Assembly (NCBI RefSeq): GCF_000185145.2
Contig: NZ_GL833119.1
Span: 496,001 to 560,000 of the forward strand
Length of the DNA stretch: 64,000 nucleotides
Reading direction: 5' to 3'
Source of the DNA: Hoylesella oralis ATCC 33269
GTDB taxonomy: Bacteria > Bacteroidota > Bacteroidia > Bacteroidales > Bacteroidaceae
Positions 1 to 64,000 of the stretch are shown piece after piece. A model generated the notes under the pieces. The model was given only the letters and a program-made list of their open reading frames with translations. It was not told the origin of the DNA and did no database searches. How positions within the stretch are numbered: position 1 is the first letter of the stretch; each line of letters starts with the position of its first letter. The position numbers were made by a program, and so were the translations under genes.

Positions 1-401
1 TCGACTCGTTGATGCACACGATAGAACAATCGTTGCACCGAGGTCATCCTGTTTGTTGGGAAGGGGATATCAGCGAAAAGGGCTTTTCGTTCGATAGAGG
101 CATCGCTGTTTTGCCGAACAAAAGCAGGCAAGTAACGCAACAAATACGGCAACGAGCTTTCGAAACCCTACAGACTACCGACGATCATGCTATGGAACTC
201 GTCGGTATAGCGCACGATAAAACGGGCCGAAAGTACTTCATTGCCAAGAACAGTTGGGGCACCAATAATCCTTATGGCGGACTTATATACCTGTCGTATA
301 ACTATGTAAAGCTCAAAACCATTGCTGTATTTCTCTCCAAAAACGCCTTCGACAGTCGAAAGAACTATATTCTATCTTTAAAAAACACAAAGAAGAATTA
401 A
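1..401 (+). CDS. C1-family cysteine peptidase (aminopeptidase C / bleomycin hydrolase type), C-terminal part
   Basis: The reading frame is open from base 3 to the stop at 399-401, so the gene starts outside the window and only about the last 133 residues are present. Visible are the two late catalytic-site motifs of papain-like peptidases: DDHAMELVG with the active His, and KNSWG with the Asn that orients it. The catalytic Cys would lie upstream of the window. The spacing and the tail after KNSWG fit the self-compartmentalising PepC/bleomycin-hydrolase group better than secreted papains, which is an inference from the C-terminal third only. No terminator hairpin was found in the 99 bases to the next, convergent gene. 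Confidence 0.85.
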   Translation, partial: DSLMHTIEQSLHRGHPVCWEGDISEKGFSFDRGIAVLPNKSRQVTQQIRQRAFETLQTTDDHAMELVGIAHDKTGRKYFIAKNSWGTNNPYGGLIYLSYNYVKLKTIAVFLSKNAFDSRKNYILSLKNTKKN

Positions 402-500
402 CTCTACCCTATCTTGTCAGCACCGTATATATACCACCTTTTACAACGATTTCATACGCTTTAGAAAGCTAAATACGCCGATTAGGTTCACAGGGCGGCC

Positions 501-1295
501 TTACTTCTTGCCGTAAATCAGTCCTACACCGGTCATCATTCCGCGTACCTGCATGAATTTAGGCATCATCCACTGCCGTTCTGCATTCGCTATATAGTTG
601 ATTTCGCTGATGCCTTCCGCCTTTAGAGCATCGATAAACTCCTGCATATCCCCATAAAGACTTTTCCAACCGAATAGGTCTTGGAAAGCAAAACTGCCAC
701 CCTTCTTGACCACACGCAATGCTTCACGCACCACAAGCCGTTTGTCTGGCTGCGTTTTTACTTCATGGAAAACGAAATTGCTCACGGCTGCATCGAACGT
801 ACCGTCGGCAAAGTCGAGCTTCGAAGCATCGCCCTTTTGGAAATGCGTATGCGCTCCTACGCCTTCGAGTGCTGCATTATTTTCGCATTGACTTTTGGCA
901 TAATCCCATCCGAAGCCCCAGTAATCGATGCCGGTAATATCGGCTTCGGGGAATTTCTTGGCACATCTCACGGTCAAGGCAGCAGCTCCACAGCCGATAT
1001 CGAGCAGACGTCCGTGCCCGTCCCAGTCGAGATGATCCACCAAAAAGGTATGTATCTTGGCCATAAGTCCGCCACCTTCGAAAGAAAACTGCCAATGACA
1101 AAGGTACATATAGGCAGATATTGCCAATGCCGCCACCGACAATACGCCCAATACAACGGACAAAATGAGTACCTTGAACCACAAGATAGAGATAAAAAAC
1201 AATAGGAGCACCACTCCCGAAACCGAATAAAGAATGCGCAAGAGAGTATTTGGAACCCAATTGCCATAACTGATTTTCTGCTGTTTCATGACCAT
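501..1295 (-). CDS. Membrane-anchored class I SAM-dependent methyltransferase
   Basis: The protein has 264 residues. Two or more hydrophobic segments lie in the first 70 residues (IRILYSVSGVVLLLFFISI and the following stretch). A Rossmann methyltransferase domain follows: motif I is LLDIGCGAAAL near residue 97, the acidic residue ending strand 2 is in GIDYWG, and VSNFVFHEV is motif IV/V-like. The fold and SAM use are clear. The substrate is not visible; the N-terminal membrane anchor suggests a lipid, quinone or small membrane-associated molecule. A second ATG at codon 3 is equally possible. It is transcribed away from the HAD gene and shares the 170-base divergent promoter region with it. 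Confidence 0.8.
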   Translation of the reverse strand: MVMKQQKISYGNWVPNTLLRILYSVSGVVLLLFFISILWFKVLILSVVLGVLSVAALAISAYMYLCHWQFSFEGGGLMAKIHTFLVDHLDWDGHGRLLDIGCGAAALTVRCAKKFPEADITGIDYWGFGWDYAKSQCENNAALEGVGAHTHFQKGDASKLDFADGTFDAAVSNFVFHEVKTQPDKRLVVREALRVVKKGGSFAFQDLFGWKSLYGDMQEFIDALKAEGISEINYIANAERQWMMPKFMQVRGMMTGVGLIYGKK

Positions 1296-1364
1296 TTAAT
1301 TACATTATAGATAACCCGCCCGTTCTGAAAATCCATAAAATACAACCGACAAGTAATTTCTGTG

Positions 1365-1396
1365 CAAAGATAATCTATAATCTGTATGTTCACAAT
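1365..1396 (-). promoter_or_regulatory. Bacteroidetes-type promoter for the methyltransferase gene
   Basis: CAAAGATA at 1365-1372 reads as TATCTTTG on the minus strand, matching the -7 consensus TAnnTTTG. A partial -33 (CAAT for CAAA) lies about 20 bases further upstream. The start codon is at 1295. Confidence 0.5.
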
Positions 1397-1411
1397 ACTT
1401 AAAAGTTAGGA

Positions 1412-1443
1412 TTTTCGGATACGCCGCTTTTTTCATACCTTTG
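1412..1443 (+). promoter_or_regulatory. Bacteroidetes-type promoter for the HAD phosphatase gene
   Basis: TACCTTTG at 1436-1443 is a full match to the -7 element; TTTC at 1412-1415, 20 bases upstream, is a three-of-four match to the -33 element. The predicted transcript begins near 1450, giving a leader of about 17 bases before the ATG at 1467. Confidence 0.6.
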
Positions 1444-1466
1444 CATCTTCTAAAATAACAAAACCT

Positions 1467-2126
1467 ATGGTAACAGATACAAAGATCAGGCTGGCAATAC
1501 TCGATTTCGACGGTACCATTGCCGATACACAAACACTTATCGTAGATACTATGCAGGGGGTAATCGAAGAACTCGGTTTAGAGAAGCGTACAAGAGCGCA
1601 GTGCGCAGCCATGATCGGATTACCTCTTGAGAAGACGTTTTCTACACTTATCCCGATGAGCGACAAGATGAACCGGCGCTGCGCAGAGGCTTACGAGCGC
1701 ATATATCGCGAGAAGAATACCCTCGGAGCGGTGACATTGTTCCCCCATGTCTACGAAACGTTAGAGAAACTCCATGCACACGGAACCGTTCTCACCATCG
1801 CTTCGAGCCGCCACAGATGGTCTCTTATAGACTTCGTCGAACGCTTTGGCATCGAAAAATTCATTACCTATATCTTGGGAGCAGACGATGTAACGCATGC
1901 AAAGCCTCATCCCGAACCTGTACTGAAGACGCTGCAAGAGCTGCACTTTACCCCCGAAGAGGCATTAGTCGTGGGAGATACCGTTTACGACATTAAGATG
2001 GGACAAGGTGCCGAAGTACATACGTGCGGCGTAACCTACGGCAACGGAACTCGAAAAGATATGATTTCGACTCGCTCAGAATACATCGTAGACGACTTCG
2101 ATCAGTTGCTCGAAATAATCGGATAG
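1467..2126 (+). CDS. HAD-superfamily phosphatase (phosphoglycolate phosphatase-like)
   Basis: The protein has 219 residues. HAD motif I, LDFDGTIADT, carries the nucleophile and general-acid Asp pair near residues 13-15. Motif II is TIASSRHRW, where a Ser follows a helical cap domain (about residues 20-90). Motif III/IV is KPHPEPV followed by VVGDTVYDIKMG with the Mg-binding acidic residues. The size and alpha-helical cap place it with the Gph/PGMB/YjjG group of soluble small-molecule phosphatases. The exact substrate cannot be told from sequence. It has its own promoter and is followed by a 17-bp stem-loop, so it is probably monocistronic. Confidence 0.85.
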   Translation: MVTDTKIRLAILDFDGTIADTQTLIVDTMQGVIEELGLEKRTRAQCAAMIGLPLEKTFSTLIPMSDKMNRRCAEAYERIYREKNTLGAVTLFPHVYETLEKLHAHGTVLTIASSRHRWSLIDFVERFGIEKFITYILGADDVTHAKPHPEPVLKTLQELHFTPEEALVVGDTVYDIKMGQGAEVHTCGVTYGNGTRKDMISTRSEYIVDDFDQLLEIIG

Positions 2127-2161
2127 CCCGTCTATGCGCCTTACAGATACTATCTATAACG

Positions 2162-2202
2162 GATAAAGCATACATCTGCCGTCTACAGATGTATGCTTTA
2201 TC
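2162..2202 (+). terminator. 17-bp perfect stem-loop after the HAD gene
   Basis: Arms 2162-2178 and 2186-2202 are perfect complements with a 7-base loop. No run of T follows, so it is either a weak terminator or a 3'-end stabilising hairpin. Confidence 0.6.
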
Positions 2203-2303
2203 GTTACTGTAATAATCACACGGAAAAATATTTTGTAGCCTATAACGTAGTTGCTTCTGCCAAAAATTACAGACAGAATAAAGAAAATATTCCACTTTTT
2301 TCT

Positions 2304-2311
2304 TAACTTTG
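2304..2311 (+). promoter_or_regulatory. -7 promoter element for leuS
   Basis: TAACTTTG matches TAnnTTTG exactly and lies 54 bases before the leuS ATG. No good -33 TTTG is seen at the expected distance. Confidence 0.5.
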
Positions 2312-2364
2312 CAACTACATATTTTATTTATACACACGAAGAAACATAGAAAACAGCACGATAT

Positions 2365-5217
2365 ATGGAATATAATTTCAGAGAAATCGAGAAGAAATGG
2401 CAACACAGATGGGTAGAAAACAAGACCTACAAGGTTGTTGAAGACAAGACAAAAAAGAAGTTCTACGTACTCAACATGTTTCCCTACCCCTCTGGAGCAG
2501 GCCTTCATGTGGGCCATCCGCTGGGTTATATCGCTACTGATATCTATGCCCGTTACAAACGGCAGAAAGGTTTCAACGTGCTGAACCCGATGGGTTACGA
2601 TGCTTATGGGCTACCCGCCGAACAGTACGCCATACAAACAGGGCAACATCCTGCCGTTACTACTGCCAAAAATATAGCCCGCTATCGCGAACAATTGGAT
2701 AAGATAGGCTTCTGTTTCGATTGGGACCGCGAGGTTAAAACCTGCGATCCGGCATATTACAAATGGACTCAATGGGCATTCCGCAAGATGTTCGAATCGT
2801 ATTACGATACCGCAGAACAGAAAGCCATGCCCATTGCAAGGCTCATAGAAGAGATAACCGCCAAAGGTACGAAAGCCCTCCACGCGGCTTGTTCCGAAGA
2901 AATAGATGTAACGCCCGAAGCATGGAAAGCCATGAACGAGGTGGAACAGCAGCAATTGTTGATGAATTATCGGATAGCATACCTTGGTGAAACCATGGTT
3001 AACTGGTGCCCGGGACTGGGCACGGTGCTGGCTAATGATGAGGTAGTAGATGGTGTTAGCGTGCGTGGAGGCTATCCTGTGGTGCAAAAGAAGATGCGTC
3101 AATGGTGCCTGCGTGTGTCGGCTTACGCACAAAGACTGTTAGACGGACTCGAATATATCGACTGGACAGACTCGTTAAAGGAAACACAACGCAACTGGAT
3201 AGGGCGATCTGAAGGTGCTGAAGTTACCTTCAAAGTGGCCGACAACGATACTGTTCTTACGATATTTACCACGCGTGCCGATACTATGTTCGGCGTTACA
3301 TTCATGGTTTTGGCCCCCGAAAGCGAATATGTGGCACAAGTAACGACCGCAGAACAAGAAATAGCAGTCTTAGATTATCTGGATTACGTGAAAAAACGTA
3401 CCGAATTGGAACGCATATCAGACCGTAAAGTAACGGGAGTCTTTACGGGTAGCTACGCCATCAATCCCTTTACGGGCGACAGAATACCTATCTGGATAAG
3501 CGAATACGTACTCGCAGGCTACGGAACCGGTGCAATTATGGCCGTTCCGGCGCACGACTCGCGCGACTATGCCTTTGCCAAACACTTCCATCTTCCCATT
3601 GTACCGCTGATAGAAGGTGCAGATGTGAGCGAAGAAAGCTACGATGCCAAGGAAGGAACAGTATGTAACAGTCCGGCAGAAGGTAAAAACACCGAGTTTT
3701 CTCTCAACGGATTGAGTGTGAAAGAGGCCATTGCAGCCACCAAAAAATATGTTGCCGAGAAGGGTATAGGTCGTGTAAAAGTGAATTATCGACTGCGCGA
3801 TGCCATCTTCTCCCGCCAACGTTATTGGGGTGAACCGTTCCCCGTGTACTACAAAGACGGCATGCCATATATGATACCCGAGGCATGTTTGCCGCTCGAA
3901 TTGCCTGAAATAGACAAATATGAACCCACCGAAACGGGCGAACCTCCATTGGGACACGCCAAAAAATGGGCTTGGGACGCGGTGAACAACAAAGTTGTAG
4001 AGAAAACGCTCATAGACAACAAGACCGTTTTCCCTATAGAACTCTGCACCATGCCGGGCTTTGCAGGCTCGTCGGCTTACTATCTACGCTACATGGACCC
4101 GCATGATAATGATGCTCTTGTAGCCAAAGATATCGACGAGTATTGGCAGAATGTAGATTTGTATGTGGGAGGTACCGAGCATGCAACGGGCCACTTGATC
4201 TATTCGCGGTTCTGGAATAAGTTCCTATATGATTATGGTGTATCGTGTAAAGAGGAGCCTTTCAAGAAACTGATCAATCAGGGAATGATACAAGGCCGGT
4301 CGAACTTCGTATACAGAATAAACAACGACGACCACAATGCAGCGCCCGTATTCGTATCGCTTGCACTAAAGGATAAATACGAAACTACGCCCATCCACGT
4401 CGATGTGAACATTGTACACGGAGATGTTCTTGATATTGATGCCTTTAAAGCATGGAGACCGGAGTACAATAATGCCGGTTTCGTACTCCAAGACGGTAAA
4501 TATACGTGCGGTTGGGCGATAGAAAAGATGTCTAAGTCTATGTTCAACGTGGTCAATCCCGATATGATTGTAGAGAAATATGGTGCAGATACGCTCCGTC
4601 TTTATGAGATGTTCCTCGGTCCGATAGAGCAAAGTAAGCCGTGGGATACCAATGGTATCGACGGTTGTCATCGCTTCTTGAAGAAGTTTTGGGCCCTTTT
4701 CTACGACAATCGCACAGGTGTATTCCTCGTAAATGGCGATGTACCGACGAAAGATGCACTGAAGAGCGTTCATAAATTGATAAAGAAAGTAAGCAGCGAT
4801 ATAGAGAACTTCTCTTACAACACGGCTGTATCGGCGTTCATGATCTGCGTCAACGAACTCGCACAGCAGAACTGTCACTCCCGCGAGCTGCTTCAAAAGC
4901 TGGTAGTGCTCATCGCTCCCTTCGCTCCACACATTGCCGAAGAGCTCTGGGAAATACTCGGAAATACTTCAACCAGCGTATGCGATGCCGAATGGCCGGC
5001 ATGGGACGAGCAATATCTTGTAGAAAACGAAATGCAACTCACCGTTTCTTTCAACGGTAAAGCACGCTATCAGAAGACTTTCCCCATCGATGCAAGCAAT
5101 GAAGATATACAGAAAGCCGTGCTTACCGATGAGAAAAGCCTGAAATACATAGAAGGAAAAACGGTCGTAAAAGTCATTATAGTACCGAAAAAGATCGTTA
5201 ATATCGTTCTTAAATAA
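2365..5217 (+). CDS. leuS: Leucine--tRNA ligase
   Basis: The 950-residue class I synthetase charges tRNA-Leu with leucine. The HIGH signature appears as HVGH at residues 48-51 within a [16 protein letters not shown] context. The KMSKS loop is K721-M-S-K-S725. Between them lies the CP1 editing domain (about residues 220-420), containing the [16 protein letters not shown] segment typical of LeuRS hydrolytic editing. The anticodon-binding helical domain and C-terminal extension follow. Two inserted segments, around residues 155-200 and 640-715, make it longer than the E. coli enzyme (about 860), as is usual in Bacteroidetes. It has its own promoter and a hairpin just after the stop. Confidence 0.97.
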
Positions 5218-5232
5218 TAATTATTCTGCCGA

Positions 5233-5264
5233 CAATCATCTTGTTTGTAACAGACAGATGATTG
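5233..5264 (+). terminator. Stem-loop between leuS and the YitT gene
   Basis: CAATCATCT (5233-5241) pairs with AGATGATTG (5256-5264), a 9-bp stem with a 14-base loop. It lies 15 bases after the leuS stop. It also contains the upstream in-frame ATG (5258) of the next gene, which argues against that ATG as the true start. The following T-run is poor. Confidence 0.5.
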
Positions 5265-5305
5265 CCGAAAAGATAATACCACTTATAAAACCATCGAACG
5301 AAATC

Positions 5306-6256
5306 ATGGAGAAACAACCTATTTGGAATGAAATAAGAGACTATGTCTGGATTACTTTCGGACTCGCATTGTATGCCTTTGCCTTTACCGTGTTCCTCCT
5401 ACCCTACCAAATCGTTACGGGCGGTGTTACCGGAATGTCGGCCATCATCTATTATGCCACAGGTTTTAAGATAGAAAACTCTTACATCATCATCAACGTA
5501 AGCCTGCTCGTAATGGCATTAAAGATACTTGGATTCAAGTTCATGATGAAGACTATCTATGCCATCTTCATGCTCTATTTCCTGCTGAAGATAGCCCAAT
5601 ACCTCATGCCCTTTGATGATTTAGGCCATCCGGTAAAGATATTGGGCGAAGGGCAAGACTTCATGTCGCTTATAATCGGTTGCTGTTTCACCGGAACAAC
5701 GCTTGCCATCGTGTTTCTTCACAACGGTTCAACAGGCGGAACCGATATCATTGCCGCCTGTGTAAACAAGTATCATAACCTCTCTTTGGGACAAGTATTG
5801 ATCTTTGTAGACCTATTTATCATCGGTACATGTTTCTTTTTCCCGCAATTCGGTACCTATATAGAGCGCTGCCATAAAGTTGTATTCGGCTTATGCACTA
5901 TGGTTATCGAGAATTTTGTACTCGATTATATCATGAACAGGCGCCGAGAATCGGTACAATTCATGATATTCTCGCGCAAATATCAGGAGATTGCAGATGC
6001 GATAGGTACCGAGATGGATCACGGTGTAACGATACTCGACGGCCACGGATGGTACACCGGACAAGAGGTAAAAGTACTCTGTATTCTCGCCAAAAAGTAT
6101 GAGAGTGTGAACATTTTCCGCCTCATAAAGATGATAGATCCCAATGCTTTTGTCAGTCAGAGTTCTGTTATCGGCGTTTATGGAGAAGGTTTCGATGAAA
6201 TGAAAGTAAAGTTACCCAAGCAAGATAAGAAGGAGAAAGCCGATAAGAAACCATAA
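5306..6256 (+). CDS. YitT family membrane protein (DUF161/DUF2179)
   Basis: From the ATG at 5306 the protein has 316 residues; an in-frame ATG at 5258 would add 16 but sits inside the preceding hairpin stem. Five to six hydrophobic segments fill the first 210 residues (for example WITFGLALYAFAFTVFLL and YAIFMLYFLLKIAQYL), with the family's NGSTGGTDIIA motif after the fourth. The soluble C-terminal DUF2179 domain (about residues 215-300) contains DHGVTILDGHGWYTG and SSVIGVYGEGF. These are inner-membrane proteins of poorly defined transport function. A charged Lys/Asp tail ends the protein. Confidence 0.88.
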   Translation: MEKQPIWNEIRDYVWITFGLALYAFAFTVFLLPYQIVTGGVTGMSAIIYYATGFKIENSYIIINVSLLVMALKILGFKFMMKTIYAIFMLYFLLKIAQYLMPFDDLGHPVKILGEGQDFMSLIIGCCFTGTTLAIVFLHNGSTGGTDIIAACVNKYHNLSLGQVLIFVDLFIIGTCFFFPQFGTYIERCHKVVFGLCTMVIENFVLDYIMNRRRESVQFMIFSRKYQEIADAIGTEMDHGVTILDGHGWYTGQEVKVLCILAKKYESVNIFRLIKMIDPNAFVSQSSVIGVYGEGFDEMKVKLPKQDKKEKADKKP

Positions 6257-6326
6257 CCGACAACTTTCTATCCTCTGATCGTTTATCTTTGATTTAAATC
6301 CTTTCATGCTTTATCCTTAAAAACAA

Positions 6327-6938
6327 ATGAAAATAGTATTCGCTACAAACAATAAAAACAAGCTCGACGAGATACGCGAAATACTCGGTCATGGGTTCGA
6401 AATCATGTCGCTGAAAGACATAGGATGCACTGCCGATATACCCGAAACCGGCAACACACTCGACGAGAATGCCCTTTTAAAAGCACAATATGTATTCGAT
6501 AACTACGGTGTAAGCTGTTTTGCCGACGATACAGGTTTAGAAGTAGACGCCTTGAACGGCGATCCGGGCGTGCATAGCGCACGGTATGCCGAAGGTACCG
6601 ACCACAACAGCGAGGCCAATATGGCCAAACTGCTGCACGAATTAGGAGAAAATAACAATCGAAGGGCACGATTTCGTACCGTTATTGCGTTAATAATAAA
6701 AGACGAACAGGCTGCAAACGGCAGTAGAGTTTTATTCTTCGAAGGCGAAATAAAGGGACACATAGCCCGAGAAAAGCATGGCAACGAGGGCTTCGGATAC
6801 GATCCATTATTTATTCCGGAAGGTTATGAAAAGTCATTTGCAGAACTGGGTATGGATGTTAAAAATAAGATATCGCACCGTTCGCGTGCCGTATTAAAAC
6901 TTTCGGAATATCTGAAAAGTAACAACTTACACATATGA
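6327..6938 (+). CDS. rdgB: Non-canonical purine NTP pyrophosphatase (RdgB/HAM1)
   Basis: The 203-residue housekeeping enzyme hydrolyses dITP, ITP and XTP to monophosphates, keeping deaminated purines out of DNA and RNA. The N-terminal nucleotide-binding motif is [12 protein letters not shown]. The active-site segment is [26 protein letters not shown] (about residues 66-91), with the metal-binding Asp-Asp pair. [11 protein letters not shown] and the terminal SHRSRA are also diagnostic. It overlaps the start of porZ by four bases (ATGA), so the two genes are probably translationally coupled. Confidence 0.95.
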
Positions 6939-9217
6939 AAAAGATCACACTTCTGCTTGCAATGGCGATTATTGCAACAGCTTGCAAAGCAAAAGCCATA
7001 AACACGTGGAACGCATATCCCGCCTATAGCGACATTACAGAGATAGAACCTGCCGGAAATCTCGTATATGTACTGGCATCGGAAGATCTTTACTCGTATA
7101 ATAAAAACGACAACAGTTTGCAGACTTACGACAAAACAACGGTGCTAAACGACTGCTCTATTGCCCGTATAGCTTACTGTAAGGCTGCCAAACGCCTGCT
7201 TATTCTTTATAAAAACTATAATATCGATTTGTTAGACGACAAAGGAAACGTAACCAATATACCGGATTATTACAACAAGTCGATGACGGAAGACAAAACA
7301 GTAAACAGTATTTTCGTCGACGGCAATTACGCCTACCTTACCACTTCGTTCGGCATACTGAAAATAAACGTAAAAAATGCCGAAATCAGCGATACCTACA
7401 ATTTAGGCTATAAAGTAAACAATATGGTCGTATCCAACGGCTATATGTATCTCGTAACGCCTACAGGTACCATGAAAGGTAATGTAACAAAGAACCTGCT
7501 CGATAAAAACAACTGGAATAGAATAAACGGTAACGGTTTCGATGCAATATTCAACATAGGCGGAAAACTAATATGCATCAATAACGTAGCGGCATATCGT
7601 CTTGATGAAAACAATGGTTCGACAACAGAACTTCTATCTATTTTTAATCGAAAAGCAATATTCTCGAACGGAAAAATCATTTGTTTCGGCGGCGAAAGTA
7701 CGGCAATCGTCAACAGTATTACCGACTTTAAAACCATTAATACCAAGTTTACAGCCATCGCCTACGATCCTTCCGCCCAATGTTTTTGGCAGAAGAATGC
7801 CGAAAATAAACTTCAGTCGTTTACAATAGATGGTAACAATCAAATTAATATACAATCTTCCGGCGTGAAACCCGAAGGCCCTCTGTACAACTATTTCGGC
7901 TTTCTTAAGTTCGCCAATGGTATGCTTTATTCGTGCAGCGGAGGATATGGAAAAGGAGGAGAAAACCTAAGAAACGGTTGTATACAAGTACTTAAAGACA
8001 GGAATTGGGTGATTTATCAAGACAATCTTGCACAAATCGTCGGACACAGGTACGAAGACAACATTTCGTTGGATATAGATCCATCCGACATAAACCATGT
8101 GTTTATGGGCGGTAAAACGGGCCTCTATGAGTTTCAGAACGGCACTCTAATCAAACACTACAACATAGACAACAGTCCTCTGCAGTCGGCATTAGGTGAC
8201 AATAAAGATTATGTAGTCGTTGAAACCGTAAAGTTTGACAAAAACGGAAACTTGTGGTTACTTAACAGCATGGCTCCTTCAAACTCACTGATGGAATACA
8301 ATCCGAAAGATGGAAAGTGGACATCACATCAGAATGTAGCATTAGTAAATAATTCAGGACAAAGTCTTGCCGGACTTCAAAATCTGTTTTTCGACAGTAG
8401 AGGACTGCTCTGGTTCGTCAATAACCACTGGGTAACACCATCGCTTTATTTTTTTCAGACCGATAAAGACACGCTCAGTTCCTTTAAATCGTTCGTTAAT
8501 CAAGACGGAACCACACTGTCTTTAGAACGTGTAAGATGCGTTACCGAAGACATTAACGGCAATATATGGATAGGAACCGATATAGGTCCGCTTATGTTAG
8601 AGCCCTCTCAAATCTATAAGGGAGCCGGTGCTATATTCACACAAGTAAAAATTCCGCGCAATGATGGTACCAACTTTGCCGATTATCTGCTATCGGGAGT
8701 AGACATAACCTGCATTGCCGTAGACGGTGCAGGGCGCAAATGGTTCGGCACAAACGGCAATGGAGCCTACTTAATCAGCGAAGATAACATGACACAAGTA
8801 CATCATTTCCTTGCTACAAATAGCCGATTACTCTCGAATAATATAGAAGATATTGCGATAGACCATGCAACCGGTGAGGTTTTCTTCGGCACCGACAAGG
8901 GACTTTGCTCATATATAAGCGACGCAACAGCTCCTTCCGATGAAATGACAAAGGATAACGTGTATGCTTATCCAAACCCTGTACGGCCGGATTACAACGG
9001 ACCTATCACCGTTGTAGGGCTTTCTTTGAATGCCGATGTAAAGATTGTAACGGTGAATGGCGTACTTGTAAAGCAAGGAAGAAGTAACGGCGGAACCTTC
9101 GTTTGGGACGGGAAAGACCGTTATGGCAACCGTGTAGCATCGGGAGTCTATATGGTTGAAACCGCTACCGCCGACGGAAACAAGGGAACAGTGTGCAAAA
9201 TAGCAGTTGTAAGATGA
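6935..9217 (+). CDS. porZ: Type IX secretion system attachment-complex protein PorZ
   Basis: The 760-residue secreted protein has a signal peptide ([21 protein letters not shown]; the Cys at 17 makes a lipoprotein possible). Two or more beta-propeller regions with two-component-regulator-propeller style repeats follow, such as [17 protein letters not shown] and [19 protein letters not shown] FlgD-like C-terminal domain from about residue 675 reads [17 protein letters not shown]. This architecture is that of P. gingivalis PorZ, which sits on the cell surface with PorU, PorV and PorQ and delivers anionic LPS to cargo. The call rests on architecture and on the conserved rdgB-porZ neighbourhood. 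It implies that the strain has a T9SS encoded elsewhere. Confidence 0.85.
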
Positions 9218-10461
9218 CCATCAAAGGCTATCATATCAGTGAAAATAGACTTGTATTTACACTTGTTTCCGTTTTCACACTACTTCAATTAATCATTCTG
9301 ATCATCTTCGGATATACACCATATCCTGACAGTAACGGGTATATTCTGCTCGCCAAAGAATGTCTCTTATACGGTGAACCTTATCCGGCTGCTGCGACTA
9401 TCCATGAATTACCATTCATTTGGAATATCGCAGCCATAAATTTAGTTGCCTTATCGTTAAAGTTTTTTTCTTCTATCACTCCCCTTCTGGTGCTTTATTC
9501 GTTCATGAAAGGTGCATCGGCATGGCTTGTTTACAAGATTACATACCGTATTTTCGACAATAAAACAGCACTTCTCGCTTTACTAATATATATCTGCTAT
9601 CCGGCTAACTATGGCGAATCAACTTCTACACTGAGCGAACTACCGTTCATATTCTTTATACTTTCCGCCATATATCTCTATCAGAAAAACTGTTCGATAA
9701 CCGCAGGCATCTTGCTTGCTATAGCCAACTCTTTTCGCCCGATGGCCTTTCTATTTCTAATTGTACTGCTTATCTACGATCACAAGCACATTCTCCGAAC
9801 TGTTTCGAGCTATGTACTCATTATTTTACTCATAGGCAGCAGCACATACATTCGCACCGGACGTTTCATTTATCAAGCCAAAACGGGATGGATGGATATG
9901 ATGTTATTCTCGTTAAACAATATCAACGACGAATATCCCGATCCGCTTTACATAGAAAACAACGACCGGTTAGACTGCGTACAGCGCGATTCCGTATGGC
10001 GTTCCCGAAGCATACATCTCATATTGAAGCATCCCGCAGGCTACATAGCTTCTATGCCTTATAAACTTATAAAGACTTTTGTATCTGATAATGTGAACAT
10101 GTGTACTTTCATACCCGATAAAAATACGAAAACATATATGTACAACGAAATCAGCATGCCTACGCTCTATCGCAGTTTTCCACACTATTCGGCGGTACAA
10201 GTTCTTACTCTTATCAATCTAATTTATTATTACTTACTGCTTATAACGTCCATTTACGGCTGCATTCTGCTCATCAGAAAACAAGAACACAAAAAACTTA
10301 TCATGCCTGTAAGCGTGGTATTGATAGGTTCGATAGTAATAATAACGGTATGCCATGGTGAAGCCAGATATCATATACCATTCATGCCCTTTATTATAAT
10401 GGTAGCGGCAACAGCTATACGGAGTACTCCTTTTTTTCCTTTTCACAGCAGACAGCAGTAA
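9214..10461 (+). CDS. GT-C-like polytopic membrane glycosyltransferase (ArnT/PMT fold, substrate unknown)
   Basis: I chose the ATG at 9214, which overlaps the porZ stop as ATGA, over a GTG at 9193; this gives 415 residues. About ten hydrophobic segments are spread along the protein. After the first comes a periplasmic loop with YTPYPDSNGYILLAKE, whose Asp resembles the catalytic first-loop acid of GT-C lipid-dependent glycosyltransferases. The segment NIAAINLVALSLKFFS, then a run of short membrane helices and a C-terminal soluble stretch, fit family GT39/GT83-like proteins. Family assignment is by fold, not by close similarity. Coupling to porZ suggests, but does not prove, a role in a surface glycan handled by type IX secretion. 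Confidence 0.65.
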   Translation: MTIKGYHISENRLVFTLVSVFTLLQLIILIIFGYTPYPDSNGYILLAKECLLYGEPYPAAATIHELPFIWNIAAINLVALSLKFFSSITPLLVLYSFMKGASAWLVYKITYRIFDNKTALLALLIYICYPANYGESTSTLSELPFIFFILSAIYLYQKNCSITAGILLAIANSFRPMAFLFLIVLLIYDHKHILRTVSSYVLIILLIGSSTYIRTGRFIYQAKTGWMDMMLFSLNNINDEYPDPLYIENNDRLDCVQRDSVWRSRSIHLILKHPAGYIASMPYKLIKTFVSDNVNMCTFIPDKNTKTYMYNEISMPTLYRSFPHYSAVQVLTLINLIYYYLLLITSIYGCILLIRKQEHKKLIMPVSVVLIGSIVIITVCHGEARYHIPFMPFIIMVAATAIRSTPFFPFHSRQQ

Positions 10462-11572
10462 CAAGAAATGGTAACGACATATCAAAGTAAGTAATATCGT
10501 AAACTCCGGTAAATAATGCATTGAAGTTATCTCGTAACCACATATTATGTAAAAATGTCACCAAAACAATAAATAATAGGCAGTAAGCGATGTTACGCAT
10601 AAGAAGTATATAACTTAGTTCCCATGTTCGAGCCCAGTAAATAGCGAAAAATATAAAAATAAATAAATCAATAAGATTCCTTTGCCGTGTCTGCAATGTA
10701 AACGGATTATATTTAAAGAAGAACAAATCATGTATGTTCCATAACATAAACGGCAAAAAAGTAAAGAAAAACACAGCAAATACCATCAACAAAAATAATA
10801 CTTTCTTTTTCATACTTAATTGCATGTAATCGCCAAACAGCCATATGAAAATAGGAACCACTGTACTCAATCGAGTACTAAGCAGTAAACCACAGACAAA
10901 AGCAACAAGAAAAAAAGCAGAATTTAAACTTTTATGTGTTGAAAGTAAATAATTTATCACCAAAAGTGTAAGCATCATATTTGCCATAAGATCACTTCTA
11001 ACCAGTACTTCATAAATAAATGCCGGAGACAAAAACATAAGACATCCTACCATTAAAGTACATTTATTATCCGTCAATCGATAAATAGAATAAACAAACA
11101 ATCCGAATATAAAAAATATAGATAATCCTACGTTGCCCAAAAAGTAGAATGGAAAATGAAATAACTGCCAAACAGGAAAGGGAGAACTATAACCTCCCAA
11201 ATGCGTTCGGGCAGAATAAGGATATTCTCCATGCAAAAGATTATCCAAAAAATTGTGTATAGCCGACCATCTATCTACTTGCAATAAACACGGATCAATA
11301 CTATATTGGGCAAATATCAACAGAACAATACCAATCGACACCGTAAAAAACAACACTATATCGTGAACCTTTCTCAGTTTATTTATAAGATAAAATAAAC
11401 CACTTACACCGATTATATATACTAAAACAACTAAAAATACCCATTCTACAGACAGCACACGCAATGAATATTTAATCACAAACAAAACATTTACAGCCAA
11501 ATAGAGAAAGAAAATAAATCTTCTTTCAAAAATGGACAACCTATGAAACGAAATATCTATAACAGTATTCAT
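10415..11572 (-). CDS. GT-C-like polytopic membrane protein, probable glycosyltransferase
   Basis: The 385-residue protein has ten or so membrane segments rich in Phe, Leu and Ile. The first large loop contains SIDPCLLQVDRWSAIHNFLD followed by LLHGEYPYSARTHLGG; a D-x-x-W segment then G-x-Y-P-Y is typical of lipid-linked mannosyl/glycosyltransferases of the GT-C fold. A second loop motif is VLVRSDLMANM. The gene is markedly AT-rich compared with its neighbours. It starts 22 bases after nadA ends and is probably read with it. Its 3' end overlaps the oppositely oriented glycosyltransferase gene by 47 bases, so the two transcripts are antisense there. Confidence 0.55.
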   Translation of the reverse strand: MNTVIDISFHRLSIFERRFIFFLYLAVNVLFVIKYSLRVLSVEWVFLVVLVYIIGVSGLFYLINKLRKVHDIVLFFTVSIGIVLLIFAQYSIDPCLLQVDRWSAIHNFLDNLLHGEYPYSARTHLGGYSSPFPVWQLFHFPFYFLGNVGLSIFFIFGLFVYSIYRLTDNKCTLMVGCLMFLSPAFIYEVLVRSDLMANMMLTLLVINYLLSTHKSLNSAFFLVAFVCGLLLSTRLSTVVPIFIWLFGDYMQLSMKKKVLFLLMVFAVFFFTFLPFMLWNIHDLFFFKYNPFTLQTRQRNLIDLFIFIFFAIYWARTWELSYILLMRNIAYCLLFIVLVTFLHNMWLRDNFNALFTGVYDITYFDMSLPFLVTAVCCEKEKKEYSV

Positions 11573-11594
11573 CTTTCATTTATTATTTGCAGCA

Positions 11595-12584
11595 TCAACT
11601 CAATGCAAGCATACGATCGATACTCTTAATTGCTTCCTTTCTTACATCTTCAGATACCTCTATCGAAGGCCACTCATATTTAAGACAGTTGTATATCTTC
11701 GATAAAGAATTCATCTTCATAAATTCGCATTCATTACACGAACACCCCACATTACCTTCACTTATTTCGGGCGGAACGGGATGAAACGTCTTGTCTTTAC
11801 AGTTACGCTGCATCTCGTGGAGAATACCTGCTTCAGTAGCAACAATAAATTCTGTCTCTACACTTTCTATACAATATTTCAGTAACACGGCGGTAGAACC
11901 CACTACATCGGCCATTACAAGCACAGAACCTTTACACTCCGGATGTGCTAAAACTATAGCCTTGGGATGCTCTCGGCGCAGTTTAATGATCTCTTCTACC
12001 GAAAATTTCTCATGTACATGGCAGCCGCCGTTCCACAAAAGCATATTCCTGCCTGTGACAGAATTGATATACGAACCCAGATTATAGTCGGGCCCGAAGA
12101 TCAGTTTGGCATCTTCAGGAAAAGTATCTATTATCTTTTTTGCATTTCCACTGGTCACCACCACGTCGGTAAGTGCCTTTACAGCAGCCGTAGTGTTTAC
12201 GTAACTCACCACTTGATAGTCCGGATGTTCCTCTTTAAACCTACGAAGATCATCGGCAGAACACGAATCAGCAAGCGAACATCCTGCATTTAAGTCGGGT
12301 ACAAGTACTGTCTTGTCGGGACAGAGTATCTTATCAGTCTCGGCCATGAAGTGTACACCGCACATAACGATAATCTTTGCGTCGGTTTTAGCGGCCTTCT
12401 GTGCCAGCGCCAACGAGTCTCCGATAAAGTCGGCAATATCTTGTATTTCGCCTTTTGTATAGTAATGTGCAAGAACAATGGCATGTTTTTCTTCGCACAT
12501 ACGGCGTATTTCTGCTTTTACATCTACCGAACGATCTATCGGTTCATCAATATATCCTTTCTCAATCCATTCGCTTTTCAACAT
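11595..12584 (-). CDS. nadA: Quinolinate synthase
   Basis: The 329-residue iron-sulfur enzyme condenses iminoaspartate with dihydroxyacetone phosphate to quinolinate in de novo NAD synthesis. Diagnostic motifs are AHYYTKGEIQDIADFIGDSL (residues 39-58), MCGVHFMAETDKIL with the first cluster Cys at 75, GPDYNLGSYI, WNGGCHVHEKF with the second Cys, and ATEAGILHEM followed by HPVPP and a Cys-rich CSCNEC segment with the third ligand region. Length is normal for the family. nadB and nadC are not in this window. It heads a leftward unit with the GT-C-like gene, and its upstream region is the proposed replication origin. Confidence 0.95.
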   Translation of the reverse strand: MLKSEWIEKGYIDEPIDRSVDVKAEIRRMCEEKHAIVLAHYYTKGEIQDIADFIGDSLALAQKAAKTDAKIIVMCGVHFMAETDKILCPDKTVLVPDLNAGCSLADSCSADDLRRFKEEHPDYQVVSYVNTTAAVKALTDVVVTSGNAKKIIDTFPEDAKLIFGPDYNLGSYINSVTGRNMLLWNGGCHVHEKFSVEEIIKLRREHPKAIVLAHPECKGSVLVMADVVGSTAVLLKYCIESVETEFIVATEAGILHEMQRNCKDKTFHPVPPEISEGNVGCSCNECEFMKMNSLSKIYNCLKYEWPSIEVSEDVRKEAIKSIDRMLALS

Positions 12585-12629
12585 TACTTTACTATTATAT
12601 CTTATTTTTTCTTTCTTTTTAAAAAGAAT

Positions 12630-12980
12630 ATGTTGTGTATGATATGCTGTGGAAAAGTGTATAACTTTCTGTTAGAATATTTGTTTATTTCGATTTAAAC
12701 CTATTAACTCTTGCTATCAACAGCCAAACGTTACATCTTCTTTATGGTTTTCAGTAAGATAAACGGGTTATCCACAATTATACCCTTGATAGTGCAAAGT
12801 TAATAAGTTTATATTTTTTTCTGCGTAAAAGTTATGGAAAACTTGTGGAAACGGCCGTTAATAAGCTGTAGATATTCACAATTTTACAGACAGGAACGAA
12901 AAGCAGTGGATATGTTTGAAGTTATGAACAGCGTTATACACTGGTTATGCACACACTTATACACAGTTTTATCCACATGG
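12630..12980. other. Candidate chromosomal replication origin (oriC): DnaA-box cluster with AT-rich tract
   Basis: A 660-base gap between nadA and rubredoxin holds many DnaA-box-like 9-mers. Full matches to TTATNCACA are at 12768-12776 (TTATCCACA), 12945-12953 (TTATGCACA), 12957-12965 (TTATACACA) and 12969-12977 (TTATCCACA). One-mismatch copies are at 12872-12880, 12922-12930 (TTATGAACA) and 12934-12942 (TTATACACT), and on the minus strand at 12634-12642, 12648-12656 and 12656-12664. The five boxes from 12922 to 12977 all point the same way and repeat every 11-12 bases, about one helical turn. An AT tract at 12801-12820 could be the unwinding element. Two parS sites 47 kb away support an origin-proximal position. 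dnaA itself is not in the window, which is not unusual in Bacteroidetes. Confidence 0.78.
12795..12802 (-). promoter_or_regulatory. -7 promoter element inside the origin region, reading toward nadA
   Basis: CAAAGTTA reads TAACTTTG on the minus strand, an exact TAnnTTTG match. It lies 211 bases upstream of nadA, with no convincing -33 partner. Transcription from here would cross the left part of the DnaA-box cluster. Confidence 0.35.
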
Positions 12981-13110
12981 CTTGTCGGAAGTAGTAAAGC
13001 TGTGAGTATGATATAGTTGTGTTATGTCTATAGTGTAAGAATAATATGTATGTAATATAAGCCGAATAAACAATACAAATATGATTGCTGAAAACAGTCG
13101 GTAAATAATG

Positions 13111-13143
13111 AAGACGGCATTCCGTTTAAAAGAATGCCGTCTT
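13111..13143. terminator. 12-bp perfect stem-loop between the origin candidate and rubredoxin
   Basis: AAGACGGCATTC (13111-13122) pairs with GAATGCCGTCTT (13132-13143) around a 9-base loop. T-rich flanks lie on both sides, so it could stop transcription in either direction. It sits downstream of the leftward rubredoxin gene and would keep that transcript out of the DnaA-box cluster. Confidence 0.75.
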
Positions 13144-13246
13144 TATTCTGTTGAAAAACCGTGCAGTTAAGGCATTAAAATATTAATTGTATAAGTTGAA
13201 ATACTACTGTCTTAACTCCTTAACTTTTTACAATTTAATCTTCGTT

Positions 13247-13411
13247 TTACTCGTCTACGGGCGAAAAGTCGTCTTTTCCCACCCCGCAGAGCGGACAAAC
13301 CCAATCATCGGGAATATCTTCAAATGCTGTTCCGGGAGCTATGCCACCGTCCGGATCGCCTACTTCAGGATCATAAATGTATCCACATGTTTCACATACA
13401 TACTTTTTCAT
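13247..13411 (-). CDS. Rubredoxin
   Basis: This 54-residue electron carrier was found by translating the gap on the minus strand. The two iron-binding CxxC knuckles are CETCGYIY (Cys6 and Cys9) and [11 protein letters not shown] (Cys39 and Cys42). The conserved aromatic and loop residues Y11, Y13, D14, W37 and F49 are all present, and the length is typical. The start ATG at 13409-13411 is the only candidate; it is preceded by an A/T-rich stretch. In strict anaerobes rubredoxin passes electrons to peroxide- or superoxide-reducing partners. No such partner is adjacent, the neighbours being the origin region and a cell-envelope gene. Confidence 0.97.
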
Positions 13412-13447
13412 AATTGTTTTTGTTTTAAAATTAATAATAATATACTA

Positions 13448-14503
13448 TTACTTTTTCAGTAATATTTTATCTATTTTGTTTGCTATTGTTTCGGGTGTAA
13501 TGTTGTTCATACATGCATAATCGCCTCGCATGCACGGTTTGTTGCCATAGATGGAACATGGTCTGCACGACATATCAAGCTGTACTGCATTTTCTATGCT
13601 CTGGTGCCATCCCATGAAGCCGGCAAAAGGATGTGTGGCGCCCCATACGCTTACTACCGGTACAGCTACTAACGAGGCAAGGTGCATGTTGGCACTATCC
13701 ATGGAAACCATTACATCGAGATATTTCATTATAACGAGTTCGTCGTGCAATCCGTTTGATATAGCCGATGCATTGGTACATTCCGGATATCTTGCAGTCC
13801 ACTTATCGAATGCTTTTTTTTCCTTTTCACCGCCGCCAAAAAGAAATATTCTGCACGAAGGATGCCTGTTTACAACAATTTGAATTACCTTTTCCATCGA
13901 TTCCGTAGGATATATTTTACCCTTGTGTGCTGCAAACGGAGCTATTCCTATCCACTGCTGTAAGGAATTTTTAGTACCTATAGCTTCGGGTAATTGCACT
14001 GTAGTGCGGCCATACTTATCGATAAAGAGCGATGTGAAGTCTAAATTCACCGGATAACCCAGTTTTGCAAGCACATCGGCATAGTTTTGGAACGATGTCG
14101 GCTGTTGTATTAACACCTTATTATTATTAGAGATAAGCCTGCGTTTCCCTGCACGATGCTTGTCTATATGGGCCACCTTGTAGCAGTCGATGTTAAATCT
14201 TATGCGCAAATAGTGCGATCTAAGAATGCTATGAAAGTCGGCTATTGCCGTAAAGTTCTTAGCTACGAGCCGTCTGTACAGCGCATTAAGTCCTTTGATA
14301 TTACTGTATTCCTTTTTTATATCGGCTTCCATGAAGCTTACATTGGATGCTAAATCTTCGAAAAAAGCCTTTGCGAACGGTTTACTCAGCACTGTAATGC
14401 GAATGTTCGGGTATTGTGTTGCCAACGAATATACCACCGGTACCGTCATTGCTACATCTCCTATAGCAGAAAATCTTATAATTAAGATATGTTCTGTTTT
14501 CAT
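13448..14503 (-). CDS. Glycosyltransferase family 9 (heptosyltransferase-like)
   Basis: The 351-residue GT-B protein starts with ILIIRFSAIGDVAMTVPVVYSL, the classic N-terminus of WaaC/WaaF/RfaF-type enzymes. In the C-terminal half are IGIAPFAAHKGKIYP, then SMDSANMHLASLVAVPVVSVWG, the nucleotide-sugar-binding segment of the family, and PFAGFMGW. It should add a sugar to the lipopolysaccharide inner core at the cytoplasmic face of the inner membrane. The donor may be ADP-heptose or another sugar, which sequence alone does not settle. It follows a DUF4254 gene by 44 bases in the same direction and is probably co-transcribed from the promoter at 15184-15214. Confidence 0.88.
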   Translation of the reverse strand: MKTEHILIIRFSAIGDVAMTVPVVYSLATQYPNIRITVLSKPFAKAFFEDLASNVSFMEADIKKEYSNIKGLNALYRRLVAKNFTAIADFHSILRSHYLRIRFNIDCYKVAHIDKHRAGKRRLISNNNKVLIQQPTSFQNYADVLAKLGYPVNLDFTSLFIDKYGRTTVQLPEAIGTKNSLQQWIGIAPFAAHKGKIYPTESMEKVIQIVVNRHPSCRIFLFGGGEKEKKAFDKWTARYPECTNASAISNGLHDELVIMKYLDVMVSMDSANMHLASLVAVPVVSVWGATHPFAGFMGWHQSIENAVQLDMSCRPCSIYGNKPCMRGDYACMNNITPETIANKIDKILLKK

Positions 14504-14547
14504 TCAAGGGTTCTTGTTGCAGTAAGGAATACGTGTATAGCGGTGGT

Positions 14548-15153
14548 TTATTTGTTTTTATAGAGTACAGGATTTGTGGCCGGATCGTTATACATCTTCA
14601 TTTGTCGATACACCTTCATGTATTTTCGGCCCGTTTCTATGTCTTCGAGCAATTGGTCTATGGCAGTACTGAGATCTGTTTGTTGCTCCAACAAGATATT
14701 GAGTTTTGCCTTACACTTTTGGATATGCTCCTGTGAAGCGTCGTTACGTTCGGCTTGTTCGCGCATGTGATATATCTTGAGTGCCAATATAGAGAGCCTG
14801 TCTATTGCCCATGCCGGACTTTCAGTATTGATTCGTGCATCTTGCATCACACTTATGTCGGAGTATTTCTGCCTGAAATACGAGTCTATTTGTTCTACCA
14901 AATCGGTTCGGTCTTGGTTCGAACGGTCTATTCTCCGCTTAAGTTGCAAGGCTTCAATGGGATCTATGTGCGGATCTCTTATGATATCCTCGAGATGCCA
15001 CTGCACTGTATCGATCCAACATTTTAGGTAAAGCCTGTTATCTATAGAGTCTCTATCGTAGGGATTGTTGATGGGCGTGTCTACATCATCTTTCATGTGA
15101 TAGTCTCTGATGGCTTGGTTAAAGATCTTATTGCACTGTTCTGTAAATGACAT
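14548..15153 (-). CDS. DUF4254 domain protein
   Basis: The 201-residue protein is soluble and rich in helix-forming and charged residues, with no signal peptide or membrane segment. The sequence (FNQAIRDYHMKDDV near the start, then LYLKCWIDTVQWHLEDIIRDP) matches the DUF4254 family, common in Bacteroidetes and often beside family 9 glycosyltransferases, as here. The biochemical role is unknown. Pairing with the heptosyltransferase-like gene points to lipopolysaccharide core assembly, by context only. It has a good promoter 30 bases upstream of the start. Confidence 0.8.
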   Translation of the reverse strand: MSFTEQCNKIFNQAIRDYHMKDDVDTPINNPYDRDSIDNRLYLKCWIDTVQWHLEDIIRDPHIDPIEALQLKRRIDRSNQDRTDLVEQIDSYFRQKYSDISVMQDARINTESPAWAIDRLSILALKIYHMREQAERNDASQEHIQKCKAKLNILLEQQTDLSTAIDQLLEDIETGRKYMKVYRQMKMYNDPATNPVLYKNK

Positions 15154-15183
15154 GATTTGTATATTGATTTATTATTAATGTGA

Positions 15184-15214
15184 CAAAGATAAGTCTTTTT
15201 GTAGGAAGTTCAAA
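15184..15214 (-). promoter_or_regulatory. Bacteroidetes-type promoter for the DUF4254-GT9 operon
   Basis: On the minus strand TATCTTTG (15184-15191) is an exact -7 element and TTTG (15211-15214) an exact -33 element, 19 bases apart. The start codon at 15153 lies about 24 bases after the predicted transcription start. Confidence 0.75.
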
Positions 15215-15530
15215 ATAAAAACATGCTTTTGTTTCGGATAGATATGCCGAATAACCGATTTAAACGATATGCCTATATATAATAAGGTAACTGTTTAAGC
15301 GAGATATTTTTTATATTTTCTTTGCTAATTATATCGAACTGTCGGATATGTATGCACAATAATCGGTTTAAAGTGCTATATCCATGTCGAATTATGGTGG
15401 ATATCCGAATATGATAGACAATACATGTATTTTTATCTGGTTTGTAACCAATAAGATACGTAATTTTGGGATTAAATATGCACAATGATGGGGTGTTTGT
15501 GCAATACAAATCGCTTTTTTCAATAAAATA

Positions 15531-15562
15531 TTTGCTAATATGGATAAAAATTTGTTCCTTTG
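15531..15562 (+). promoter_or_regulatory. Promoter for acpP
   Basis: TTTG at 15531-15534 and TTCCTTTG at 15555-15562 (one mismatch to TAnnTTTG) are separated by 20 bases. The rest of the spacer from 15215 to 15530 is AT-rich, with no gene or strong structure that I can see. Confidence 0.6.
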
Positions 15563-15615
15563 CACCCGATTTTCTATTAGAAATTATTTATAAACAATTT
15601 AAAAAAGAAAGTATT

Positions 15616-15852
15616 ATGTCAGAAATTGAAAGCAAAGTAAAGGCTATTATCGTAGACAAACTCGGTGTAGATGAGGCAGAAGTTAAGCCTGAAGCAAGCT
15701 TCACTAATGATCTTGGTGCAGATTCTTTGGATACTGTAGAGCTTATTATGGAATTCGAAAAAGAATTCGGTATATCAATTCCCGACGATAAAGCTGAGAA
15801 AATTGCTACCGTAGGCGATGCTATCAGCTATATCGAAGAAAATAAAAATTAA
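15616..15852 (+). CDS. acpP: Acyl carrier protein
   Basis: The 78-residue acidic protein carries growing fatty acyl chains on a phosphopantetheine arm. The attachment Ser is S37 in [15 protein letters not shown], the classic ACP motif. The start is the ATG at 15616: it gives the normal ACP N-terminus ([12 protein letters not shown]) and is preceded by the purine-rich AAAAAAGAAAG, while the longer upstream frame would cross the promoter. It is followed by fabF and rnc, the usual order in Bacteroidetes. A large inverted repeat lies between acpP and fabF. Confidence 0.97.
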
Positions 15853-15857
15853 TTTCT

Positions 15858-15960
15858 GTTTATAGTTAAATGGCTAATGGTTTATGGTTGTATGCCTGAC
15901 ATGCAGGCATGTTATTGATTTATTATTATGACCATAATCCATTAGCCATGAACTATAAAC
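15858..15960. repeat. 103-base foldback (long inverted repeat) between acpP and fabF
   Basis: Outer arms 15858-15867 and 15951-15960 are perfect 10-base complements. Inner arms 15870-15888 and 15931-15949 pair over 19 bases with one mismatch. Nested in the loop is a 7-bp hairpin, ATGCCTG / CAGGCAT, at 15891-15910. The 15 or so bases after the right arm repeat the theme AAACCAT in tandem. No gene fits inside. Confidence 0.85.
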
Positions 15961-15981
15961 CATTAAACCATAAACCAAATA

Positions 15982-17244
15982 ATGGAATTAAAAAGAGTAG
16001 TAGTAACAGGACTTGGTGCGGTTACTCCTGTCGGAAATACTCCTGAAGAAACATGGGAGAACCTTTTGGCAGGGAAAAGCGGTGCGGCTCCTATTACTCA
16101 ATTCGATGCTTCTAAGTTTAAGACCACATTTGCGTGCGAAGTAAAAGGCCTTAATATTGCCGATTATATTGATCGTAAAGAGGCTCGCAAGATAGACCGT
16201 TACACGCAGTTGGCCATGATAAGCGCCATACAGGGTGTAAAAGATGCCGGTATAGACTTGGAAAAAGAAGATAAAAATCGCATTGGCGTTGTTTATGGCG
16301 TAGGTATCGGCGGCATAAAAACCTTTGAAGAAGAGGTTACTTACTACGGACAGCACATTGAGGACGGCCCTAAGTTCAGTCCGTTCTTTATTCCTAAGAT
16401 GATTGCCGATATCGCTTCAGGACAGATTTCTATTCACTTCGGTTTCCATGGGCCCAATTATACGACGACAAGTGCATGCGCTTCGTCGACTAATGCACTT
16501 GCAGATGCTTTCAATCTTATTCGTTTAGGAAAAGCAAACATTATTGTTAGCGGCGGTGCAGAGGCAGCTATCTGCGGTTGCGGCGTAGGAGGATTTAACG
16601 CAATGCATGCTCTTTCTACGCGAAATGATGATCCTGAGCATGCTTCGCGCCCATTCAGTGCAAGTCGTGACGGCTTTGTAATGGGTGAAGGTGCCGGCTG
16701 TTTAATCCTTGAAGAGCTTGAACATGCCAAAGCACGTGGTGCTAAAATCTATGCAGAGATGATAGGTGAAGGCATGAGTGCCGATGCCCATCACATTACG
16801 GCATCGCATCCGGAGGGTTTAGGTGCTAAACTTGTGATGACGAACGCATTGGAAGATGCAGGTCTTTCGCCCGAAGATATCGACTATATTAATGTGCATG
16901 GCACATCTACACATGTGGGTGATATCTCGGAGGCAAAAGCTATAAAAGAGGTATTCGGCAAGCATGCTTATGATTTGAATATCAGTTCGACCAAATCGAT
17001 GACCGGACATCTGCTGGGTGCTGCAGGTGCTGTCGAGGCTATGGTGTGCGTATTGTCTGTAAAGAACGATATCGTGCCCCCGACTATCAACCATGCCGAA
17101 GAAGATAAAGATCCCGAATTGGATTATAATCTGAACTTCACGTTCAACACAGCACAGAAACGTACCGTGCGTGCAGCTCTAAGCAATACGTTTGGTTTTG
17201 GTGGTCATAATGCTTGTGTAGTATTCAAGAAATATGCTGAATAA
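15982..17244 (+). CDS. fabF: Beta-ketoacyl-ACP synthase II
   Basis: The 420-residue condensing enzyme elongates acyl-ACP with malonyl-ACP in fatty acid synthesis. The catalytic Cys is in TTSACASSTNALADAF (about residue 166). The two active-site His residues are in NVHGTST (about 307) and TKSMTGHLLGAAG (about 342). The thiolase-fold N-terminus VVVTGLGAVTPVGNT and the C-terminal SNTFGFGGHNA are canonical. It lies 129 bases after acpP and overlaps the start of rnc by 11 bases, so translation of the two is probably coupled. Confidence 0.97.
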   Translation: MELKRVVVTGLGAVTPVGNTPEETWENLLAGKSGAAPITQFDASKFKTTFACEVKGLNIADYIDRKEARKIDRYTQLAMISAIQGVKDAGIDLEKEDKNRIGVVYGVGIGGIKTFEEEVTYYGQHIEDGPKFSPFFIPKMIADIASGQISIHFGFHGPNYTTTSACASSTNALADAFNLIRLGKANIIVSGGAEAAICGCGVGGFNAMHALSTRNDDPEHASRPFSASRDGFVMGEGAGCLILEELEHAKARGAKIYAEMIGEGMSADAHHITASHPEGLGAKLVMTNALEDAGLSPEDIDYINVHGTSTHVGDISEAKAIKEVFGKHAYDLNISSTKSMTGHLLGAAGAVEAMVCVLSVKNDIVPPTINHAEEDKDPELDYNLNFTFNTAQKRTVRAALSNTFGFGGHNACVVFKKYAE

Positions 17245-18319
17245 TATTAATATTATTGATAAAATAAGGCTCCCTTTCCGCAAGGAGAAGGAGCTTTATT
17301 CGTCTTTATACCGGATTATCGGTTTTTATCCGCGCAACATCAGTTATTATAAGCTGGCTCTGATGCATAAAAGCATTATGCGTAGGAACAGTAAAGGGAA
17401 ACCTGTGAATAACGAACGACTCGAATTTCTCGGCGATGCCATCCTTGATGCTATCGTAGGACATATTGTTTACGATCATTTTCCGGGTAAACGCGAGGGT
17501 TTCCTTACAAATACTCGTTCGAAACTCGTACAGCGCGACACGCTTAACAAACTCGCACAAGAGATGGGCATTAACCGGCTTATCCTTTCGAACGGACGCA
17601 GTTCTTCTCATAACAGTTATATGGGAGGAAATGCTTTCGAAGCTCTGGTTGGAGCAATCTATTTGGATCGCGGCTACGATGCATGCATGCGTTTCATGAA
17701 CAAGCGCATTCTGGCACAGATGATCAATATAGATAAGGTGGCTTATAAGGAAGTTAATTTCAAAAGTAAGCTCATCGAATGGAGCCAGAAGAACAGGGTA
17801 AGGATGGAATTCAAGATGCTCGACCAGAAAAAAGATAAGAATGGCAGTCCGATGTTCCAATATATGGTGTGCTTAGAAGGTGTAGACGGCTGTTCCGGAA
17901 CGGGATACAGCAAGAAAGAAAGCCAGCAGTTGGCCTCTAAACTTACCTTAGAACGTCTGAAAAAAGCACCGCAATTCATCGACGAAGTATTCGCTTCGAA
18001 GGCCGATCGTACCAAAATGGAAGAGGAACCCGTGGAAAATGTTCCCGAAACAGATGCAGCGAATGACTTTATTATCAGTCGTTTACCGGCCGATGAACGT
18101 AGCTCTGAAGAAGAAAAACACGAGAATGTGTTTAAAGAAGAGGTATTTACAGAGCAGGAATCGGCCGCAACAGACAGAAACGAAGCTATTGATGAGGAGA
18201 CTGAGACTGCTGATCCGAGTGATGAAGACGAATTTGATTTGAGCGATATCAGCGCCAAAGAAAAAAGTCGTGAGGAAATCATTGCTGCGGCAGAAGCGGC
18301 AGCTTTTTCTGATAAATGA
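17234..18319 (+). CDS. rnc: Ribonuclease III with a long acidic C-terminal tail
   Basis: The 361-residue double-strand-specific RNase processes rRNA and structured mRNAs. The catalytic signature NERLEFLGDAILDAIVG is near residues 56-72. The second acidic site lies in GNAFEALVGAIYLDRGYD (about 134-151), and the double-stranded-RNA-binding domain spans about residues 172-245 (ending SKKESQQLASKLTLERLKK). The remaining 115 residues are absent from typical RNase III (about 225-250 residues). They are strongly acidic, low in complexity and probably disordered (EEEPVENVPETDAAND, EEKHENVFKEEVFTEQ). Bacteroidetes RNase III proteins often carry some extension; this one is long. A strong terminator follows. 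Confidence 0.95.
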   Translation: MLNNINIIDKIRLPFRKEKELYSSLYRIIGFYPRNISYYKLALMHKSIMRRNSKGKPVNNERLEFLGDAILDAIVGHIVYDHFPGKREGFLTNTRSKLVQRDTLNKLAQEMGINRLILSNGRSSSHNSYMGGNAFEALVGAIYLDRGYDACMRFMNKRILAQMINIDKVAYKEVNFKSKLIEWSQKNRVRMEFKMLDQKKDKNGSPMFQYMVCLEGVDGCSGTGYSKKESQQLASKLTLERLKKAPQFIDEVFASKADRTKMEEEPVENVPETDAANDFIISRLPADERSSEEEKHENVFKEEVFTEQESAATDRNEAIDEETETADPSDEDEFDLSDISAKEKSREEIIAAAEAAAFSDK

Positions 18320-18370
18320 TGCATATACGGTCGATATCTGTGCCGTGTATCGTTAATAAATAACCTGTAT

Positions 18371-18416
18371 AATCCGCTTAGAATGGCGTTCTGTCGTTCT
18401 AAGCGGATTATTTTTT
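18371..18416 (+). terminator. Rho-independent terminator after rnc
   Basis: AATCCGCTTAGAA (18371-18383) pairs perfectly with TTCTAAGCGGATT (18397-18409), followed by ATTTTTT. It ends the acpP-fabF-rnc unit. Confidence 0.92.
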
Positions 18417-18494
18417 CAACTGTTCCAGATACCTTTGTTACAGCAGTTCTGCCATCCTATCCAAAAGACCTCATTCGAAAAATAGGGAATAACC

Positions 18495-18526
18495 TTTGGT
18501 CTATTCGAAAAAAAAATATACTTTTG
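18495..18526 (+). promoter_or_regulatory. Bacteroidetes-type promoter for the two lipoprotein genes
   Basis: TTTG (18495-18498) and TACTTTTG (18519-18526) are exact -33 and -7 matches separated by 20 bases. The predicted start near 18533 leaves an unusually long untranslated leader of about 215 bases before the ATG at 18748. I see no known riboswitch in that leader. Confidence 0.75.
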
Positions 18527-18747
18527 CGAAAGTAATGTAAAACAATTGAGATACTAACACAAAGACTATCGACTGTTCTCCGTCCCGATTAACCATCGTT
18601 TCCGGAATATCCGTTAATACCGTAATACATAAACAGCGCACGTTTCGGATAAGTTTTGTCTGTTTAGAAGATAAATTGCAAACCATTGTCGATTTGCTCT
18701 TTTTGTACTAATAAACCTAATTAATATTTTTCTTAAAACAACGTACA

Positions 18748-19881
18748 ATGAAAAAGAATTATGTTTCGAAACACTGTTTTCTGTATAGTATTCTGCTGAT
18801 TGTATTCTGTTGTTGCTCTATGGCATGCAGCAGCAAGAACGATTTGGCAGATGAAGAACCCGTAAAACCCGAAGAAGTGTACCAAGAGTTTAAGGTATTT
18901 CAACTGAATACATGGTTCGGTGCATCGCAAGTTACTAATGCCTATAGCGGATTGGTAGACATTATAGATCAGGTAGATGCCGATATCGTGTTGCTTTGTG
19001 AACTCAGGAACGACTTGTTGCTCAATATCCTACACGATGGAGAGAAGGAGTTTACCGCTCGTCTATGCAGGTCGTTGAAAGACAAGGGCAAAACTTATTA
19101 CGGCGTTAACAACGGTACTGTGATCGGTATTCTCTCGAAATACGAAATCAAGAATTATAAAGTACTGCCCACGCCTACGGATAACTATATGATTAAAGTA
19201 ACCGTAGATATCCGCGGACAGGAGGTTACATTCTATTCTCTCCATTTGGATTATAAGCATTATGCATGCTATCTACCACGCGGATACAATAGTGGTCCCG
19301 ACTGGTCAAAGCTGCCCGAACCGGTCAAGGATAGTGCTGTAGTGATGAAAGACAACCGACTCGGCACAAGAGATGAGGCATTGTCGGTCTTCTTGGATGA
19401 TGCTAAAAGCGAGATGGACAGGTGTCGTGTCGTCGTTATGGGTGGCGATTTCAACGAACCTTCGTACTTGGATTGGCAGGAAAACACTAAAGATTTACAC
19501 AGTCATAACGGTGTTGTAGCCAATTGGGACTGCTCCCTGATGCTGAAAAATGCAGGTTATGTAGACACTTATCGAGAGAAATATCCCGATCCGGTAAACT
19601 ATCCGGGTTTCACATTCCCAGCAGCCAATCCCTCTGCAGCCATCAGTCAGCTCTCTTTCTGCCCCGAATATGATGAGCGAGACCGTATCGATTTCGTTTA
19701 TTATCACCGTTCTCAACCCATTCAACTTCTCAAAGCAGAGCTTGTAGGCCCATCGGGTTCCGTTTATTTCGGTAAGAAAGCAGAGAACGATTCCAAGGAT
19801 GTATTCATCGAACCTAAAGGTGTATGGCCTACAGACCATAAGGGTAACCTTACCACCTTTAAGCTCCGTGTGAAAAAATAG
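18748..19881 (+). CDS. Lipoprotein with endonuclease/exonuclease/phosphatase (EEP) domain
   Basis: The 377-residue protein has a lipoprotein signal (MKKNYVSKHCFLYSILLIVF, then SMACSSK with the lipobox Cys at 27). The EEP fold covers about residues 45-377. Markers are FQLNTWFG, VLLCELRND with the metal-binding Glu, VVMGGDFNEPSYLDW with the catalytic Asp/Asn pair, and the final TDHKGNLTTF with the Asp-His pair. Catalytic residues look intact, so it should be an active surface or periplasmic phosphodiesterase or nuclease; the substrate is unknown. It is followed 48 bases later by an unrelated lipoprotein that shares nearly the same leader sequence. Confidence 0.85.
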   Translation: MKKNYVSKHCFLYSILLIVFCCCSMACSSKNDLADEEPVKPEEVYQEFKVFQLNTWFGASQVTNAYSGLVDIIDQVDADIVLLCELRNDLLLNILHDGEKEFTARLCRSLKDKGKTYYGVNNGTVIGILSKYEIKNYKVLPTPTDNYMIKVTVDIRGQEVTFYSLHLDYKHYACYLPRGYNSGPDWSKLPEPVKDSAVVMKDNRLGTRDEALSVFLDDAKSEMDRCRVVVMGGDFNEPSYLDWQENTKDLHSHNGVVANWDCSLMLKNAGYVDTYREKYPDPVNYPGFTFPAANPSAAISQLSFCPEYDERDRIDFVYYHRSQPIQLLKAELVGPSGSVYFGKKAENDSKDVFIEPKGVWPTDHKGNLTTFKLRVKK

Positions 19882-19929
19882 GCTTGCGATGCATAGCTTT
19901 ATCAATAATTTATTCTTAAACAACATACG

Positions 19930-21435
19930 ATGAAAAAGAATTATATAGCGAAAACAAGCAGTCTGTATAGCATTTTTATGGCTGTTTTGTGTTGTTTCTT
20001 CGTTGCTTGCAGTGATAAAGACAGCGAGGAAAACAATACCAAATATAACCCCGAATTGCCCGTATCGGTTACCTGTTTTGAACCTATAGAAGGAACATAC
20101 GCACAGGAAATGGTAATTTATGGCAGCAACTTCGGTATCGATACCACCAAAATAAGTGTAACGATCGGCGGTAGAAAGGCAAAACTTGTTTATGCCAAGA
20201 GCGACAGTATCTGCTGTTTAGTGCCTTATAAGGCAGAGTCTGGTCATTATAGCGTGCAGGTTACGATGGGCGACAAGGACTTGGGAACGAAATCGGTTGT
20301 TGCAAATGCAAGGTTTACATATATCAGTTCTTTGGTGGTACGTACACTGGTTGGGCACCGCAACAGCAACGACAGTCAGGGGTGGAAAGACGGTACGTTC
20401 GGCACAGGTGATGCCGACGGTTCTGCTACAGGCTTCAGGCAAGCCGGATATTTGAAGTTCGATCCGCAAAATCCAGACCATCTATACGTGGCATACGAAG
20501 ACTTCGATAACAACGGTTACGGCATCCAACTCATCGATCTGAAAGAAAAAACCGTGAAGACCGTAATGCATGGCAGCTGTTTCGATGGCAAACGTCTGCG
20601 TAGCATCGACTTTACATTGAAGGGAGACATGGTGGTTGCCACGGATAGGGATGACAAACAATTGAAGAGTCCGAGCGTTTGGATCGTTAAAAGAGATGCT
20701 GACGGTTCGTTTACAGACAGTTCTGCCCGCGAAATACTGGCTGCCTATAAGCAGTGCAATACCGCTGTAATCCACCCGATTGGCGGAGAACTGTACTTCA
20801 ACAGCTATAATCGCAGTGCTATGTTCCGCATGGATATGAACAAATACTACGATACGGTAGCGGCAGGAGGAACTTGGAAGCCTAATTGGGCAGACAAGAA
20901 TTACGAAAGGTGGTTCATGTTTCCTGAAACAGGATGGAATTTCAACATCACTATTCATCCCTCCGGTAAGTACGCATACGTTATTGTATTGAACCAACAC
21001 TGTATCTATCGCATGGATTACGATACCGATAAGAAACAGTTCTCCGAACCTTATCTTGTTGCAGGGCAACGAGGTATCAAGGCTTGGGCTGATGGCAAAG
21101 GCGACGGGACACAAATGAATTACCCCTATCAGGGCGTGTTCGTGAAAAACAAAGAGTATGTGGAGCAGGGACGTGAAGACGTTTACGACTTCTACTTCTG
21201 TGATTACGACAACTATTGCATTAGGTATCTCACCCCCGATGGATATGTTAAAACCTATGCAGGTCGTGGGGCTACTTCTTCTATGAAGGATAACAAAGCG
21301 TGGGGACCGGAAGATGGAGACCTGAAAGAGACGGCTCGTTTCGGCAGTCCTACGGGCATTGCGTACGACGAAAGAACAGGTACGTTCTACGTATTGGATA
21401 TGTGGTACCGCTCTATACGTACCATCGGTAAGTAA
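19930..21435 (+). CDS. Lipoprotein with IPT/TIG domain and NHL-like repeats
   Basis: The 501-residue protein has a signal peptide ending FVACSDK (lipobox). An IPT/TIG immunoglobulin-like domain spans about residues 45-135 (FEPIEGTYAQEMVIYGSNFG to ARFTY). A beta-propeller-like region with NHL features follows: HLYVAYEDFDNNGYGIQLID, KYAYVIVLNQHCIYRMDYD, then FGSPTGIAYDERTGTFYVLD at the end. Such proteins in Bacteroides and Prevotella are outer-surface, often glycan-associated, and usually accompany SusC/SusD pairs. No SusCD genes are nearby, so function is open. It is probably co-transcribed with the EEP lipoprotein and ends before a strong terminator. Confidence 0.82.
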   Translation: MKKNYIAKTSSLYSIFMAVLCCFFVACSDKDSEENNTKYNPELPVSVTCFEPIEGTYAQEMVIYGSNFGIDTTKISVTIGGRKAKLVYAKSDSICCLVPYKAESGHYSVQVTMGDKDLGTKSVVANARFTYISSLVVRTLVGHRNSNDSQGWKDGTFGTGDADGSATGFRQAGYLKFDPQNPDHLYVAYEDFDNNGYGIQLIDLKEKTVKTVMHGSCFDGKRLRSIDFTLKGDMVVATDRDDKQLKSPSVWIVKRDADGSFTDSSAREILAAYKQCNTAVIHPIGGELYFNSYNRSAMFRMDMNKYYDTVAAGGTWKPNWADKNYERWFMFPETGWNFNITIHPSGKYAYVIVLNQHCIYRMDYDTDKKQFSEPYLVAGQRGIKAWADGKGDGTQMNYPYQGVFVKNKEYVEQGREDVYDFYFCDYDNYCIRYLTPDGYVKTYAGRGATSSMKDNKAWGPEDGDLKETARFGSPTGIAYDERTGTFYVLDMWYRSIRTIGK

Positions 21436-21454
21436 CCGCTTGGTAGTTTATTTT

Positions 21455-21504
21455 GCCCGATACCGTGCACTGTCGTAAATATGGCATGGTGTCGGGCCTT
21501 TTTT
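21455..21504 (+). terminator. Rho-independent terminator after the IPT lipoprotein
   Basis: GCCCGATACC (21455-21464) pairs with GGTGTCGGGC (21488-21497) with one G-T wobble, followed by CTTTTTT. Confidence 0.85.
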
Positions 21505-21668
21505 ATGCCTTTCCGGCCGTAGATACATATACTTTCCGTGCCGCTTACATAGATCGTCTGTCGGCTTTATATGGTACATGTAACGGCAATATGTGGGCAG
21601 TATATCACAGCTACGGCAATTTAATACTTAAAATAAGTAAATTGTTTCACTGTTACAAAAGTTTAGGG

Positions 21669-21676
21669 TAAATTTG
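21669..21676 (+). promoter_or_regulatory. -7 promoter element for the GH3 gene
   Basis: TAAATTTG fits TAnnTTTG; TTTC at 21645-21648 is a three-of-four -33 match at 20 bases. The ATG is at 21703. Confidence 0.55.
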
Positions 21677-21702
21677 CAATTCAATCGATAAATTGCGTGT
21701 AA

Positions 21703-23217
21703 ATGAGTTTAACGAGTATAGTAGGTAAGCTTTTTCTGCCCCGACAACGAATGCTTGAGCGTTATAACAATGAGGCTGAAGCGTTACAACAATCGGTATT
21801 AAAGCATCTTATCGAAAGGGAGAAAGACACTGAATACGGCAGAAATCATTTACTGAACCGAGTTAAAAGCTACGAAGACTTTACTCGTAACGTTCCTGTA
21901 AATACCTACGAAGAGCTGAAAACGGATATCGATCGCATGCGACATGGCGAACATAACGTGCTTTGTCAGGGCGGCGTAAAGTGGTATGCCAAGTCTTCGG
22001 GAACGACGAACGATAAGAGTAAGTTTATTCCTGTGAGCCATGAAGGCTTACAACGCATTCATTATCAAGGAGGAAAAGATGTGGTTGCGCTTTATTTACG
22101 TAACCATCCCCACAGTCGTTTGTTCGATGGAAAAAGCCTGATCCTTGGGGGTAGCCATGCTCCGAACTACAACTTGCCGGGCAGTTTGGTAGGAGATTTA
22201 TCGGCAATCCTTATAGAAAACATCAATCCATTGGCAAATATCGCACGTGTACCGTGCAAACAAACCGCATTGTTATCAGACTTTGAGGTGAAACGCGACC
22301 GTATTGCGCGCGAAACCATGCACAAGAACGTAACCAACCTGTCGGGTGTACCCTCGTGGATGCTATCGGTTTTAGTACGTGTAATGGAGCTCAGCGGCAA
22401 ACAGCACTTGGAAGAAGTGTGGCCGAACCTTGAGGTTTTCTTCCATGGAGGCATTGCCTTTACCCCTTATCGGGGCCAGTACGAAAAGCTCATCGCATCG
22501 CCTAAGATGAGTTATATGGAGACCTATAACGCCAGCGAGGGCTTTTTCGGCATACAAGACGATCCGAACGACAAGTCTATGTTGCTCATGCTCGACTATG
22601 ATGTGTTCTATGAATTTATCCCAATGGACGAGTTGGGCAGCGACAATCCTACCGTTGTGCCCCTCTGGGGAGTAGAAACAGGTACGAATTACGCCATGCT
22701 TATCACAACTTCGTGCGGTCTGTGGCGCTATCTGATCGGCGATACAGTGCGCTTCGTTCGCAAAAATCCGTACAAATTCATTATAACTGGTCGCACTAAA
22801 TACTTCATCAATGCCTTCGGAGAGGAATTGATAATGGACAATGCCGAACAAGGTATTGCCTATGCATGTGCCAAAACGGGTGCCGAGGTATCTGAATATA
22901 CGGCTGCACCTGTATATATGAACAGCGATGCCAAGTGCCGTCATCAGTGGCTGATAGAGTTTTTGCATGAACCGGAACGGCTGGATGAATTTGCTACCCT
23001 GCTCGACAACCGCCTGCAGGAGGTAAACAGCGACTACGAAGCCAAGCGGTTTCACAACGTTACATTGCAGCATCTCGAGGTTGTAAAGGCCAAACAAGGG
23101 CTTTTCAACGAATGGTTAAAGGAGAAAGGCAAACTGGGCGGACAGCATAAAATACCGAGACTCTCTAACAGTCGTAAGAACATAGAAGAGCTTCTCGCAA
23201 TAAATGCTCGCTTATGA
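21703..23217 (+). CDS. GH3 family acyl-adenylating protein
   Basis: The 504-residue protein resembles plant GH3 auxin/jasmonate amido synthetases of the ANL adenylate-forming fold. The three ATP/AMP-binding motifs are visible: YAKSSGTTNDKSKFIPVS (about residues 98-115), TYNASEGFFGIQ (about 272-283) and TTSCGLWRYLIGDTVRF (about 335-351). Plant members conjugate amino acids to acyl hormones. Bacterial members, widespread in Bacteroidetes, have no well-established substrate. No signal peptide is seen, so the protein is cytoplasmic. It is followed 35 bases later by an Ig-like lipoprotein and may share its transcript. Confidence 0.9.
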   Translation: MSLTSIVGKLFLPRQRMLERYNNEAEALQQSVLKHLIEREKDTEYGRNHLLNRVKSYEDFTRNVPVNTYEELKTDIDRMRHGEHNVLCQGGVKWYAKSSGTTNDKSKFIPVSHEGLQRIHYQGGKDVVALYLRNHPHSRLFDGKSLILGGSHAPNYNLPGSLVGDLSAILIENINPLANIARVPCKQTALLSDFEVKRDRIARETMHKNVTNLSGVPSWMLSVLVRVMELSGKQHLEEVWPNLEVFFHGGIAFTPYRGQYEKLIASPKMSYMETYNASEGFFGIQDDPNDKSMLLMLDYDVFYEFIPMDELGSDNPTVVPLWGVETGTNYAMLITTSCGLWRYLIGDTVRFVRKNPYKFIITGRTKYFINAFGEELIMDNAEQGIAYACAKTGAEVSEYTAAPVYMNSDAKCRHQWLIEFLHEPERLDEFATLLDNRLQEVNSDYEAKRFHNVTLQHLEVVKAKQGLFNEWLKEKGKLGGQHKIPRLSNSRKNIEELLAINARL

Positions 23218-23252
23218 TAGGCAGGAAAGAGCGTATGTAAAAAACAAGAAGC

Positions 23253-25331
23253 ATGAATAGAAATATCGTAAATCTCAGGCATATGATGCGTTTGTCGGTC
23301 GAGAAAGCCGGCGGCGTGGGTGCCGTTCGCCGTATTTTCTGCCGTTCTATTCACCATTCTGCCTTTCTGTTGCTGCTGCCTTCTGTCTTTTTATTGTTGC
23401 TCTATTCTTGTGCACGCATGGGAAATCCCGACGGAGGTTGGTATGATGAGACGCCTCCGCGTGTTGTCGGAGCCTCACCTTCCGATAAAGCAACAGGCGT
23501 GACCGGCCGTAAGATTTACATTAATTTCAGCGAATTCATCAAGATAGACAACCCTACGGAGAACGTAGTGATATCGCCTCCGCAGCTCGAAGCGCCCGAA
23601 ATCAAGGCACAGGGTAAGCGTATAGCCATAGAACTTAAGGATTCATTGAAGCCAAACACTACATATACCATCGATTTCAGTAATGCCATATCCGACAATA
23701 ACGAGCAAAATCCGCTCGGAAATTATACATATACTTTCTCTACAGGTGCCGAAATCGACACGTTGGAAGTGTCGGGAACGGTGTTGGAAGCCGAGAATTT
23801 GGAGCCTATCAAGGGCATTTTGGTAGGTCTCTATAACGATCTATCAGACTCAGCTTTCTGTAAAAAGCCCATGTTACGTGTATCTAAGACCGATAGTCGT
23901 GGGCACTTCGTCATCAAGGGCGTAGCTCCGGGCAAGTATCATATATATGCTTTGCAGGATGCCGACGGCAACTATTTCTTTAATCAGAAGAGTGAAAAGC
24001 TGGCATTCTCGCAAGATATAATCGTTCCGTCGTTCATTTCGGACGTGCGTCAGGATACTCTGTGGACAGACTCTCTGCATATCAAGAATATCGAACGCAT
24101 AGGCTATACCCGTTTCATACCCGATGATATCGTGATGCGTGCCTTTACCGAGAAACTTACCGATCGCTATTTCCTGAAGTCGGAACGCAATGAAGCCGAC
24201 CATTTTTCACTGTATTTCAGCTATGGGGATGATAGATTACCCATTATTAGGGGCCTTAATTTCGATGAAAAGAATGCTTTTCTCGTTGAAAGCAATGCCC
24301 TCAACGACTCCATTACCTATTGGCTGCGCGATACAGCCCTTGTGAATAAGGATTCTTTACTGGCCGAAGTGCAGTATCGTATGACGGATGATTCGACGGG
24401 AGTTCTTATAAATCAAACCGATACATTGCTGTTCTTGTCTAAACAGACCTATGCAAAACGCATGAAAGAAAGAGAAAAAGCACGCGAAGAATGGCAGAAA
24501 AAGCAAGATAGAGCTAAGAAACGTGGCGACAAGTATGAGACTGTAATGCCGCCGGATGAACTTAGACCGAAGATACAACTATCGTCTACGCTCGATCCCG
24601 ACCGTAATATACCGTTCGACTTCCCTACTCCGTTGGCCGTAGCCGATACGTCTAAGATACATCTCTATGCCAAACACGATACGCTTTGGTACGTTTCGCG
24701 TTTCCGATTTGTGGAACGTAACGATACTTCAGCAGCCTTCTTAGGCAATTTCCCGCATGAAAATAAGCGTAAATACGAACTACTTGGCGAATGGAGACCG
24801 GGCATAGAATACAGTTTGGAGATTGACAGTGCGGCGTTTGTAGATATGTATGGCCGCGTTTCAAGGAAGATCAAACAGGGTTTCAGCGTGAAACCGACCG
24901 ACGAATATGCTTCCATTATGATGAATATATCGGGCATGCAAGGCAAACATTTGGTCGTTCAGCTCTTAAATGAGCAAGATAAAACGGTAAAAGAAGTACA
25001 TACCGACAACGGTATAGCGGAGTTCTATTACGTCGATCCTAAGACTTATTACATGCGATTGTATGTAGATAGCAACAATAACGGGCGTTGGGATACGGGC
25101 GATTATGCCAAGATGCTTCAGCCGGAGGATACCTATTATTATACCGAACCTATAGAATGTCGCGCCAAGCAGGACATTACATTGTCGTGGAACCCTACTT
25201 CTACCCCGCTTAACAGGCAGAAACCCGGTAAAATAACTAAGCAGAAACCGGACAAGGACAAGAAGATAAAAAGCCGAAACATACAACGTGCCAAAGATCT
25301 CGGTATAAAATATTTGCCGAGTTTGATGTAG
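23253..25331 (+). CDS. Large lipoprotein with N-terminal Ig-like (Big_5) domain
   Basis: The 692-residue exported protein has a long N-terminus before the hydrophobic core AFLLLLPSVFLLLLYSCARMG; the lipobox Cys is near residue 53. The true start may be one of the internal ATGs, such as M11 or M12. A Big_5 domain follows (about residues 68-165: PPRVVGASPSDKATGVTGRK then YTYTFSTG), and next a carboxypeptidase-regulatory-like beta-sandwich (about 170-245, GHFVIKGVAPGKYHIYALQD). The rest is beta-rich, with a charged linker near 400 (KRMKEREKAREEWQKKQDRA) and a basic Lys/Pro-rich end. This family is conserved in Bacteroidetes as an outer-membrane lipoprotein of unknown role. Confidence 0.78.
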   Translation: MNRNIVNLRHMMRLSVEKAGGVGAVRRIFCRSIHHSAFLLLLPSVFLLLLYSCARMGNPDGGWYDETPPRVVGASPSDKATGVTGRKIYINFSEFIKIDNPTENVVISPPQLEAPEIKAQGKRIAIELKDSLKPNTTYTIDFSNAISDNNEQNPLGNYTYTFSTGAEIDTLEVSGTVLEAENLEPIKGILVGLYNDLSDSAFCKKPMLRVSKTDSRGHFVIKGVAPGKYHIYALQDADGNYFFNQKSEKLAFSQDIIVPSFISDVRQDTLWTDSLHIKNIERIGYTRFIPDDIVMRAFTEKLTDRYFLKSERNEADHFSLYFSYGDDRLPIIRGLNFDEKNAFLVESNALNDSITYWLRDTALVNKDSLLAEVQYRMTDDSTGVLINQTDTLLFLSKQTYAKRMKEREKAREEWQKKQDRAKKRGDKYETVMPPDELRPKIQLSSTLDPDRNIPFDFPTPLAVADTSKIHLYAKHDTLWYVSRFRFVERNDTSAAFLGNFPHENKRKYELLGEWRPGIEYSLEIDSAAFVDMYGRVSRKIKQGFSVKPTDEYASIMMNISGMQGKHLVVQLLNEQDKTVKEVHTDNGIAEFYYVDPKTYYMRLYVDSNNNGRWDTGDYAKMLQPEDTYYYTEPIECRAKQDITLSWNPTSTPLNRQKPGKITKQKPDKDKKIKSRNIQRAKDLGIKYLPSLM

Positions 25332-25381
25332 TTGTCGGATTTCTTTATAGTATCCGGTAATGATTTAACAACAAAACGAAG

Positions 25382-26194
25382 ATGAGACATTATAAGTTTA
25401 TCATGGTTGTCATGCTGGTGTTGGCTTCTTACACATCGGCCGGAGCCCAATGCACCTTTAGGAATACGGCTTTCAAGTCGGGCGAATTTCTTTCTTATAA
25501 CCTGTATTTTAACTGGAAATTTGTATGGATAAAGGCCGGTACGGCGTCTATGTATACCGTACAGAGCAGCTACAACGGGCAGCCGGCCTACCGGTCTTCG
25601 CTCGTTACCCGTGGCAGTCAGAGGGTTGATAATATGTTTGTATTGCGCGATACCCTGCTGTGTTACACGTCTACAAGCATGTCGCCACTCTATTACCGTA
25701 AGGGTGCACGCGAGGGAAAGCGTTATTATGTAGACGAAGTTTTTTATTCCTATCCCAACGGTAAATGCCATATTAAGCAGCATCAGCTTACGAGTTCTGC
25801 CGAAAATCTATGGGAAAACCATACTTATGAGAATTGTGTGTTCGACATGCTCAATATCTTTCTTCGTGCCAGATCGTTCGATCCGGCCAATTGGAAGAAA
25901 GGTTATCAAGTGGATTTCATGATAGCCGGCGGGCATGAAACAGTACCTGCTCAGCTCAAGTTCAACGGTAAAACAACGATAAAGGCAGACAATGGCGTGA
26001 AATATCGTTGCCTCCAACTGTCGTATTTGGAGAAAGAAGACGAAAAGTACAAGCGAATAGTAGACTTCTACGTAACGGATGACGATAATCATATCCCCGT
26101 ACGTCTTGATATGTTCCTACGTTTTGGCTCGGCAAAAGCCTTTCTTGTAAGCATGAAAGGTCTCCGTAATCCCATTACTTCCATGGTGAAGTAA
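25382..26194 (+). CDS. DUF3108 domain protein, secreted
   Basis: The 270-residue protein has a signal peptide (MRHYKFIMVVMLVLASYTSAGAQ, cleaved after about residue 23). The remainder is a single DUF3108-type beta-rich domain: FKSGEFLSYNLYFNWKFVWIKAG at its start and DFYVTDDDNHIPVRLDMFLRFGSAKAFL near its end. Family members are periplasmic or outer-membrane-associated, without a settled function. It follows the Ig-like lipoprotein by 50 bases and probably ends the GH3-lipoprotein-DUF3108 unit. It converges on the marR gene across only 23 bases. Confidence 0.82.
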   Translation: MRHYKFIMVVMLVLASYTSAGAQCTFRNTAFKSGEFLSYNLYFNWKFVWIKAGTASMYTVQSSYNGQPAYRSSLVTRGSQRVDNMFVLRDTLLCYTSTSMSPLYYRKGAREGKRYYVDEVFYSYPNGKCHIKQHQLTSSAENLWENHTYENCVFDMLNIFLRARSFDPANWKKGYQVDFMIAGGHETVPAQLKFNGKTTIKADNGVKYRCLQLSYLEKEDEKYKRIVDFYVTDDDNHIPVRLDMFLRFGSAKAFLVSMKGLRNPITSMVK

Positions 26195-26217
26195 CGGGAT
26201 TTGCGGTCTCTTTCTTC

Positions 26218-26577
26218 CTAATTTTCTATAATTTTCTGCAATAATTCGGGCAATTCGATGCTGTCGCATTTAATTTTACCGAGCATGTTATTACCCTTTT
26301 CCGTCAGCGAAAAGTACATCTGTCGCTTGTCTTCCTTACCTAATCGGCGCCTGACGAGTGTTCTTTTTTCTACCGAACTTATCACCTTCGAGGCATTGGA
26401 GCACGAAAGACCTAAGGTTTCCGCTATTTCTCCCGACGTCATTCGTACCCTTTCGTTGAGCGTACAGAGCAACATAGCCTCGTTAATGTTCAATCCGAAA
26501 GCCTTTTCGAATTCGTTTTCAAGTGCTGCAATGGCACGATATATATCGCGGAGCCTGCATATTTTGTTGCTTTCCAT
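26218..26577 (-). CDS. MarR-family transcriptional regulator
   Basis: The 119-residue winged-helix protein has its DNA-recognition region in RMTSGEIAETLGLSCSNASKVISSVEKR (about residues 45-72) and the wing in RRRLGKEDKRQMYFSLTEKG. The N-terminal helix used for dimerisation is present. One Cys lies next to the recognition helix (C59) and another near the N-terminus, so redox sensing by thiols is possible but not shown. It is the last gene of a three-gene operon, 16 bases after the large oxidoreductase, and is a candidate to bind the two palindromes at that operon's promoter. Confidence 0.82.
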   Translation of the reverse strand: MESNKICRLRDIYRAIAALENEFEKAFGLNINEAMLLCTLNERVRMTSGEIAETLGLSCSNASKVISSVEKRTLVRRRLGKEDKRQMYFSLTEKGNNMLGKIKCDSIELPELLQKIIEN

Positions 26578-26593
26578 ATAATTTTCCTCCGCT

Positions 26594-29023
26594 TTATATA
26601 AAGAGATTTACATTTGCCCGTTCGGCACGTTCCATATAAGTGGCCACTCCGCCGATGCTGATACCGTCTAACAATTCTTCTTTCCTTATCCCCATCATGT
26701 CCATGGTCATCTGACAAGCAATGAATTCCACACCGTTTAGCATCGCTTTTTGGCGCAATTCTTCCAGCGAATCGATATTTTTACGACGCATAATATAGCG
26801 TATCATTTTGTCTCCAATGCCCATCATGCTCATTTGCGAGAGCTTCAGACGGGTAGAATCCGATGGCAACATCCATGCAAACATCCTGCTGAACAGGTCT
26901 TTCTTTACTTTTGTTTTATGCTTTCTCTTAATAACATTCAGTCCCCAAAAGGTAAAGAATATCGATACTTTCTTACCTGTAGCGGCGGCACCGTTGGCCA
27001 GTACGAACGTTGCTATGGCACGGTCGAGGTCGTCGCTGAACATAATAAGTGTTTTGTTGTTGCCGCCTGCCATTGCTGTCGGGGCATTGCACGACCGTTT
27101 TTCTATAACTACGGTATGATAACCTTTATCGGCCGTATGCGATAGAAAGCGGTTGCCCGTGCTGTTGCACCATGCTTTAGCATCGCGAGGAAAGCCTGCA
27201 TCCGTGGCTGTTATCTCTATCAGTTGGCCTTCTCCGGTACGGTCCACCGTCTCTTTCAGTTTCATTATCGGCCCCGGACATTGCAGTCCGCAGGCATCTA
27301 TTTTTATTTTATTCATTGTTTTTATAGGTTCCATAACAGGCATATCGCCGTCTGTCGGCATTTCAGTATCGTTGCTGATCTGTTGGGTGGCGAGCGAATA
27401 AGTCTTATATCCGCCCGATAAGTTCACTACATGTCCGTATCCGTGGCCTAAAAGAATGCGTTGTGCCAGATAGCCGCGCAGTCCTACTGCACAAAATAGC
27501 ACTACCAGCTTGTTTTTAGGTATCTCGTTCATGCGTTCCCGCAGGTCATCGAGCGGAATATTCACGGCTCCTTCAATGGTTCCAAGGACAAATTCTCCGT
27601 GTGTGCGCACATCTATAAGCGACACGTCGGCACGGTTCATGTTTTTTATTTCGCGCCAATAGATTACCGGCATGGTATGATTTATGATGTTGCTTGCTAC
27701 ATATCCCGCTATGGCAATGGCATCCTTAGCCGACGAAAACGGTGGTGCATAGGCTTGTTCAATCTTGGTCAGGTCGTACACAGTGCCTCCCTGTTTGATG
27801 ATAAGTGCCAGTTGATCTATGCGTTTATCTACACCATCGTGGCCTACACATTGGGCCCCGAGCAGCTTCCCGCTCGAAGGATCGAAGGTAAGTTTGGTGG
27901 TCAGCTGGAACGCACCCGGATAATAGCCCGCGTGAGAAGACGATACAGTGGTGGAACTTTTGTAGTCTATTCCCATTTGTCGTAACTTCTTGGCCGGCAA
28001 TCCCGTCGTTCCTACGGTCACATCGAATACTTTTGCGATGGCTGTTCCTATGGCTCCTTCGTATTCGGATGTATTGCCTTTCACCATATTATCGGCCGCA
28101 ATCCTGCCTTGTCTGTTGGCCGGACCGGCAAGATAGTTAAGCCATGGCTTGCCTGTAAGGGGGTGATTGAACTCGATGGCATCGCCTACAGCATAGACAT
28201 CTTTTGCCGATGTTTCCAGATAACTGTTCACGCAGATACCGCACTCCCCTATTCCGATGCCTGCTTCTGCGGCAAGTTGGGTAGACGGGCGTACGCCTAT
28301 CGACAACAATACGAGATCGGTATCGATGCTTTCGCCATTGTTCAGGTGTACGCTAAGCCGCCCATTCTGCCGACAGAAACGCTCTACACCTTTGCCGAGG
28401 TATAGTTTTATGCCTTTATCCATCAGTTCGCGATGCACATAAGAGGCTATGCTGAAGTCGACAGGTGCCATTACTTGGTCGGCCATTTCTACGATACTTA
28501 CATCGATACCTGCACGGTGTAGGTTCTCTGCCATCTCCAAACCGATGAAACCTCCGCCCACTATAACGGCGCTGTTCGTACTCTCTTGCGCCATAAAAGC
28601 CTTGATACGATCGGTGTCTTCTACGTTTCTGAGCGTAAAGATTCCCTTTTCGTCGATGCCGGGAAGCGGCGGTTTCACAGGTACAGCCCCCGTCGAAAGC
28701 AACAGTTTATCGTAGCTTTCGGTGTATTCGGTACCATCTGTGCGCCGTATCTTCACCGTCTTTGAGGCGATATCTATAGATGTAGCCTCGTTTTCTACCC
28801 TTACATCGATATTAAAACGCCTGCCGAAACCCTCCGGAGTCTGCACGAAAAGCTTATCGCGTTCGGCTATCGTGCCGCCTATGTAGTACGGTAATCCGCA
28901 GTTGGCGTAAGATATGTATTTGCCTTTCTCGATGAGTACGACCTCTGCATGCTCGTCCAACCGCCGTATTCTTGCCGCTGCAGTGGCGCCGCCTGCCACA
29001 CCTCCTATTATTATGTGCTTCAT
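26594..29023 (-). CDS. Four-domain fusion: CoA-disulfide reductase / rhodanese / TusA / DsrE
   Basis: The protein has 809 residues. Residues 1-450 form an FAD- and NAD(P)H-dependent CoA-disulfide reductase-like module: GGVAGGATAAARIRR, the single redox Cys at 42 in YANCGLPYYIGG, the second dinucleotide fold VIVGGGFIGLEMAE at 153-166, and VYAVGDAIEF at 276-285. Residues 460-545 form a rhodanese domain with catalytic Cys511 in FCAVGLRG. Residues 572-642 form a TusA/SirA domain with C582-P-G-P. Residues 656-809 form a DsrE/DsrF/DrsH-like domain. The set suggests NAD(P)H-driven handling of persulfide sulfur passed from thiol to thiol inside one chain. It lies between thioredoxin and marR in one operon. 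Confidence 0.93.
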   Translation of the reverse strand: MKHIIIGGVAGGATAAARIRRLDEHAEVVLIEKGKYISYANCGLPYYIGGTIAERDKLFVQTPEGFGRRFNIDVRVENEATSIDIASKTVKIRRTDGTEYTESYDKLLLSTGAVPVKPPLPGIDEKGIFTLRNVEDTDRIKAFMAQESTNSAVIVGGGFIGLEMAENLHRAGIDVSIVEMADQVMAPVDFSIASYVHRELMDKGIKLYLGKGVERFCRQNGRLSVHLNNGESIDTDLVLLSIGVRPSTQLAAEAGIGIGECGICVNSYLETSAKDVYAVGDAIEFNHPLTGKPWLNYLAGPANRQGRIAADNMVKGNTSEYEGAIGTAIAKVFDVTVGTTGLPAKKLRQMGIDYKSSTTVSSSHAGYYPGAFQLTTKLTFDPSSGKLLGAQCVGHDGVDKRIDQLALIIKQGGTVYDLTKIEQAYAPPFSSAKDAIAIAGYVASNIINHTMPVIYWREIKNMNRADVSLIDVRTHGEFVLGTIEGAVNIPLDDLRERMNEIPKNKLVVLFCAVGLRGYLAQRILLGHGYGHVVNLSGGYKTYSLATQQISNDTEMPTDGDMPVMEPIKTMNKIKIDACGLQCPGPIMKLKETVDRTGEGQLIEITATDAGFPRDAKAWCNSTGNRFLSHTADKGYHTVVIEKRSCNAPTAMAGGNNKTLIMFSDDLDRAIATFVLANGAAATGKKVSIFFTFWGLNVIKRKHKTKVKKDLFSRMFAWMLPSDSTRLKLSQMSMMGIGDKMIRYIMRRKNIDSLEELRQKAMLNGVEFIACQMTMDMMGIRKEELLDGISIGGVATYMERAERANVNLFI

Positions 29024-29037
29024 GCTTTGTCGGTATT

Positions 29038-29400
29038 TTACTTTATATGCAGCACATTTTCTATGGCATCCTTGAAGTTTCCGTAGTTCATGGCACCGGT
29101 AGCCATGCTGGGCTCGCCCTCTAAAGGAATGAACAGGAGCGATGGCACCGTGCGTATGTTGAACACGCTTGCCAGTTCTTGTTGCTGGTCTACGTCTACT
29201 TTATACACGTCTATCTTACCGTCGTAGTCGTTGGCAATCTCTTCCAGTACGGGTGCTGTGGCCTTGCACGGGCCGCACCATGTGGCATAAAAGTCGATGA
29301 TTGCCGGATGTTGGCCTTTAAACTGCCATTTGTTTGCATTGTGTTCGTAATCGAAAACCTTGTTGATGAACTCTTCTTTCGTAAGTTGAATTGCTTTCAT
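29038..29400 (-). CDS. Thioredoxin
   Basis: The 120-residue thioredoxin fold has the redox site W41-C-G-P-C45 in DFYATWCGPCKATAPVL and the cis-Pro in TVPSLLF. I took the ATG at 29398-29400 as the start. A longer frame to 29493 would run through the promoter and both palindromes, and would add residues unlike any thioredoxin. There is no signal peptide, so it is cytoplasmic. It is the first gene of the trx-oxidoreductase-marR operon, with 14 bases between its stop and the next start. It may reduce the thiols of the fusion protein; that is an inference from position. Confidence 0.93.
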   Translation of the reverse strand: MKAIQLTKEEFINKVFDYEHNANKWQFKGQHPAIIDFYATWCGPCKATAPVLEEIANDYDGKIDVYKVDVDQQQELASVFNIRTVPSLLFIPLEGEPSMATGAMNYGNFKDAIENVLHIK

Positions 29401-29434
29401 ATTCTTCTTTTCTATTGTTATACTGTGAATATTA

Positions 29435-29499
29435 TTTTCCTTTGGAAAACATTGCAAAGGTATATATTTGTAGAATACGAAACAAATTTCCAATGGAAA
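29435..29499 (-). promoter_or_regulatory. Promoter with two palindromic operator candidates for the trx-oxidoreductase-marR operon
   Basis: On the minus strand TTTG (29483-29486) and TACCTTTG (29455-29462) are exact -33 and -7 elements, 20 bases apart. Two palindromes of the form TTTCC-nnT-GGAAA flank them. TTTTCCTTTGGAAAA at 29435-29449 covers the predicted start near 29448. TTTCCAATGGAAA at 29487-29499 abuts the -33 element. Their centres are 51 bases apart, about five helical turns. Confidence 0.78.
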
Positions 29500-29729
29500 A
29501 TATTTATCTATTCAACAAATATTAACTGTTTATCGCTCACGGAGATAACTTTCATGAAAACGAATGTAAAGAAACGTATGCGATAGATGCACCATGTGTG
29601 TTTATCAAACGGTACGTCTATCGCTAATAGGTGTACGGCCTGTGGCAGTTAGATTACGGATGTAAGCTAAATACGGGGAATTTTTATTTGTTAATTAGGG
29701 CGGTTGAATACCTGATACAGCTATCTTAT
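29500..29729. other. Spacer between thioredoxin promoter and DUF4252 gene
   Basis: No gene is visible. Bases 29615-29646 (minus strand) hold a copy of the degenerate CGAYAG-type intergenic repeat described under findings. Confidence 0.5.
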
Positions 29730-30179
29730 TTACTTGCTCAATGCCTTGATATCGTTTAACGAAACGCTGCCCGAAAGGTGGATAATCTGCAGTTCGTCGC
29801 TCTCTTCGTTAAGCAATACGAACTCATTTTTACCCTTCCCGAGCGATTTCTGGTAGATGGTAATGTGCTCATTGCCGTCGTTCATGCGCATAATCTGTTC
29901 GTATCGGTACTTCTTGTAGTACGCAACAGCTTCTTTCTTAATGGCAGGTATGAGCGACGGGCGTTCGCATTCGAGCACTTGAATGCGGTCTAATTTGGAA
30001 GCAATCCTACTTATATCCACGTCTCCAGCCTCTACCTTCGGCATTAAACCGAGCATACTCTTGGAGATAAATGCCGTGCTAATGCCCTTAACATCTTCGT
30101 ATTTCTTGAATAGAGCGTCTTGTGAGTAGCTTAGATGGCAGGTCAACGCCATGAATATGATAAATATAATTCGTTTCAT
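29730..30179 (-). CDS. DUF4252 protein (third copy of the sigma operon)
   Basis: The 149-residue exported protein has the signal peptide MKRIIFIIFMALTCHLSYSQ. The mature part has the DUF4252 layout: an early helix with STAFISKSMLGLMPKV, a middle strand-helix LDRIQVLECERPSLIPAIKKEA, then EHITIYQKSLGKGKNEFVLLNEESDELQIIHLSG and a short C-terminal end. The function of the family is unknown. The start ATGA overlaps the stop of the anti-sigma-like gene by four bases, so it is the last gene of the ECF sigma operon. Confidence 0.85.
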   Translation of the reverse strand: MKRIIFIIFMALTCHLSYSQDALFKKYEDVKGISTAFISKSMLGLMPKVEAGDVDISRIASKLDRIQVLECERPSLIPAIKKEAVAYYKKYRYEQIMRMNDGNEHITIYQKSLGKGKNEFVLLNEESDELQIIHLSGSVSLNDIKALSK

Positions 30180-30664
30180 TCTTTGTTTTTGTTTTGATGT
30201 TTGTTATTGCTGATTTGGGCGAGCCCTTTGTTCATTTTCGACGAAAAAAGCTTCAATGCCCGTTGAGTTTCGGCATAAGCATCCTTAGGATTGTCGTATG
30301 TATCTTCTTGAATGGCGTATTCGCGTCGGTCGGCACGGGTATTGACGAAGATAGCCACGGAAACTACGAGCACTATCGATGCCGCAATGCCCGATATCCA
30401 GCGCATGCTAACGGTGCGGGCACGGCGGTTTACGGTTTTTTCCACCGTGTTCCAGCCGTCTATCTGGTGCTCTATATGCTTTTCGAGATGAACGGGTATC
30501 GCGGGTTCCGGCATAAGGAACGCATCGAAGAATGCCTTTTCGTCGAGCAATTCTGCGGGCACTTCTTCGCTTGCGAAGAACGCCTTTAGTTGGTGTTCCT
30601 CGCTTTCGGTAGTCGTTCCTTCGTAATATTTGCCGATCAGGGTTTTAATCTCGTTTACGTTCAT
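30176..30664 (-). CDS. Single-pass membrane protein, probable anti-sigma factor
   Basis: The 162-residue protein has a soluble N-terminal part of about 85 residues (MNVNEIKTLIGKYYEGTTTE...) that would face the cytoplasm. One membrane helix follows near residues 90-107 (ISGIAASIVLVVSVAIFV), then a charged periplasmic tail ending in Lys/Asn-rich sequence. It overlaps the ECF sigma gene by 20 bases. Size, topology and genetic coupling all fit an anti-sigma factor. No zinc-binding His-x3-Cys-x2-Cys motif and no FecR domain are visible, so assignment is by context. Confidence 0.65.
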   Translation of the reverse strand: MNVNEIKTLIGKYYEGTTTESEEHQLKAFFASEEVPAELLDEKAFFDAFLMPEPAIPVHLEKHIEHQIDGWNTVEKTVNRRARTVSMRWISGIAASIVLVVSVAIFVNTRADRREYAIQEDTYDNPKDAYAETQRALKLFSSKMNKGLAQISNNKHQNKNKE

Positions 30665-31163
30665 ATTCCGTTTGTTTGTTGAATTGTTCTCTTATTTGTT
30701 TCCTTGCACGGCTCAACAACACTCTGATGTTTACTGCCTGTAGGCCTGTCTGGGCAGCTATTTCGTCGTAACTGCGGTCTTCTATGTCTCTCAGGGTGAT
30801 GATGAGTCGTTGCTGTTCGGGCAGACGGGCGATGATATTCATAATTTTTGCGGCGTCTTCGCGTTGCTCCAATCGTTCCGAGATGTTGCTGTCGGCAGCG
30901 ATGTTCAGTTCTTCCGGCGGGCGTTCCACGAACTTGTTGCCATTCTTCCTGTACCGGTCGAAGAATATGTTCCTGACGATCGTCACGCAAAAAGCCTCGG
31001 TATTCGTTACCTTGTTCAGCGAGTCGCGCTTCATCCATAGCTTAAGGAAAGCCTCTTGAACCAAGTCTTCGGCGGCTTGGGCATCGGCTGTGAGCCGCCA
31101 AGCAGCGGCATACATGCGCCTGCTGTGGGGCAGAAACGTCTGTTTGAATACCGATGCATCCAT
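30645..31163 (-). CDS. ECF-type RNA polymerase sigma factor
   Basis: The 172-residue protein has sigma region 2 at about residues 12-80 (RLTADAQAAEDLVQEAFLKLWMKRDSL and AFCVTIVRNIFFDRYRK) and region 4 at about 108-162 (LPEQQRLIITLRDIEDRSYDEIAAQTGLQAVNIRVLLSRARKQIRE). There is no region 1.1 or 3, as expected for an ECF factor. It is the middle gene of a five-gene operon: two DUF4252 genes before it, an overlapping probable anti-sigma gene and a third DUF4252 gene after it. The promoters it recognises cannot be read from sequence; autoregulation is usual for such operons. Confidence 0.92.
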   Translation of the reverse strand: MDASVFKQTFLPHSRRMYAAAWRLTADAQAAEDLVQEAFLKLWMKRDSLNKVTNTEAFCVTIVRNIFFDRYRKNGNKFVERPPEELNIAADSNISERLEQREDAAKIMNIIARLPEQQRLIITLRDIEDRSYDEIAAQTGLQAVNIRVLLSRARKQIREQFNKQTEYERKRD

Positions 31164-31168
31164 CCTTT

Positions 31169-31633
31169 TTAGTTTATCTGAACCATCTTTTCTACCTCTT
31201 CGGGCTTTATATCTCCGAAGATTTGCACGAACACACGTTGCTTGTTGTCGCTTACTATGATAATGATTTCTTTGATAGACGTTTCGTTTGTTTTCGATAA
31301 AATCTTTACCTTCGAGGCGTCTTGGTTAACGTTAATCATCTTTTCATAGCCCTCTTTTTCGAGATCGGGCAAGGTGTTGTCGAACAGTTCGGCCGTTTTA
31401 TCTTTGTTAGAGCTGATGACAAGCACGTTCATGGAGTCTGCCTTTTCGGCCAATTTACGGTCTTCTTCATCGTTGCTATCATTGCCCAATTCCTTTTTAA
31501 TCATATTCTTGTCCATGCGGACTACCTGTGCGTCGTTGTTGCCTTCGAACTGCGAGATGAATTTGTCGATGCTCTGTGCATGGGCCATGGTGCCCATAAG
31601 CACCATGGCGAGTGTGAATAATACTTTTTTCAT
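31169..31633 (-). CDS. DUF4252 protein (second copy)
   Basis: I took the ATG at 31631-31633 as the start, giving 154 residues with the signal peptide MKKVLFTLAMVLMGTMAHAQ. A longer frame would overlap the upstream gene with sequence unlike a leader. The mature domain follows the DUF4252 pattern: DKFISQFEGNNDAQVVRMDKN, then MNVLVISSNKDKTAELFDN, then KVKILSKTNETSIKEIIIIVSD, and a terminal amphipathic helix. It lies two bases after the first copy and five before the sigma gene, so all are one transcript. Confidence 0.85.
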   Translation of the reverse strand: MKKVLFTLAMVLMGTMAHAQSIDKFISQFEGNNDAQVVRMDKNMIKKELGNDSNDEEDRKLAEKADSMNVLVISSNKDKTAELFDNTLPDLEKEGYEKMINVNQDASKVKILSKTNETSIKEIIIIVSDNKQRVFVQIFGDIKPEEVEKMVQIN

Positions 31634-31635
31634 TA

Positions 31636-32118
31636 TTATTTGTCTTTTTGATGTTCCTTGACTATCTGTTCTATTTCGGCCTGCGTAATCTTTCCTTTTA
31701 TCTGTACAAGCTCGCAATCATCCTTGCCTGTCTCCAATATCAGCAGTTCCGTAATGGTATCTCCCTTACCTTTAGTGAGGATAAACGTTTTGTCTCCGTC
31801 TTCTACAGTGCTTATCAGTTCGTCGTATCCTTTGGCGCTGAAGTTCTTGGTTTCATTGTAAAACTCTGTTTTAACGTCTGCCGAACACTCTTCCAAGTCG
31901 AGAACTCTGATGGAATCTATATGTTTTATAATTCTTATGGCATCCTTGTCTTCATCGTTCTTCATAAACTTACGGGCCATATTCAGCATTATTCTGGGGA
32001 TATGTACATACTCTACCTTGGGTTTATCTTTGAACTGTTCGAAGATATCGTGGGCTTTTTGTGCGAAAGATGTATGTGCTACGCATAATAGGAATAGCGC
32101 GAAAATTAACTTTTTCAT
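31636..32118 (-). CDS. DUF4252 protein (first copy)
   Basis: The 160-residue exported protein has the signal peptide MKKLIFALFLLCVAHTSFAQ. The mature part is KPKVEYVHIPRIMLNMARKF, then IDSIRVLDLEECSADVKTEFYNE, then DKTFILTKGKGDTITELLILETGKDDCELVQIKGKI. It aligns by eye with the other two DUF4252 proteins of the operon, but the three differ a good deal, so the duplications are old. It is the first gene of the operon. A possible -7 element (TAGCTTTG on the minus strand, 32178-32185) lies 60 bases upstream. Confidence 0.85.
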   Translation of the reverse strand: MKKLIFALFLLCVAHTSFAQKAHDIFEQFKDKPKVEYVHIPRIMLNMARKFMKNDEDKDAIRIIKHIDSIRVLDLEECSADVKTEFYNETKNFSAKGYDELISTVEDGDKTFILTKGKGDTITELLILETGKDDCELVQIKGKITQAEIEQIVKEHQKDK

Positions 32119-32177
32119 TGCTTTGGGTGTTTAAATGTTGATACTTATTTTGAGAAGCGCTTACATTTATACAGACG

Positions 32178-32185
32178 CAAAGCTA
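32178..32185 (-). promoter_or_regulatory. Possible -7 element for the ECF sigma operon
   Basis: CAAAGCTA reads TAGCTTTG on the minus strand. No -33 TTTG is found at 19-21 bases. An 8-base palindrome AAGCGCTT lies just downstream near 32155, within the predicted leader. Confidence 0.4.
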
Positions 32186-32257
32186 CAAATTGTGTTACAA
32201 AAAATAGGGAATATTTTCTGAAAATGTACCGAGTAAAGGTGATAGGTGTTATAAATA

Positions 32258-32297
32258 AGACGGTTATACCATATTTTTATGGTCGGTATAACCGTCT
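32258..32297 (-). terminator. 13-bp perfect stem-loop after the histidine phosphatase gene
   Basis: Arms 32258-32270 and 32285-32297 are perfect complements; the minus-strand sequence after the stem is T-rich (TATTTATAA). It lies 26 bases past the stop of the leftward phosphatase gene. Confidence 0.8.
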
Positions 32298-32322
32298 GAT
32301 AGCGTCGTTTCAAGACAGGTAT

Positions 32323-33609
32323 TTACTCCTTATAATTATCTAATTTCTTTAAGAAATAGGCTTTAAAGTCTTTCCAGTGATAGTAGGGAGCCATGTCGGT
32401 AGGTATGGGTAGGGTGGCTTCATTCTCGTTCTGTAACACTTTGAAGATAATATCACGGTCGCCGAATGCCTTGCGATAGAACACAAATTGCAGGTTGCAA
32501 GCCATTGGGAAGATACGGTAATCGCACCAGTTTTCATCGTCTAACAGTTCCAAGTCCCTGATTTGTTTGCCGTATCCGTTAAGGTCGAGTAGGCAAGTCA
32601 GCGGCATTACCATCGTATCATGGCCGTAACGAAGCGTTGCTCCCGGGTGCTTAAGGGCGATACAGCTGTCGGCTTCGCTGATAATCTTGCGCAACAAATT
32701 GCGCTGTGAGTAAGGTTGAGTACCGCCATTCAGCGGACTTGGGCCGTAATTAATGTACCACCAAGCGTTCGATCTCAGCCAGTTATCGTAAATCTCTTCA
32801 TCGTTGAAGAGATCGTAAAGGGATATCTGATGGCGTAATTCGGTACTTTGAACATTGCTGCAAAGCTTAAAAAGCTTGTTATTCAGGTCGTTTGCGTTCA
32901 CTTGGTGTTGCCAGTAATCGTCGTCGTTGAACAGTTCGTGCATCACGCGCCGGTAGTTTTCGTGCTTTTTAGAGAATGTATTGAATGCCTTTTTGGCCTC
33001 TTCGGGCATCTTGGATGCTTCGAGTTTCTTATCCGTCTGGTTCATGTAATACATATCATGATAGCTTGCATCGTGGCTGATGTGTAGTTGCGGGTTCAAC
33101 AGAAGGAGTTCTTGCAGGGCATTTTCCATTGATAAGATGCAACGAATGACTACTGTACTCTTGGCATCTATATTGGTCGGGCCGGCAAAAACCTGCGGAA
33201 ACCGTTCGTACATGCGACGGGCAATGCCCTTATGTTGTTGGGCTCCGAGCAATGTAAGTTCGCCGTCGCGTTCTTTTGCCTCATCCCTGATCATGATAAG
33301 TCGCCGAAGTACGTCTTTTCCGAAGGCTGTCAATTTGCCCAAGGAGTCGGCCTGTTGCAAGATTTCGCAAGGTTTGTCGTAATCGTTTTTACCGATCAGG
33401 TATCTTGAACCGTGCCTCCCGTAATGACTGATGTAGAATGGAGCGTAACCTTTCGGTGCTGGTGTCAGCTTTGTTTGTATAGGTCCCGGGTACGCAAAGT
33501 AGTTGTTAGCCGACATACGTTTGTTGTTCTTCAAATCTTTTCGTGCCTGTTGTGCTTGCAAGTTGAATGCAACGGCGAGTGAAAAGACGATAATTAGAGT
33601 TCGTTTCAT
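32323..33609 (-). CDS. Histidine acid phosphatase, MINPP/phytase-like
   Basis: The 428-residue protein has the signal peptide MKRTLIIVFSLAVAFNLQAQ. The catalytic tripeptide region is R65-H-G-S-R69 in SHYGRHGSRYLIGK, and the proton-donor segment is RYGHDTMVMPL near residue 328. This is the branch-2 histidine phosphatase fold. The size and motifs fit the multiple-inositol-polyphosphate phosphatase group found in gut Bacteroides, which strips phosphate from phytate in the periplasm or outer-membrane vesicles. Substrate assignment is by family resemblance only. It is a single-gene unit between a hairpin and the small gene region. Confidence 0.85.
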   Translation of the reverse strand: MKRTLIIVFSLAVAFNLQAQQARKDLKNNKRMSANNYFAYPGPIQTKLTPAPKGYAPFYISHYGRHGSRYLIGKNDYDKPCEILQQADSLGKLTAFGKDVLRRLIMIRDEAKERDGELTLLGAQQHKGIARRMYERFPQVFAGPTNIDAKSTVVIRCILSMENALQELLLLNPQLHISHDASYHDMYYMNQTDKKLEASKMPEEAKKAFNTFSKKHENYRRVMHELFNDDDYWQHQVNANDLNNKLFKLCSNVQSTELRHQISLYDLFNDEEIYDNWLRSNAWWYINYGPSPLNGGTQPYSQRNLLRKIISEADSCIALKHPGATLRYGHDTMVMPLTCLLDLNGYGKQIRDLELLDDENWCDYRIFPMACNLQFVFYRKAFGDRDIIFKVLQNENEATLPIPTDMAPYYHWKDFKAYFLKKLDNYKE

Positions 33610-33650
33610 GATGTTGTGTTATTGGTAAGATATGGCAAAATTAGTTGTTT

Positions 33651-33679
33651 TTACCCATAAAATCAAGTTTACCCATAAA
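33651..33679. repeat. Two direct 12-mers TTTACCCATAAA, 17 bases apart
   Basis: Exact copies lie at 33651-33662 and 33668-33679, immediately before the -7 element at 33688-33695, where an activator or repressor could bind. Confidence 0.7.
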
Positions 33680-33687
33680 TATTTCCG

Positions 33688-33695
33688 TATTTTTG
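33688..33695 (+). promoter_or_regulatory. -7 promoter element for the small frameshifted gene
   Basis: TATTTTTG matches TAnnTTTG. There is no standard -33; the twin 12-mers occupy that position. The predicted start near 33702 is about 29 bases before the ATG at 33731. Confidence 0.5.
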
Positions 33696-33730
33696 TGTCA
33701 CAACTGACTGTCCGATACGAGGGAAGTTAT

Positions 33731-33914
33731 ATGATTACAAACAGTAAAACGTATCGATGATTTGGCTGTTCTGAAGCCTCGCATAAAGCAAACACTCGTC
33801 TCGGCCGAGCGTATCGAGAAGCACGTTGCAGCCAAACAAGAAATGAAAACGGCCGAAGAAGAAGTGCCGAACAGCATAGACGATCCTGCCAAACGGGCAA
33901 AATCTCTTTTTTAA
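33731..33914 (+). pseudogene. Small unknown gene (about 60 codons) with a one-base frameshift
   Basis: ATG at 33731 opens a frame that stops after nine codons. Near the run AAAA at 33746-33749, shifting by one base joins it to a frame that stays open to the TAA at 33912-33914. That would give a protein of about 60 residues, starting MITNSKRIDDLAVLKPRI, charged and rich in Lys, Glu and Ala, ending DPAKRAKSLF. A promoter lies 36 bases upstream and a good terminator begins 11 bases after the stop, so this is a complete transcription unit. I do not recognise the protein. The shift could be a real mutation, a sequencing error in the A run, or slippage. Confidence 0.6.
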
Positions 33915-33924
33915 CAGAACCTGC

Positions 33925-33961
33925 AAGCCTTGCTTTCCGTGGCGGATGGCAGGGCTTTTTT
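33925..33961 (+). terminator. Rho-independent terminator after the small frameshifted gene
   Basis: AAGCCTTGC (33925-33933) pairs with GCAGGGCTT (33949-33957) with one wobble, followed by TTTT. The next 175 bases hold repeat-like sequence but no gene. Confidence 0.8.
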
Positions 33962-34137
33962 GTGCCTGTTGCGGAGCCGTGCGGTAAGTCTTTTCCGGAT
34001 AGAATGCCCGTCTGTGGCCCGCAGACCGTATGTCTATTGCCGACAAACAGTGTATCTAACCGCCGTAGATATGCCGTTTGTCGGAAGTATGTTCCCGCCG
34101 CACCCGTTATATTTCCTATGAAAATACCGCCTATTCT

Positions 34138-34169
34138 TTTGGTCTCACGCTGAAAAAATACTATTTTTG
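34138..34169 (+). promoter_or_regulatory. Bacteroidetes-type promoter for the unknown gene-rpoN operon
   Basis: TTTG (34138-34141) and TATTTTTG (34162-34169) are exact -33 and -7 matches, 20 bases apart. The first start codon is at 34254. Confidence 0.75.
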
Positions 34170-34253
34170 CATCAGAATAGCAACTATGTTACGGGTTTTG
34201 TGAAACCGTTCGGTTGAAACAGAAATAATAAGAACAACAAACGGATTGCAGCT

Positions 34254-34901
34254 ATGCCGAAACATCATTTATGGTCTGACGAATATTGGCTGCTGCTCAT
34301 GCAGCTCTATCTGAAGAAACCGGTGGGATTGAAACCGCTGTATTCGCGCGGTATGGTGGACTTGAGTCTTGAATTGCACCTGCCTCCGCAGTTTCTGTAT
34401 GGGCAAATGTTCCGGTTAAGACAACTGGATACGCCTCAAATAGAGCATCTCTGGCAAACATACGGCAAAAGTCCGAAGAAGCTGCAGCGCGAGGCCGACC
34501 TGCTCAGACGTATGAACGGGTTCGGACAACCTAAGAAGTTTTACGAGGGAGTAGCTATAAACGAGTCGTTCGAACGCGACTTCAAGCCGCTCGATACCGA
34601 TACTTCGTTAAAGCCGGTTTCGCTGATTATGATTCTCGACCTGTACTTCCGTCTTACTCCTATTACCATGGTAGCCCAAACACCCGAAGTGGTTGAGTTG
34701 GCTAAGTTGCTCAAAACGGCGCCACAGACGGTTGCCGAAGCGATGGATGTTTTTAGGTTTTGCGATCCTTATCTTAACCGCGACGACCTGATAATACACC
34801 CCCTGTTGGCGCCATGTAGAGATATATGGCAACGATATGGTAGTGGTAATCCCGAAAAACTGGCAGCCCTCGCTGCACAACTGAAAGAATATTTTAGGTA
34901 A
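34254..34901 (+). CDS. Unknown protein encoded with rpoN
   Basis: The 215-residue protein has no signal peptide or membrane segment. It is mostly helical and rich in Leu, Lys and Arg, with HHLWSDEYWLLLMQLYLKKP at the start and regularly spaced Pro-Pro-Gln, Pro-Lys-Lys and Pro-Gln-Thr turns. I do not recognise a domain. It stops two bases before rpoN, so it must be co-transcribed and possibly translationally coupled. That makes it worth testing as a modulator of sigma-54. It could equally be a conserved neighbour of unrelated function. Confidence 0.75.
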   Translation: MPKHHLWSDEYWLLLMQLYLKKPVGLKPLYSRGMVDLSLELHLPPQFLYGQMFRLRQLDTPQIEHLWQTYGKSPKKLQREADLLRRMNGFGQPKKFYEGVAINESFERDFKPLDTDTSLKPVSLIMILDLYFRLTPITMVAQTPEVVELAKLLKTAPQTVAEAMDVFRFCDPYLNRDDLIIHPLLAPCRDIWQRYGSGNPEKLAALAAQLKEYFR

Positions 34902-34903
34902 GA

Positions 34904-36403
34904 ATGGACCAGAAGCTCGTACAGACACAAGTTCAAAAGCAATTGCAGGTACAACGTTTGTCGCAACAACAGATGCTGCAAGTGCGGTTGTTGGAGATGC
35001 CGTTGACGGAACTTGAGGAAAGTGTCAATGCTGAACTCGACGATAATCCGGCCTTGGAGGCGTCTTCGTCGGAAGATGCCATGGCAGATAGCGGCTTCGA
35101 AAGTATCGAAGAGGAGCGCGAGGAGATGAGTGAAGAGGAACAAAACGAGCACGACGATCGTGAAGAAGCGCTCGAAAATGCGCTCGAAAACATAGGAAGA
35201 GACGACCGAATGCCCGAGTCTTACGGCTATACGGATAACGATAATAATGCCGATTACGAAGAAGTAGTCTACGGAGACACCGTGTCTTTCTACGATAAAT
35301 TGAAAGAACAGATGGGCGAAACGGTGCTCACAGACCGTCAACAGGATATCATGGAGTACATTATAGGTTCGCTCGACGACGACGGATTGCTGCGTAAAGA
35401 CCTCGAAAGCATTAGCGATGAGCTTGCCGTTTATCACAATATCGATGCCGATACCGAAGAAATAGAACAGGTATTGCGACTTCTACAGGCGTTCGATCCT
35501 GCGGGTATCGGTGCAAGAAGTCTGCAAGAATGTCTTCGCTTACAGGTTGAACGGCGGGCGGAGAGCCCGGTAAAGGCTGCTATGTTGCGATTGATCGACG
35601 GTTATTTCGATGAATTTACCAAGAAGCATTGGCATAAAATACAGATAGGCATGCATCTTACCGATGCTTGGTTGCACCTCTTGCAGGACGAGATACGTAA
35701 GTTGAACCCGAAACCCGGGGCCTCTTTGGGCGAGACAGAGGGTAGAAACATTCAACAGATTACTCCCGATTTCATTGTAGATACATCGGACGACGGCGTT
35801 ATATCTTTCTCTCTCAACCGCGGAAATATACCGGAACTGAAGGTGTCGCCGTCGTTCAGCGAGATGGTAGATACCTATCGTAACAACAAGGAGGGCATGA
35901 CACGGCAGGCAAAAGAGGCGCTTCTCTATGCCAAAGAGAAGGTAGAGAAGGCACAGGGTTTCATCGAAGCCGTGAAACAACGCCGCCATACGCTCTATAT
36001 AACTATGAAAGCCATCATCGAATGGCAACGTAAATTCTTCTTAGACGGTGATGAGGCCGATCTTAAACCGATGATCTTGAAGGATATTGCAGATAAGACA
36101 GGGCTCGATATCTCTACGATTTCGCGCGTTAGCAATGTAAAGTATGCCCAGACCAAGTGGGGTACGTTTCCGTTACGTTTCTTTTTTACAGACTCATACA
36201 CTACGGATAGCGGCGAAGAACTGTCTACCCGTAAGATCAAGTTGGTACTGAAAGAAATTATAGGTAAGGAAAATAAGACAAAACCATATAGCGACGACGC
36301 CTTGTCTTTATTAATGAAAGCAAAGGGATTCCCCGTGGCTCGTCGCACTATAGCCAAGTATCGTGAGCAGTTGGGCATACCTGTGGCACGGCTGCGCAGG
36401 TAG
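34904..36403 (+). CDS. rpoN: RNA polymerase sigma-54 factor
   Basis: The protein has 499 residues. The N-terminal Gln- and Leu-rich activator-contact region I spans about residues 1-50 (VQKQLQVQRLSQQQMLQVRL). An acidic region II follows (about 50-120, very rich in Glu and Asp), then the core-binding domain and the DNA-binding domain with the helix-turn-helix ISTISRVSNVKYAQT. The RpoN box at the C-terminus reads ARRTIAKYREQLGIPVA. Sigma-54 needs an AAA+ enhancer-binding protein to open promoters; none is in this window. The acidic stretch is longer than in many homologues. Confidence 0.97.
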   Translation: MDQKLVQTQVQKQLQVQRLSQQQMLQVRLLEMPLTELEESVNAELDDNPALEASSSEDAMADSGFESIEEEREEMSEEEQNEHDDREEALENALENIGRDDRMPESYGYTDNDNNADYEEVVYGDTVSFYDKLKEQMGETVLTDRQQDIMEYIIGSLDDDGLLRKDLESISDELAVYHNIDADTEEIEQVLRLLQAFDPAGIGARSLQECLRLQVERRAESPVKAAMLRLIDGYFDEFTKKHWHKIQIGMHLTDAWLHLLQDEIRKLNPKPGASLGETEGRNIQQITPDFIVDTSDDGVISFSLNRGNIPELKVSPSFSEMVDTYRNNKEGMTRQAKEALLYAKEKVEKAQGFIEAVKQRRHTLYITMKAIIEWQRKFFLDGDEADLKPMILKDIADKTGLDISTISRVSNVKYAQTKWGTFPLRFFFTDSYTTDSGEELSTRKIKLVLKEIIGKENKTKPYSDDALSLLMKAKGFPVARRTIAKYREQLGIPVARLRR

Positions 36404-36443
36404 AGGAACGCTGCAATAGGTAGAAAGTTGTTGTAATATTCGT

Positions 36444-37055
36444 ATGAAAGAAAAGAGTATCATATTGGCTGCAAGGGTGATGAGTATGGTCTTTACGCCT
36501 TTTTACCTGCCGTTGGTAGGCTTGATAGCCTTGTTTCTATTCAGCTATCTCCATCTGCTTGACTGGGGTTACAAGCTCAAAGTACTGGCTTTGGTCTACG
36601 CTTTTACCATCTTACTTCCTACGCTTCTCATACATATATACCGCAGATATCAGGGATGGACATTGATAGAACTTGGCACAAAGGAACGTAGAATGGTGCC
36701 ATACATTATTTCTATCGCTTGTTACTTTACTTGTTATTACATCATGAATGCCCGTCATATTCCGCATTTCATGGGAAGTATTCTCGTCGCAGCGCTTGTT
36801 ATTCAGATTATCTGTGCTTTCATCAACGTGTGGTGGAAGGTTTCAACGCACACGGCTGCCATAGGTGGGGTGGCTGGAGCATTGCTGGCGTTCGCCGTAA
36901 TATTTGCTTTTAACCCGATATGGTGGCTGTGTATCGTTCTTATATTGGGAGGTATGGTAGGTACAAGTCGCATGATCTTGCGACAACATACGCTGTCGCA
37001 GGTGGTAACCGGTTTTCTCGTCGGGCTGATAACCGCTTTCTTCATCGTTATTTAG
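36444..37055 (+). CDS. PAP2-like integral membrane protein
   Basis: The 203-residue protein has six hydrophobic segments. Two motifs resemble the PAP2 phosphatase active site: KVSTHTAAIGG (about residues 132-142, Ser-x-His-Thr) and GTSRMILRQHTLSQVVTGF (about 174-192, Arg then His with the downstream Gln-Val). The usual first motif KxxxxxxRP is not clear; TKERRMVPY may replace it. The protein may act on a lipid pyrophosphate or phosphatidate. The missing first motif lowers confidence in catalysis. It lies 40 bases after rpoN. Confidence 0.65.
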   Translation: MKEKSIILAARVMSMVFTPFYLPLVGLIALFLFSYLHLLDWGYKLKVLALVYAFTILLPTLLIHIYRRYQGWTLIELGTKERRMVPYIISIACYFTCYYIMNARHIPHFMGSILVAALVIQIICAFINVWWKVSTHTAAIGGVAGALLAFAVIFAFNPIWWLCIVLILGGMVGTSRMILRQHTLSQVVTGFLVGLITAFFIVI

Positions 37056-37151
37056 ATACGAATGTCGCAATTGAACCGTAGGTGTATGGCCGATAGAGCG
37101 TAGGTCTGTGGTCGTTAGAATATAAATGTATCATCATTAAAGCATATCGAT

Positions 37152-37661
37152 ATGAAACCAATAGTAAGCATTATCATGGGCAGTACGAGCGATCTGCCGG
37201 TGATGGAAAAGGCCTGTAAATGGCTCGACGATAACGAAATACCCTTCGAGGTGAACGCTCTGTCGGCTCATCGCACGCCGGATGCCGTGGAAAGTTTTGC
37301 CAAGAACGCCCGCAACCGCGGCATTAAAGTGATTATAGCCGCTGCAGGTATGGCTGCTGCATTGCCGGGTGTTATCGCTGCAAATACCACCTTACCGGTG
37401 ATCGGAGTACCTGTAAAGGGCATGCTCGACGGGCTCGATGCTCTTTTGAGCATTGTTCAGATGCCGCCGGGCATACCTGTTGCAACGGTGGGCGTAAACG
37501 GTGCGCAGAATGCAGCTATACTCGCAGCCCGGATAATAGCGCTTTCAGACGAGACGGTCGCAGCAAAAATGTCGGCTTGGAAGGCCGGTTTAGGAGCCAA
37601 GATAGAGAAGGCGAATGCCGAACTGGCCGCCATCAAGACTTATCGGTATAAGACGAACTAA
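37152..37661 (+). CDS. purE: N5-carboxyaminoimidazole ribonucleotide mutase
   Basis: The 169-residue PurE class I enzyme converts N5-CAIR to CAIR in purine synthesis. Typical features are [20 protein letters not shown] at the N-terminus, the active-site stretch [10 protein letters not shown] with the catalytic His, and [24 protein letters not shown] in the middle. The partner ATPase PurK is not adjacent. It is preceded by 96 bases containing a copy of the degenerate intergenic repeat and followed by ispG after 36 bases. Confidence 0.95.
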
Positions 37662-37697
37662 AGGAATAGGGCGGCTCTTGCGCCCACATACAATATT

Positions 37698-39536
37698 ATG
37701 ATCGATTTATTTCAATATCAACGGCGCCCGTCTTCGGTAGTCCATATAGGAGCAATCGATATGGGTGGCGATAATGCCATCCGTGTTCAGTCGATGACAA
37801 CCACCGATACGAACGACACGGAGGGCTGTATAGCGCAAGCAGAACGTATTATTAAGGCTGGCGGAGAGCTCGTTCGACTGACTACGCAGGGCATCAGAGA
37901 GGCGGAAAACCTGAAAAATATCAATGCCGGACTGCGTGCCCGCGGTTATGATACGCCGCTTGTGGCCGACGTGCACTTCAATCCTAACGTTGCCGATGTG
38001 GCGGCCTTGTATGCCGAAAAGGTGCGCATTAATCCGGGAAACTACGTGGATCCCGCCCGTAGGTTCATCAAACAAGAGTATTCGGATGAGGAATACGCGC
38101 AGGAATTGCATAAGATAGAAGCCCGATTTGTACCGTTTATCAATATTTGCAAGCAAAACCATACGGCCATCCGTATAGGTGTAAACCACGGTTCACTATC
38201 GGATAGAATCCGTAACCGCTATGGAGACACGCCCGAGGGCATTGTGGAAAGCTGCATGGAGTTTCTGCGTATCTGTAAGAAAGAGCGGTTCAGCAACGTT
38301 GTCATATCGGTAAAGGCTTCGAATACGGTAATAATGGTGCGCTCGGTGCGCCTGCTTGTAGACCGTATGGATAAGGAAGACATGCATTACCCTTTGCATC
38401 TCGGCGTTACAGAGGCCGGAGAGGGCGAAGACGGACGTATCAAGAGTGCCGTAGGCATAGGCGCTCTGTTGGCCGATGGCATAGGAGATACCGTAAGAGT
38501 ATCGCTCTCTGAAGAGCCTGAAATGGAGATACCGGTGGCACAACACTTAGTGGAATACGTTACAAAACGGCAAGGTCATCTCGTTGTTCCTGCCGAACGA
38601 TACGCCAATTTCGACTATCTGCGCCCCGAACGCAGACGAACCGTGCCTGTTAGGAATATAGGCGGCGGCAATGTTCCGGTGGTGATAACCTCGAAAGAGG
38701 GTGCGAAATCCGATTATATATATATAGGATCGGAGCTTCCGAAGGACATTGACGAGCGGAAGAACTATATTGTAGACTACAACGTGCATGCGTCTGTCGC
38801 TGCCGAACATCCTGCCTTGCATCTTTATCCCATATTCCCGTCATCGGCAATGCCCTTTATTACGGCCGTTGAAGCCGATCTGAAATTCCTCGTTTTGCAG
38901 TTCGGAACGCCCTCGGAAGAGTATCTGGCATGCTTAAAGCAGCATCCTGAGATCGTTGTAGTGTGCGTAAGCAACCACCAAAACCGCCTTGCAGACCAGC
39001 GGGCTTTGGCACACGAGATGATGATCCACGGCATCTGTAACCCGTTGGTGTTCGCTCAAATGTACCGACATAGCGATAAGAGCTGCTTTCAGCTTGATGC
39101 CTCGGCCGATATGGGAGCACTGATGATCGACGGACTTGCCGATGGTATCTGGCTTATGAACAATGGAGACCTGCCGCAGAGTGTAGTAGAAGAGACGGCA
39201 TTCGGCGTTCTGCAGGCGGCACGTCTACGGACTTCCAAGACCGAATATATCAGTTGTCCGGGCTGTGGGCGCACGCTGTACGATTTACGCGAAACCATTG
39301 CCAAGATTAAAGAGGCTACTGAAGAGATGAAGGGGCTCAAGATTGGTATCATGGGGTGTATCGTCAACGGTCCGGGAGAGATGGCCGACGCTGATTACGG
39401 TTATGTGGGAGCAGGCCCGAAGCGTGTGTCTCTTTACCGTAAACAGCAGTGTGTGGAGAAGAATATCCCCGAAGAAGATGCCGTAGAACGACTTCTGAAG
39501 CTGATAAGAGAAGATAGGGAGAACGGGATTTTATAA
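37698..39536 (+). CDS. ispG: 4-hydroxy-3-methylbut-2-enyl diphosphate synthase (long form)
   Basis: The 612-residue iron-sulfur enzyme catalyses the penultimate step of the MEP isoprenoid pathway. The N-terminal TIM barrel begins RRPSSVVHIGAIDMGGDNAI and contains LVADVHFNPNVA and NHGSLSDRI. The C-terminal domain carries the cluster Cys residues in SCPGCGRTLYD (about 517-527) and GIMGCIVNGPGEMADADYGYVG (about 552-573). A large inserted domain (about residues 280-510) separates the two, as in Bacteroidetes, Chlamydia and plant enzymes; E. coli IspG has only 372 residues. Products feed the prenyl synthetase at 53342. Confidence 0.95.
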   Translation: MIDLFQYQRRPSSVVHIGAIDMGGDNAIRVQSMTTTDTNDTEGCIAQAERIIKAGGELVRLTTQGIREAENLKNINAGLRARGYDTPLVADVHFNPNVADVAALYAEKVRINPGNYVDPARRFIKQEYSDEEYAQELHKIEARFVPFINICKQNHTAIRIGVNHGSLSDRIRNRYGDTPEGIVESCMEFLRICKKERFSNVVISVKASNTVIMVRSVRLLVDRMDKEDMHYPLHLGVTEAGEGEDGRIKSAVGIGALLADGIGDTVRVSLSEEPEMEIPVAQHLVEYVTKRQGHLVVPAERYANFDYLRPERRRTVPVRNIGGGNVPVVITSKEGAKSDYIYIGSELPKDIDERKNYIVDYNVHASVAAEHPALHLYPIFPSSAMPFITAVEADLKFLVLQFGTPSEEYLACLKQHPEIVVVCVSNHQNRLADQRALAHEMMIHGICNPLVFAQMYRHSDKSCFQLDASADMGALMIDGLADGIWLMNNGDLPQSVVEETAFGVLQAARLRTSKTEYISCPGCGRTLYDLRETIAKIKEATEEMKGLKIGIMGCIVNGPGEMADADYGYVGAGPKRVSLYRKQQCVEKNIPEEDAVERLLKLIREDRENGIL

Positions 39537-39574
39537 GACAGACTCCCGATAACTCTTATATAAATAAAAAGAAT

Positions 39575-40399
39575 ATGAAACGAAAATCATTACTACTTAT
39601 TGCGCTGATGCTGTTTGTCAGCGTGGTGTGCGAGGCAGGAAGGGTAATTCGAGTACTCGCAATCGGTAATAGTTTCTCGGAAGATGCCGTAGAACAATAC
39701 CTTTATGAGCTTGCTTTAGCGCAGGGAGACAGCCTTATAATAGGCAATGCCTATATAGGCGGCTGCTCTATAGACCGCCACTGGGACAATTCGCAGACGG
39801 GTAAAGCCGACTATGGTTACCGGAAGATCGTTGACGGAAAGATGGTTACGCAGCCGCACGTTACACTCGAACGGGCGATAAAGGACGATGATTGGGATAT
39901 TATCAGCTTGCAACAGGCCAGTCATTTCTCCGGTCTGCCCGAAACGTATGGCCATTTGGCGGACCTGAAACGCTACGTTATGGCCACGGCAACCAACAAG
40001 AATGTAGAGATTGTGTTCCACATGACGTGGGCATATGCTAAAGATTCCAGCCACGGAGGCTTCAAAAACTACGGTAACGACCAGCAACAAATGTACCGAA
40101 TGATACTCTCTGCCGTGAACAAAGCCATCGAACAGACAGGCATAAAGCGGGTGATACCTTCGGGAGTTGCCATTCAGAACGCCCGTGAAACGATGGGCGA
40201 CGTGCTTAATCGCGATGGTTTTCATCTGCAACTTACCTATGGTCGCTATACTGCAGCCTGCACATGGTGCGAATTTCTTACGGGCAAAAACGTGGTAGGC
40301 AATCCGTATAAGCCCGACACTATCGATGACCATACGGCGCGACTGGCGCAGGAAGCAGCGCATAAGGCCATGAAAATGAGCCGCAGACTATTTAAATAG
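39575..40399 (+). CDS. DUF4886 protein, secreted SGNH-hydrolase-like
   Basis: The 274-residue protein has the signal peptide MKRKSLLLIALMLFVSVVCEAG. The mature part begins VIRVLAIGNSFSEDAVEQYLYE, where GNSFSEDA is the block-I Ser motif of SGNH hydrolases. DIISLQQASHFSG lies in the middle, and NRDGFHLQLTYGRY near the end carries the Asp-x-x-His pair. This is the DUF4886 family, common in gut Bacteroidetes and probably acting on acyl groups of glycans; the substrate is not known. It begins 38 bases after ispG and may be read with it. A strong stem-loop follows. Confidence 0.82.
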   Translation: MKRKSLLLIALMLFVSVVCEAGRVIRVLAIGNSFSEDAVEQYLYELALAQGDSLIIGNAYIGGCSIDRHWDNSQTGKADYGYRKIVDGKMVTQPHVTLERAIKDDDWDIISLQQASHFSGLPETYGHLADLKRYVMATATNKNVEIVFHMTWAYAKDSSHGGFKNYGNDQQQMYRMILSAVNKAIEQTGIKRVIPSGVAIQNARETMGDVLNRDGFHLQLTYGRYTAACTWCEFLTGKNVVGNPYKPDTIDDHTARLAQEAAHKAMKMSRRLFK

Positions 40400-40422
40400 C
40401 ACATTTGGAGATACGCTGCAAT

Positions 40423-40483
40423 CAGCCTTCAGGCAGCAGACTGTTATGTTATATCGCATACCTGATTTGCTGCCTGAAGGCTG
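40423..40483 (+). terminator. 16-bp perfect stem-loop after the DUF4886 gene
   Basis: Arms 40423-40438 and 40468-40483 are perfect complements with a 29-base loop, followed by T-rich sequence. The 190 bases to the mutS promoter hold repeat-like sequence (see 40554-40585). Confidence 0.75.
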
Positions 40484-40671
40484 TTGCCGTTTCTATCTGT
40501 TTGTGTTTCTGTCCTTACATATACTGTTTATTGCCGGTAGGAATACCGCCAAACGACCGTAGACCATATCCCTATTGCCGATAGGGAAGCAGCCTGTTGT
40601 AGACACATCCGTCGGTCTCGCCGGACAAAGGTATTGCGCGTTTATGACATGCCCTTAAAATAAATTAATTA

Positions 40672-40703
40672 TTTGGGCGGTCTATCATTTTTCGTTACCT
40701 TTG
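40672..40703 (+). promoter_or_regulatory. Bacteroidetes-type promoter for mutS
   Basis: TTTG (40672-40675) and TACCTTTG (40696-40703) are exact matches 20 bases apart. The -7 element overlaps a possible TTG start at 40701, which rules that start out. Confidence 0.8.
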
Positions 40704-40727
40704 CTAATTCATAAACAAGCAAACTCT

Positions 40728-43391
40728 ATGGCTGCGAAAGATAACGGGCAGACACCGATGATGAAACAGTTTTTTTCGATGAAGGCAAAACATCCCGATG
40801 CTTTGCTGCTGTTTCGTTGCGGCGACTTCTACGAAACGTATGGCGAAGATGCCGTGCGTTCCGCAGGTGTTCTCGGCATAACGCTCACTAAACGCAACAA
40901 TGGAGGACTGTCGGGAAGTACGGAGATGGCCGGTTTTCCCCATCATGCGCTCGATACTTACTTACCTAAACTGATACGAGCCGGTATGCGTGTCGCCATT
41001 TGCGACCAGCTGGAAGATCCTAAGAAGAAGCGTGAAGCCATTAAAGGCATGAAAGGTCTTACCGAAATGGATAAGATGGTGAAGCGCGGTATTACAGAGT
41101 TAGTAACGCCGGGCGTGGCAATGACCGATAATGTACTGAACTACAAAGAGAATAATTTCCTTGCTGCAGTGCACTTCGGCAAGAGCTCTTGCGGCGTTTC
41201 TTTCCTCGATATATCCACGGGGGAGTTCCTTACAGGCGAGGGAAGTTATGACTATGTGGAGAAACTTCTGGGCAACTTCTCGCCTAAGGAGGTGCTTTAC
41301 GATAGGGAACACAAGGCAGATTTCGAACGTTTCTTCGGTACCCGTTACTGCATTTTCGAACTTGAAGACTGGGTATTTACCGAGCAAACGGCCCGTCAGA
41401 AGTTGCTCCGTCATTTCGAAACCAAGTCTCTGAAAGGCTTCGGCGTTGAGCATTTGCATAACGGTATTATCGCCTCGGGCGCTATCATGCAGTATCTGGA
41501 GATTACACAGCATACACAGATTGGGCATATCACCTCGTTATCGCGCATCGAGGAAGAACGTTATGTGCGCTTAGACAAGTTCACTATCCGCTCTCTCGAG
41601 TTGATACAGCCGATGCAGGAGGGAGGTTCGTCGCTGCTGAGCGTGATAGATCGCACCTCTACACCAATGGGAGGGCGCATGTTGAGGCGGTGGGTAGTGT
41701 TTCCGTTGCGTGATGAGAAAGCCATCGAACGTCGTCTGAATGTGGTGGATTTCTTCTTCCGAGAGCCGCAGTTCAGGCAACTTATCGATGAGAAGTTCCA
41801 TAACATAGGCGATCTCGAACGCATTATATCGAGGGTGGCCGCAGGGAGAGTGTCGCCCAGAGAGGTGGTGCAGTTGAAGAATGCACTGCAGGCATTGGTG
41901 CCGATCAAGGCGGCTTGTCTCGAAACAGATAACGAGAGTCTGAAACGTCTGGGCAGTCAGCTGAACTTGTGCGAGGAGCTTAGCGATCGTATAGCTAAGG
42001 AAATACAGCCCGATCCGCCGCAGTTGTTGAGCAAAGGCGATGTGATTGCCGACGGATATAGCGCCGATCTGGACGAGTTGCGCCATATCTCTCGCAGCGG
42101 TAAAGACTTCTTGCTCGAGATACAAGAGCGCGAGATAGCGCAGACGGGTATCGCTTCGTTGAAGGTAGGCTTTAATAATGTGTTCGGTTATTACTTGGAA
42201 GTACGCAACACTTACAAGGATAAAGTACCGGCAGAGTGGATACGTAAGCAGACTTTAGCGCAAGCTGAGCGGTATATAACGCAGGAATTGAAGGAATATG
42301 AGGAAAAGATACTCGGCGCAGACGAGAAAATTCAGTCGCTTGAAGAGCGTCTCTTCGGCGAGCTGATTGCCGACATGCAGGCTTACATACCATATATACA
42401 GACGGATGCCAATGTGGTTGCGCAGCTCGATTGCCTGCTCTCGTTCGCCAAAACGGCAGAAGAAAATCGTTATGTGAGGCCGGTTGTCGACGACAGCGAT
42501 GTGCTTGATATCAAACAGGGACGCCATCCGGTGATTGAAAACCAGTTGCCTGTGGGCGAAACATACGTGCCCAACGACATTTATCTTGATACGGAAAAGC
42601 AGCAGATCGTGATAATTACCGGACCGAACATGGCCGGTAAATCGGCTTTGCTGCGCCAGACGGCGCTGATAGTGCTGCTGGCTCAGATGGGTAGCTATGT
42701 GCCTGCGGAGCGTGCAAAGGTGGGTTTAGTAGACAAAGTGTTTACTCGTGTAGGCGCCAGCGATAACATCTCGCTGGGCGAATCTACGTTTATGGTAGAG
42801 ATGACCGAGGCGGCCAGCATCCTTAACAATGTGTCGCAGCGCTCGTTGGTGCTGTTCGATGAGCTGGGACGCGGTACGTCTACCTACGATGGAATTTCAA
42901 TTGCTTGGGCTATAGTGGAGTTCTTGCACGAACAACCCAAGGCTCGAGCGCGGACACTCTTTGCAACTCATTACCATGAACTGAACGAAATGGAGAAGAA
43001 TTTCGCCAGAATAAAGAATTACAACGTATCTGTAAAGGAGATAGACGGAAAGGTTATCTTCCTCAGAAAGCTGGAGAAAGGCGGTAGCGAGCACTCCTTC
43101 GGTATTCATGTGGCCGATATAGCGGGCATGCCCAAAAGCATTGTGAAGCGTGCCAATACGGTATTGAAGGAATTGGAGGCTGATAACAGTCAGGTAGGCA
43201 CGGTGGGTAAGCCCACTGCACGGAAAATTGAGCAGAGTAGGGAGGGCATGCAATTGAGCTTCTTCCAGTTAGATGATCCGATACTTTGCCAAGTTCGCGA
43301 TGAAATATTGGGCTTGGATGTGAATAATCTGACACCTGTAGAGGCGCTGAATAAACTAAACGACATCAAAAAAATAGTAGAAGGAAAATAA
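40728..43391 (+). CDS. mutS: DNA mismatch repair protein MutS
   Basis: The start is the ATG at 40728, giving 887 residues; the longer TTG-initiated frame begins within the promoter. The mismatch-reading motif appears as [11 protein letters not shown] near residue 35, where Phe-x-Glu contacts the mispair. The ABC-type ATPase domain has Walker [14 protein letters not shown] (about 631-643), then [14 protein letters not shown], Walker [14 protein letters not shown] and the following THYHEL His. It is a MutS1-type repair protein and works with MutL, which is not in this window. The gene is preceded by a strong promoter and followed by a PCMD gene after 43 bases. Confidence 0.97.
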
Positions 43392-43434
43392 TAAAGGGGG
43401 CATATATGCTCCGAACCATCAATTATAATCGAGG

Positions 43435-44385
43435 ATGAAGTATTTTGTTATGGTAATCATAAGTGCTGTGTTTTCTTTGAAAACGGCAGCACAAGAGAAG
43501 GTAGAGCCTGTTCTTTATGGCAATATGGACCACTGGGTAGTGCGGAATATCAAGGAGTCTGGCATCATCGGAGGTAATGCCAAGACGCTGTATGAAATAG
43601 GTCCGAGCCGGACGATAGACGGGAATATCCCTTATAAGAATATGGGGAAATCGCCTTGGGCCACTTCTAATGTGATGGCAAAGGTAATGGGTGTGGTCAA
43701 AACAAATCAATCTGTCTACCGTGATACGCATGGCAACGGCTATTGTGCCAAGCTGATGACGCATGTAGAGCATGTGAAAGTGTTGGGTTTAATGAATATC
43801 AGTGTCTTGGCGGCAGGCTCTATATTCCTCGGAGATATACAGGAACCCATCACCGGAACTAAGGACGGGGAGAAGAGTTTGAATTGGGGAATACCGTACA
43901 ACAAGCGTCCGAAGGCTTTAAGATACGACTACCGTGTGTCGTTGTCGGGTAGTCCGAACCGCATAAAGCAGACGGGTTTCAGTAAAGTATCTACTGTTTC
44001 TGGCAAAGACTGTGCCGTTACGGTGCTGCTATTGCAGAAACGTACCGAAGACGCCAAGGGGAATATTACGGCGAAGCGCGTAGGTACGATGGTGATAGAG
44101 TATGCTCACAGCACCAAAGACTGGGTGGAGAACGCCACTTATCGCATTATGTATGGCGACATACACAATCACCCCGAGTACGATGCACGGCTGATGGGAC
44201 TGCGGTCGACCGACTATGCAAGGAACAGCAAAGGTAAAAGTGTGCAGGTTAAAGAGACGGGCTGGGCTTCCGAGGATGATACTCCGACGCACTTGGTATT
44301 GCAGTTTTCGTCGAGTAACGGTGGTGCCTTCATCGGTTCGCCGGGCAACACGTTTTGGATAGATAACGTGCGTTTGGTGTTTTAA
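43435..44385 (+). CDS. PCMD-type (putative carbohydrate metabolism domain) exported protein
   Basis: The 316-residue protein has the signal peptide MKYFVMVIISAVFSLKTAAQ. It then begins EPVLYGNMDHWVVRNIKES, contains SPWATSN and GSIFLGDIQEPITGTKDGEKSLNWGIPYNKRPKALRYDYRV, and ends AFIGSPGNTFWIDNVRLVF. This WxTSN / G-x-P-F-x-x-K-P / IDNVRL pattern is that of PCMD proteins, beta-sandwich modules on the surface of Bacteroidetes and thought to bind glycans. There is no SusCD pair nearby. It is followed by an Omp85-family gene after 23 bases. Confidence 0.72.
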   Translation: MKYFVMVIISAVFSLKTAAQEKVEPVLYGNMDHWVVRNIKESGIIGGNAKTLYEIGPSRTIDGNIPYKNMGKSPWATSNVMAKVMGVVKTNQSVYRDTHGNGYCAKLMTHVEHVKVLGLMNISVLAAGSIFLGDIQEPITGTKDGEKSLNWGIPYNKRPKALRYDYRVSLSGSPNRIKQTGFSKVSTVSGKDCAVTVLLLQKRTEDAKGNITAKRVGTMVIEYAHSTKDWVENATYRIMYGDIHNHPEYDARLMGLRSTDYARNSKGKSVQVKETGWASEDDTPTHLVLQFSSSNGGAFIGSPGNTFWIDNVRLVF

Positions 44386-44408
44386 CCATATAGTTACATA
44401 CTTTTGTT

Positions 44409-45581
44409 ATGAGGAAAAATCTATTTATTTTTTTCCTTTTATTCTCTTCTCTCGCATTGCAAGCGCAGACAGAAGCAGGCTTTAAGGCAGACAGCACGAA
44501 GACCGATACCGTTAAAACGGACAAGAAGCAGGGAATAATAAAGCGTCTGTTGGATTACTTCGGGCAGTCTAACAAAGGAAAAGACCACGGGAAGTTCGAT
44601 TTCAGCGTCATCGGAGGGCCTCATTACGATACTGATACCAAATTAGGGATAGGCTTGATTGCTGCCGGACTATATTACAGCGATGCCCGCGATTCGCTTC
44701 TGCCTCCCTCGAACGTATCGCTTTACGGCGATATATCCACTACCGGTTTCTATATGATAGGCGTCGGAGGCGTCCATATCTTCCCGCACAGGCGTTATAG
44801 AATGGAGTACGATGCCTCGTTTTACTCGTTCCCAAGCAAATTCTGGGGCATCGGCTACGATAATGGAAATAACGGGCGTAACGAGAGTACCATGAACCGA
44901 TTTCAGGTAGATGCCACAGGTAAATTCCTTTTTCATTTGTCCAACAGCTTATATGCAGGCCCTGCATTGGCGTTTCGTTTTGTAAACGCGCGGAAAATAG
45001 AGCGTCCCGAACTGCTTAATAACGAGGCTGTACGGGCGACAAATGTCGGTACGGGGCTGGTATTCGTGCTCGATACCCGCGATATAATGACATCCCCCAA
45101 GCACGGGTGCTACATCTATTTGAGCCAAATGCTGCGTGTACGAACGTCGGACGGGGGGCGTAAATTCTGGACAACCGACTTCAAAGCCTCTACTTACCAG
45201 CCTTTATGGAGCGATTGCACACTTGCTTTGCAGGCTTTAGGCACCTTGCAATCCGGACATATAGGGTGGACGGATATGGCGATGCTGGGCAGTTCGCACT
45301 CTATGCGGGGCTATTATAACGGACGATACCGCGACAAAAACAAGTTAGAGATACAAGCCGAACTGCGTCAGCACATTTGGCACCGCAACGGGATTGTAGC
45401 ATGGATAGGCACAGGAACCGTGTTTCCCGAGTTTAAAGCTATGCGTTGGCGCCACATGTTGCCCAACTTTGGGCTGGGATACCGATGGGAATTCAAGAAA
45501 AACATGAACATCCGACTGGATTACGGGCTGGGAAAAAGCGGGCAATCCGGTTTCTTATTCAACATCAATGAGGCATTTTAA
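44409..45581 (+). CDS. Omp85/BamA-family outer membrane beta-barrel protein
   Basis: The 390-residue protein has the signal peptide MRKNLFIFFLLFSSLALQAQ. A short linker rich in Lys, Asp and Thr precedes a beta-barrel domain of about 320 residues (surface antigen / D15 type). The barrel contains GGPHYDTDTKLGIGLIAAG, DTRDIMTSPKHGCYIYLS, and the lid-lock motif MRGYYNGRYRDKN near residue 300, and it ends in Phe as outer-membrane barrels do. There are no POTRA domains, so it is not BamA itself. It resembles the short phospholipase- or TamA-like barrels of Bacteroidetes. It overlaps the next gene by 14 bases. Confidence 0.82.
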   Translation: MRKNLFIFFLLFSSLALQAQTEAGFKADSTKTDTVKTDKKQGIIKRLLDYFGQSNKGKDHGKFDFSVIGGPHYDTDTKLGIGLIAAGLYYSDARDSLLPPSNVSLYGDISTTGFYMIGVGGVHIFPHRRYRMEYDASFYSFPSKFWGIGYDNGNNGRNESTMNRFQVDATGKFLFHLSNSLYAGPALAFRFVNARKIERPELLNNEAVRATNVGTGLVFVLDTRDIMTSPKHGCYIYLSQMLRVRTSDGGRKFWTTDFKASTYQPLWSDCTLALQALGTLQSGHIGWTDMAMLGSSHSMRGYYNGRYRDKNKLEIQAELRQHIWHRNGIVAWIGTGTVFPEFKAMRWRHMLPNFGLGYRWEFKKNMNIRLDYGLGKSGQSGFLFNINEAF

Positions 45582-47295
45582 ACATATCATCAGCAAGAGC
45601 TATGCGCCGCAGACCGTGTTTTGGCTGGCGCTTTTCGTATTGAGTTTTCCTAATATCTGCCTGTCTTTTACCGAGCAGGTGCCGTTGATAAGTCGGCTAA
45701 CGAACGTGATATTGCCCGTATCGGCGTATGTTTTGGCACTTACGGCCATGCGCAATACGGGGCGTACAGTGTGGGTTTTGTTCCCGTTGATCTTCTTTTC
45801 GGCCTTTCAGATCGTGTTGCTATACCTTTATGGGCATTCGGTTATCGCGGTCGATATGTTCTTAAACCTTCTTACTACCAATGCAGGAGAGGCGATGGAG
45901 CTGTTGGATAACCTGTTGCCGAGTATCGTGTTCGTTATTCTCGTTTATGTTCCGCTGCTCGTACTGGCCTCTGTTTCGGCATGCAAAGGGCTCGAACTCG
46001 ACCGCCGGTTTATGCACAGAGCGCGCTTTGCTTCTGCGTTCGGGCTTGCTGTCGGTGCGGTCTGTCTGTTCTTCTCGGTAAACAGAGGCTTCATAGTAAG
46101 GAATGATTTGTATCCTATCAACGTATTCTATAACGTGAAATTGGCGATTGATCGGACTTATGCCACAGCTCATTATGCGGAAACCTCGCGCAATTTCACT
46201 TTTAAGGCGCATCCCACGCACGAACGTAGCGAGCGCGAAGTGTATGTATTGGTAATAGGAGAGACCGCTCGGGCTGCCGACTTCCAACTTTATGGGTACC
46301 GGCGAAATACCACCCCCCGACTGTCTACCGCGAAAGGACTGTTTGTTTTCAGCAAGGCTCTTACGCAATCGAATACCACACACAAGAGCGTTCCGATGCT
46401 GATATCGGCAGTATCGGCGGTCGATTACGATAATATATATAAGCAAAAAGGACTCATTACGGCCTTTAAAGAGGCCGGTTTCCACACCGTTTTCTTCTCT
46501 AATCAGCTGCCGAACCATTCGTTTATCGACTTTTTTGGTGAGGAAGCAGACGAATGGAAGTTCATTAAAGAGACGCCAAACGGGCGCAGTGGGCAGACTG
46601 CAGCGGAGGGCAAAGAGTTTTACGATGGCGACCTGTTGCCGTTGATAGATAAGGTTTTGGCGAAAAAACGGCGCAAACAACTCATCGTGCTCCATACTTA
46701 CGGATCGCATTTCGAATATCTTAAGCGTTATCCGAAGGCGATGTCGCACTACCGTCCCGACGACGCAAGCGAAGCAGAGGCATCCAATCGCCCCTCGTTG
46801 CTCAATGCTTATGATAATACCATACGGTATACGGATTGGTTCTTGGGCGAAGTCGTGCGCCGTGTAAAGGGCACCCGAGCCATGTCGGCATTGCTTTATA
46901 CGTCTGATCACGGTGAGAATATCTTCGACGATCGCCGAAGGCTCTTTCTTCATGCCTCGCCCATACCTTCCGCTTTCGAGCTGCATGTGCCTTTTATGGT
47001 ATGGCTCTCGCCCCGCTATATGGCCGTTCAGCCCGCGCGGTCGGGCATTCTGCGGTCTAACGAGGGCAAACCCGTGGCTACGAATTTATCTGTTTTCCAT
47101 ACGTTGATAGACCTTGCTGGCATCCGCACGCCTTATTTCAATAGTCATAACTCTGTGGGCGATATGGCTTACAGGCCTCGTCCTTATGTGTATCTGAACG
47201 ATCATAACGAGGCTATACCGCTCGAACGTATGGCGAACAGCACAGAAGATGTGCTCTATTTCCGCCGTGCCGGTATTCCTTTTCGTGGGCGTTGA
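45568..47295 (+). CDS. Phosphoethanolamine transferase (EptA/CptA family)
   Basis: The protein has 575 residues. Five membrane helices lie in the first 180 residues. A periplasmic alkaline-phosphatase-fold domain follows: VLVIGETARAADFQLYGYRRNTTPRL carries the first metal-binding Glu, the nucleophilic Thr is in TQSNTTHKSVPML near residue 271, and LYTSDHGENIFDDRRRLFLHA carries the Asp-His pair. Members transfer phosphoethanolamine to lipid A or core sugars, lowering surface charge and raising resistance to cationic peptides such as polymyxin. Whether lipid A or another glycan is the acceptor here cannot be told. It overlaps the Omp85 gene, suggesting coupled expression. Confidence 0.88.
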   Translation: MRHFKHIISKSYAPQTVFWLALFVLSFPNICLSFTEQVPLISRLTNVILPVSAYVLALTAMRNTGRTVWVLFPLIFFSAFQIVLLYLYGHSVIAVDMFLNLLTTNAGEAMELLDNLLPSIVFVILVYVPLLVLASVSACKGLELDRRFMHRARFASAFGLAVGAVCLFFSVNRGFIVRNDLYPINVFYNVKLAIDRTYATAHYAETSRNFTFKAHPTHERSEREVYVLVIGETARAADFQLYGYRRNTTPRLSTAKGLFVFSKALTQSNTTHKSVPMLISAVSAVDYDNIYKQKGLITAFKEAGFHTVFFSNQLPNHSFIDFFGEEADEWKFIKETPNGRSGQTAAEGKEFYDGDLLPLIDKVLAKKRRKQLIVLHTYGSHFEYLKRYPKAMSHYRPDDASEAEASNRPSLLNAYDNTIRYTDWFLGEVVRRVKGTRAMSALLYTSDHGENIFDDRRRLFLHASPIPSAFELHVPFMVWLSPRYMAVQPARSGILRSNEGKPVATNLSVFHTLIDLAGIRTPYFNSHNSVGDMAYRPRPYVYLNDHNEAIPLERMANSTEDVLYFRRAGIPFRGR

Positions 47296-47573
47296 GCTTG
47301 TTATTTACCGTGTAAGGCGATGATAATAGTGCTGCGGAGTACTTCTTCGTGTGGCGTGTTATCGGCCTGTAGCGGAAAAGTATGAGGCTTGTACCTGCCG
47401 TTTATCGGTATTAAGTGTACTGTCTGTCGGTCATAGGCGTGTTGTCTGTCGCGGTTAGAGGGTATATTTATCGCCCTTTACAGTAGGTCCGGACCGTGAC
47501 AGGCGCGTAACATGAATGGAATGAGTAAAAGGAGTAGCATTTTTATTTCTATGCTTTTTCGCTTTTATACAGT
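47296..47573. other. Gene-free spacer with repeat-like sequence
   Basis: No gene is visible. Bases 47398-47455 hold two or three tandem copies (period 22 on the minus strand) of the degenerate CGACAGAC...TAT-type repeat. Confidence 0.6.
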
Positions 47574-47613
47574 AAGGGCACACCTGCAAGGTTTATTGTT
47601 CAGGTGTGCCCTT
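47574..47613. terminator. 13-bp perfect stem-loop downstream of lgt
   Basis: AAGGGCACACCTG (47574-47586) pairs with CAGGTGTGCCCTT (47601-47613). It lies between convergent genes and could serve both, though it is nearer to lgt. Confidence 0.75.
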
Positions 47614-47642
47614 GTGTGTATATGCGAACGTGATATGAATGC

Positions 47643-48494
47643 TTATCTTTTGGCGCCGAGGCGGTTCATCCACTTTCCGCCTATCATGCAAGCTATTCCG
47701 ATGGCGATGAAAGGGATGCTGAGGAGTTGCCCCATGTTGATCAGCATGCCTGATTCGAAGCTTTCCTGCACGTCTTTAGTGTACTCGATGATAAAGCGGA
47801 AAGAGAATATCAGCGTAAGACAGAGTCCGAAGAAGAAGCCTGTGCCGACCTTTTCGGGCCGCTTTCGGTAGAAATACCAGCCTATCAGGAAGAACAAGGC
47901 ATAGGCTATAGCCTCGTAAAGTTGCCCGGGATGGCGCGGTACTTTGTCTACCCGTTCGAAGATGAACGCCCACGGAACATCGGTAACCTTGCCGATAATC
48001 TCGCTGTTCATTAGGTTTCCGAGCCGGATGAAGCACGCTGTGATGGGCGTGGCAATGGCGATATCGTCGAGTACATGCCACAAATTCATGTGCGTTTTGC
48101 GGTAATAAAGGTACAAAGCTATCATTAATCCGAGCGTACCTCCATGGGATGCCAGCCCTTCATAGCCTATCCATTTCCACGAGCCGTCGGCCATGTGGCG
48201 GATGGGCAGTATCATTTCTACGATATGGTCCCACGAACTGAGGAAATAGGTGGGTTCGTAAAACAGACAATGTCCCAGTCTTGCGCCCGCCAGAATGCCG
48301 ATAAAGCAGTAGATGAAGAGTGGATCGAAGTACTCGTCTTTTACTTTTTGTTCTTTATAAAGGTGTTTCACGAGGAAGTAGGCAAGCACTATTCCGACGA
48401 TCCAGCACAGGGAATACCACCGAATACCGAACCCTCCGATCTTGAATGCATACAGGTCGGGGTTCCAAAGGATAAAGGATAAAATATATTCCAT
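47643..48494 (-). CDS. lgt: Prolipoprotein diacylglyceryl transferase
   Basis: The 283-residue inner-membrane enzyme has about seven membrane helices. It transfers diacylglycerol from phosphatidylglycerol to the lipobox Cys of prelipoproteins, the first step in making the lipoproteins seen elsewhere in this window. Conserved family segments are [14 protein letters not shown]-like sequence near the N-terminus (FGIRWYSL), the GARLGH stretch (about residue 71), [10 protein letters not shown], and the signature [12 protein letters not shown] followed by [14 protein letters not shown]. Length and topology are normal. Confidence 0.95.
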
Positions 48495-48506
48495 ATATTT
48501 TTATTT

Positions 48507-48988
48507 GATGAATGATGAATGATGAAAGATGAATGTTTATATGTATTTTGGCAGAATAACGATTTATATGGTTTTACGAATTGAGTCTCCATTACGGATG
48601 ATCGATGCATGCAGACCAGATAGTTGCTTTGAGATAATAATTAATTTGCCCTCAACTTCTGTAAAATCTTCTTGGGATATATAACCTTCTTCGAATGATA
48701 ATTCCATTTCGCAGAGTACTTCAGTTAAGGAACCGAATGCAATTTCGATAAAATGAGCTTTCTCCTTGGATGAGAATCTGCCAAATCCTTCAGCAATATT
48801 GATAGATATGGACATGACTGCACGTCGTAACTGAGCGCATAATGCAAAGCGTTCTTCTATGGGATATTTCTTTAGTAACCTGCATACAAGTTTAGAGAGA
48901 CTCTTAGAATTCTGGTATACATCTAACTTTCTGAAGTAGAATGGTTCCATACTATTAATCCTTCATCTTTCATCCTTCATCCTTCATC
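48507..48988. mobile_element. 482-bp unit bounded by 29-bp inverted repeats and containing a four-helix-bundle gene
   Basis: The left repeat (48507-48535) is built of tandem GATGAAx heptamers. The right repeat (48960-48988) is its reverse complement with 26 of 29 positions matching, the three differences all T versus G at heptamer ends. The single gene inside fills most of the unit. Mobility is inferred from this layout; no transposase or target-site duplication was identified. Confidence 0.45.
48564..48950 (-). CDS. Four-helix-bundle protein (S23/intervening-sequence protein family)
   Basis: The 128-residue, all-helical protein matches the family first seen in 23S rRNA intervening sequences and related to the Avd accessory protein of diversity-generating retroelements. 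Family signatures are FRKLDVYQNSKSLSKLV at the start, ALCAQLRRAVMSISINIAEGFGR in the middle and FIEIAFGSLTEVLCEMELSFEEGYIS after it. The bundle forms a pentamer in known members; the cellular role outside rRNA inserts is uncertain. Here it stands alone between lgt and ychF. The segment has its own terminal inverted repeats and is somewhat more AT-rich than the flanking genes. Confidence 0.9.
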   Translation of the reverse strand: MEPFYFRKLDVYQNSKSLSKLVCRLLKKYPIEERFALCAQLRRAVMSISINIAEGFGRFSSKEKAHFIEIAFGSLTEVLCEMELSFEEGYISQEDFTEVEGKLIIISKQLSGLHASIIRNGDSIRKTI

Positions 48989-49002
48989 CAAAATTAATGG
49001 CG

Positions 49003-50106
49003 CTACACATTGAACCTGAAGTGCATGATATCGCCGTCTTGCACTACGTATTCTTTGCCCTCGATGCCCAGTTTACCGGCCTCGCGCACGGCGCTTTCGC
49101 TGCCATATTGCAGGTAATCTTCGTATTTGATGACCTCTGCACGGATGAAACCTTTCTCGAAATCGGTGTGTATAACGCCTGCGCATTGCGGCGCTTTCCA
49201 CCCTTTATGATACGTCCATGCCTTTACTTCCATCTCTCCGGCGGTAATGAAAGTCTGCAAGTTCAACAAAGAATAGGCCTTTTTGATAAGTCTGTTTACG
49301 CCACTCTCGGCAAGTCCGAGTTCTTCGAGGAACATCTGCTTGTCTTCATAGCTGTCTAAAGAGGCGATATCCTCTTCGGTCTTTGCTGCAATTACAAGTG
49401 CCTCGGCGCCTTCTTCGGTAGCCATAGCCTCGACCTTTCGGCTGTATTCGTTGCCATTCTTGGCACTGTTCTCGTCTACATTGCACACATAAAGCACTGG
49501 TTTTGCAGTCAATAAGAACAGATCGTGCGCCACTTTCTGCTCTTCTTTGCTCTCGAAAGTTACGGTACGTGCATTCTGTCCCTTGTCGAGTGCTGCTTTG
49601 TAGGCCTCCAATACCGTTACGGCGATTTTGGCATCCTTATTGCCCGACGCTGCTATCTTTTGCTGTTTGCTCAGTTGGGCCTCTATTGTTTCGAGGTCTT
49701 TCAGCTGAAGTTCCGTGTCTATAACCTCTTTATCTTCGATCGGATCGACACTTGTACCGCCCTCGCGCACGATGTTTTCATCGTCGAAACAGCGAAGTAC
49801 GTGGATAATAGCATCGGTTTCGCGGATGTTCCCGAGGAACTTGTTTCCCAAACCTTCGCCTTTCGACGCTCCTTTTACTAAGCCCGCGATGTCTACAATC
49901 TCGCAGGTAGCAGGCACGATACGGCCGGGATGCACGATTTCGGCCAACTTGTTGAGCCGTTCATCGGGCACTGTAATCACACCGATATTAGGTTCTATCG
50001 TGCAAAAAGGGAAGTTTGCCGCCTGTGCCTTGGCACTCGACAGGCAATTGAATAGTGTTGACTTGCCCACGTTCGGCAGTCCAACGATACCACATTTTAA
50101 TGACAT
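49003..50106 (-). CDS. ychF: Redox-regulated ATPase YchF (Obg-like)
   Basis: The 367-residue P-loop protein has G1 GLPNVGKSTLFNCL (residues 8-21), G3 DIAGLVKGASKGEGLGNKFL with the usual Asp-x-Ala-Gly, and the altered G4 NVDE that favours ATP over GTP. A coiled-coil insertion lies in the middle, and the C-terminal TGS-like domain includes KAWTYHKGWKAPQCAGVIH and DGDIMHFRFNV. YchF associates with ribosomes and modulates oxidative-stress responses in other bacteria. It has a clear promoter of its own about 95 bases upstream. Confidence 0.95.
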   Translation of the reverse strand: MSLKCGIVGLPNVGKSTLFNCLSSAKAQAANFPFCTIEPNIGVITVPDERLNKLAEIVHPGRIVPATCEIVDIAGLVKGASKGEGLGNKFLGNIRETDAIIHVLRCFDDENIVREGGTSVDPIEDKEVIDTELQLKDLETIEAQLSKQQKIAASGNKDAKIAVTVLEAYKAALDKGQNARTVTFESKEEQKVAHDLFLLTAKPVLYVCNVDENSAKNGNEYSRKVEAMATEEGAEALVIAAKTEEDIASLDSYEDKQMFLEELGLAESGVNRLIKKAYSLLNLQTFITAGEMEVKAWTYHKGWKAPQCAGVIHTDFEKGFIRAEVIKYEDYLQYGSESAVREAGKLGIEGKEYVVQDGDIMHFRFNV

Positions 50107-50200
50107 GTCTTAAAAAACAATTTTGTATCTGTTGTAAAGATGGTGCAAATCGGTCGTAATCAACTTTGTTTGAAATTGCCGAGCTGCCGCCTATCTGCTG

Positions 50201-50231
50201 CAAAGGTAGTGCTTTTAAGAGATAAATCAAA
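50201..50231 (-). promoter_or_regulatory. Bacteroidetes-type promoter for ychF
   Basis: On the minus strand TACCTTTG (50201-50208) and TTTG (50228-50231) are exact -7 and -33 matches, 19 bases apart. The rest of the 380-base gap to polA (50232-50488) has no visible gene; it includes an inverted repeat CCGAT-CT-ATCGG near 50340. Confidence 0.75.
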
Positions 50232-50488
50232 ACAAACAGGTTGCTTTTTGCTGCGTATGGCATTGTTTGATGCCCTGCATGAGGTTGATAGATGCGGTGT
50301 TTATACCCCTTAGGCCTATTATCTAAGGAGCATAAATAGCCGATCTATCGGTAATAAAAGTGCATATTTGCGTAAAGAACTTGCCGGTATAATTTTTTGA
50401 AAATGGCAGAATAGGGGTTATAGCAGCATAATCTACTGGTATAGTTAGAATTATCTTGCCTTTAACTTCGGCCTAAAAGCTGTTCTTA

Positions 50489-53251
50489 TCAATGCGCTTC
50501 GAGCCAGTTGCTGCCCCATCCTGCGTCGGCGACGAGAGGCACCCGTAGGGGATAGGCGTTCTGCATTTCTTCGAGAACGATGCGCTCTACCTTTTCTTTT
50601 TCATCAGGATAGACCGAGAAGTTGAGTTCGTCGTGCACCTGAAGGATGAGCTTCGAGTGGATATTTTCACGCTTGAAGCGGTCGGAAATGCGTATCATCG
50701 CCACCTTGATAATATCGGCTGCACTGCCTTGAATGGGTGCATTGATGGCATTGCGCTCCGCATAACCGCGCACAGTGGCATTGTGTGAGTTGATATCGGG
50801 TAGGTAACGACGGCGGTGGAAGAGCGTTTCGGCGTATCCTTTGGCACGTGCATCGGCCTTAGCCCTTTCCATGTATTCGTATACTTGCGGGAAAGTTTCG
50901 AAGTATCCTTCTATTAATTCCTTGGCTTCACGGTTGTCTATGTCTAATCTCTGTGCCAATCCGTAGGTCGTGATGCCGTAGATAATGCCGAAGTTGGCAC
51001 GCTTTGCTTTGTTTCTTTCATCGCGCGTCACTTCTTCGATGGGCTTCTTATAGATTTTAGCTGCCGTGGCTGCGTGGATGTCATAGCCGTGCATGAAGGC
51101 TTCGATCATATTTTTGTCGCTGCTGAGATGTGCCATCACGCGTAGTTCTATCTGAGAATAGTCGGCCGAGAAGAACAAACAGCCGGGTTCGGGAATAAAG
51201 CATTTGCGTATTTCTTTGCCGTCTTCGCCCCTTACAGGGATATTCTGAAGGTTCGGATCGGACGAAGAAAGGCGACCGGTGGCCGTTATAGCCTGATTGA
51301 ACGAGGTGTGTATGTGGCCTGTACGTGGGTTAATGAGCTTCGGGAGGGCATCAACATACGTGCCAAGCAGCTTTTTAAGCCCCCTATATTCAAGGATTTT
51401 GGCCACTATGGGTGATTTGTTTTCGAGTTGTTGCAGCACTTCTTCACTTGTAACAAACTGGCCTGTCTTGGTTTTCTTGGGCTTCTCGACGATCTTCATC
51501 TTACCGAAAAGAATGTCGCCGACCTGTTTTGGCGATGAAATGTTGAACTCTTCGCCGGCAAGCTGGTATATTTCGTGCTCGTAGTCTTGCATTCTTTTCG
51601 TGAGAATAGCCGATGTTTCGCGCAGTGAGTCGGTATCGATAACTACGCCGTTCATTTCGATTTCGGCCAATACAGGCATTAAAGGCATCTCGATGTTCCA
51701 AAATAAATCTTCGCATTCCATTTCCTTTAGCTTCGTTTCGAGCACGTTCTTGAGTTGCAAGGTAATGTCAGCGTCTTCGGCAGCATACTCATATACCTCT
51801 TTCGGATCGAGCTCGCGCATGCTTTTCTGGTTCTTTCCGCGAGGCCCTATCAGTTCGTCTATGTGAATTGTGCGGTAGTTGAGAAGCGTTTCGGCCATAT
51901 AATCCATGTTATGACGCAGTTCGGGTTGGATAACGTAATGTGCCAACATGGTGTCGAACATTTTGCCTTTAAGCGTAACGCCATAATTGTGTAGTACTTC
52001 GAGATCGTACTTCAAATTTTGTCCCACTTTAAGGATATCGGGATTTTCGTATATGGGTTTGAATATATTAACAATCTTTTGTGCTTCTTGACGATTGGAA
52101 GGAATGGGCACATAAAATGCCTTTTTTTCTTCTACGGCAAAGCTCAATCCCACCAATTCGGCGTCGATAGGATTGGTAGATGTGGTTTCTGTGTCTAAAC
52201 TTAGAATACTTTTTGTCCTAAAAAAGTCACATATATTGATGATATCCGTTTGGTTTTCAATAAGTTTATATTCATGTTGCACCGTTTTAACGGTCTCATA
52301 ATTCGAGTATTTCGGCTCTTCAGGCCCGACGGGCGTAAATTCATGAAAGAGATCGAGCTGCGAGTTAGGCTCTTTTTTCTTATTTTCAGATTTGTTAAGT
52401 ATTTTGTCTGCGAGCGATTTAAATTCCAATTCGGCGAAGAGTTCGCGCAGTTTATGCTCGTCGGGTGCCACGCGTTTCAATTCTTCCCAGTTCAGATCGA
52501 TGGGCACATCGGTACGGATAGTTGCCAAAAACTTAGACATTTTGATGTCTTCAACGGCAGTCTCCACCTTCTCTTTCATTTTTCCTTTAAGGCTGTCTGT
52601 ATGGGCTAACAGTTCTTCAATGCTTCCATATTCGCTGATGAGTTTGGCTGCAGTTTTCTCGCCCACGCCGGGGCAGCCCGGAAAGTTATCGGCCGAATCG
52701 CCCATAAGGGCCAACAGATCGATGACTTGTAGCGGAGATGTGATGCCGTACTTGGCCTCCACCTCCTTTTCGCCCAACACTTCGTAGCCGCCGCCATGCC
52801 GAGGTCGGTACATAAAAACGTGTTCCCCGATGAGCTGACCGTAATCTTTGTCGGGCGTAAGCATGTAGGTGTCTACCCCCGTGGCGCCCGCTTTCTTGGC
52901 CAAGGTGCCTATCACATCGTCGGCCTCGAAGCCTTCTACCTGCAGAATGGGTATGTTGAAAGCCCTCAAGATATCTTTGATGATAGGTACAGAGAGCTTG
53001 ATATCTTCGGGTGTTTCTTCTCTCTGCGCTTTATATTCGGGGAAAGCATCGTGCCGAAAGGTCTTTCCGAGGTCGAAAGCCACACCGATATGTGTAGGAT
53101 TTTCCTTGGTCAACACCTCGTTGAGCGTATTTACAAACCCCATGATCGCCGAAGTATTCAGCCCTTTAGAGTTAATTCGGGGCGAACGGATGAAGGCATA
53201 ATACGAACGATATATAAGCGCATAGGCGTCAAGAAGAAACAGTTTGTCCAT
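50489..53251 (-). CDS. polA: DNA polymerase I
   Basis: The protein has 920 residues. The N-terminal 5'-3' exonuclease domain (about 1-290) includes LFLLDAYALIYRSYYAF and EADDVIGTLAKKA. The 3'-5' proofreading domain (about 330-520) keeps its acidic residues in LSLDTETTSTNP, so proofreading should be active. The family A polymerase domain covers about 540-920: motif A is DYSQIELRVMAHLS near residue 700, motif B is RDERNKAKRANFGIIYGIT, and motif C is QVHDELNFSV near the end. It replaces RNA primers and fills repair gaps, for instance after UvrC incision. It diverges from the prenyl synthetase gene. Confidence 0.97.
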   Translation of the reverse strand: MDKLFLLDAYALIYRSYYAFIRSPRINSKGLNTSAIMGFVNTLNEVLTKENPTHIGVAFDLGKTFRHDAFPEYKAQREETPEDIKLSVPIIKDILRAFNIPILQVEGFEADDVIGTLAKKAGATGVDTYMLTPDKDYGQLIGEHVFMYRPRHGGGYEVLGEKEVEAKYGITSPLQVIDLLALMGDSADNFPGCPGVGEKTAAKLISEYGSIEELLAHTDSLKGKMKEKVETAVEDIKMSKFLATIRTDVPIDLNWEELKRVAPDEHKLRELFAELEFKSLADKILNKSENKKKEPNSQLDLFHEFTPVGPEEPKYSNYETVKTVQHEYKLIENQTDIINICDFFRTKSILSLDTETTSTNPIDAELVGLSFAVEEKKAFYVPIPSNRQEAQKIVNIFKPIYENPDILKVGQNLKYDLEVLHNYGVTLKGKMFDTMLAHYVIQPELRHNMDYMAETLLNYRTIHIDELIGPRGKNQKSMRELDPKEVYEYAAEDADITLQLKNVLETKLKEMECEDLFWNIEMPLMPVLAEIEMNGVVIDTDSLRETSAILTKRMQDYEHEIYQLAGEEFNISSPKQVGDILFGKMKIVEKPKKTKTGQFVTSEEVLQQLENKSPIVAKILEYRGLKKLLGTYVDALPKLINPRTGHIHTSFNQAITATGRLSSSDPNLQNIPVRGEDGKEIRKCFIPEPGCLFFSADYSQIELRVMAHLSSDKNMIEAFMHGYDIHAATAAKIYKKPIEEVTRDERNKAKRANFGIIYGITTYGLAQRLDIDNREAKELIEGYFETFPQVYEYMERAKADARAKGYAETLFHRRRYLPDINSHNATVRGYAERNAINAPIQGSAADIIKVAMIRISDRFKRENIHSKLILQVHDELNFSVYPDEKEKVERIVLEEMQNAYPLRVPLVADAGWGSNWLEAH

Positions 53252-53313
53252 AATAATTATATGTTTATCGCGTAAAATTACTAAAAATTTATCACATTTA
53301 CCGATAAAATGCG

Positions 53314-53321
53314 TATTTTTG
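53314..53321 (+). promoter_or_regulatory. -7 promoter element for the prenyl synthetase gene
   Basis: TATTTTTG lies 20 bases before the ATG at 53342 and overlaps an alternative upstream ATG (53309), which is therefore unlikely to be used. The -33 element is poor. Confidence 0.5.
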
Positions 53322-53341
53322 TAACAAAATTTGAACGTGAT

Positions 53342-54319
53342 ATGGATTATTTATCCCTCATCAAAAAGCCTATTTATTCGGAGTTAGAAGATTTTACCAA
53401 ACTATTCAATCAGTCGCTCAGTCACGACAGCGGACTGCTTTCGCAGGCGTTGGAACATATACGCAAGCGTGCCGGAAAGCGTATGCGACCGATGTTGATA
53501 TTACTTATAGCGAAGAATTTCGGAGATATAACGCCGGTATCGCAGAATGCTGCCGTAGGTTTAGAGTTGCTCCACACGGCGAGTTTGGTGCACGACGATG
53601 TGGTAGATGAGAGCGGCGAGCGGCGCGGACAGGCTTCTGTCAATGCCACTTATAATAATAAAGTGGCTGTATTGGTGGGCGATTACATTCTTTCAACGGC
53701 ACTTCTTTACGTGTCTTATACGCATTCTGAGACCATTGTGCGGTATCTTGCGCAGCTCGGTCGCACGCTTTCCGACGGCGAAATATTACAACTGTCGAAC
53801 ATACAAAACCGAGAGATTTCCGAAAAAGTGTACTATGAAGTGATTAAACAGAAAACCGCAGCGCTCTTCGAGGCCTGTGCCGGCATCGGTGCACTGTCTG
53901 CCCATGCGTCGGAAAGCGATGTAGAAGCAGCCAAAAAATTCGGTCAGAACCTCGGTATCATATTCCAGATACGCGATGACATCTTCGATTATTACGACTC
54001 AAAGGAGGTAGGTAAGCCTACGGGAAACGATATGTCGGAGGGAAAGTTGACGCTTCCGGTGATCTATGCGCTTAATTCTACGGGCGACAAAGCTATGATG
54101 GAACTTGCCAAGAAGGTAAAAGAACATAGCATAACTGCCGATGAGATAGCCGCTTTGGTGGCATTTACGAAGCAGCACGGAGGTATAGAGTATGCCGATA
54201 AGTGTATGTGGAAATTCCATGCCGAGGCACAGAAATTCATCGAAGAAAAGGTTTTGAACAGCGAGATTAAGCAGGCTCTTCAGGCTTATCTCGACTTTGT
54301 AATCGAACGGAAGAGCTAA
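53342..54319 (+). CDS. Polyprenyl diphosphate synthase (all-trans)
   Basis: From the ATG at 53342 the protein has 325 residues. The first Asp-rich motif is LVHDDVVDESGERRGQ (DDxxD), and the second is QIRDDIFDYYDSKEVGKPTGNDMSEGKLTLPVIYA (DDxxD plus the Gly-Lys-Pro and Lys contacts). The bulkiness of the residues before the first motif sets chain length; from sequence alone farnesyl-geranyl up to octaprenyl products are possible, and a menaquinone side-chain role is likely. It uses IPP from the MEP pathway that includes IspG above. Confidence 0.9.
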   Translation: MDYLSLIKKPIYSELEDFTKLFNQSLSHDSGLLSQALEHIRKRAGKRMRPMLILLIAKNFGDITPVSQNAAVGLELLHTASLVHDDVVDESGERRGQASVNATYNNKVAVLVGDYILSTALLYVSYTHSETIVRYLAQLGRTLSDGEILQLSNIQNREISEKVYYEVIKQKTAALFEACAGIGALSAHASESDVEAAKKFGQNLGIIFQIRDDIFDYYDSKEVGKPTGNDMSEGKLTLPVIYALNSTGDKAMMELAKKVKEHSITADEIAALVAFTKQHGGIEYADKCMWKFHAEAQKFIEEKVLNSEIKQALQAYLDFVIERKS

Positions 54320-54395
54320 AGCACGGATGATTGGTGAATGAATAAGGGAAGAGAGAGTGCCTCTATTTATTGTGAATGTGTTGCAAATGATGTTT

Positions 54396-54434
54396 TTACA
54401 TTGCCTGTCTGACCGTTTCGGATAGGCAATGTAA
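54396..54434 (+). terminator. 11-bp perfect stem-loop after the prenyl synthetase gene
   Basis: TTACATTGCCT (54396-54406) pairs with AGGCAATGTAA (54424-54434). T-richness follows only loosely. Confidence 0.65.
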
Positions 54435-54700
54435 GGGCTTTAGATGGTATATCTATAAGATGTGAAATTAGTGATTAGAGAAGAGGGATTGGCGATTAGG
54501 GATGGTTACATATAATTCTTTCGGATGAAAGATGGGGGGATGGTCCTGTTTGAATGAGCTAAATTTCTATGGAAACATGTGCTCATATCGCGATTATTCT
54601 TTTGGTGAAAGGGTGGGGGGAGGCTACCCCTTTTGTCTGATTTCTTATTTTATAAGACGAAACCTCCCCGCTCCACCTTCCTCATTTTTCCCTTATGCGG
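54435..54700. other. Gene-free spacer with G-rich and C-rich inverted tracts
   Basis: No gene is visible. A G-rich tract (GGTGGGGGGAGG, near 54613-54624) is followed some 40 bases later by its near complement (CCTCCCCGCTCCACC, near 54663-54677). These could form a hairpin downstream of deoC. Confidence 0.5.
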
Positions 54701-55642
54701 TTAAAAGAACGTTACTTCTTTGCCAACGATTTCGCTCAACAGCAGGTTCGTGAGACGGCTTGTGCCGAGACGGAACCACTTGTTGGTGAGCCATTTCTCG
54801 CCTAACACTTCTTTTACAATGGTGTAGTAGGTGAGTGCATCCATCACTGTATTGATGCCTCCTGCGGGTTTTAAACCAATCTGTATGCCCGTTTTGTCGT
54901 AATACTCCTTGATGGCTTGGCACATAACGTATGCGGCTTCGGGCGTTGCACTGACTTTTTCCTTGCCTGTAGAGGTCTTTATGTAGTCGGCACCGGCATA
55001 CATAGCGAGGATAGAGGCTTTCTTTATGTTGCTTGAATTGCCGAGATCGCCCGTTTCAAGTATGACCTTCATGGGACATTCGCCGCATGCTTGCTTCATT
55101 TCTGCAATGTCATCGCACACTCCCTCGTAGTCCTCGCTTAGGAATTTGCCCACCGGCATCACGATATCTATCTCTGTAGCGCCGTCGTTTACGGCTAATG
55201 ATGTCTCTGCAACCTTCACTTCCATGCGACTGAGCGACGATGGAAAGTTGCCGCACACGTTGACTATCTCTACGCCGTCTACCTCTAAGCTCTGTGAGAT
55301 GAGCTCCGTAAATGCGGGATATGCACAAATAGTGGCCACATGCGGTAGGTTTGGGTACTCCGTATCGAACTTGTTCACCTTTTCTACGAGTGACAGAATG
55401 CTCTCGTTTGAGTCTGTTGTATGGAGCGAAGTGAGTTCTACACTGCCAAGAAGGAACTTCTTGGTCTCGATGTTATCGTTTTCGTGTACTTTCTCTGCGA
55501 TGATTTTCTTTACTGCTTCGTGCACTTCGGCATCGCTGATATTGGTATTGTAAAGGGCAAGCGCCTCTTCGTACTTGTTTGTTTGCGGTGCGTGGTGGTG
55601 ATGGTGGTGCTCGTGAGCATCGATGTCTTTTGTAATTGCCAT
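54701..55642 (-). CDS. deoC: Deoxyribose-phosphate aldolase with a His-rich N-terminus
   Basis: The 313-residue class I aldolase splits 2-deoxyribose 5-phosphate into glyceraldehyde 3-phosphate and acetaldehyde. The Schiff-base Lys is in ADYIKTSTGKEKVSATPEA near residue 220, with the second active-site Lys in GLKPAGGINTVMDAL. Relative to E. coli DeoC (259 residues) it has an extra N-terminal arm of about 50 residues, which includes AHEHHHHHHAPQ (six consecutive His, seven of eight positions). This may bind metal. It is the last gene of a leftward group with the MazG-like gene and dtd. Confidence 0.93.
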   Translation of the reverse strand: MAITKDIDAHEHHHHHHAPQTNKYEEALALYNTNISDAEVHEAVKKIIAEKVHENDNIETKKFLLGSVELTSLHTTDSNESILSLVEKVNKFDTEYPNLPHVATICAYPAFTELISQSLEVDGVEIVNVCGNFPSSLSRMEVKVAETSLAVNDGATEIDIVMPVGKFLSEDYEGVCDDIAEMKQACGECPMKVILETGDLGNSSNIKKASILAMYAGADYIKTSTGKEKVSATPEAAYVMCQAIKEYYDKTGIQIGLKPAGGINTVMDALTYYTIVKEVLGEKWLTNKWFRLGTSRLTNLLLSEIVGKEVTFF

Positions 55643-55666
55643 AATAATTGCTTTTAAGTTTTAAGT

Positions 55667-55987
55667 TTAAAGTTTTGGATTATTCTTGTGACGTTGGGCA
55701 TCTCGCGCGGTTTTCTTGTCGAAACTCTTCTGCAGTTCGGCGGTAAGATCGACGCCGGTTTGGTTGGCAAGGCAGATAAGTACCCAAAGTATGTCGGCCA
55801 TCTCTTCTCCCAAATTGTCTTTTTCGCCTTGTTTGAAGCTTTGATCACCGTATTTTCGCGACATTACACGGGCCAGTTCGCCCACTTCTTCGGTAAGGAT
55901 GGTCATGTTGGTAAGTTCGCTGAAATAGCGTACACCTATGGTCTTTATCCATTGGTCTACAGCTTCTTGTGCCTCTTTTATCGTCAT
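55667..55987 (-). CDS. MazG-like nucleotide pyrophosphohydrolase
   Basis: The 106-residue all-alpha NTP pyrophosphohydrolase has the metal-binding pattern ILTEEVGELARVMSRK (E-E-x-x-E, about residues 30-45), then GEEMADILWVLICLAN (E-x-x-D, about 60-75). These are the four acidic ligands of the MazG/dUTPase-2 superfamily. It hydrolyses (d)NTPs; the exact nucleotide cannot be read from sequence. It is 24 bases upstream of deoC and downstream of dtd, the usual Bacteroidetes order. Confidence 0.88.
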   Translation of the reverse strand: MTIKEAQEAVDQWIKTIGVRYFSELTNMTILTEEVGELARVMSRKYGDQSFKQGEKDNLGEEMADILWVLICLANQTGVDLTAELQKSFDKKTARDAQRHKNNPKL

Positions 55988-56156
55988 ATTGCGGAATATT
56001 ATTTAGTGTTATAAACGGTTTATGCCGTAGCAATGTCCGATATGTGATACTATCGGTGGTTGAATGTGGGGCAAATGCCGTTGTAGATATGGCTTTTAAG
56101 TCTGCAAGGCATACTGTTTTCCTCTCTTTTTGGGAGGGAATGGAAGAGATGCCTGC

Positions 56157-56609
56157 TCACTCTTTCTGCTTCGTATCCATGCAAATGGTTACCGGTCCGT
56201 CGTTGGTAAGCGTCACTTTCATATCGGCTCCGAACGTTCCTGTGCCTACCTGTTTGCCCAATGCTACCGACATTTTACGGCAAAATTCGTCGTATAGCGG
56301 AATTGAAATATCGTGTTTGGCGGCGTGTAGCCACGATGGACGGTTGCCTTTTTTATAACTTGCCATTAATGTAAACTGGCTTACAACGATGATTTCGCCG
56401 CCAACATCGATGATAGAGCGGTTCATTACGCCCTGTTCATCATCGAAGATACGCAGGGCAATAACCTTTTTAACGAGCCAGTCTATATCGTTTGACGTGT
56501 CGTTTTCGCCGATACCCAAGAGGATGAGATAACCTCTGCCGATGGAAGATTTAACGTTTTCGCCGATCGTTACCGACGCACAGCTAACTCTTTGTATCAC
56601 AATTCTCAT
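56157..56609 (-). CDS. dtd: D-aminoacyl-tRNA deacylase
   Basis: The 150-residue enzyme removes D-amino acids (and Gly from mischarged tRNA-Ala) from tRNA. The two cross-dimer motifs are intact: VSQFTLMASYKKGNRPSW (SQFTL, about residues 77-94) and NDGPVTICMDT (GP-motif, about 136-146). Length is normal. Its start lies 48 bases from the terminator of the next upstream gene, so it probably has its own promoter. Confidence 0.95.
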   Translation of the reverse strand: MRIVIQRVSCASVTIGENVKSSIGRGYLILLGIGENDTSNDIDWLVKKVIALRIFDDEQGVMNRSIIDVGGEIIVVSQFTLMASYKKGNRPSWLHAAKHDISIPLYDEFCRKMSVALGKQVGTGTFGADMKVTLTNDGPVTICMDTKQKE

Positions 56610-56657
56610 TTTACAAAGATATTGTTTTTTGACAAATGTACCAAATTATAACGCGAA

Positions 56658-56690
56658 AATCCCGCCGACAACACCTGTGTCGGCGGGATT
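56658..56690 (-). terminator. 13-bp perfect GC-rich terminator
   Basis: AATCCCGCCGACA (56658-56670) pairs with TGTCGGCGGGATT (56678-56690). On the minus strand T-rich sequence follows (TTTTCGCGTT). It ends the unknown gene at 56715. Confidence 0.85.
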
Positions 56691-56714
56691 TGTGAGTTTT
56701 ATCTCAATTGAGAA

Positions 56715-57113
56715 TTACACTTTAAAGAGCTTTATGAGCGTTTCGGCATCGGTGCCTTCGCATACTTTAGCCTCACTTGCGGGTATATATTTGAAGTCGG
56801 CATAGCGGAAAGCCATGGCGGCTGCAAACTGATTATCGTGCGAATGGCAGAGCTCTATGCGTATATTGCCAAGACTCTGTGGACTGAACGGTGCTTTTCC
56901 TTTCATCTTCTCAGCCATTTCTGCGGTGGGGAGATGAAGCAATTTTACCAGTTCTTCACCGGCTTCTCCAGTAAAATGAAAGATGGATATCTTTACAGGA
57001 CTGCCGGTTTTTGTATAGGTTACTTTTGTTCCGAGCCACAATGATTTCTTGATTTCGATATTCTTGTTGGAAGAAATGGCATCGGCCATCTTCAATGATT
57101 TTATGTTAGCCAT
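56715..57113 (-). CDS. Unknown small soluble protein
   Basis: The 132-residue protein has no signal peptide; an internal ATG at codon 8 is an alternative start. The sequence is compact and well mixed (NIEIKKSLWLGTKVTYTK, then GEAGEELVKLLHLPTAEMAEKM, then IRIELCHSHDNQFAAAMAFRYADFKYIPA), so it looks like a real folded protein. I do not recognise the family. A strong terminator follows it. It and the next gene interrupt the uvrC-dtd part of a gene block usually contiguous in Bacteroidales. Confidence 0.7.
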   Translation of the reverse strand: MANIKSLKMADAISSNKNIEIKKSLWLGTKVTYTKTGSPVKISIFHFTGEAGEELVKLLHLPTAEMAEKMKGKAPFSPQSLGNIRIELCHSHDNQFAAAMAFRYADFKYIPASEAKVCEGTDAETLIKLFKV

Positions 57114-57202
57114 AATTTATATTATCTTTTTGAGGTAAATAATTGGATGGGCAAGCAGGTTTTGCATGCCGTTTTAAGGGTGTTTCAAAAAGGGAATTAT
57201 GT

Positions 57203-57631
57203 CTAACGAATGATATGCCGCAAGGCGAAAACATAATAATCGCTTGAGGCATTTGCAGGGATGGGCGTTATTAATAAATACCCATAACCTGATTTTCTTT
57301 TGATAGTTAATGAGTTATGTTTATTGCCAAATGGCAGCTTTTCGTTTGGTCGTTGAGGATTGGGACCGTGGTTGGATAGGATACGTTGTGGGCGCAGCGT
57401 TTCTGTTTGCAGTCTTTCGGAGGTATCATCAAGAACGCTTTGAGGCGTCTGTTGCTCGTCTGTGCCATTTGCCCGCAGGTTATATTTTGTATTTCCCTTT
57501 ACTTTATCGTTTGTAACGATTGGTGTTTGTTTTTCCGTATCGGGCTGCTGATTGCGATAGGCACGGCATTCTGCTTGACAGTATGTAGCCATCAGAAAAG
57601 TAAGGAGCAGAATGTGAGCAAATCGTTTCAT
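57203..57631 (-). CDS. Unknown exported protein
   Basis: The 142-residue protein has a likely signal peptide, MKRFAHILLLTFLMATYCQAEC. The mature part is hydrophilic, rich in Asn, Gln, Thr, Pro and Arg with little secondary-structure signal (PDTEKQTPIVTNDKVKGN and RPQRILSNHGPNPQRPNEKL). It ends in a more ordered stretch, YGYLLITPIPANASSDYYVFAL. No family is recognised. It starts 30 bases after uvrC ends and may be read with it. The low complexity leaves some doubt that it is a functional gene. Confidence 0.5.
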   Translation of the reverse strand: MKRFAHILLLTFLMATYCQAECRAYRNQQPDTEKQTPIVTNDKVKGNTKYNLRANGTDEQQTPQSVLDDTSERLQTETLRPQRILSNHGPNPQRPNEKLPFGNKHNSLTIKRKSGYGYLLITPIPANASSDYYVFALRHIIR

Positions 57632-57661
57632 ATTTTTATTGCTTTTGACGGGTGGGAACGT

Positions 57662-59509
57662 TTATTTTTTAATGTATTTATCGGGGTGAAAATGGTTATA
57701 GATAATTTTGGCTTTCAATGCACCTATTTCTTTTGTAAGTCCTTGTATATCAGTTGCTTTTACCTTCTTTACAGTCTTGAATGCCTTGATAAGCGTTTCT
57801 TTCGTCTTTGTACCGATGCCTTTTATATCGTCTAACTCGCTGTGGAGGGCATGCTTGGAGCGCTTGTCGCGATGGAAAGTGATGGCAAAACGATGTACTT
57901 CGTCTTGTATATGCGTAAGGGAATGGAATAATTCGCTGTCTGTTTTTAGGCCGATTACTTGGGGTGGGAACCCAAAAAGCAGTTCATTGGTGCGATGGTG
58001 GTCGTCTTTAGCCAGCCCGGCAATGGGGATTTGCAGTCCTAATTCGTCTTCTACCACCTCTCTAACTACTTCCATCTGCCCTTTCCCTCCATCTGTGATG
58101 ATAAGATCGGGTAGGGGTGTACCTTCTTCTTTCATCCTGTTGTATCTGCGTCTTACCACTTCTTTCATAGAAGCATAGTCGTCTGGTCCATCTACAGTTT
58201 TGATATTGTATTTACGGTAATCCTTTTTAGAGGGTTTCATCCCTTTGAATACGATGCATCCGGCCACGGCATCGGTGCCCGATATGTTGGAATTATCGAA
58301 GCATTCTATTTGGTATGGCAGCTTCGGGAGGTTGAGTTTCTCCTGTAATTCTTTCATTAAACGTGTCTGTTTTTGCTCGGGATTCAGCTTTTCAGATTGC
58401 TTCAAGCGGTCGAATTTATATTGCTTGCCGTTCATCTCAGATAGCTCTAACAGATGTTTTTTATCGCCCCGTTGAGGAACGAAGAAAGTGGCGTCTTTGA
58501 TTTTCCATTCCATTTCGAAAGGTACGATGATCTCTTTGGCGGTGCTTTTGAACCGTTCTCTGATTTCAGGAATAGCAGTTATCAGCAATTCTTTGTTGTT
58601 CTCATCCAGTTTCCGCTTATATTCAAAGGTGAAGCTCTGATTGATGGTGCCGTTCTTTACATGGATATAGTTGATGTAGGCATTATTTTTCAGGTCATCG
58701 TCTACGATGGTGAAGACGTCTACATCGTTGATGGAATAGCTTACGACCTCGCTTTTAGCAACGAAATTCTCAATTAGTGTGTATCTTTGTTTTAATGCCT
58801 CGGCCTCTTCGAACTTTAATTCAGCAGCTTTCTCCTGCATTAATTTGAAGATATAATTGCTTACCTCACGAGTATTTCCCTTAAGAATTTCGCGGGCTTG
58901 TTTAATGTTTTCTTGATATTCTTCGTAGCTCTGTTTGCCGATGCATGGCGCATTACAGTTATGGATATGATATTCTAAGCACGCTTTATACTTGTGATTT
59001 TCAATCCCTTCGCGTGTAATAGGAAACCTACATGTACGAGGTTTGTAGAGTTTGTTGATGAGATTGAGCACCGCGTTCATGCTTGAAAGGTTGCTATATG
59101 GACCGTAATAAGTGCCGAAACGTTTGTTTATCGTTCTTGTCTTGAATATCCTTGGTAGGTATTCGTTGGTTATGCAGATGCTGGGATAGGTCTTTCCGTC
59201 TTTCAGAAGTACATTGTAGCGGGGATTGTATTTCTTGATAAGGCTGTTTTCCAGTAGAAGTGCGTCTTCTTCTGTGTTGACAACAGTGTAAGATATATCA
59301 TATATTCTTGAAACAAGGACCTTGGTTTTGAAACGATCAACCTCTTTATGAAAGTAAGAAGATACGCGAGTTTTAAGCCTTTTTGCTTTGCCTACATATA
59401 TTATGTGGTGGTTCTCGTCGTAGAACTGATAGCTTCCGGGCTTTTCAGGCATACTTAAAACAATGCTTTTTAAGTGTGTCAGTCGCTTTTCGTTTTCTTC
59501 TTTTGTCAT
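57662..59509 (-). CDS. uvrC: Excinuclease ABC subunit C
   Basis: The protein has 615 residues. The N-terminal GIY-YIG nuclease domain, KPGSYQFYDENHHIIYVGKAKRLKTRVSSYF (about 20-50), makes the 3' incision. The Cys-rich segment CLEYHIHNCNAPCIG is near residue 175, and the UvrB-binding UVR motif is in FKLMQEKAAELKFEEAEALKQ. The RNase H-like 5'-incision domain contains IECFDNSNISGTDAVAG and LIITDGGKGQ. A C-terminal HhH pair includes LDDIKGIGTKTKETLIKAF. It acts in nucleotide excision repair with UvrA and UvrB, which are not in this window. Confidence 0.97.
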   Translation of the reverse strand: MTKEENEKRLTHLKSIVLSMPEKPGSYQFYDENHHIIYVGKAKRLKTRVSSYFHKEVDRFKTKVLVSRIYDISYTVVNTEEDALLLENSLIKKYNPRYNVLLKDGKTYPSICITNEYLPRIFKTRTINKRFGTYYGPYSNLSSMNAVLNLINKLYKPRTCRFPITREGIENHKYKACLEYHIHNCNAPCIGKQSYEEYQENIKQAREILKGNTREVSNYIFKLMQEKAAELKFEEAEALKQRYTLIENFVAKSEVVSYSINDVDVFTIVDDDLKNNAYINYIHVKNGTINQSFTFEYKRKLDENNKELLITAIPEIRERFKSTAKEIIVPFEMEWKIKDATFFVPQRGDKKHLLELSEMNGKQYKFDRLKQSEKLNPEQKQTRLMKELQEKLNLPKLPYQIECFDNSNISGTDAVAGCIVFKGMKPSKKDYRKYNIKTVDGPDDYASMKEVVRRRYNRMKEEGTPLPDLIITDGGKGQMEVVREVVEDELGLQIPIAGLAKDDHHRTNELLFGFPPQVIGLKTDSELFHSLTHIQDEVHRFAITFHRDKRSKHALHSELDDIKGIGTKTKETLIKAFKTVKKVKATDIQGLTKEIGALKAKIIYNHFHPDKYIKK

Positions 59510-59547
59510 CTTATATGTCCTTTGTATAAAGGCTATACGGGTATCTT

Positions 59548-59563
59548 TGTTTCACGTGAAACA
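59548..59563. promoter_or_regulatory. parS site (ParB binding), perfect
   Basis: TGTTTCACGTGAAACA fits the 16-base parS consensus TGTTNCACGTGAAACA at every position. It lies between uvrC and apt. Such sites load ParB near the replication origin for chromosome segregation. Confidence 0.9.
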
Positions 59564-59709
59564 TAAAATGCGTGTAGTGTTGATGATATGTTTATTTTGT
59601 ATATATTCGAGTTGTGAAAGTTGCATGCTCTTTGTTGAATGGGTAGAAGTCTATAGTATTGTTCTTTTGTGCATATTTTGATTTGTGAATATCGTGCAAA
59701 AAGCGGAGG

Positions 59710-60240
59710 TCAAATCTGTATCAAGGAAGTAATCTCGATATCTTTGTCGAAAGAATCTCTTCCATTTAATCCTTCATTAGTTAACTCTATGATGAAATTA
59801 CAGTATATCTTTTTAGGCTTAAACTTCTTAACTAAGTCGCATGCCGCCTTCATTGTGCCTCCTGTTGCAAGTAAGTCATCGTGTAAAAGAATTATGTCAT
59901 TTTCGTCTATTGCATCCTTGTGTATCTCAATGGTGTCTATTCCATACTCTTTAGCGTAGCTCTCTTGCACGGTTTCACAAGGCAACTTTCCGGGCTTCCT
60001 ACACAAAACAATACCGGCATTCAGTTTGATTGCTACTGCTGAAGACATGACAAACCCTCGACTTTCTATTCCTACAATTTTGGTAATACCTTTGTCTTTA
60101 TAGAGATCATACATCTCTTCGCAGATCGTTTTTAAGCATTTAGCGTTTTTAAAGAGAGTGGTCACGTCCCTAAAATTTACCCCTTTTATCGGCCAATCTG
60201 GTATGCAACGCAGATTGTCGAGTAATAGTTTGTTGTTCAT
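59710..60240 (-). CDS. apt: Adenine phosphoribosyltransferase
   Basis: The 176-residue salvage enzyme makes AMP from adenine and PRPP. The PRPP-binding loop is DIILLHDDLLATGGTMKAACDL (about 123-144). The N-terminal RCIPDWPIKGVNFRDVTTLF and the flexible-loop segment GIESRGFVMSSAVAIKLNAG are family signatures. It sits between mnmG and uvrC as in other Bacteroidales, with parS sites on both sides. Confidence 0.96.
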   Translation of the reverse strand: MNNKLLLDNLRCIPDWPIKGVNFRDVTTLFKNAKCLKTICEEMYDLYKDKGITKIVGIESRGFVMSSAVAIKLNAGIVLCRKPGKLPCETVQESYAKEYGIDTIEIHKDAIDENDIILLHDDLLATGGTMKAACDLVKKFKPKKIYCNFIIELTNEGLNGRDSFDKDIEITSLIQI

Positions 60241-60275
60241 TTCTAATTGTTTGTAAGTTTATCTTATTACTTTGT

Positions 60276-60291
60276 TGTTTCACGTGAAACC
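60276..60291. promoter_or_regulatory. parS site, 15 of 16 match
   Basis: TGTTTCACGTGAAACC differs from the consensus only in the last base and keeps the full CACGTG core and both inner arms. It lies between apt and mnmG, 728 bases from the perfect site. Confidence 0.85.
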
Positions 60292-60315
60292 ATTTGTTCT
60301 TGAAATTCACATCCT

Positions 60316-62193
60316 TTATCTTCCTAAGAGAATTAGAAGAACATTGATATCACTTGGGGATATCCCCGGTATACGACTTGCTTGTGCCAATGTTTCTGGG
60401 TTTATTCGTTCTAATTTTTGTCGGGCTTCAGTGGATAGCTCATGAAGTTCCTTATATTTGAAGCGGTCTTTTATCTTAATATCTTCCAGTCGTCGCATTT
60501 TTTCTGCTATCATTCTTTCGCGTTCGATATAACCTTTATATTTGATATTTATTTCGGAGGCTTCGATAATTTCTTCTTTTCGGTTTGTTGGAGTGTTGAT
60601 AATTTCTTTCAATTCGGGGATGAAATTTGCCAAATATTTTAATCCTACTTGTGGTCTTCCGATAAGATCAGAAATTTTGCAGCCCATTCTAAGTGGAGTC
60701 GTACCAATGGCTCCGAGTGCAGAGTTTATATCTTTTGCTTTCACGGAGGTATTGTTACAATAATTTAAAATATGCTTTATTGCATTTTTCTTTTCAATCC
60801 ACCAATCATATCGGTCTTTTTTTGCTAACCCGAGTGTATAAGATTTTTCTGTTAGACGAGCATCTGCATCATCTTGTCTTAACAATATGCGGTATTCTGC
60901 TCTTGAAGTAAACATGCGATATGGTTCGTCTACGCCTTTTGTTGTGAGATCGTCGATAAGTACACCGATATAACTTTCGTCTCGTTTCATCACGAAAGGT
61001 TCCGCATTTGTACAATGCAGTGCAGCATTTACGCCAGCCACGAGTCCTTGTCCACCTGCTTCTTCGTATCCGGTAGTACCGTTTACTTGTCCTGCAAAGA
61101 ATAATCCTGCAATTATCTTCGATTCCAACGAGTGTTTGAGCTGCGTAGGATCAAAATAATCATACTCTATTGCATACCCCGGACGATAAATCTTTGCATC
61201 CCTTAATGCAGGAATTTGATGGATAGCTTTTAACTGGACATCCATTGGCATACTCGAAGAAAATCCATTTAGATACATTTCGTTGGTATCTTCTCCCTCC
61301 GGTTCGAGAAATAATGGATGCTGGTCTTTGTCAGGAAATGTAACAAGTTTAGTTTCTATAGATGGACAATAACGCGGCCCGATACTTTGAATTTGCCCGT
61401 TGAAAAGGGGGGAATCTGCAAGTCCTTGGTGTAAAATATCATGGCATTCCTTGGTAGTGTAGCATGTCCAGCAGGGTAGTTGTCTCAACACACGATAATT
61501 ACCCATGTAACTGAATTGATGAAAATCATTCTCGCCGGGTTGTATTTCCATCTCTTCAAAGTGCACACTTCGCTTATCTATACGTACAGGAGTTCCGGTT
61601 TTCATCCGTTCTGCTCGGATACCCCATCGAGTTATACTTTCCGTAAAGTTGGGTACAGCCGGCTCTGCGCATCGTCCGCCCGTAACTTGATGTCTGCCTA
61701 TGTGCATCAAACCATTTAGGAAAGTACCGGCAGTGATGATAATACTTTTGGCGCGAAGTTCTACTCCCCATATTGTTTTGATGCCTACAGCCTCGTTGTT
61801 TTTTACAATAAGTTCGTTAGCTTGGTCTTGCCAAATAGATAGGTTCGGGGTATTATCGAGGATTTGCCTCCATTTCCAAATGAATTTCTCACGGTCACAC
61901 TGGGCTCGCGGTGACCATACGGCAGGACCTTTGCCCTTATTAAGCATTCTAAACTGTATAGCTGTTTCGTCGGTTACGTGCCCCATCTGTCCTCCTAAGG
62001 CATCGATTTCGCGTACGATTTGCCCTTTTGCAATACCACCTACGGCAGGATTACAACTCATTTGTGCTATTTTATTCATGTCCATGGTAACAAGACACGT
62101 GTCGGCTCCCATGTTTGCCGAAGCGGTTGCAGCTTCACACCCTGCATGACCTCCTCCCACGACAATCACATCATACTTAAATATCATCATCAT
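60316..62193 (-). CDS. mnmG: tRNA uridine-5-carboxymethylaminomethyl modification enzyme MnmG (GidA)
   Basis: The FAD enzyme, about 625 residues, works with MnmE to modify U34 of several tRNAs. The FAD motif is YDVIVVGGGHAGCEAATASA, followed by CLVTMDMNKIAQMSCNPAVGGIAKG. PQFNGQ-like and RPGYAIEYDYFDP segments, and GYEEAGGQGLVAGVNAA, are family markers. The C-terminal MnmE/tRNA-binding helical part ends in ASRIPGISPSDINVLLILLGR. The start is uncertain: three ATG codons stand in a row (62193, 62190, 62187), and an ATG at 62205 overlaps a possible -7 element at 62203-62210. Confidence 0.95.
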   Translation of the reverse strand: MMMIFKYDVIVVGGGHAGCEAATASANMGADTCLVTMDMNKIAQMSCNPAVGGIAKGQIVREIDALGGQMGHVTDETAIQFRMLNKGKGPAVWSPRAQCDREKFIWKWRQILDNTPNLSIWQDQANELIVKNNEAVGIKTIWGVELRAKSIIITAGTFLNGLMHIGRHQVTGGRCAEPAVPNFTESITRWGIRAERMKTGTPVRIDKRSVHFEEMEIQPGENDFHQFSYMGNYRVLRQLPCWTCYTTKECHDILHQGLADSPLFNGQIQSIGPRYCPSIETKLVTFPDKDQHPLFLEPEGEDTNEMYLNGFSSSMPMDVQLKAIHQIPALRDAKIYRPGYAIEYDYFDPTQLKHSLESKIIAGLFFAGQVNGTTGYEEAGGQGLVAGVNAALHCTNAEPFVMKRDESYIGVLIDDLTTKGVDEPYRMFTSRAEYRILLRQDDADARLTEKSYTLGLAKKDRYDWWIEKKNAIKHILNYCNNTSVKAKDINSALGAIGTTPLRMGCKISDLIGRPQVGLKYLANFIPELKEIINTPTNRKEEIIEASEINIKYKGYIERERMIAEKMRRLEDIKIKDRFKYKELHELSTEARQKLERINPETLAQASRIPGISPSDINVLLILLGR

Positions 62194-62202
62194 TATTTTC
62201 GG

Positions 62203-62210
62203 CAAAAGTA
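62203..62210 (-). promoter_or_regulatory. Possible -7 element for mnmG
   Basis: CAAAAGTA reads TACTTTTG on the minus strand. The predicted start (about 62196) is only a few bases before the first in-frame ATG. No -33 TTTG is seen. Confidence 0.4.
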
Positions 62211-62746
62211 AGCATTTAAATCGAATTTTTACGCTGCTTCATAATAAAAGAATAAACAAAACGAAAATATATCTATATTCTGCTATTTGTTAGTATCCTT
62301 ATAAATTGTTGTTTATCAATTAAATATGATTGTTTTACTTGTAACGGAAACGACGCAGATATAATGAAAAGGCGTGTGTTGGATATTCTTCCAGTAAAAT
62401 ATATTTATTATACAATAATGGTATAGGCTTTTTTCTGTTATGCTGTATCGTTGATAGAAAGTATATATACGTCTATTGGGAGATGGGTGTAAGATGAAAA
62501 GATATCTTGTTCACACGAGATTTTATTATTATGCTGCCAGCTTTTTCCTCGCTGTAACAGATTTATAATCAATGGTTTTTTACTGTTATGACAATATGAA
62601 AAGAAAATAATGAAAACATATAAATGTATGTAGGAAGATGCTATTTTACCTCCATATTATTATCTAAAACTTTCGTAACCCATCGACAAGAACAAATTTG
62701 TTGTATAAAACTTGTGCCGAACTCGGGTAAATTTTATAGAAATTGC
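62211..62746. other. AT-rich gene-free spacer between mnmG and the succinate dehydrogenase operon
   Basis: No frame longer than a few dozen codons looks real, and no tRNA-like fold or DnaA-box cluster was found. It contains scattered A and T runs only. Confidence 0.6.
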
Positions 62747-62777
62747 TTTGAATTATCATCAAAATGTAGTATTTTTG
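62747..62777 (+). promoter_or_regulatory. Bacteroidetes-type promoter for the sdhCAB operon
   Basis: TTTG (62747-62750) and TATTTTTG (62770-62777) are exact matches 19 bases apart. In the leader of about 124 bases, CAATACCT (62797-62804) pairs with AGGTATTG (62811-62818) to form a hairpin. Confidence 0.8.
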
Positions 62778-62907
62778 CAGTCCATTGATGTACTTGCAAT
62801 ACCTACAATAAGGTATTGTGGCCGTTTGATTTTATGGATGTAAGATAAGTTATGTCTGTATGTTAATACGATTATTATAACAATTAAATATTAAAAATCA
62901 ATCATTT

Positions 62908-63591
62908 ATGTGGTTAATCAATTCAACTATTGGTAGGAAAGTAGTAATGTCGCTTACCGGTGTTGCACTTATTCTATTCTTGACATTCCACTTGTGCATG
63001 AATCTTGTTGCACTCTTTTCGGGAGAAGCCTATAATAAGATTTGTGAACTGCTCGGTGCCAATTGGTATGCAGTGGTAGCTACAATCGGCTTGGCAGCAC
63101 TTGCCGTATGCCACATTGTATATGCATTTATCCTGACAGCACAGAACCGTATTGCCCGTGGAACAGAACGTTATGCAGTTGTGGCAAGACCAGAAAAGGT
63201 AGAATGGGCCTCGCAGAACATGCTTGTTTTGGGAATTATCGTTCTTCTCGGCTTATTGTTACATGTGTTTAACTTTTGGTACAACATGATGTTTGCCGAA
63301 ATCTTCGGTCTGATGAGAGCATATTCTCCTTCTGACGGTTTTGCTTACATTCAGGATACTTTTGCTAATCCTGTGTATGTAGTGCTCTATGTTATTTGGA
63401 TTGTAGCCATTTGGTTTCATCTTTCTCACGGTTTTTGGAGTGCAATGCAAACATTGGGAGTAAACGGTAAGATTTGGTTCAATCGTTGGAAAATGATCGG
63501 TCTTATTTATTCTACTCTTTTGATGTTTGGTTTTCTTATTGTGGTTTTAGCATTCGCATTCGGATGTGCCCCAAGTCTTTGTCATGCTTAA
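62908..63591 (+). CDS. Succinate dehydrogenase / fumarate reductase cytochrome b subunit
   Basis: The 227-residue membrane anchor has five hydrophobic helices (for example VVMSLTGVALILFLTFHLCM and WYAVVATIGLAALAVCHIVYAFIL). His residues in these helices (TFHLC, VCHIV, LLHVFNFW, WFHLSHGFW) fit the diheme type-B anchor of Bacteroidetes fumarate reductases. It links quinone to the flavoprotein and iron-sulfur subunits. In Prevotella-like anaerobes this complex usually runs as fumarate reductase, producing succinate. The flavoprotein gene follows after 22 bases. Confidence 0.93.
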   Translation: MWLINSTIGRKVVMSLTGVALILFLTFHLCMNLVALFSGEAYNKICELLGANWYAVVATIGLAALAVCHIVYAFILTAQNRIARGTERYAVVARPEKVEWASQNMLVLGIIVLLGLLLHVFNFWYNMMFAEIFGLMRAYSPSDGFAYIQDTFANPVYVVLYVIWIVAIWFHLSHGFWSAMQTLGVNGKIWFNRWKMIGLIYSTLLMFGFLIVVLAFAFGCAPSLCHA

Positions 63592-63613
63592 TAATACTGT
63601 AAAAATATAAATT

Positions 63614-64000
63614 ATGGCTAATCAAATAGATTCAAGAATTCCGGAAGGCCCTTTGGCTGAGAAATGGACTAACTATAAAGCTCATCAGAAATTGGTTAAC
63701 CCTGCGAACAAGCGTAAGCTTGATATAATAGTTGTAGGTACCGGTCTTGCAGGCGCATCTGCCGCTGCTTCACTCGGCGAGATGGGTTTTCATGTAATTA
63801 ACTTATGTATACAAGATTCTCCTCGTCGGGCTCATTCTATTGCAGCACAAGGAGGTATCAATGCTGCAAAGAACTATCAGAACGATGGCGATGCCGTATA
63901 TCGTCTTTTCTACGATACGATCAAAGGTGGCGACTATCGTGCCCGTGAGGCGAATGTGTATCGTTTGGCAGAAGTAAGTGCCGACATCATCGATCAATGT
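63614..64000 (+). CDS. Succinate dehydrogenase / fumarate reductase flavoprotein subunit, N-terminal part
   Basis: The frame opens at ATG 63614 and runs off the end of the window after 129 codons. The dinucleotide-binding motif [21 protein letters not shown] lies near residues 38-58. R-R-A-H74[10 protein letters not shown] carries the His that binds FAD covalently in this family. The subunit oxidises succinate or reduces fumarate at the cytoplasmic side. The iron-sulfur subunit gene should follow outside the window. Confidence 0.95.

Follow-up and report, generated by a model that had tools for sequence, protein, structure and literature searches.

A predicted DnaA-dependent chromosomal origin with a conserved AT-rich core in the nadA-rubredoxin gap of a Prevotella-group bacterium

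Introduction

Does the gap between nadA and a rubredoxin gene, rich in DnaA boxes, hold the replication origin (oriC) of the main chromosome of this Prevotella-group bacterium? The window, i.e., the whole 64,000-nucleotide stretch of DNA analyzed here (G000:C4:496001-560000), belongs to contig C4, which comprises 2,169,350 of the 2,835,816 bases of the genome. The initial annotation had proposed the gap as a candidate oriC, and the analysis supports this reading: most of the tests that could be run were passed, and none failed outright. For Prevotella intermedia, the portions of the genome report dealing with oriC describe an origin predicted in 2015 with the software Ori-Finder, at a skew transition and away from dnaA (PMC4755523).

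Results

In the nadA-rubredoxin gap, between positions 12634 and 12977, ten DnaA boxes were found that match TTATNCACA exactly or with a single mismatch. Four of these are exact (starts 12768, 12945, 12957, and 12969), two of the four reading TTATCCACA, and six carry one mismatch (12634, 12648, and 12656 on the minus strand; 12872, 12922, and 12934 on the plus strand); all the boxes counted in the initial annotation were thus located. The five boxes at 12922-12977 point in the same direction with steps of 12, 11, 12, and 12 bases, as had been described. The accompanying claim that they lie on one face of the helix is wrong: with a helical repeat of 10.5 bp per turn, the 47 bp from the first to the last box correspond to ∼4.5 turns, placing the two on nearly opposite faces. 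The features of the gap and its neighbors are given below, with offsets counted from the start of the AT-rich core.

11595-12584, minus strand: nadA, quinolinate synthase, the left neighbor, reading away from the putative origin
12634-12664, minus strand: three one-mismatch DnaA boxes (12634, 12648, and 12656) forming the left group, oriented away from the core
12714-12722, plus strand: degenerate box CTATCAACA with 2 mismatches, at offset -78 from the core, its position being conserved
12768-12776, plus strand: core DnaA box TTATCCACA at offset -24, directed towards the AT-rich core, the most conserved box
12792-12820, plus strand: AT-rich core GTGCAAAGTTAATAAGTTTATATTTTTTT, the proposed unwinding element, in which T replaces the consensus C near the end
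12833-12841, minus strand: degenerate box TTTTCCATA facing the core; the plus-strand consensus of the relatives is GTGGAAAA
12872-12880, plus strand: one-mismatch DnaA box ATATTCACA; the relatives peak at +79/+80
12905-12913, minus strand: degenerate box ATATCCACT with 2 mismatches; the relatives peak at +113/+114
12922-12977, plus strand: right array, in which five boxes (12922, 12934, 12945, 12957, and 12969) stand head to tail, the last three exact
13107-13147, no strand assigned: strong inverted repeat resembling a terminator on the minus strand, located between the putative origin and the rubredoxin and glycosyltransferase genes
13247-13411, minus strand: rubredoxin gene, the right neighbor, reading towards the putative origin

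Single boxes mean little, since exact matches to TTATNCACA number 153 in the 2.84-Mb genome against 115 for the reversed-pattern control. The clustering was compared with 200 order-1 Markov sequences of 64 kb each. Same-strand boxes with at most one mismatch whose starts fall within 47 bp number five here against a simulated maximum of three, reached in 2/200 sequences, and exact boxes inside 210 bp number four against a simulated maximum of two (5/200). The arrangement TTATNCACA-N0-30-TTATNCACA occurs twice in the 2.84-Mb genome, both times in this gap (control, 0), and box pairs separated by exactly 3 nt, with at most two mismatches, occur at four places genome-wide, three of them here (control, 2). 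A second, denser DnaA-box cluster elsewhere, which would have spoken against the reading of the initial annotation, was not found in the 2.84-Mb genome in the form of paired exact boxes (within 30 bp). The inverted repeat at 13107-13147 scored a z of -5.7 as a DNA fold, one such repeat being found against 0.4 expected in shuffles. No Rfam family reached its gathering score in 11400-13600, and an RNA element in the gap was rejected.

Cumulative GC and keto skew were evaluated from 60 stretches of 12 kb on contigs C1, C3, and C4, to which 60 kb of the window and two flanks of 6 kb each were added. Along contig C4, both were lowest in the sample ending just before the gap, and the cumulative skew peaked in the sample whose first position is 1,978,001 of the 2.17-Mb contig. 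The GC dip was shallow with a noisy left arm, and the keto dip was clearer. In 2-kb bins of the window, the cumulative GC minimum fell after 12001-14000 and the keto minimum after 10001-12000, the resolution being some kilobases inside the window and tens of kilobases outside it. The skew minimum suspected here in the initial annotation is hence borne out in the window bins as well as in the sampled contig, C4 being a single contig of a circle that is not closed, with C1 and C3 unplaced. As had also been noted, dnaA is outside the window; it was located on contig C3, which carries a parB-family gene as well (C3:4204). The gap is therefore not adjacent to dnaA, as a dnaA-linked, B. subtilis-type origin would be. 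According to the oriC-related portions of the P. intermedia report, oriC is commonly distant from dnaA in Bacteroidetes (PMC4755523).

Conservation of the gap was evaluated in the best 80 of more than 590 candidate loci from a NadA scan, mostly labeled Prevotella or Prevotellaceae. At least three exact boxes within 1 kb were present in 40 of the 77 loci, among these best 80, that extend at least 700 bp upstream of nadA. Alignment of 78 loci having at least 450 bp upstream of nadA, along with the window, showed the best conservation for TTATCCACA (12768) followed by a spacer of usually 13 nt (15 in the window) and then by GTGCAAAnnTAATAAGTTTATATCTTTTT, the whole corresponding to 12768-12820 of the window. 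By alignment, conservation is thus highest in the lone 12768 box and the adjoining AT-rich core, and not in the five-box array. Among the best 80 nadA-linked loci, the core was found with at most six mismatches in 75 (43 with none and 21 with one); it was absent near nadA in 4/80, and one further locus was too short. The box equivalent to 12768 reads TTATCCACA in 58 of the 75 loci and starts 22 nt before the core, i.e., with the 13-nt spacer, in 62/75 (24 nt in the window). The core itself begins 200-209 bp upstream of nadA in 62/75.

The box register was derived from 98 sites, namely the window, 75 loci linked to nadA, and 22 further loci, one duplicate having been dropped, and the counts are given over 97 sites. 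Possession of the core was the basis of selection, and several of the 22 further loci may repeat species of named records (the contigs of G255 and L164 are equal in length), so that the counts are not independent. Plus-strand boxes with at most one mismatch were present at core offset -22 in 79/97 sites, at -23 in 12/97, and at -76 in 42/97. To the right of the core, plus-strand peaks were seen at +79/+80 (30/97) and, corresponding to the right array, at +130/131 (44/97), +142/143 (58), +153-155 (63), and +165/166 (26). On the minus strand, a box facing the core at +41 was found in 26/97 sites and a peak at +113/114 in 39/97, in addition to left peaks at -142 (21/97) and -134 (14/97). The boxes of the window at 12648 and 12656 lie at -144 and -136, a shift of 2 nt that fits its longer box-core spacer. 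Successive plus-strand boxes at +100 to +219 were spaced by 12 bp in 111 and by 11 bp in 18 of 166 cases, this total being a sum of per-locus counts. Conservation of the array in related genomes, a check suggested in the initial annotation, accordingly holds for the array positions and their 12-bp register, whereas the best-conserved part is the 12768 box with the AT-rich core.

The AT-rich core has a mean AT content of 0.77-0.79 over the 98 sites. Another AT-rich stretch, with a mean of 0.88-0.91, lies left of the left boxes at offsets -200 to -161, and the window is also AT-rich right of the array (13021-13080). Either of these flanking stretches could be the true unwinding site.

A 23-mer of the core, with at most one mismatch, was detected in 70 of 149 genomes of the genus, once in each except for two copies in G050; the reversed 23-mer gave none in every genome listed. 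G050 also has three nadA matches on separate contigs and is possibly a mixed assembly. In G010, a 23-mer match on contig C2 was considered as a second-chromosome origin and rejected, as it has no box cluster within 15 kb and is located upstream of a gene that looks by eye like one for aspartyl-tRNA synthetase; it is most likely a promoter-like chance match. The putative origin of G010 is elsewhere and, having two mismatches to the 23-mer, is not the match counted in the 70.

Of the 77 core regions available, 42 were used to build a model based on sequence only. Applied to 298 genomes of the family, this model gave matches at E ≤ 1e-6 in 104 (hand count), among them the own genome; all belong to the own genus and have one such match each, and some may have supplied sequences to the model. 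A class draw of 197 genomes gave three strong matches, again all of the own genus. A core outside the genus was rejected: only weak matches were obtained there, the best with E of 1.0e-5 in other genera of the family and 2.2e-5 in the class draw, and these are most probably due to chance. Within the 298 family genomes, at least 20 genomes of the same genus gave no model match at E ≤ 0.001 and eight more gave weak matches only; as the model scored 14 candidates per genome in the family draw and 22 in the class draw, absence is weak evidence. In samples taken every 40-180 kb, the sign of the skew switches around the core in G138 and on contig C1 of G094, and no clear two-armed pattern was seen in G016 and G100.

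The initial annotation had also pointed to two parS sites 47 kb away. These were confirmed as parS-like, and no other site in the genome comes within one mismatch of TGTTNCACGTGNAACA:

59548-59563, no strand assigned: parS-like site TGTTTCACGTGAAACA, between uvrC and mnmG
60276-60291, no strand assigned: second parS-like site, with 1 mismatch, a short distance downstream of mnmG (60316-62205, minus strand)

In the window, the two sites flank mnmG near uvrC, 47 kb right of the putative origin. Presence of parS sites in the origin region is usual, though not obligatory. Twenty relatives were selected because their core is on a long contig. Of these, 19 have parS-like sites, 31 distinct ones in total, each sharing its contig with the core at a distance of 24-73 kb (worked out by hand); no match was found in the remaining one, G100. 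The reversed pattern matched in 4 of the 20.

In another explanation, the conserved block would be the nadA promoter with a DnaA-controlled operator, its boxes regulating NAD synthesis and not replication. The position of the core 200-209 bp upstream of nadA in most nadA-linked loci is in line with this. The block GCAAAnnTA of the core reads TAnnTTTGC on the other strand, containing TAnnTTTG, which the available part of the source gives as the -7 promoter box of Bacteroidota (PMC7366714). The G010 match, a similar 23-mer without box cluster just upstream of the synthetase-like gene, points the same way. Further, GCAAA is absent in 5 of the 17 nadA-non-adjacent loci that were read (G016, G131, G043, G151, and G012) and present in 41/41 nadA-linked or window sequences of alignment A1, which were picked for the core; but even among the non-adjacent loci it is retained in 12/17.

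Linkage to nadA, which a promoter region would keep, is not constant. By hand comparison of the 58 genomes with results for both nadA and the core, 40 have nadA within 0.6 kb of the core and one has it at 2.2 kb; in 13 it is far off or on a different contig, and four (G003, G041, G084, and G016), in which nadA has no match, nevertheless keep box and core. Twelve of the 13 were confirmed by reading the locus; in the other, G155, the core is at a contig end, which may be an assembly break. Neighbors were read over 6 kb in 22 loci: in G003, G041, G084, G100, G167, G091, G087, and G094, none of the eight tested window genes was present, yet an exact TTATNCACA box and a core with 0-3 mismatches were retained. 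A promoter, moreover, does not account for the skew minimum, the nearby parS-like sites, or an array that comprises as many as five boxes. Since the core persists with nadA absent or distant and has parS-like sites in its vicinity, it is better understood as part of a chromosomal oriC than as a nadA control region. Regulation of nadA was therefore rejected as the entire explanation and is very improbable as such, while a second role in nadA expression was retained as possible. The pattern of loss hints that the GCAAAnnTA block serves nadA transcription and that the box and TAATAAGTTnATATCTTT serve replication, the correlation being weak and drawn from few genomes.

Discussion

The nadA-rubredoxin gap is very probably, as judged from sequence, the DnaA-dependent oriC of the main chromosome. 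This reading follows from a unique box cluster exceeding chance, a core conserved in relatives and present in a single copy, a sampled skew minimum, parS-like sites in the same region, and independence from the neighboring genes. An AT-rich element beside the boxes fits in composition and conservation, with other AT-rich stretches also flanking the boxes. In E. coli, the cluster datA titrates DnaA, and such a titration or regulatory cluster (datA/DARS-like) near a true oriC placed elsewhere in the region would accord with the resolution of the skew minimum (some kilobases in the window and tens outside), but it is extremely improbable here, as the genome has no second cluster of paired exact boxes, the AT-rich core lies between facing boxes, and one strong core copy per genome was present wherever the model found one.

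Taking the gap as oriC, the initial binding of DnaA would be to the exact box 12768 and to the boxes of the right array (12922-12977). The ∼12-bp step, i.e., a 9-bp box with 2-3 bp, would let ATP-DnaA pack head to tail; as each such step turns by ∼50 degrees, the complex would wind around the DNA as a helical filament instead of lining one face. Between the 12768 box and the weaker facing box at 12833, the AT-rich core (12792-12820) would melt and take the helicases, and it is the best candidate for melting owing to its being the most conserved stretch and to its position between facing boxes. Forks would depart in both directions, and ParB, made elsewhere, would load 47 kb to the right, at the two parS-like sites, segregating the new origins. 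Transcription of nadA may start within the unwinding region, given the -7 box on the other strand of the core, and the terminator-like hairpin at 13107-13147 would exclude transcripts from the rubredoxin side.

In E. coli oriC, an AT-rich unwinding region lies beside a high-affinity box, with opposed box groups and tight tandem boxes, and dnaA is not adjacent. The present locus is similar in each of these respects, its unwinding region being a proposed one, whereas its sequence and layout are different, a box facing the core from each side. The predicted oriC of the first chromosome of P. intermedia OMA14, likewise of the Prevotella group, is about 0.48 kb long and has multiple DnaA boxes at a GC-skew transition with dnaA not near, as described in the oriC passages of the report (PMC4755523); the likeness is one of description. 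Those passages, in contrast to the present analysis, give no core motif, register, or cross-species comparison (PMC4755523).

The B. subtilis basal unwinding system (BUS), as given in the available parts of its descriptions (PMC6669920, PMC8287927), shows a further likeness, since here, too, the putative unwinding element adjoins an exact TTATCCACA. The commonest BUS spacer given there is 13 nt (PMC8287927), equal to the box-to-core spacer in 62/75 loci (15 nt in the window), and BUS-like tandem exact boxes precede the core in G091, G094, and G167. However, the 13 nt lead here to the core and not to DnaA-trios, and the BUS is recognized by a run of trios 3'-NAN-5' within 16 nt of a box. At 96-98 sites, no excess of trios over mononucleotide shuffles was found beside the three candidate boxes: at least three trios ran from box -22 in 50/98 sites against 61.4 expected, from the facing box in 35/98 against 40.8, and beyond the right array in 49/96 against 44.7. 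A BUS (DnaA-trio) architecture was hence rejected.

It may tentatively be proposed, from these comparisons, that origins of the Prevotella group use an unwinding module of their own (a strongly conserved 29-bp core whose distance to an exact box hardly varies, a weaker facing box, no trio excess, and an internal promoter box) and that second chromosomes of this group start by another system; this remains rather less than an even prospect. In G094, which presumably has two chromosomes, contig C1 alone carries parS-like sites and the strong match to the core, and nadA is on C2 (1,371,874 bp). The sampled skew of C2 is noisy, and a second, weak model match in G094 is not among the places listed. 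The origin of the second chromosome of P. intermedia is called unknown in the portion of the report on origins (PMC4755523).

Prediction of oriC in Prevotella was already known; what is added here is the conserved core, the 12-bp register, and the link to parS-like sites, of which no published description was found in a limited search of the oriC literature on Prevotella and Bacteroidetes. The core would offer a sequence signature for the main-chromosome origin in fragmented assemblies of the Prevotella group, where dnaA is useless as a landmark. Such a signature would aid growth-rate estimates from read depth, genome rotation, and minimal-origin tests, and the main-chromosome core offers a contrast with second chromosomes.

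Left of nadA, the window also contains two converging, slightly overlapping genes (9193-10461, plus strand, and 10415-11572, minus strand) for proteins of ∼400 amino acids without a Pfam match that resemble membrane proteins by eye. In G136, G131, and G043, relatives of one or the other gene are located no more than ∼2.5 kb away from the core.
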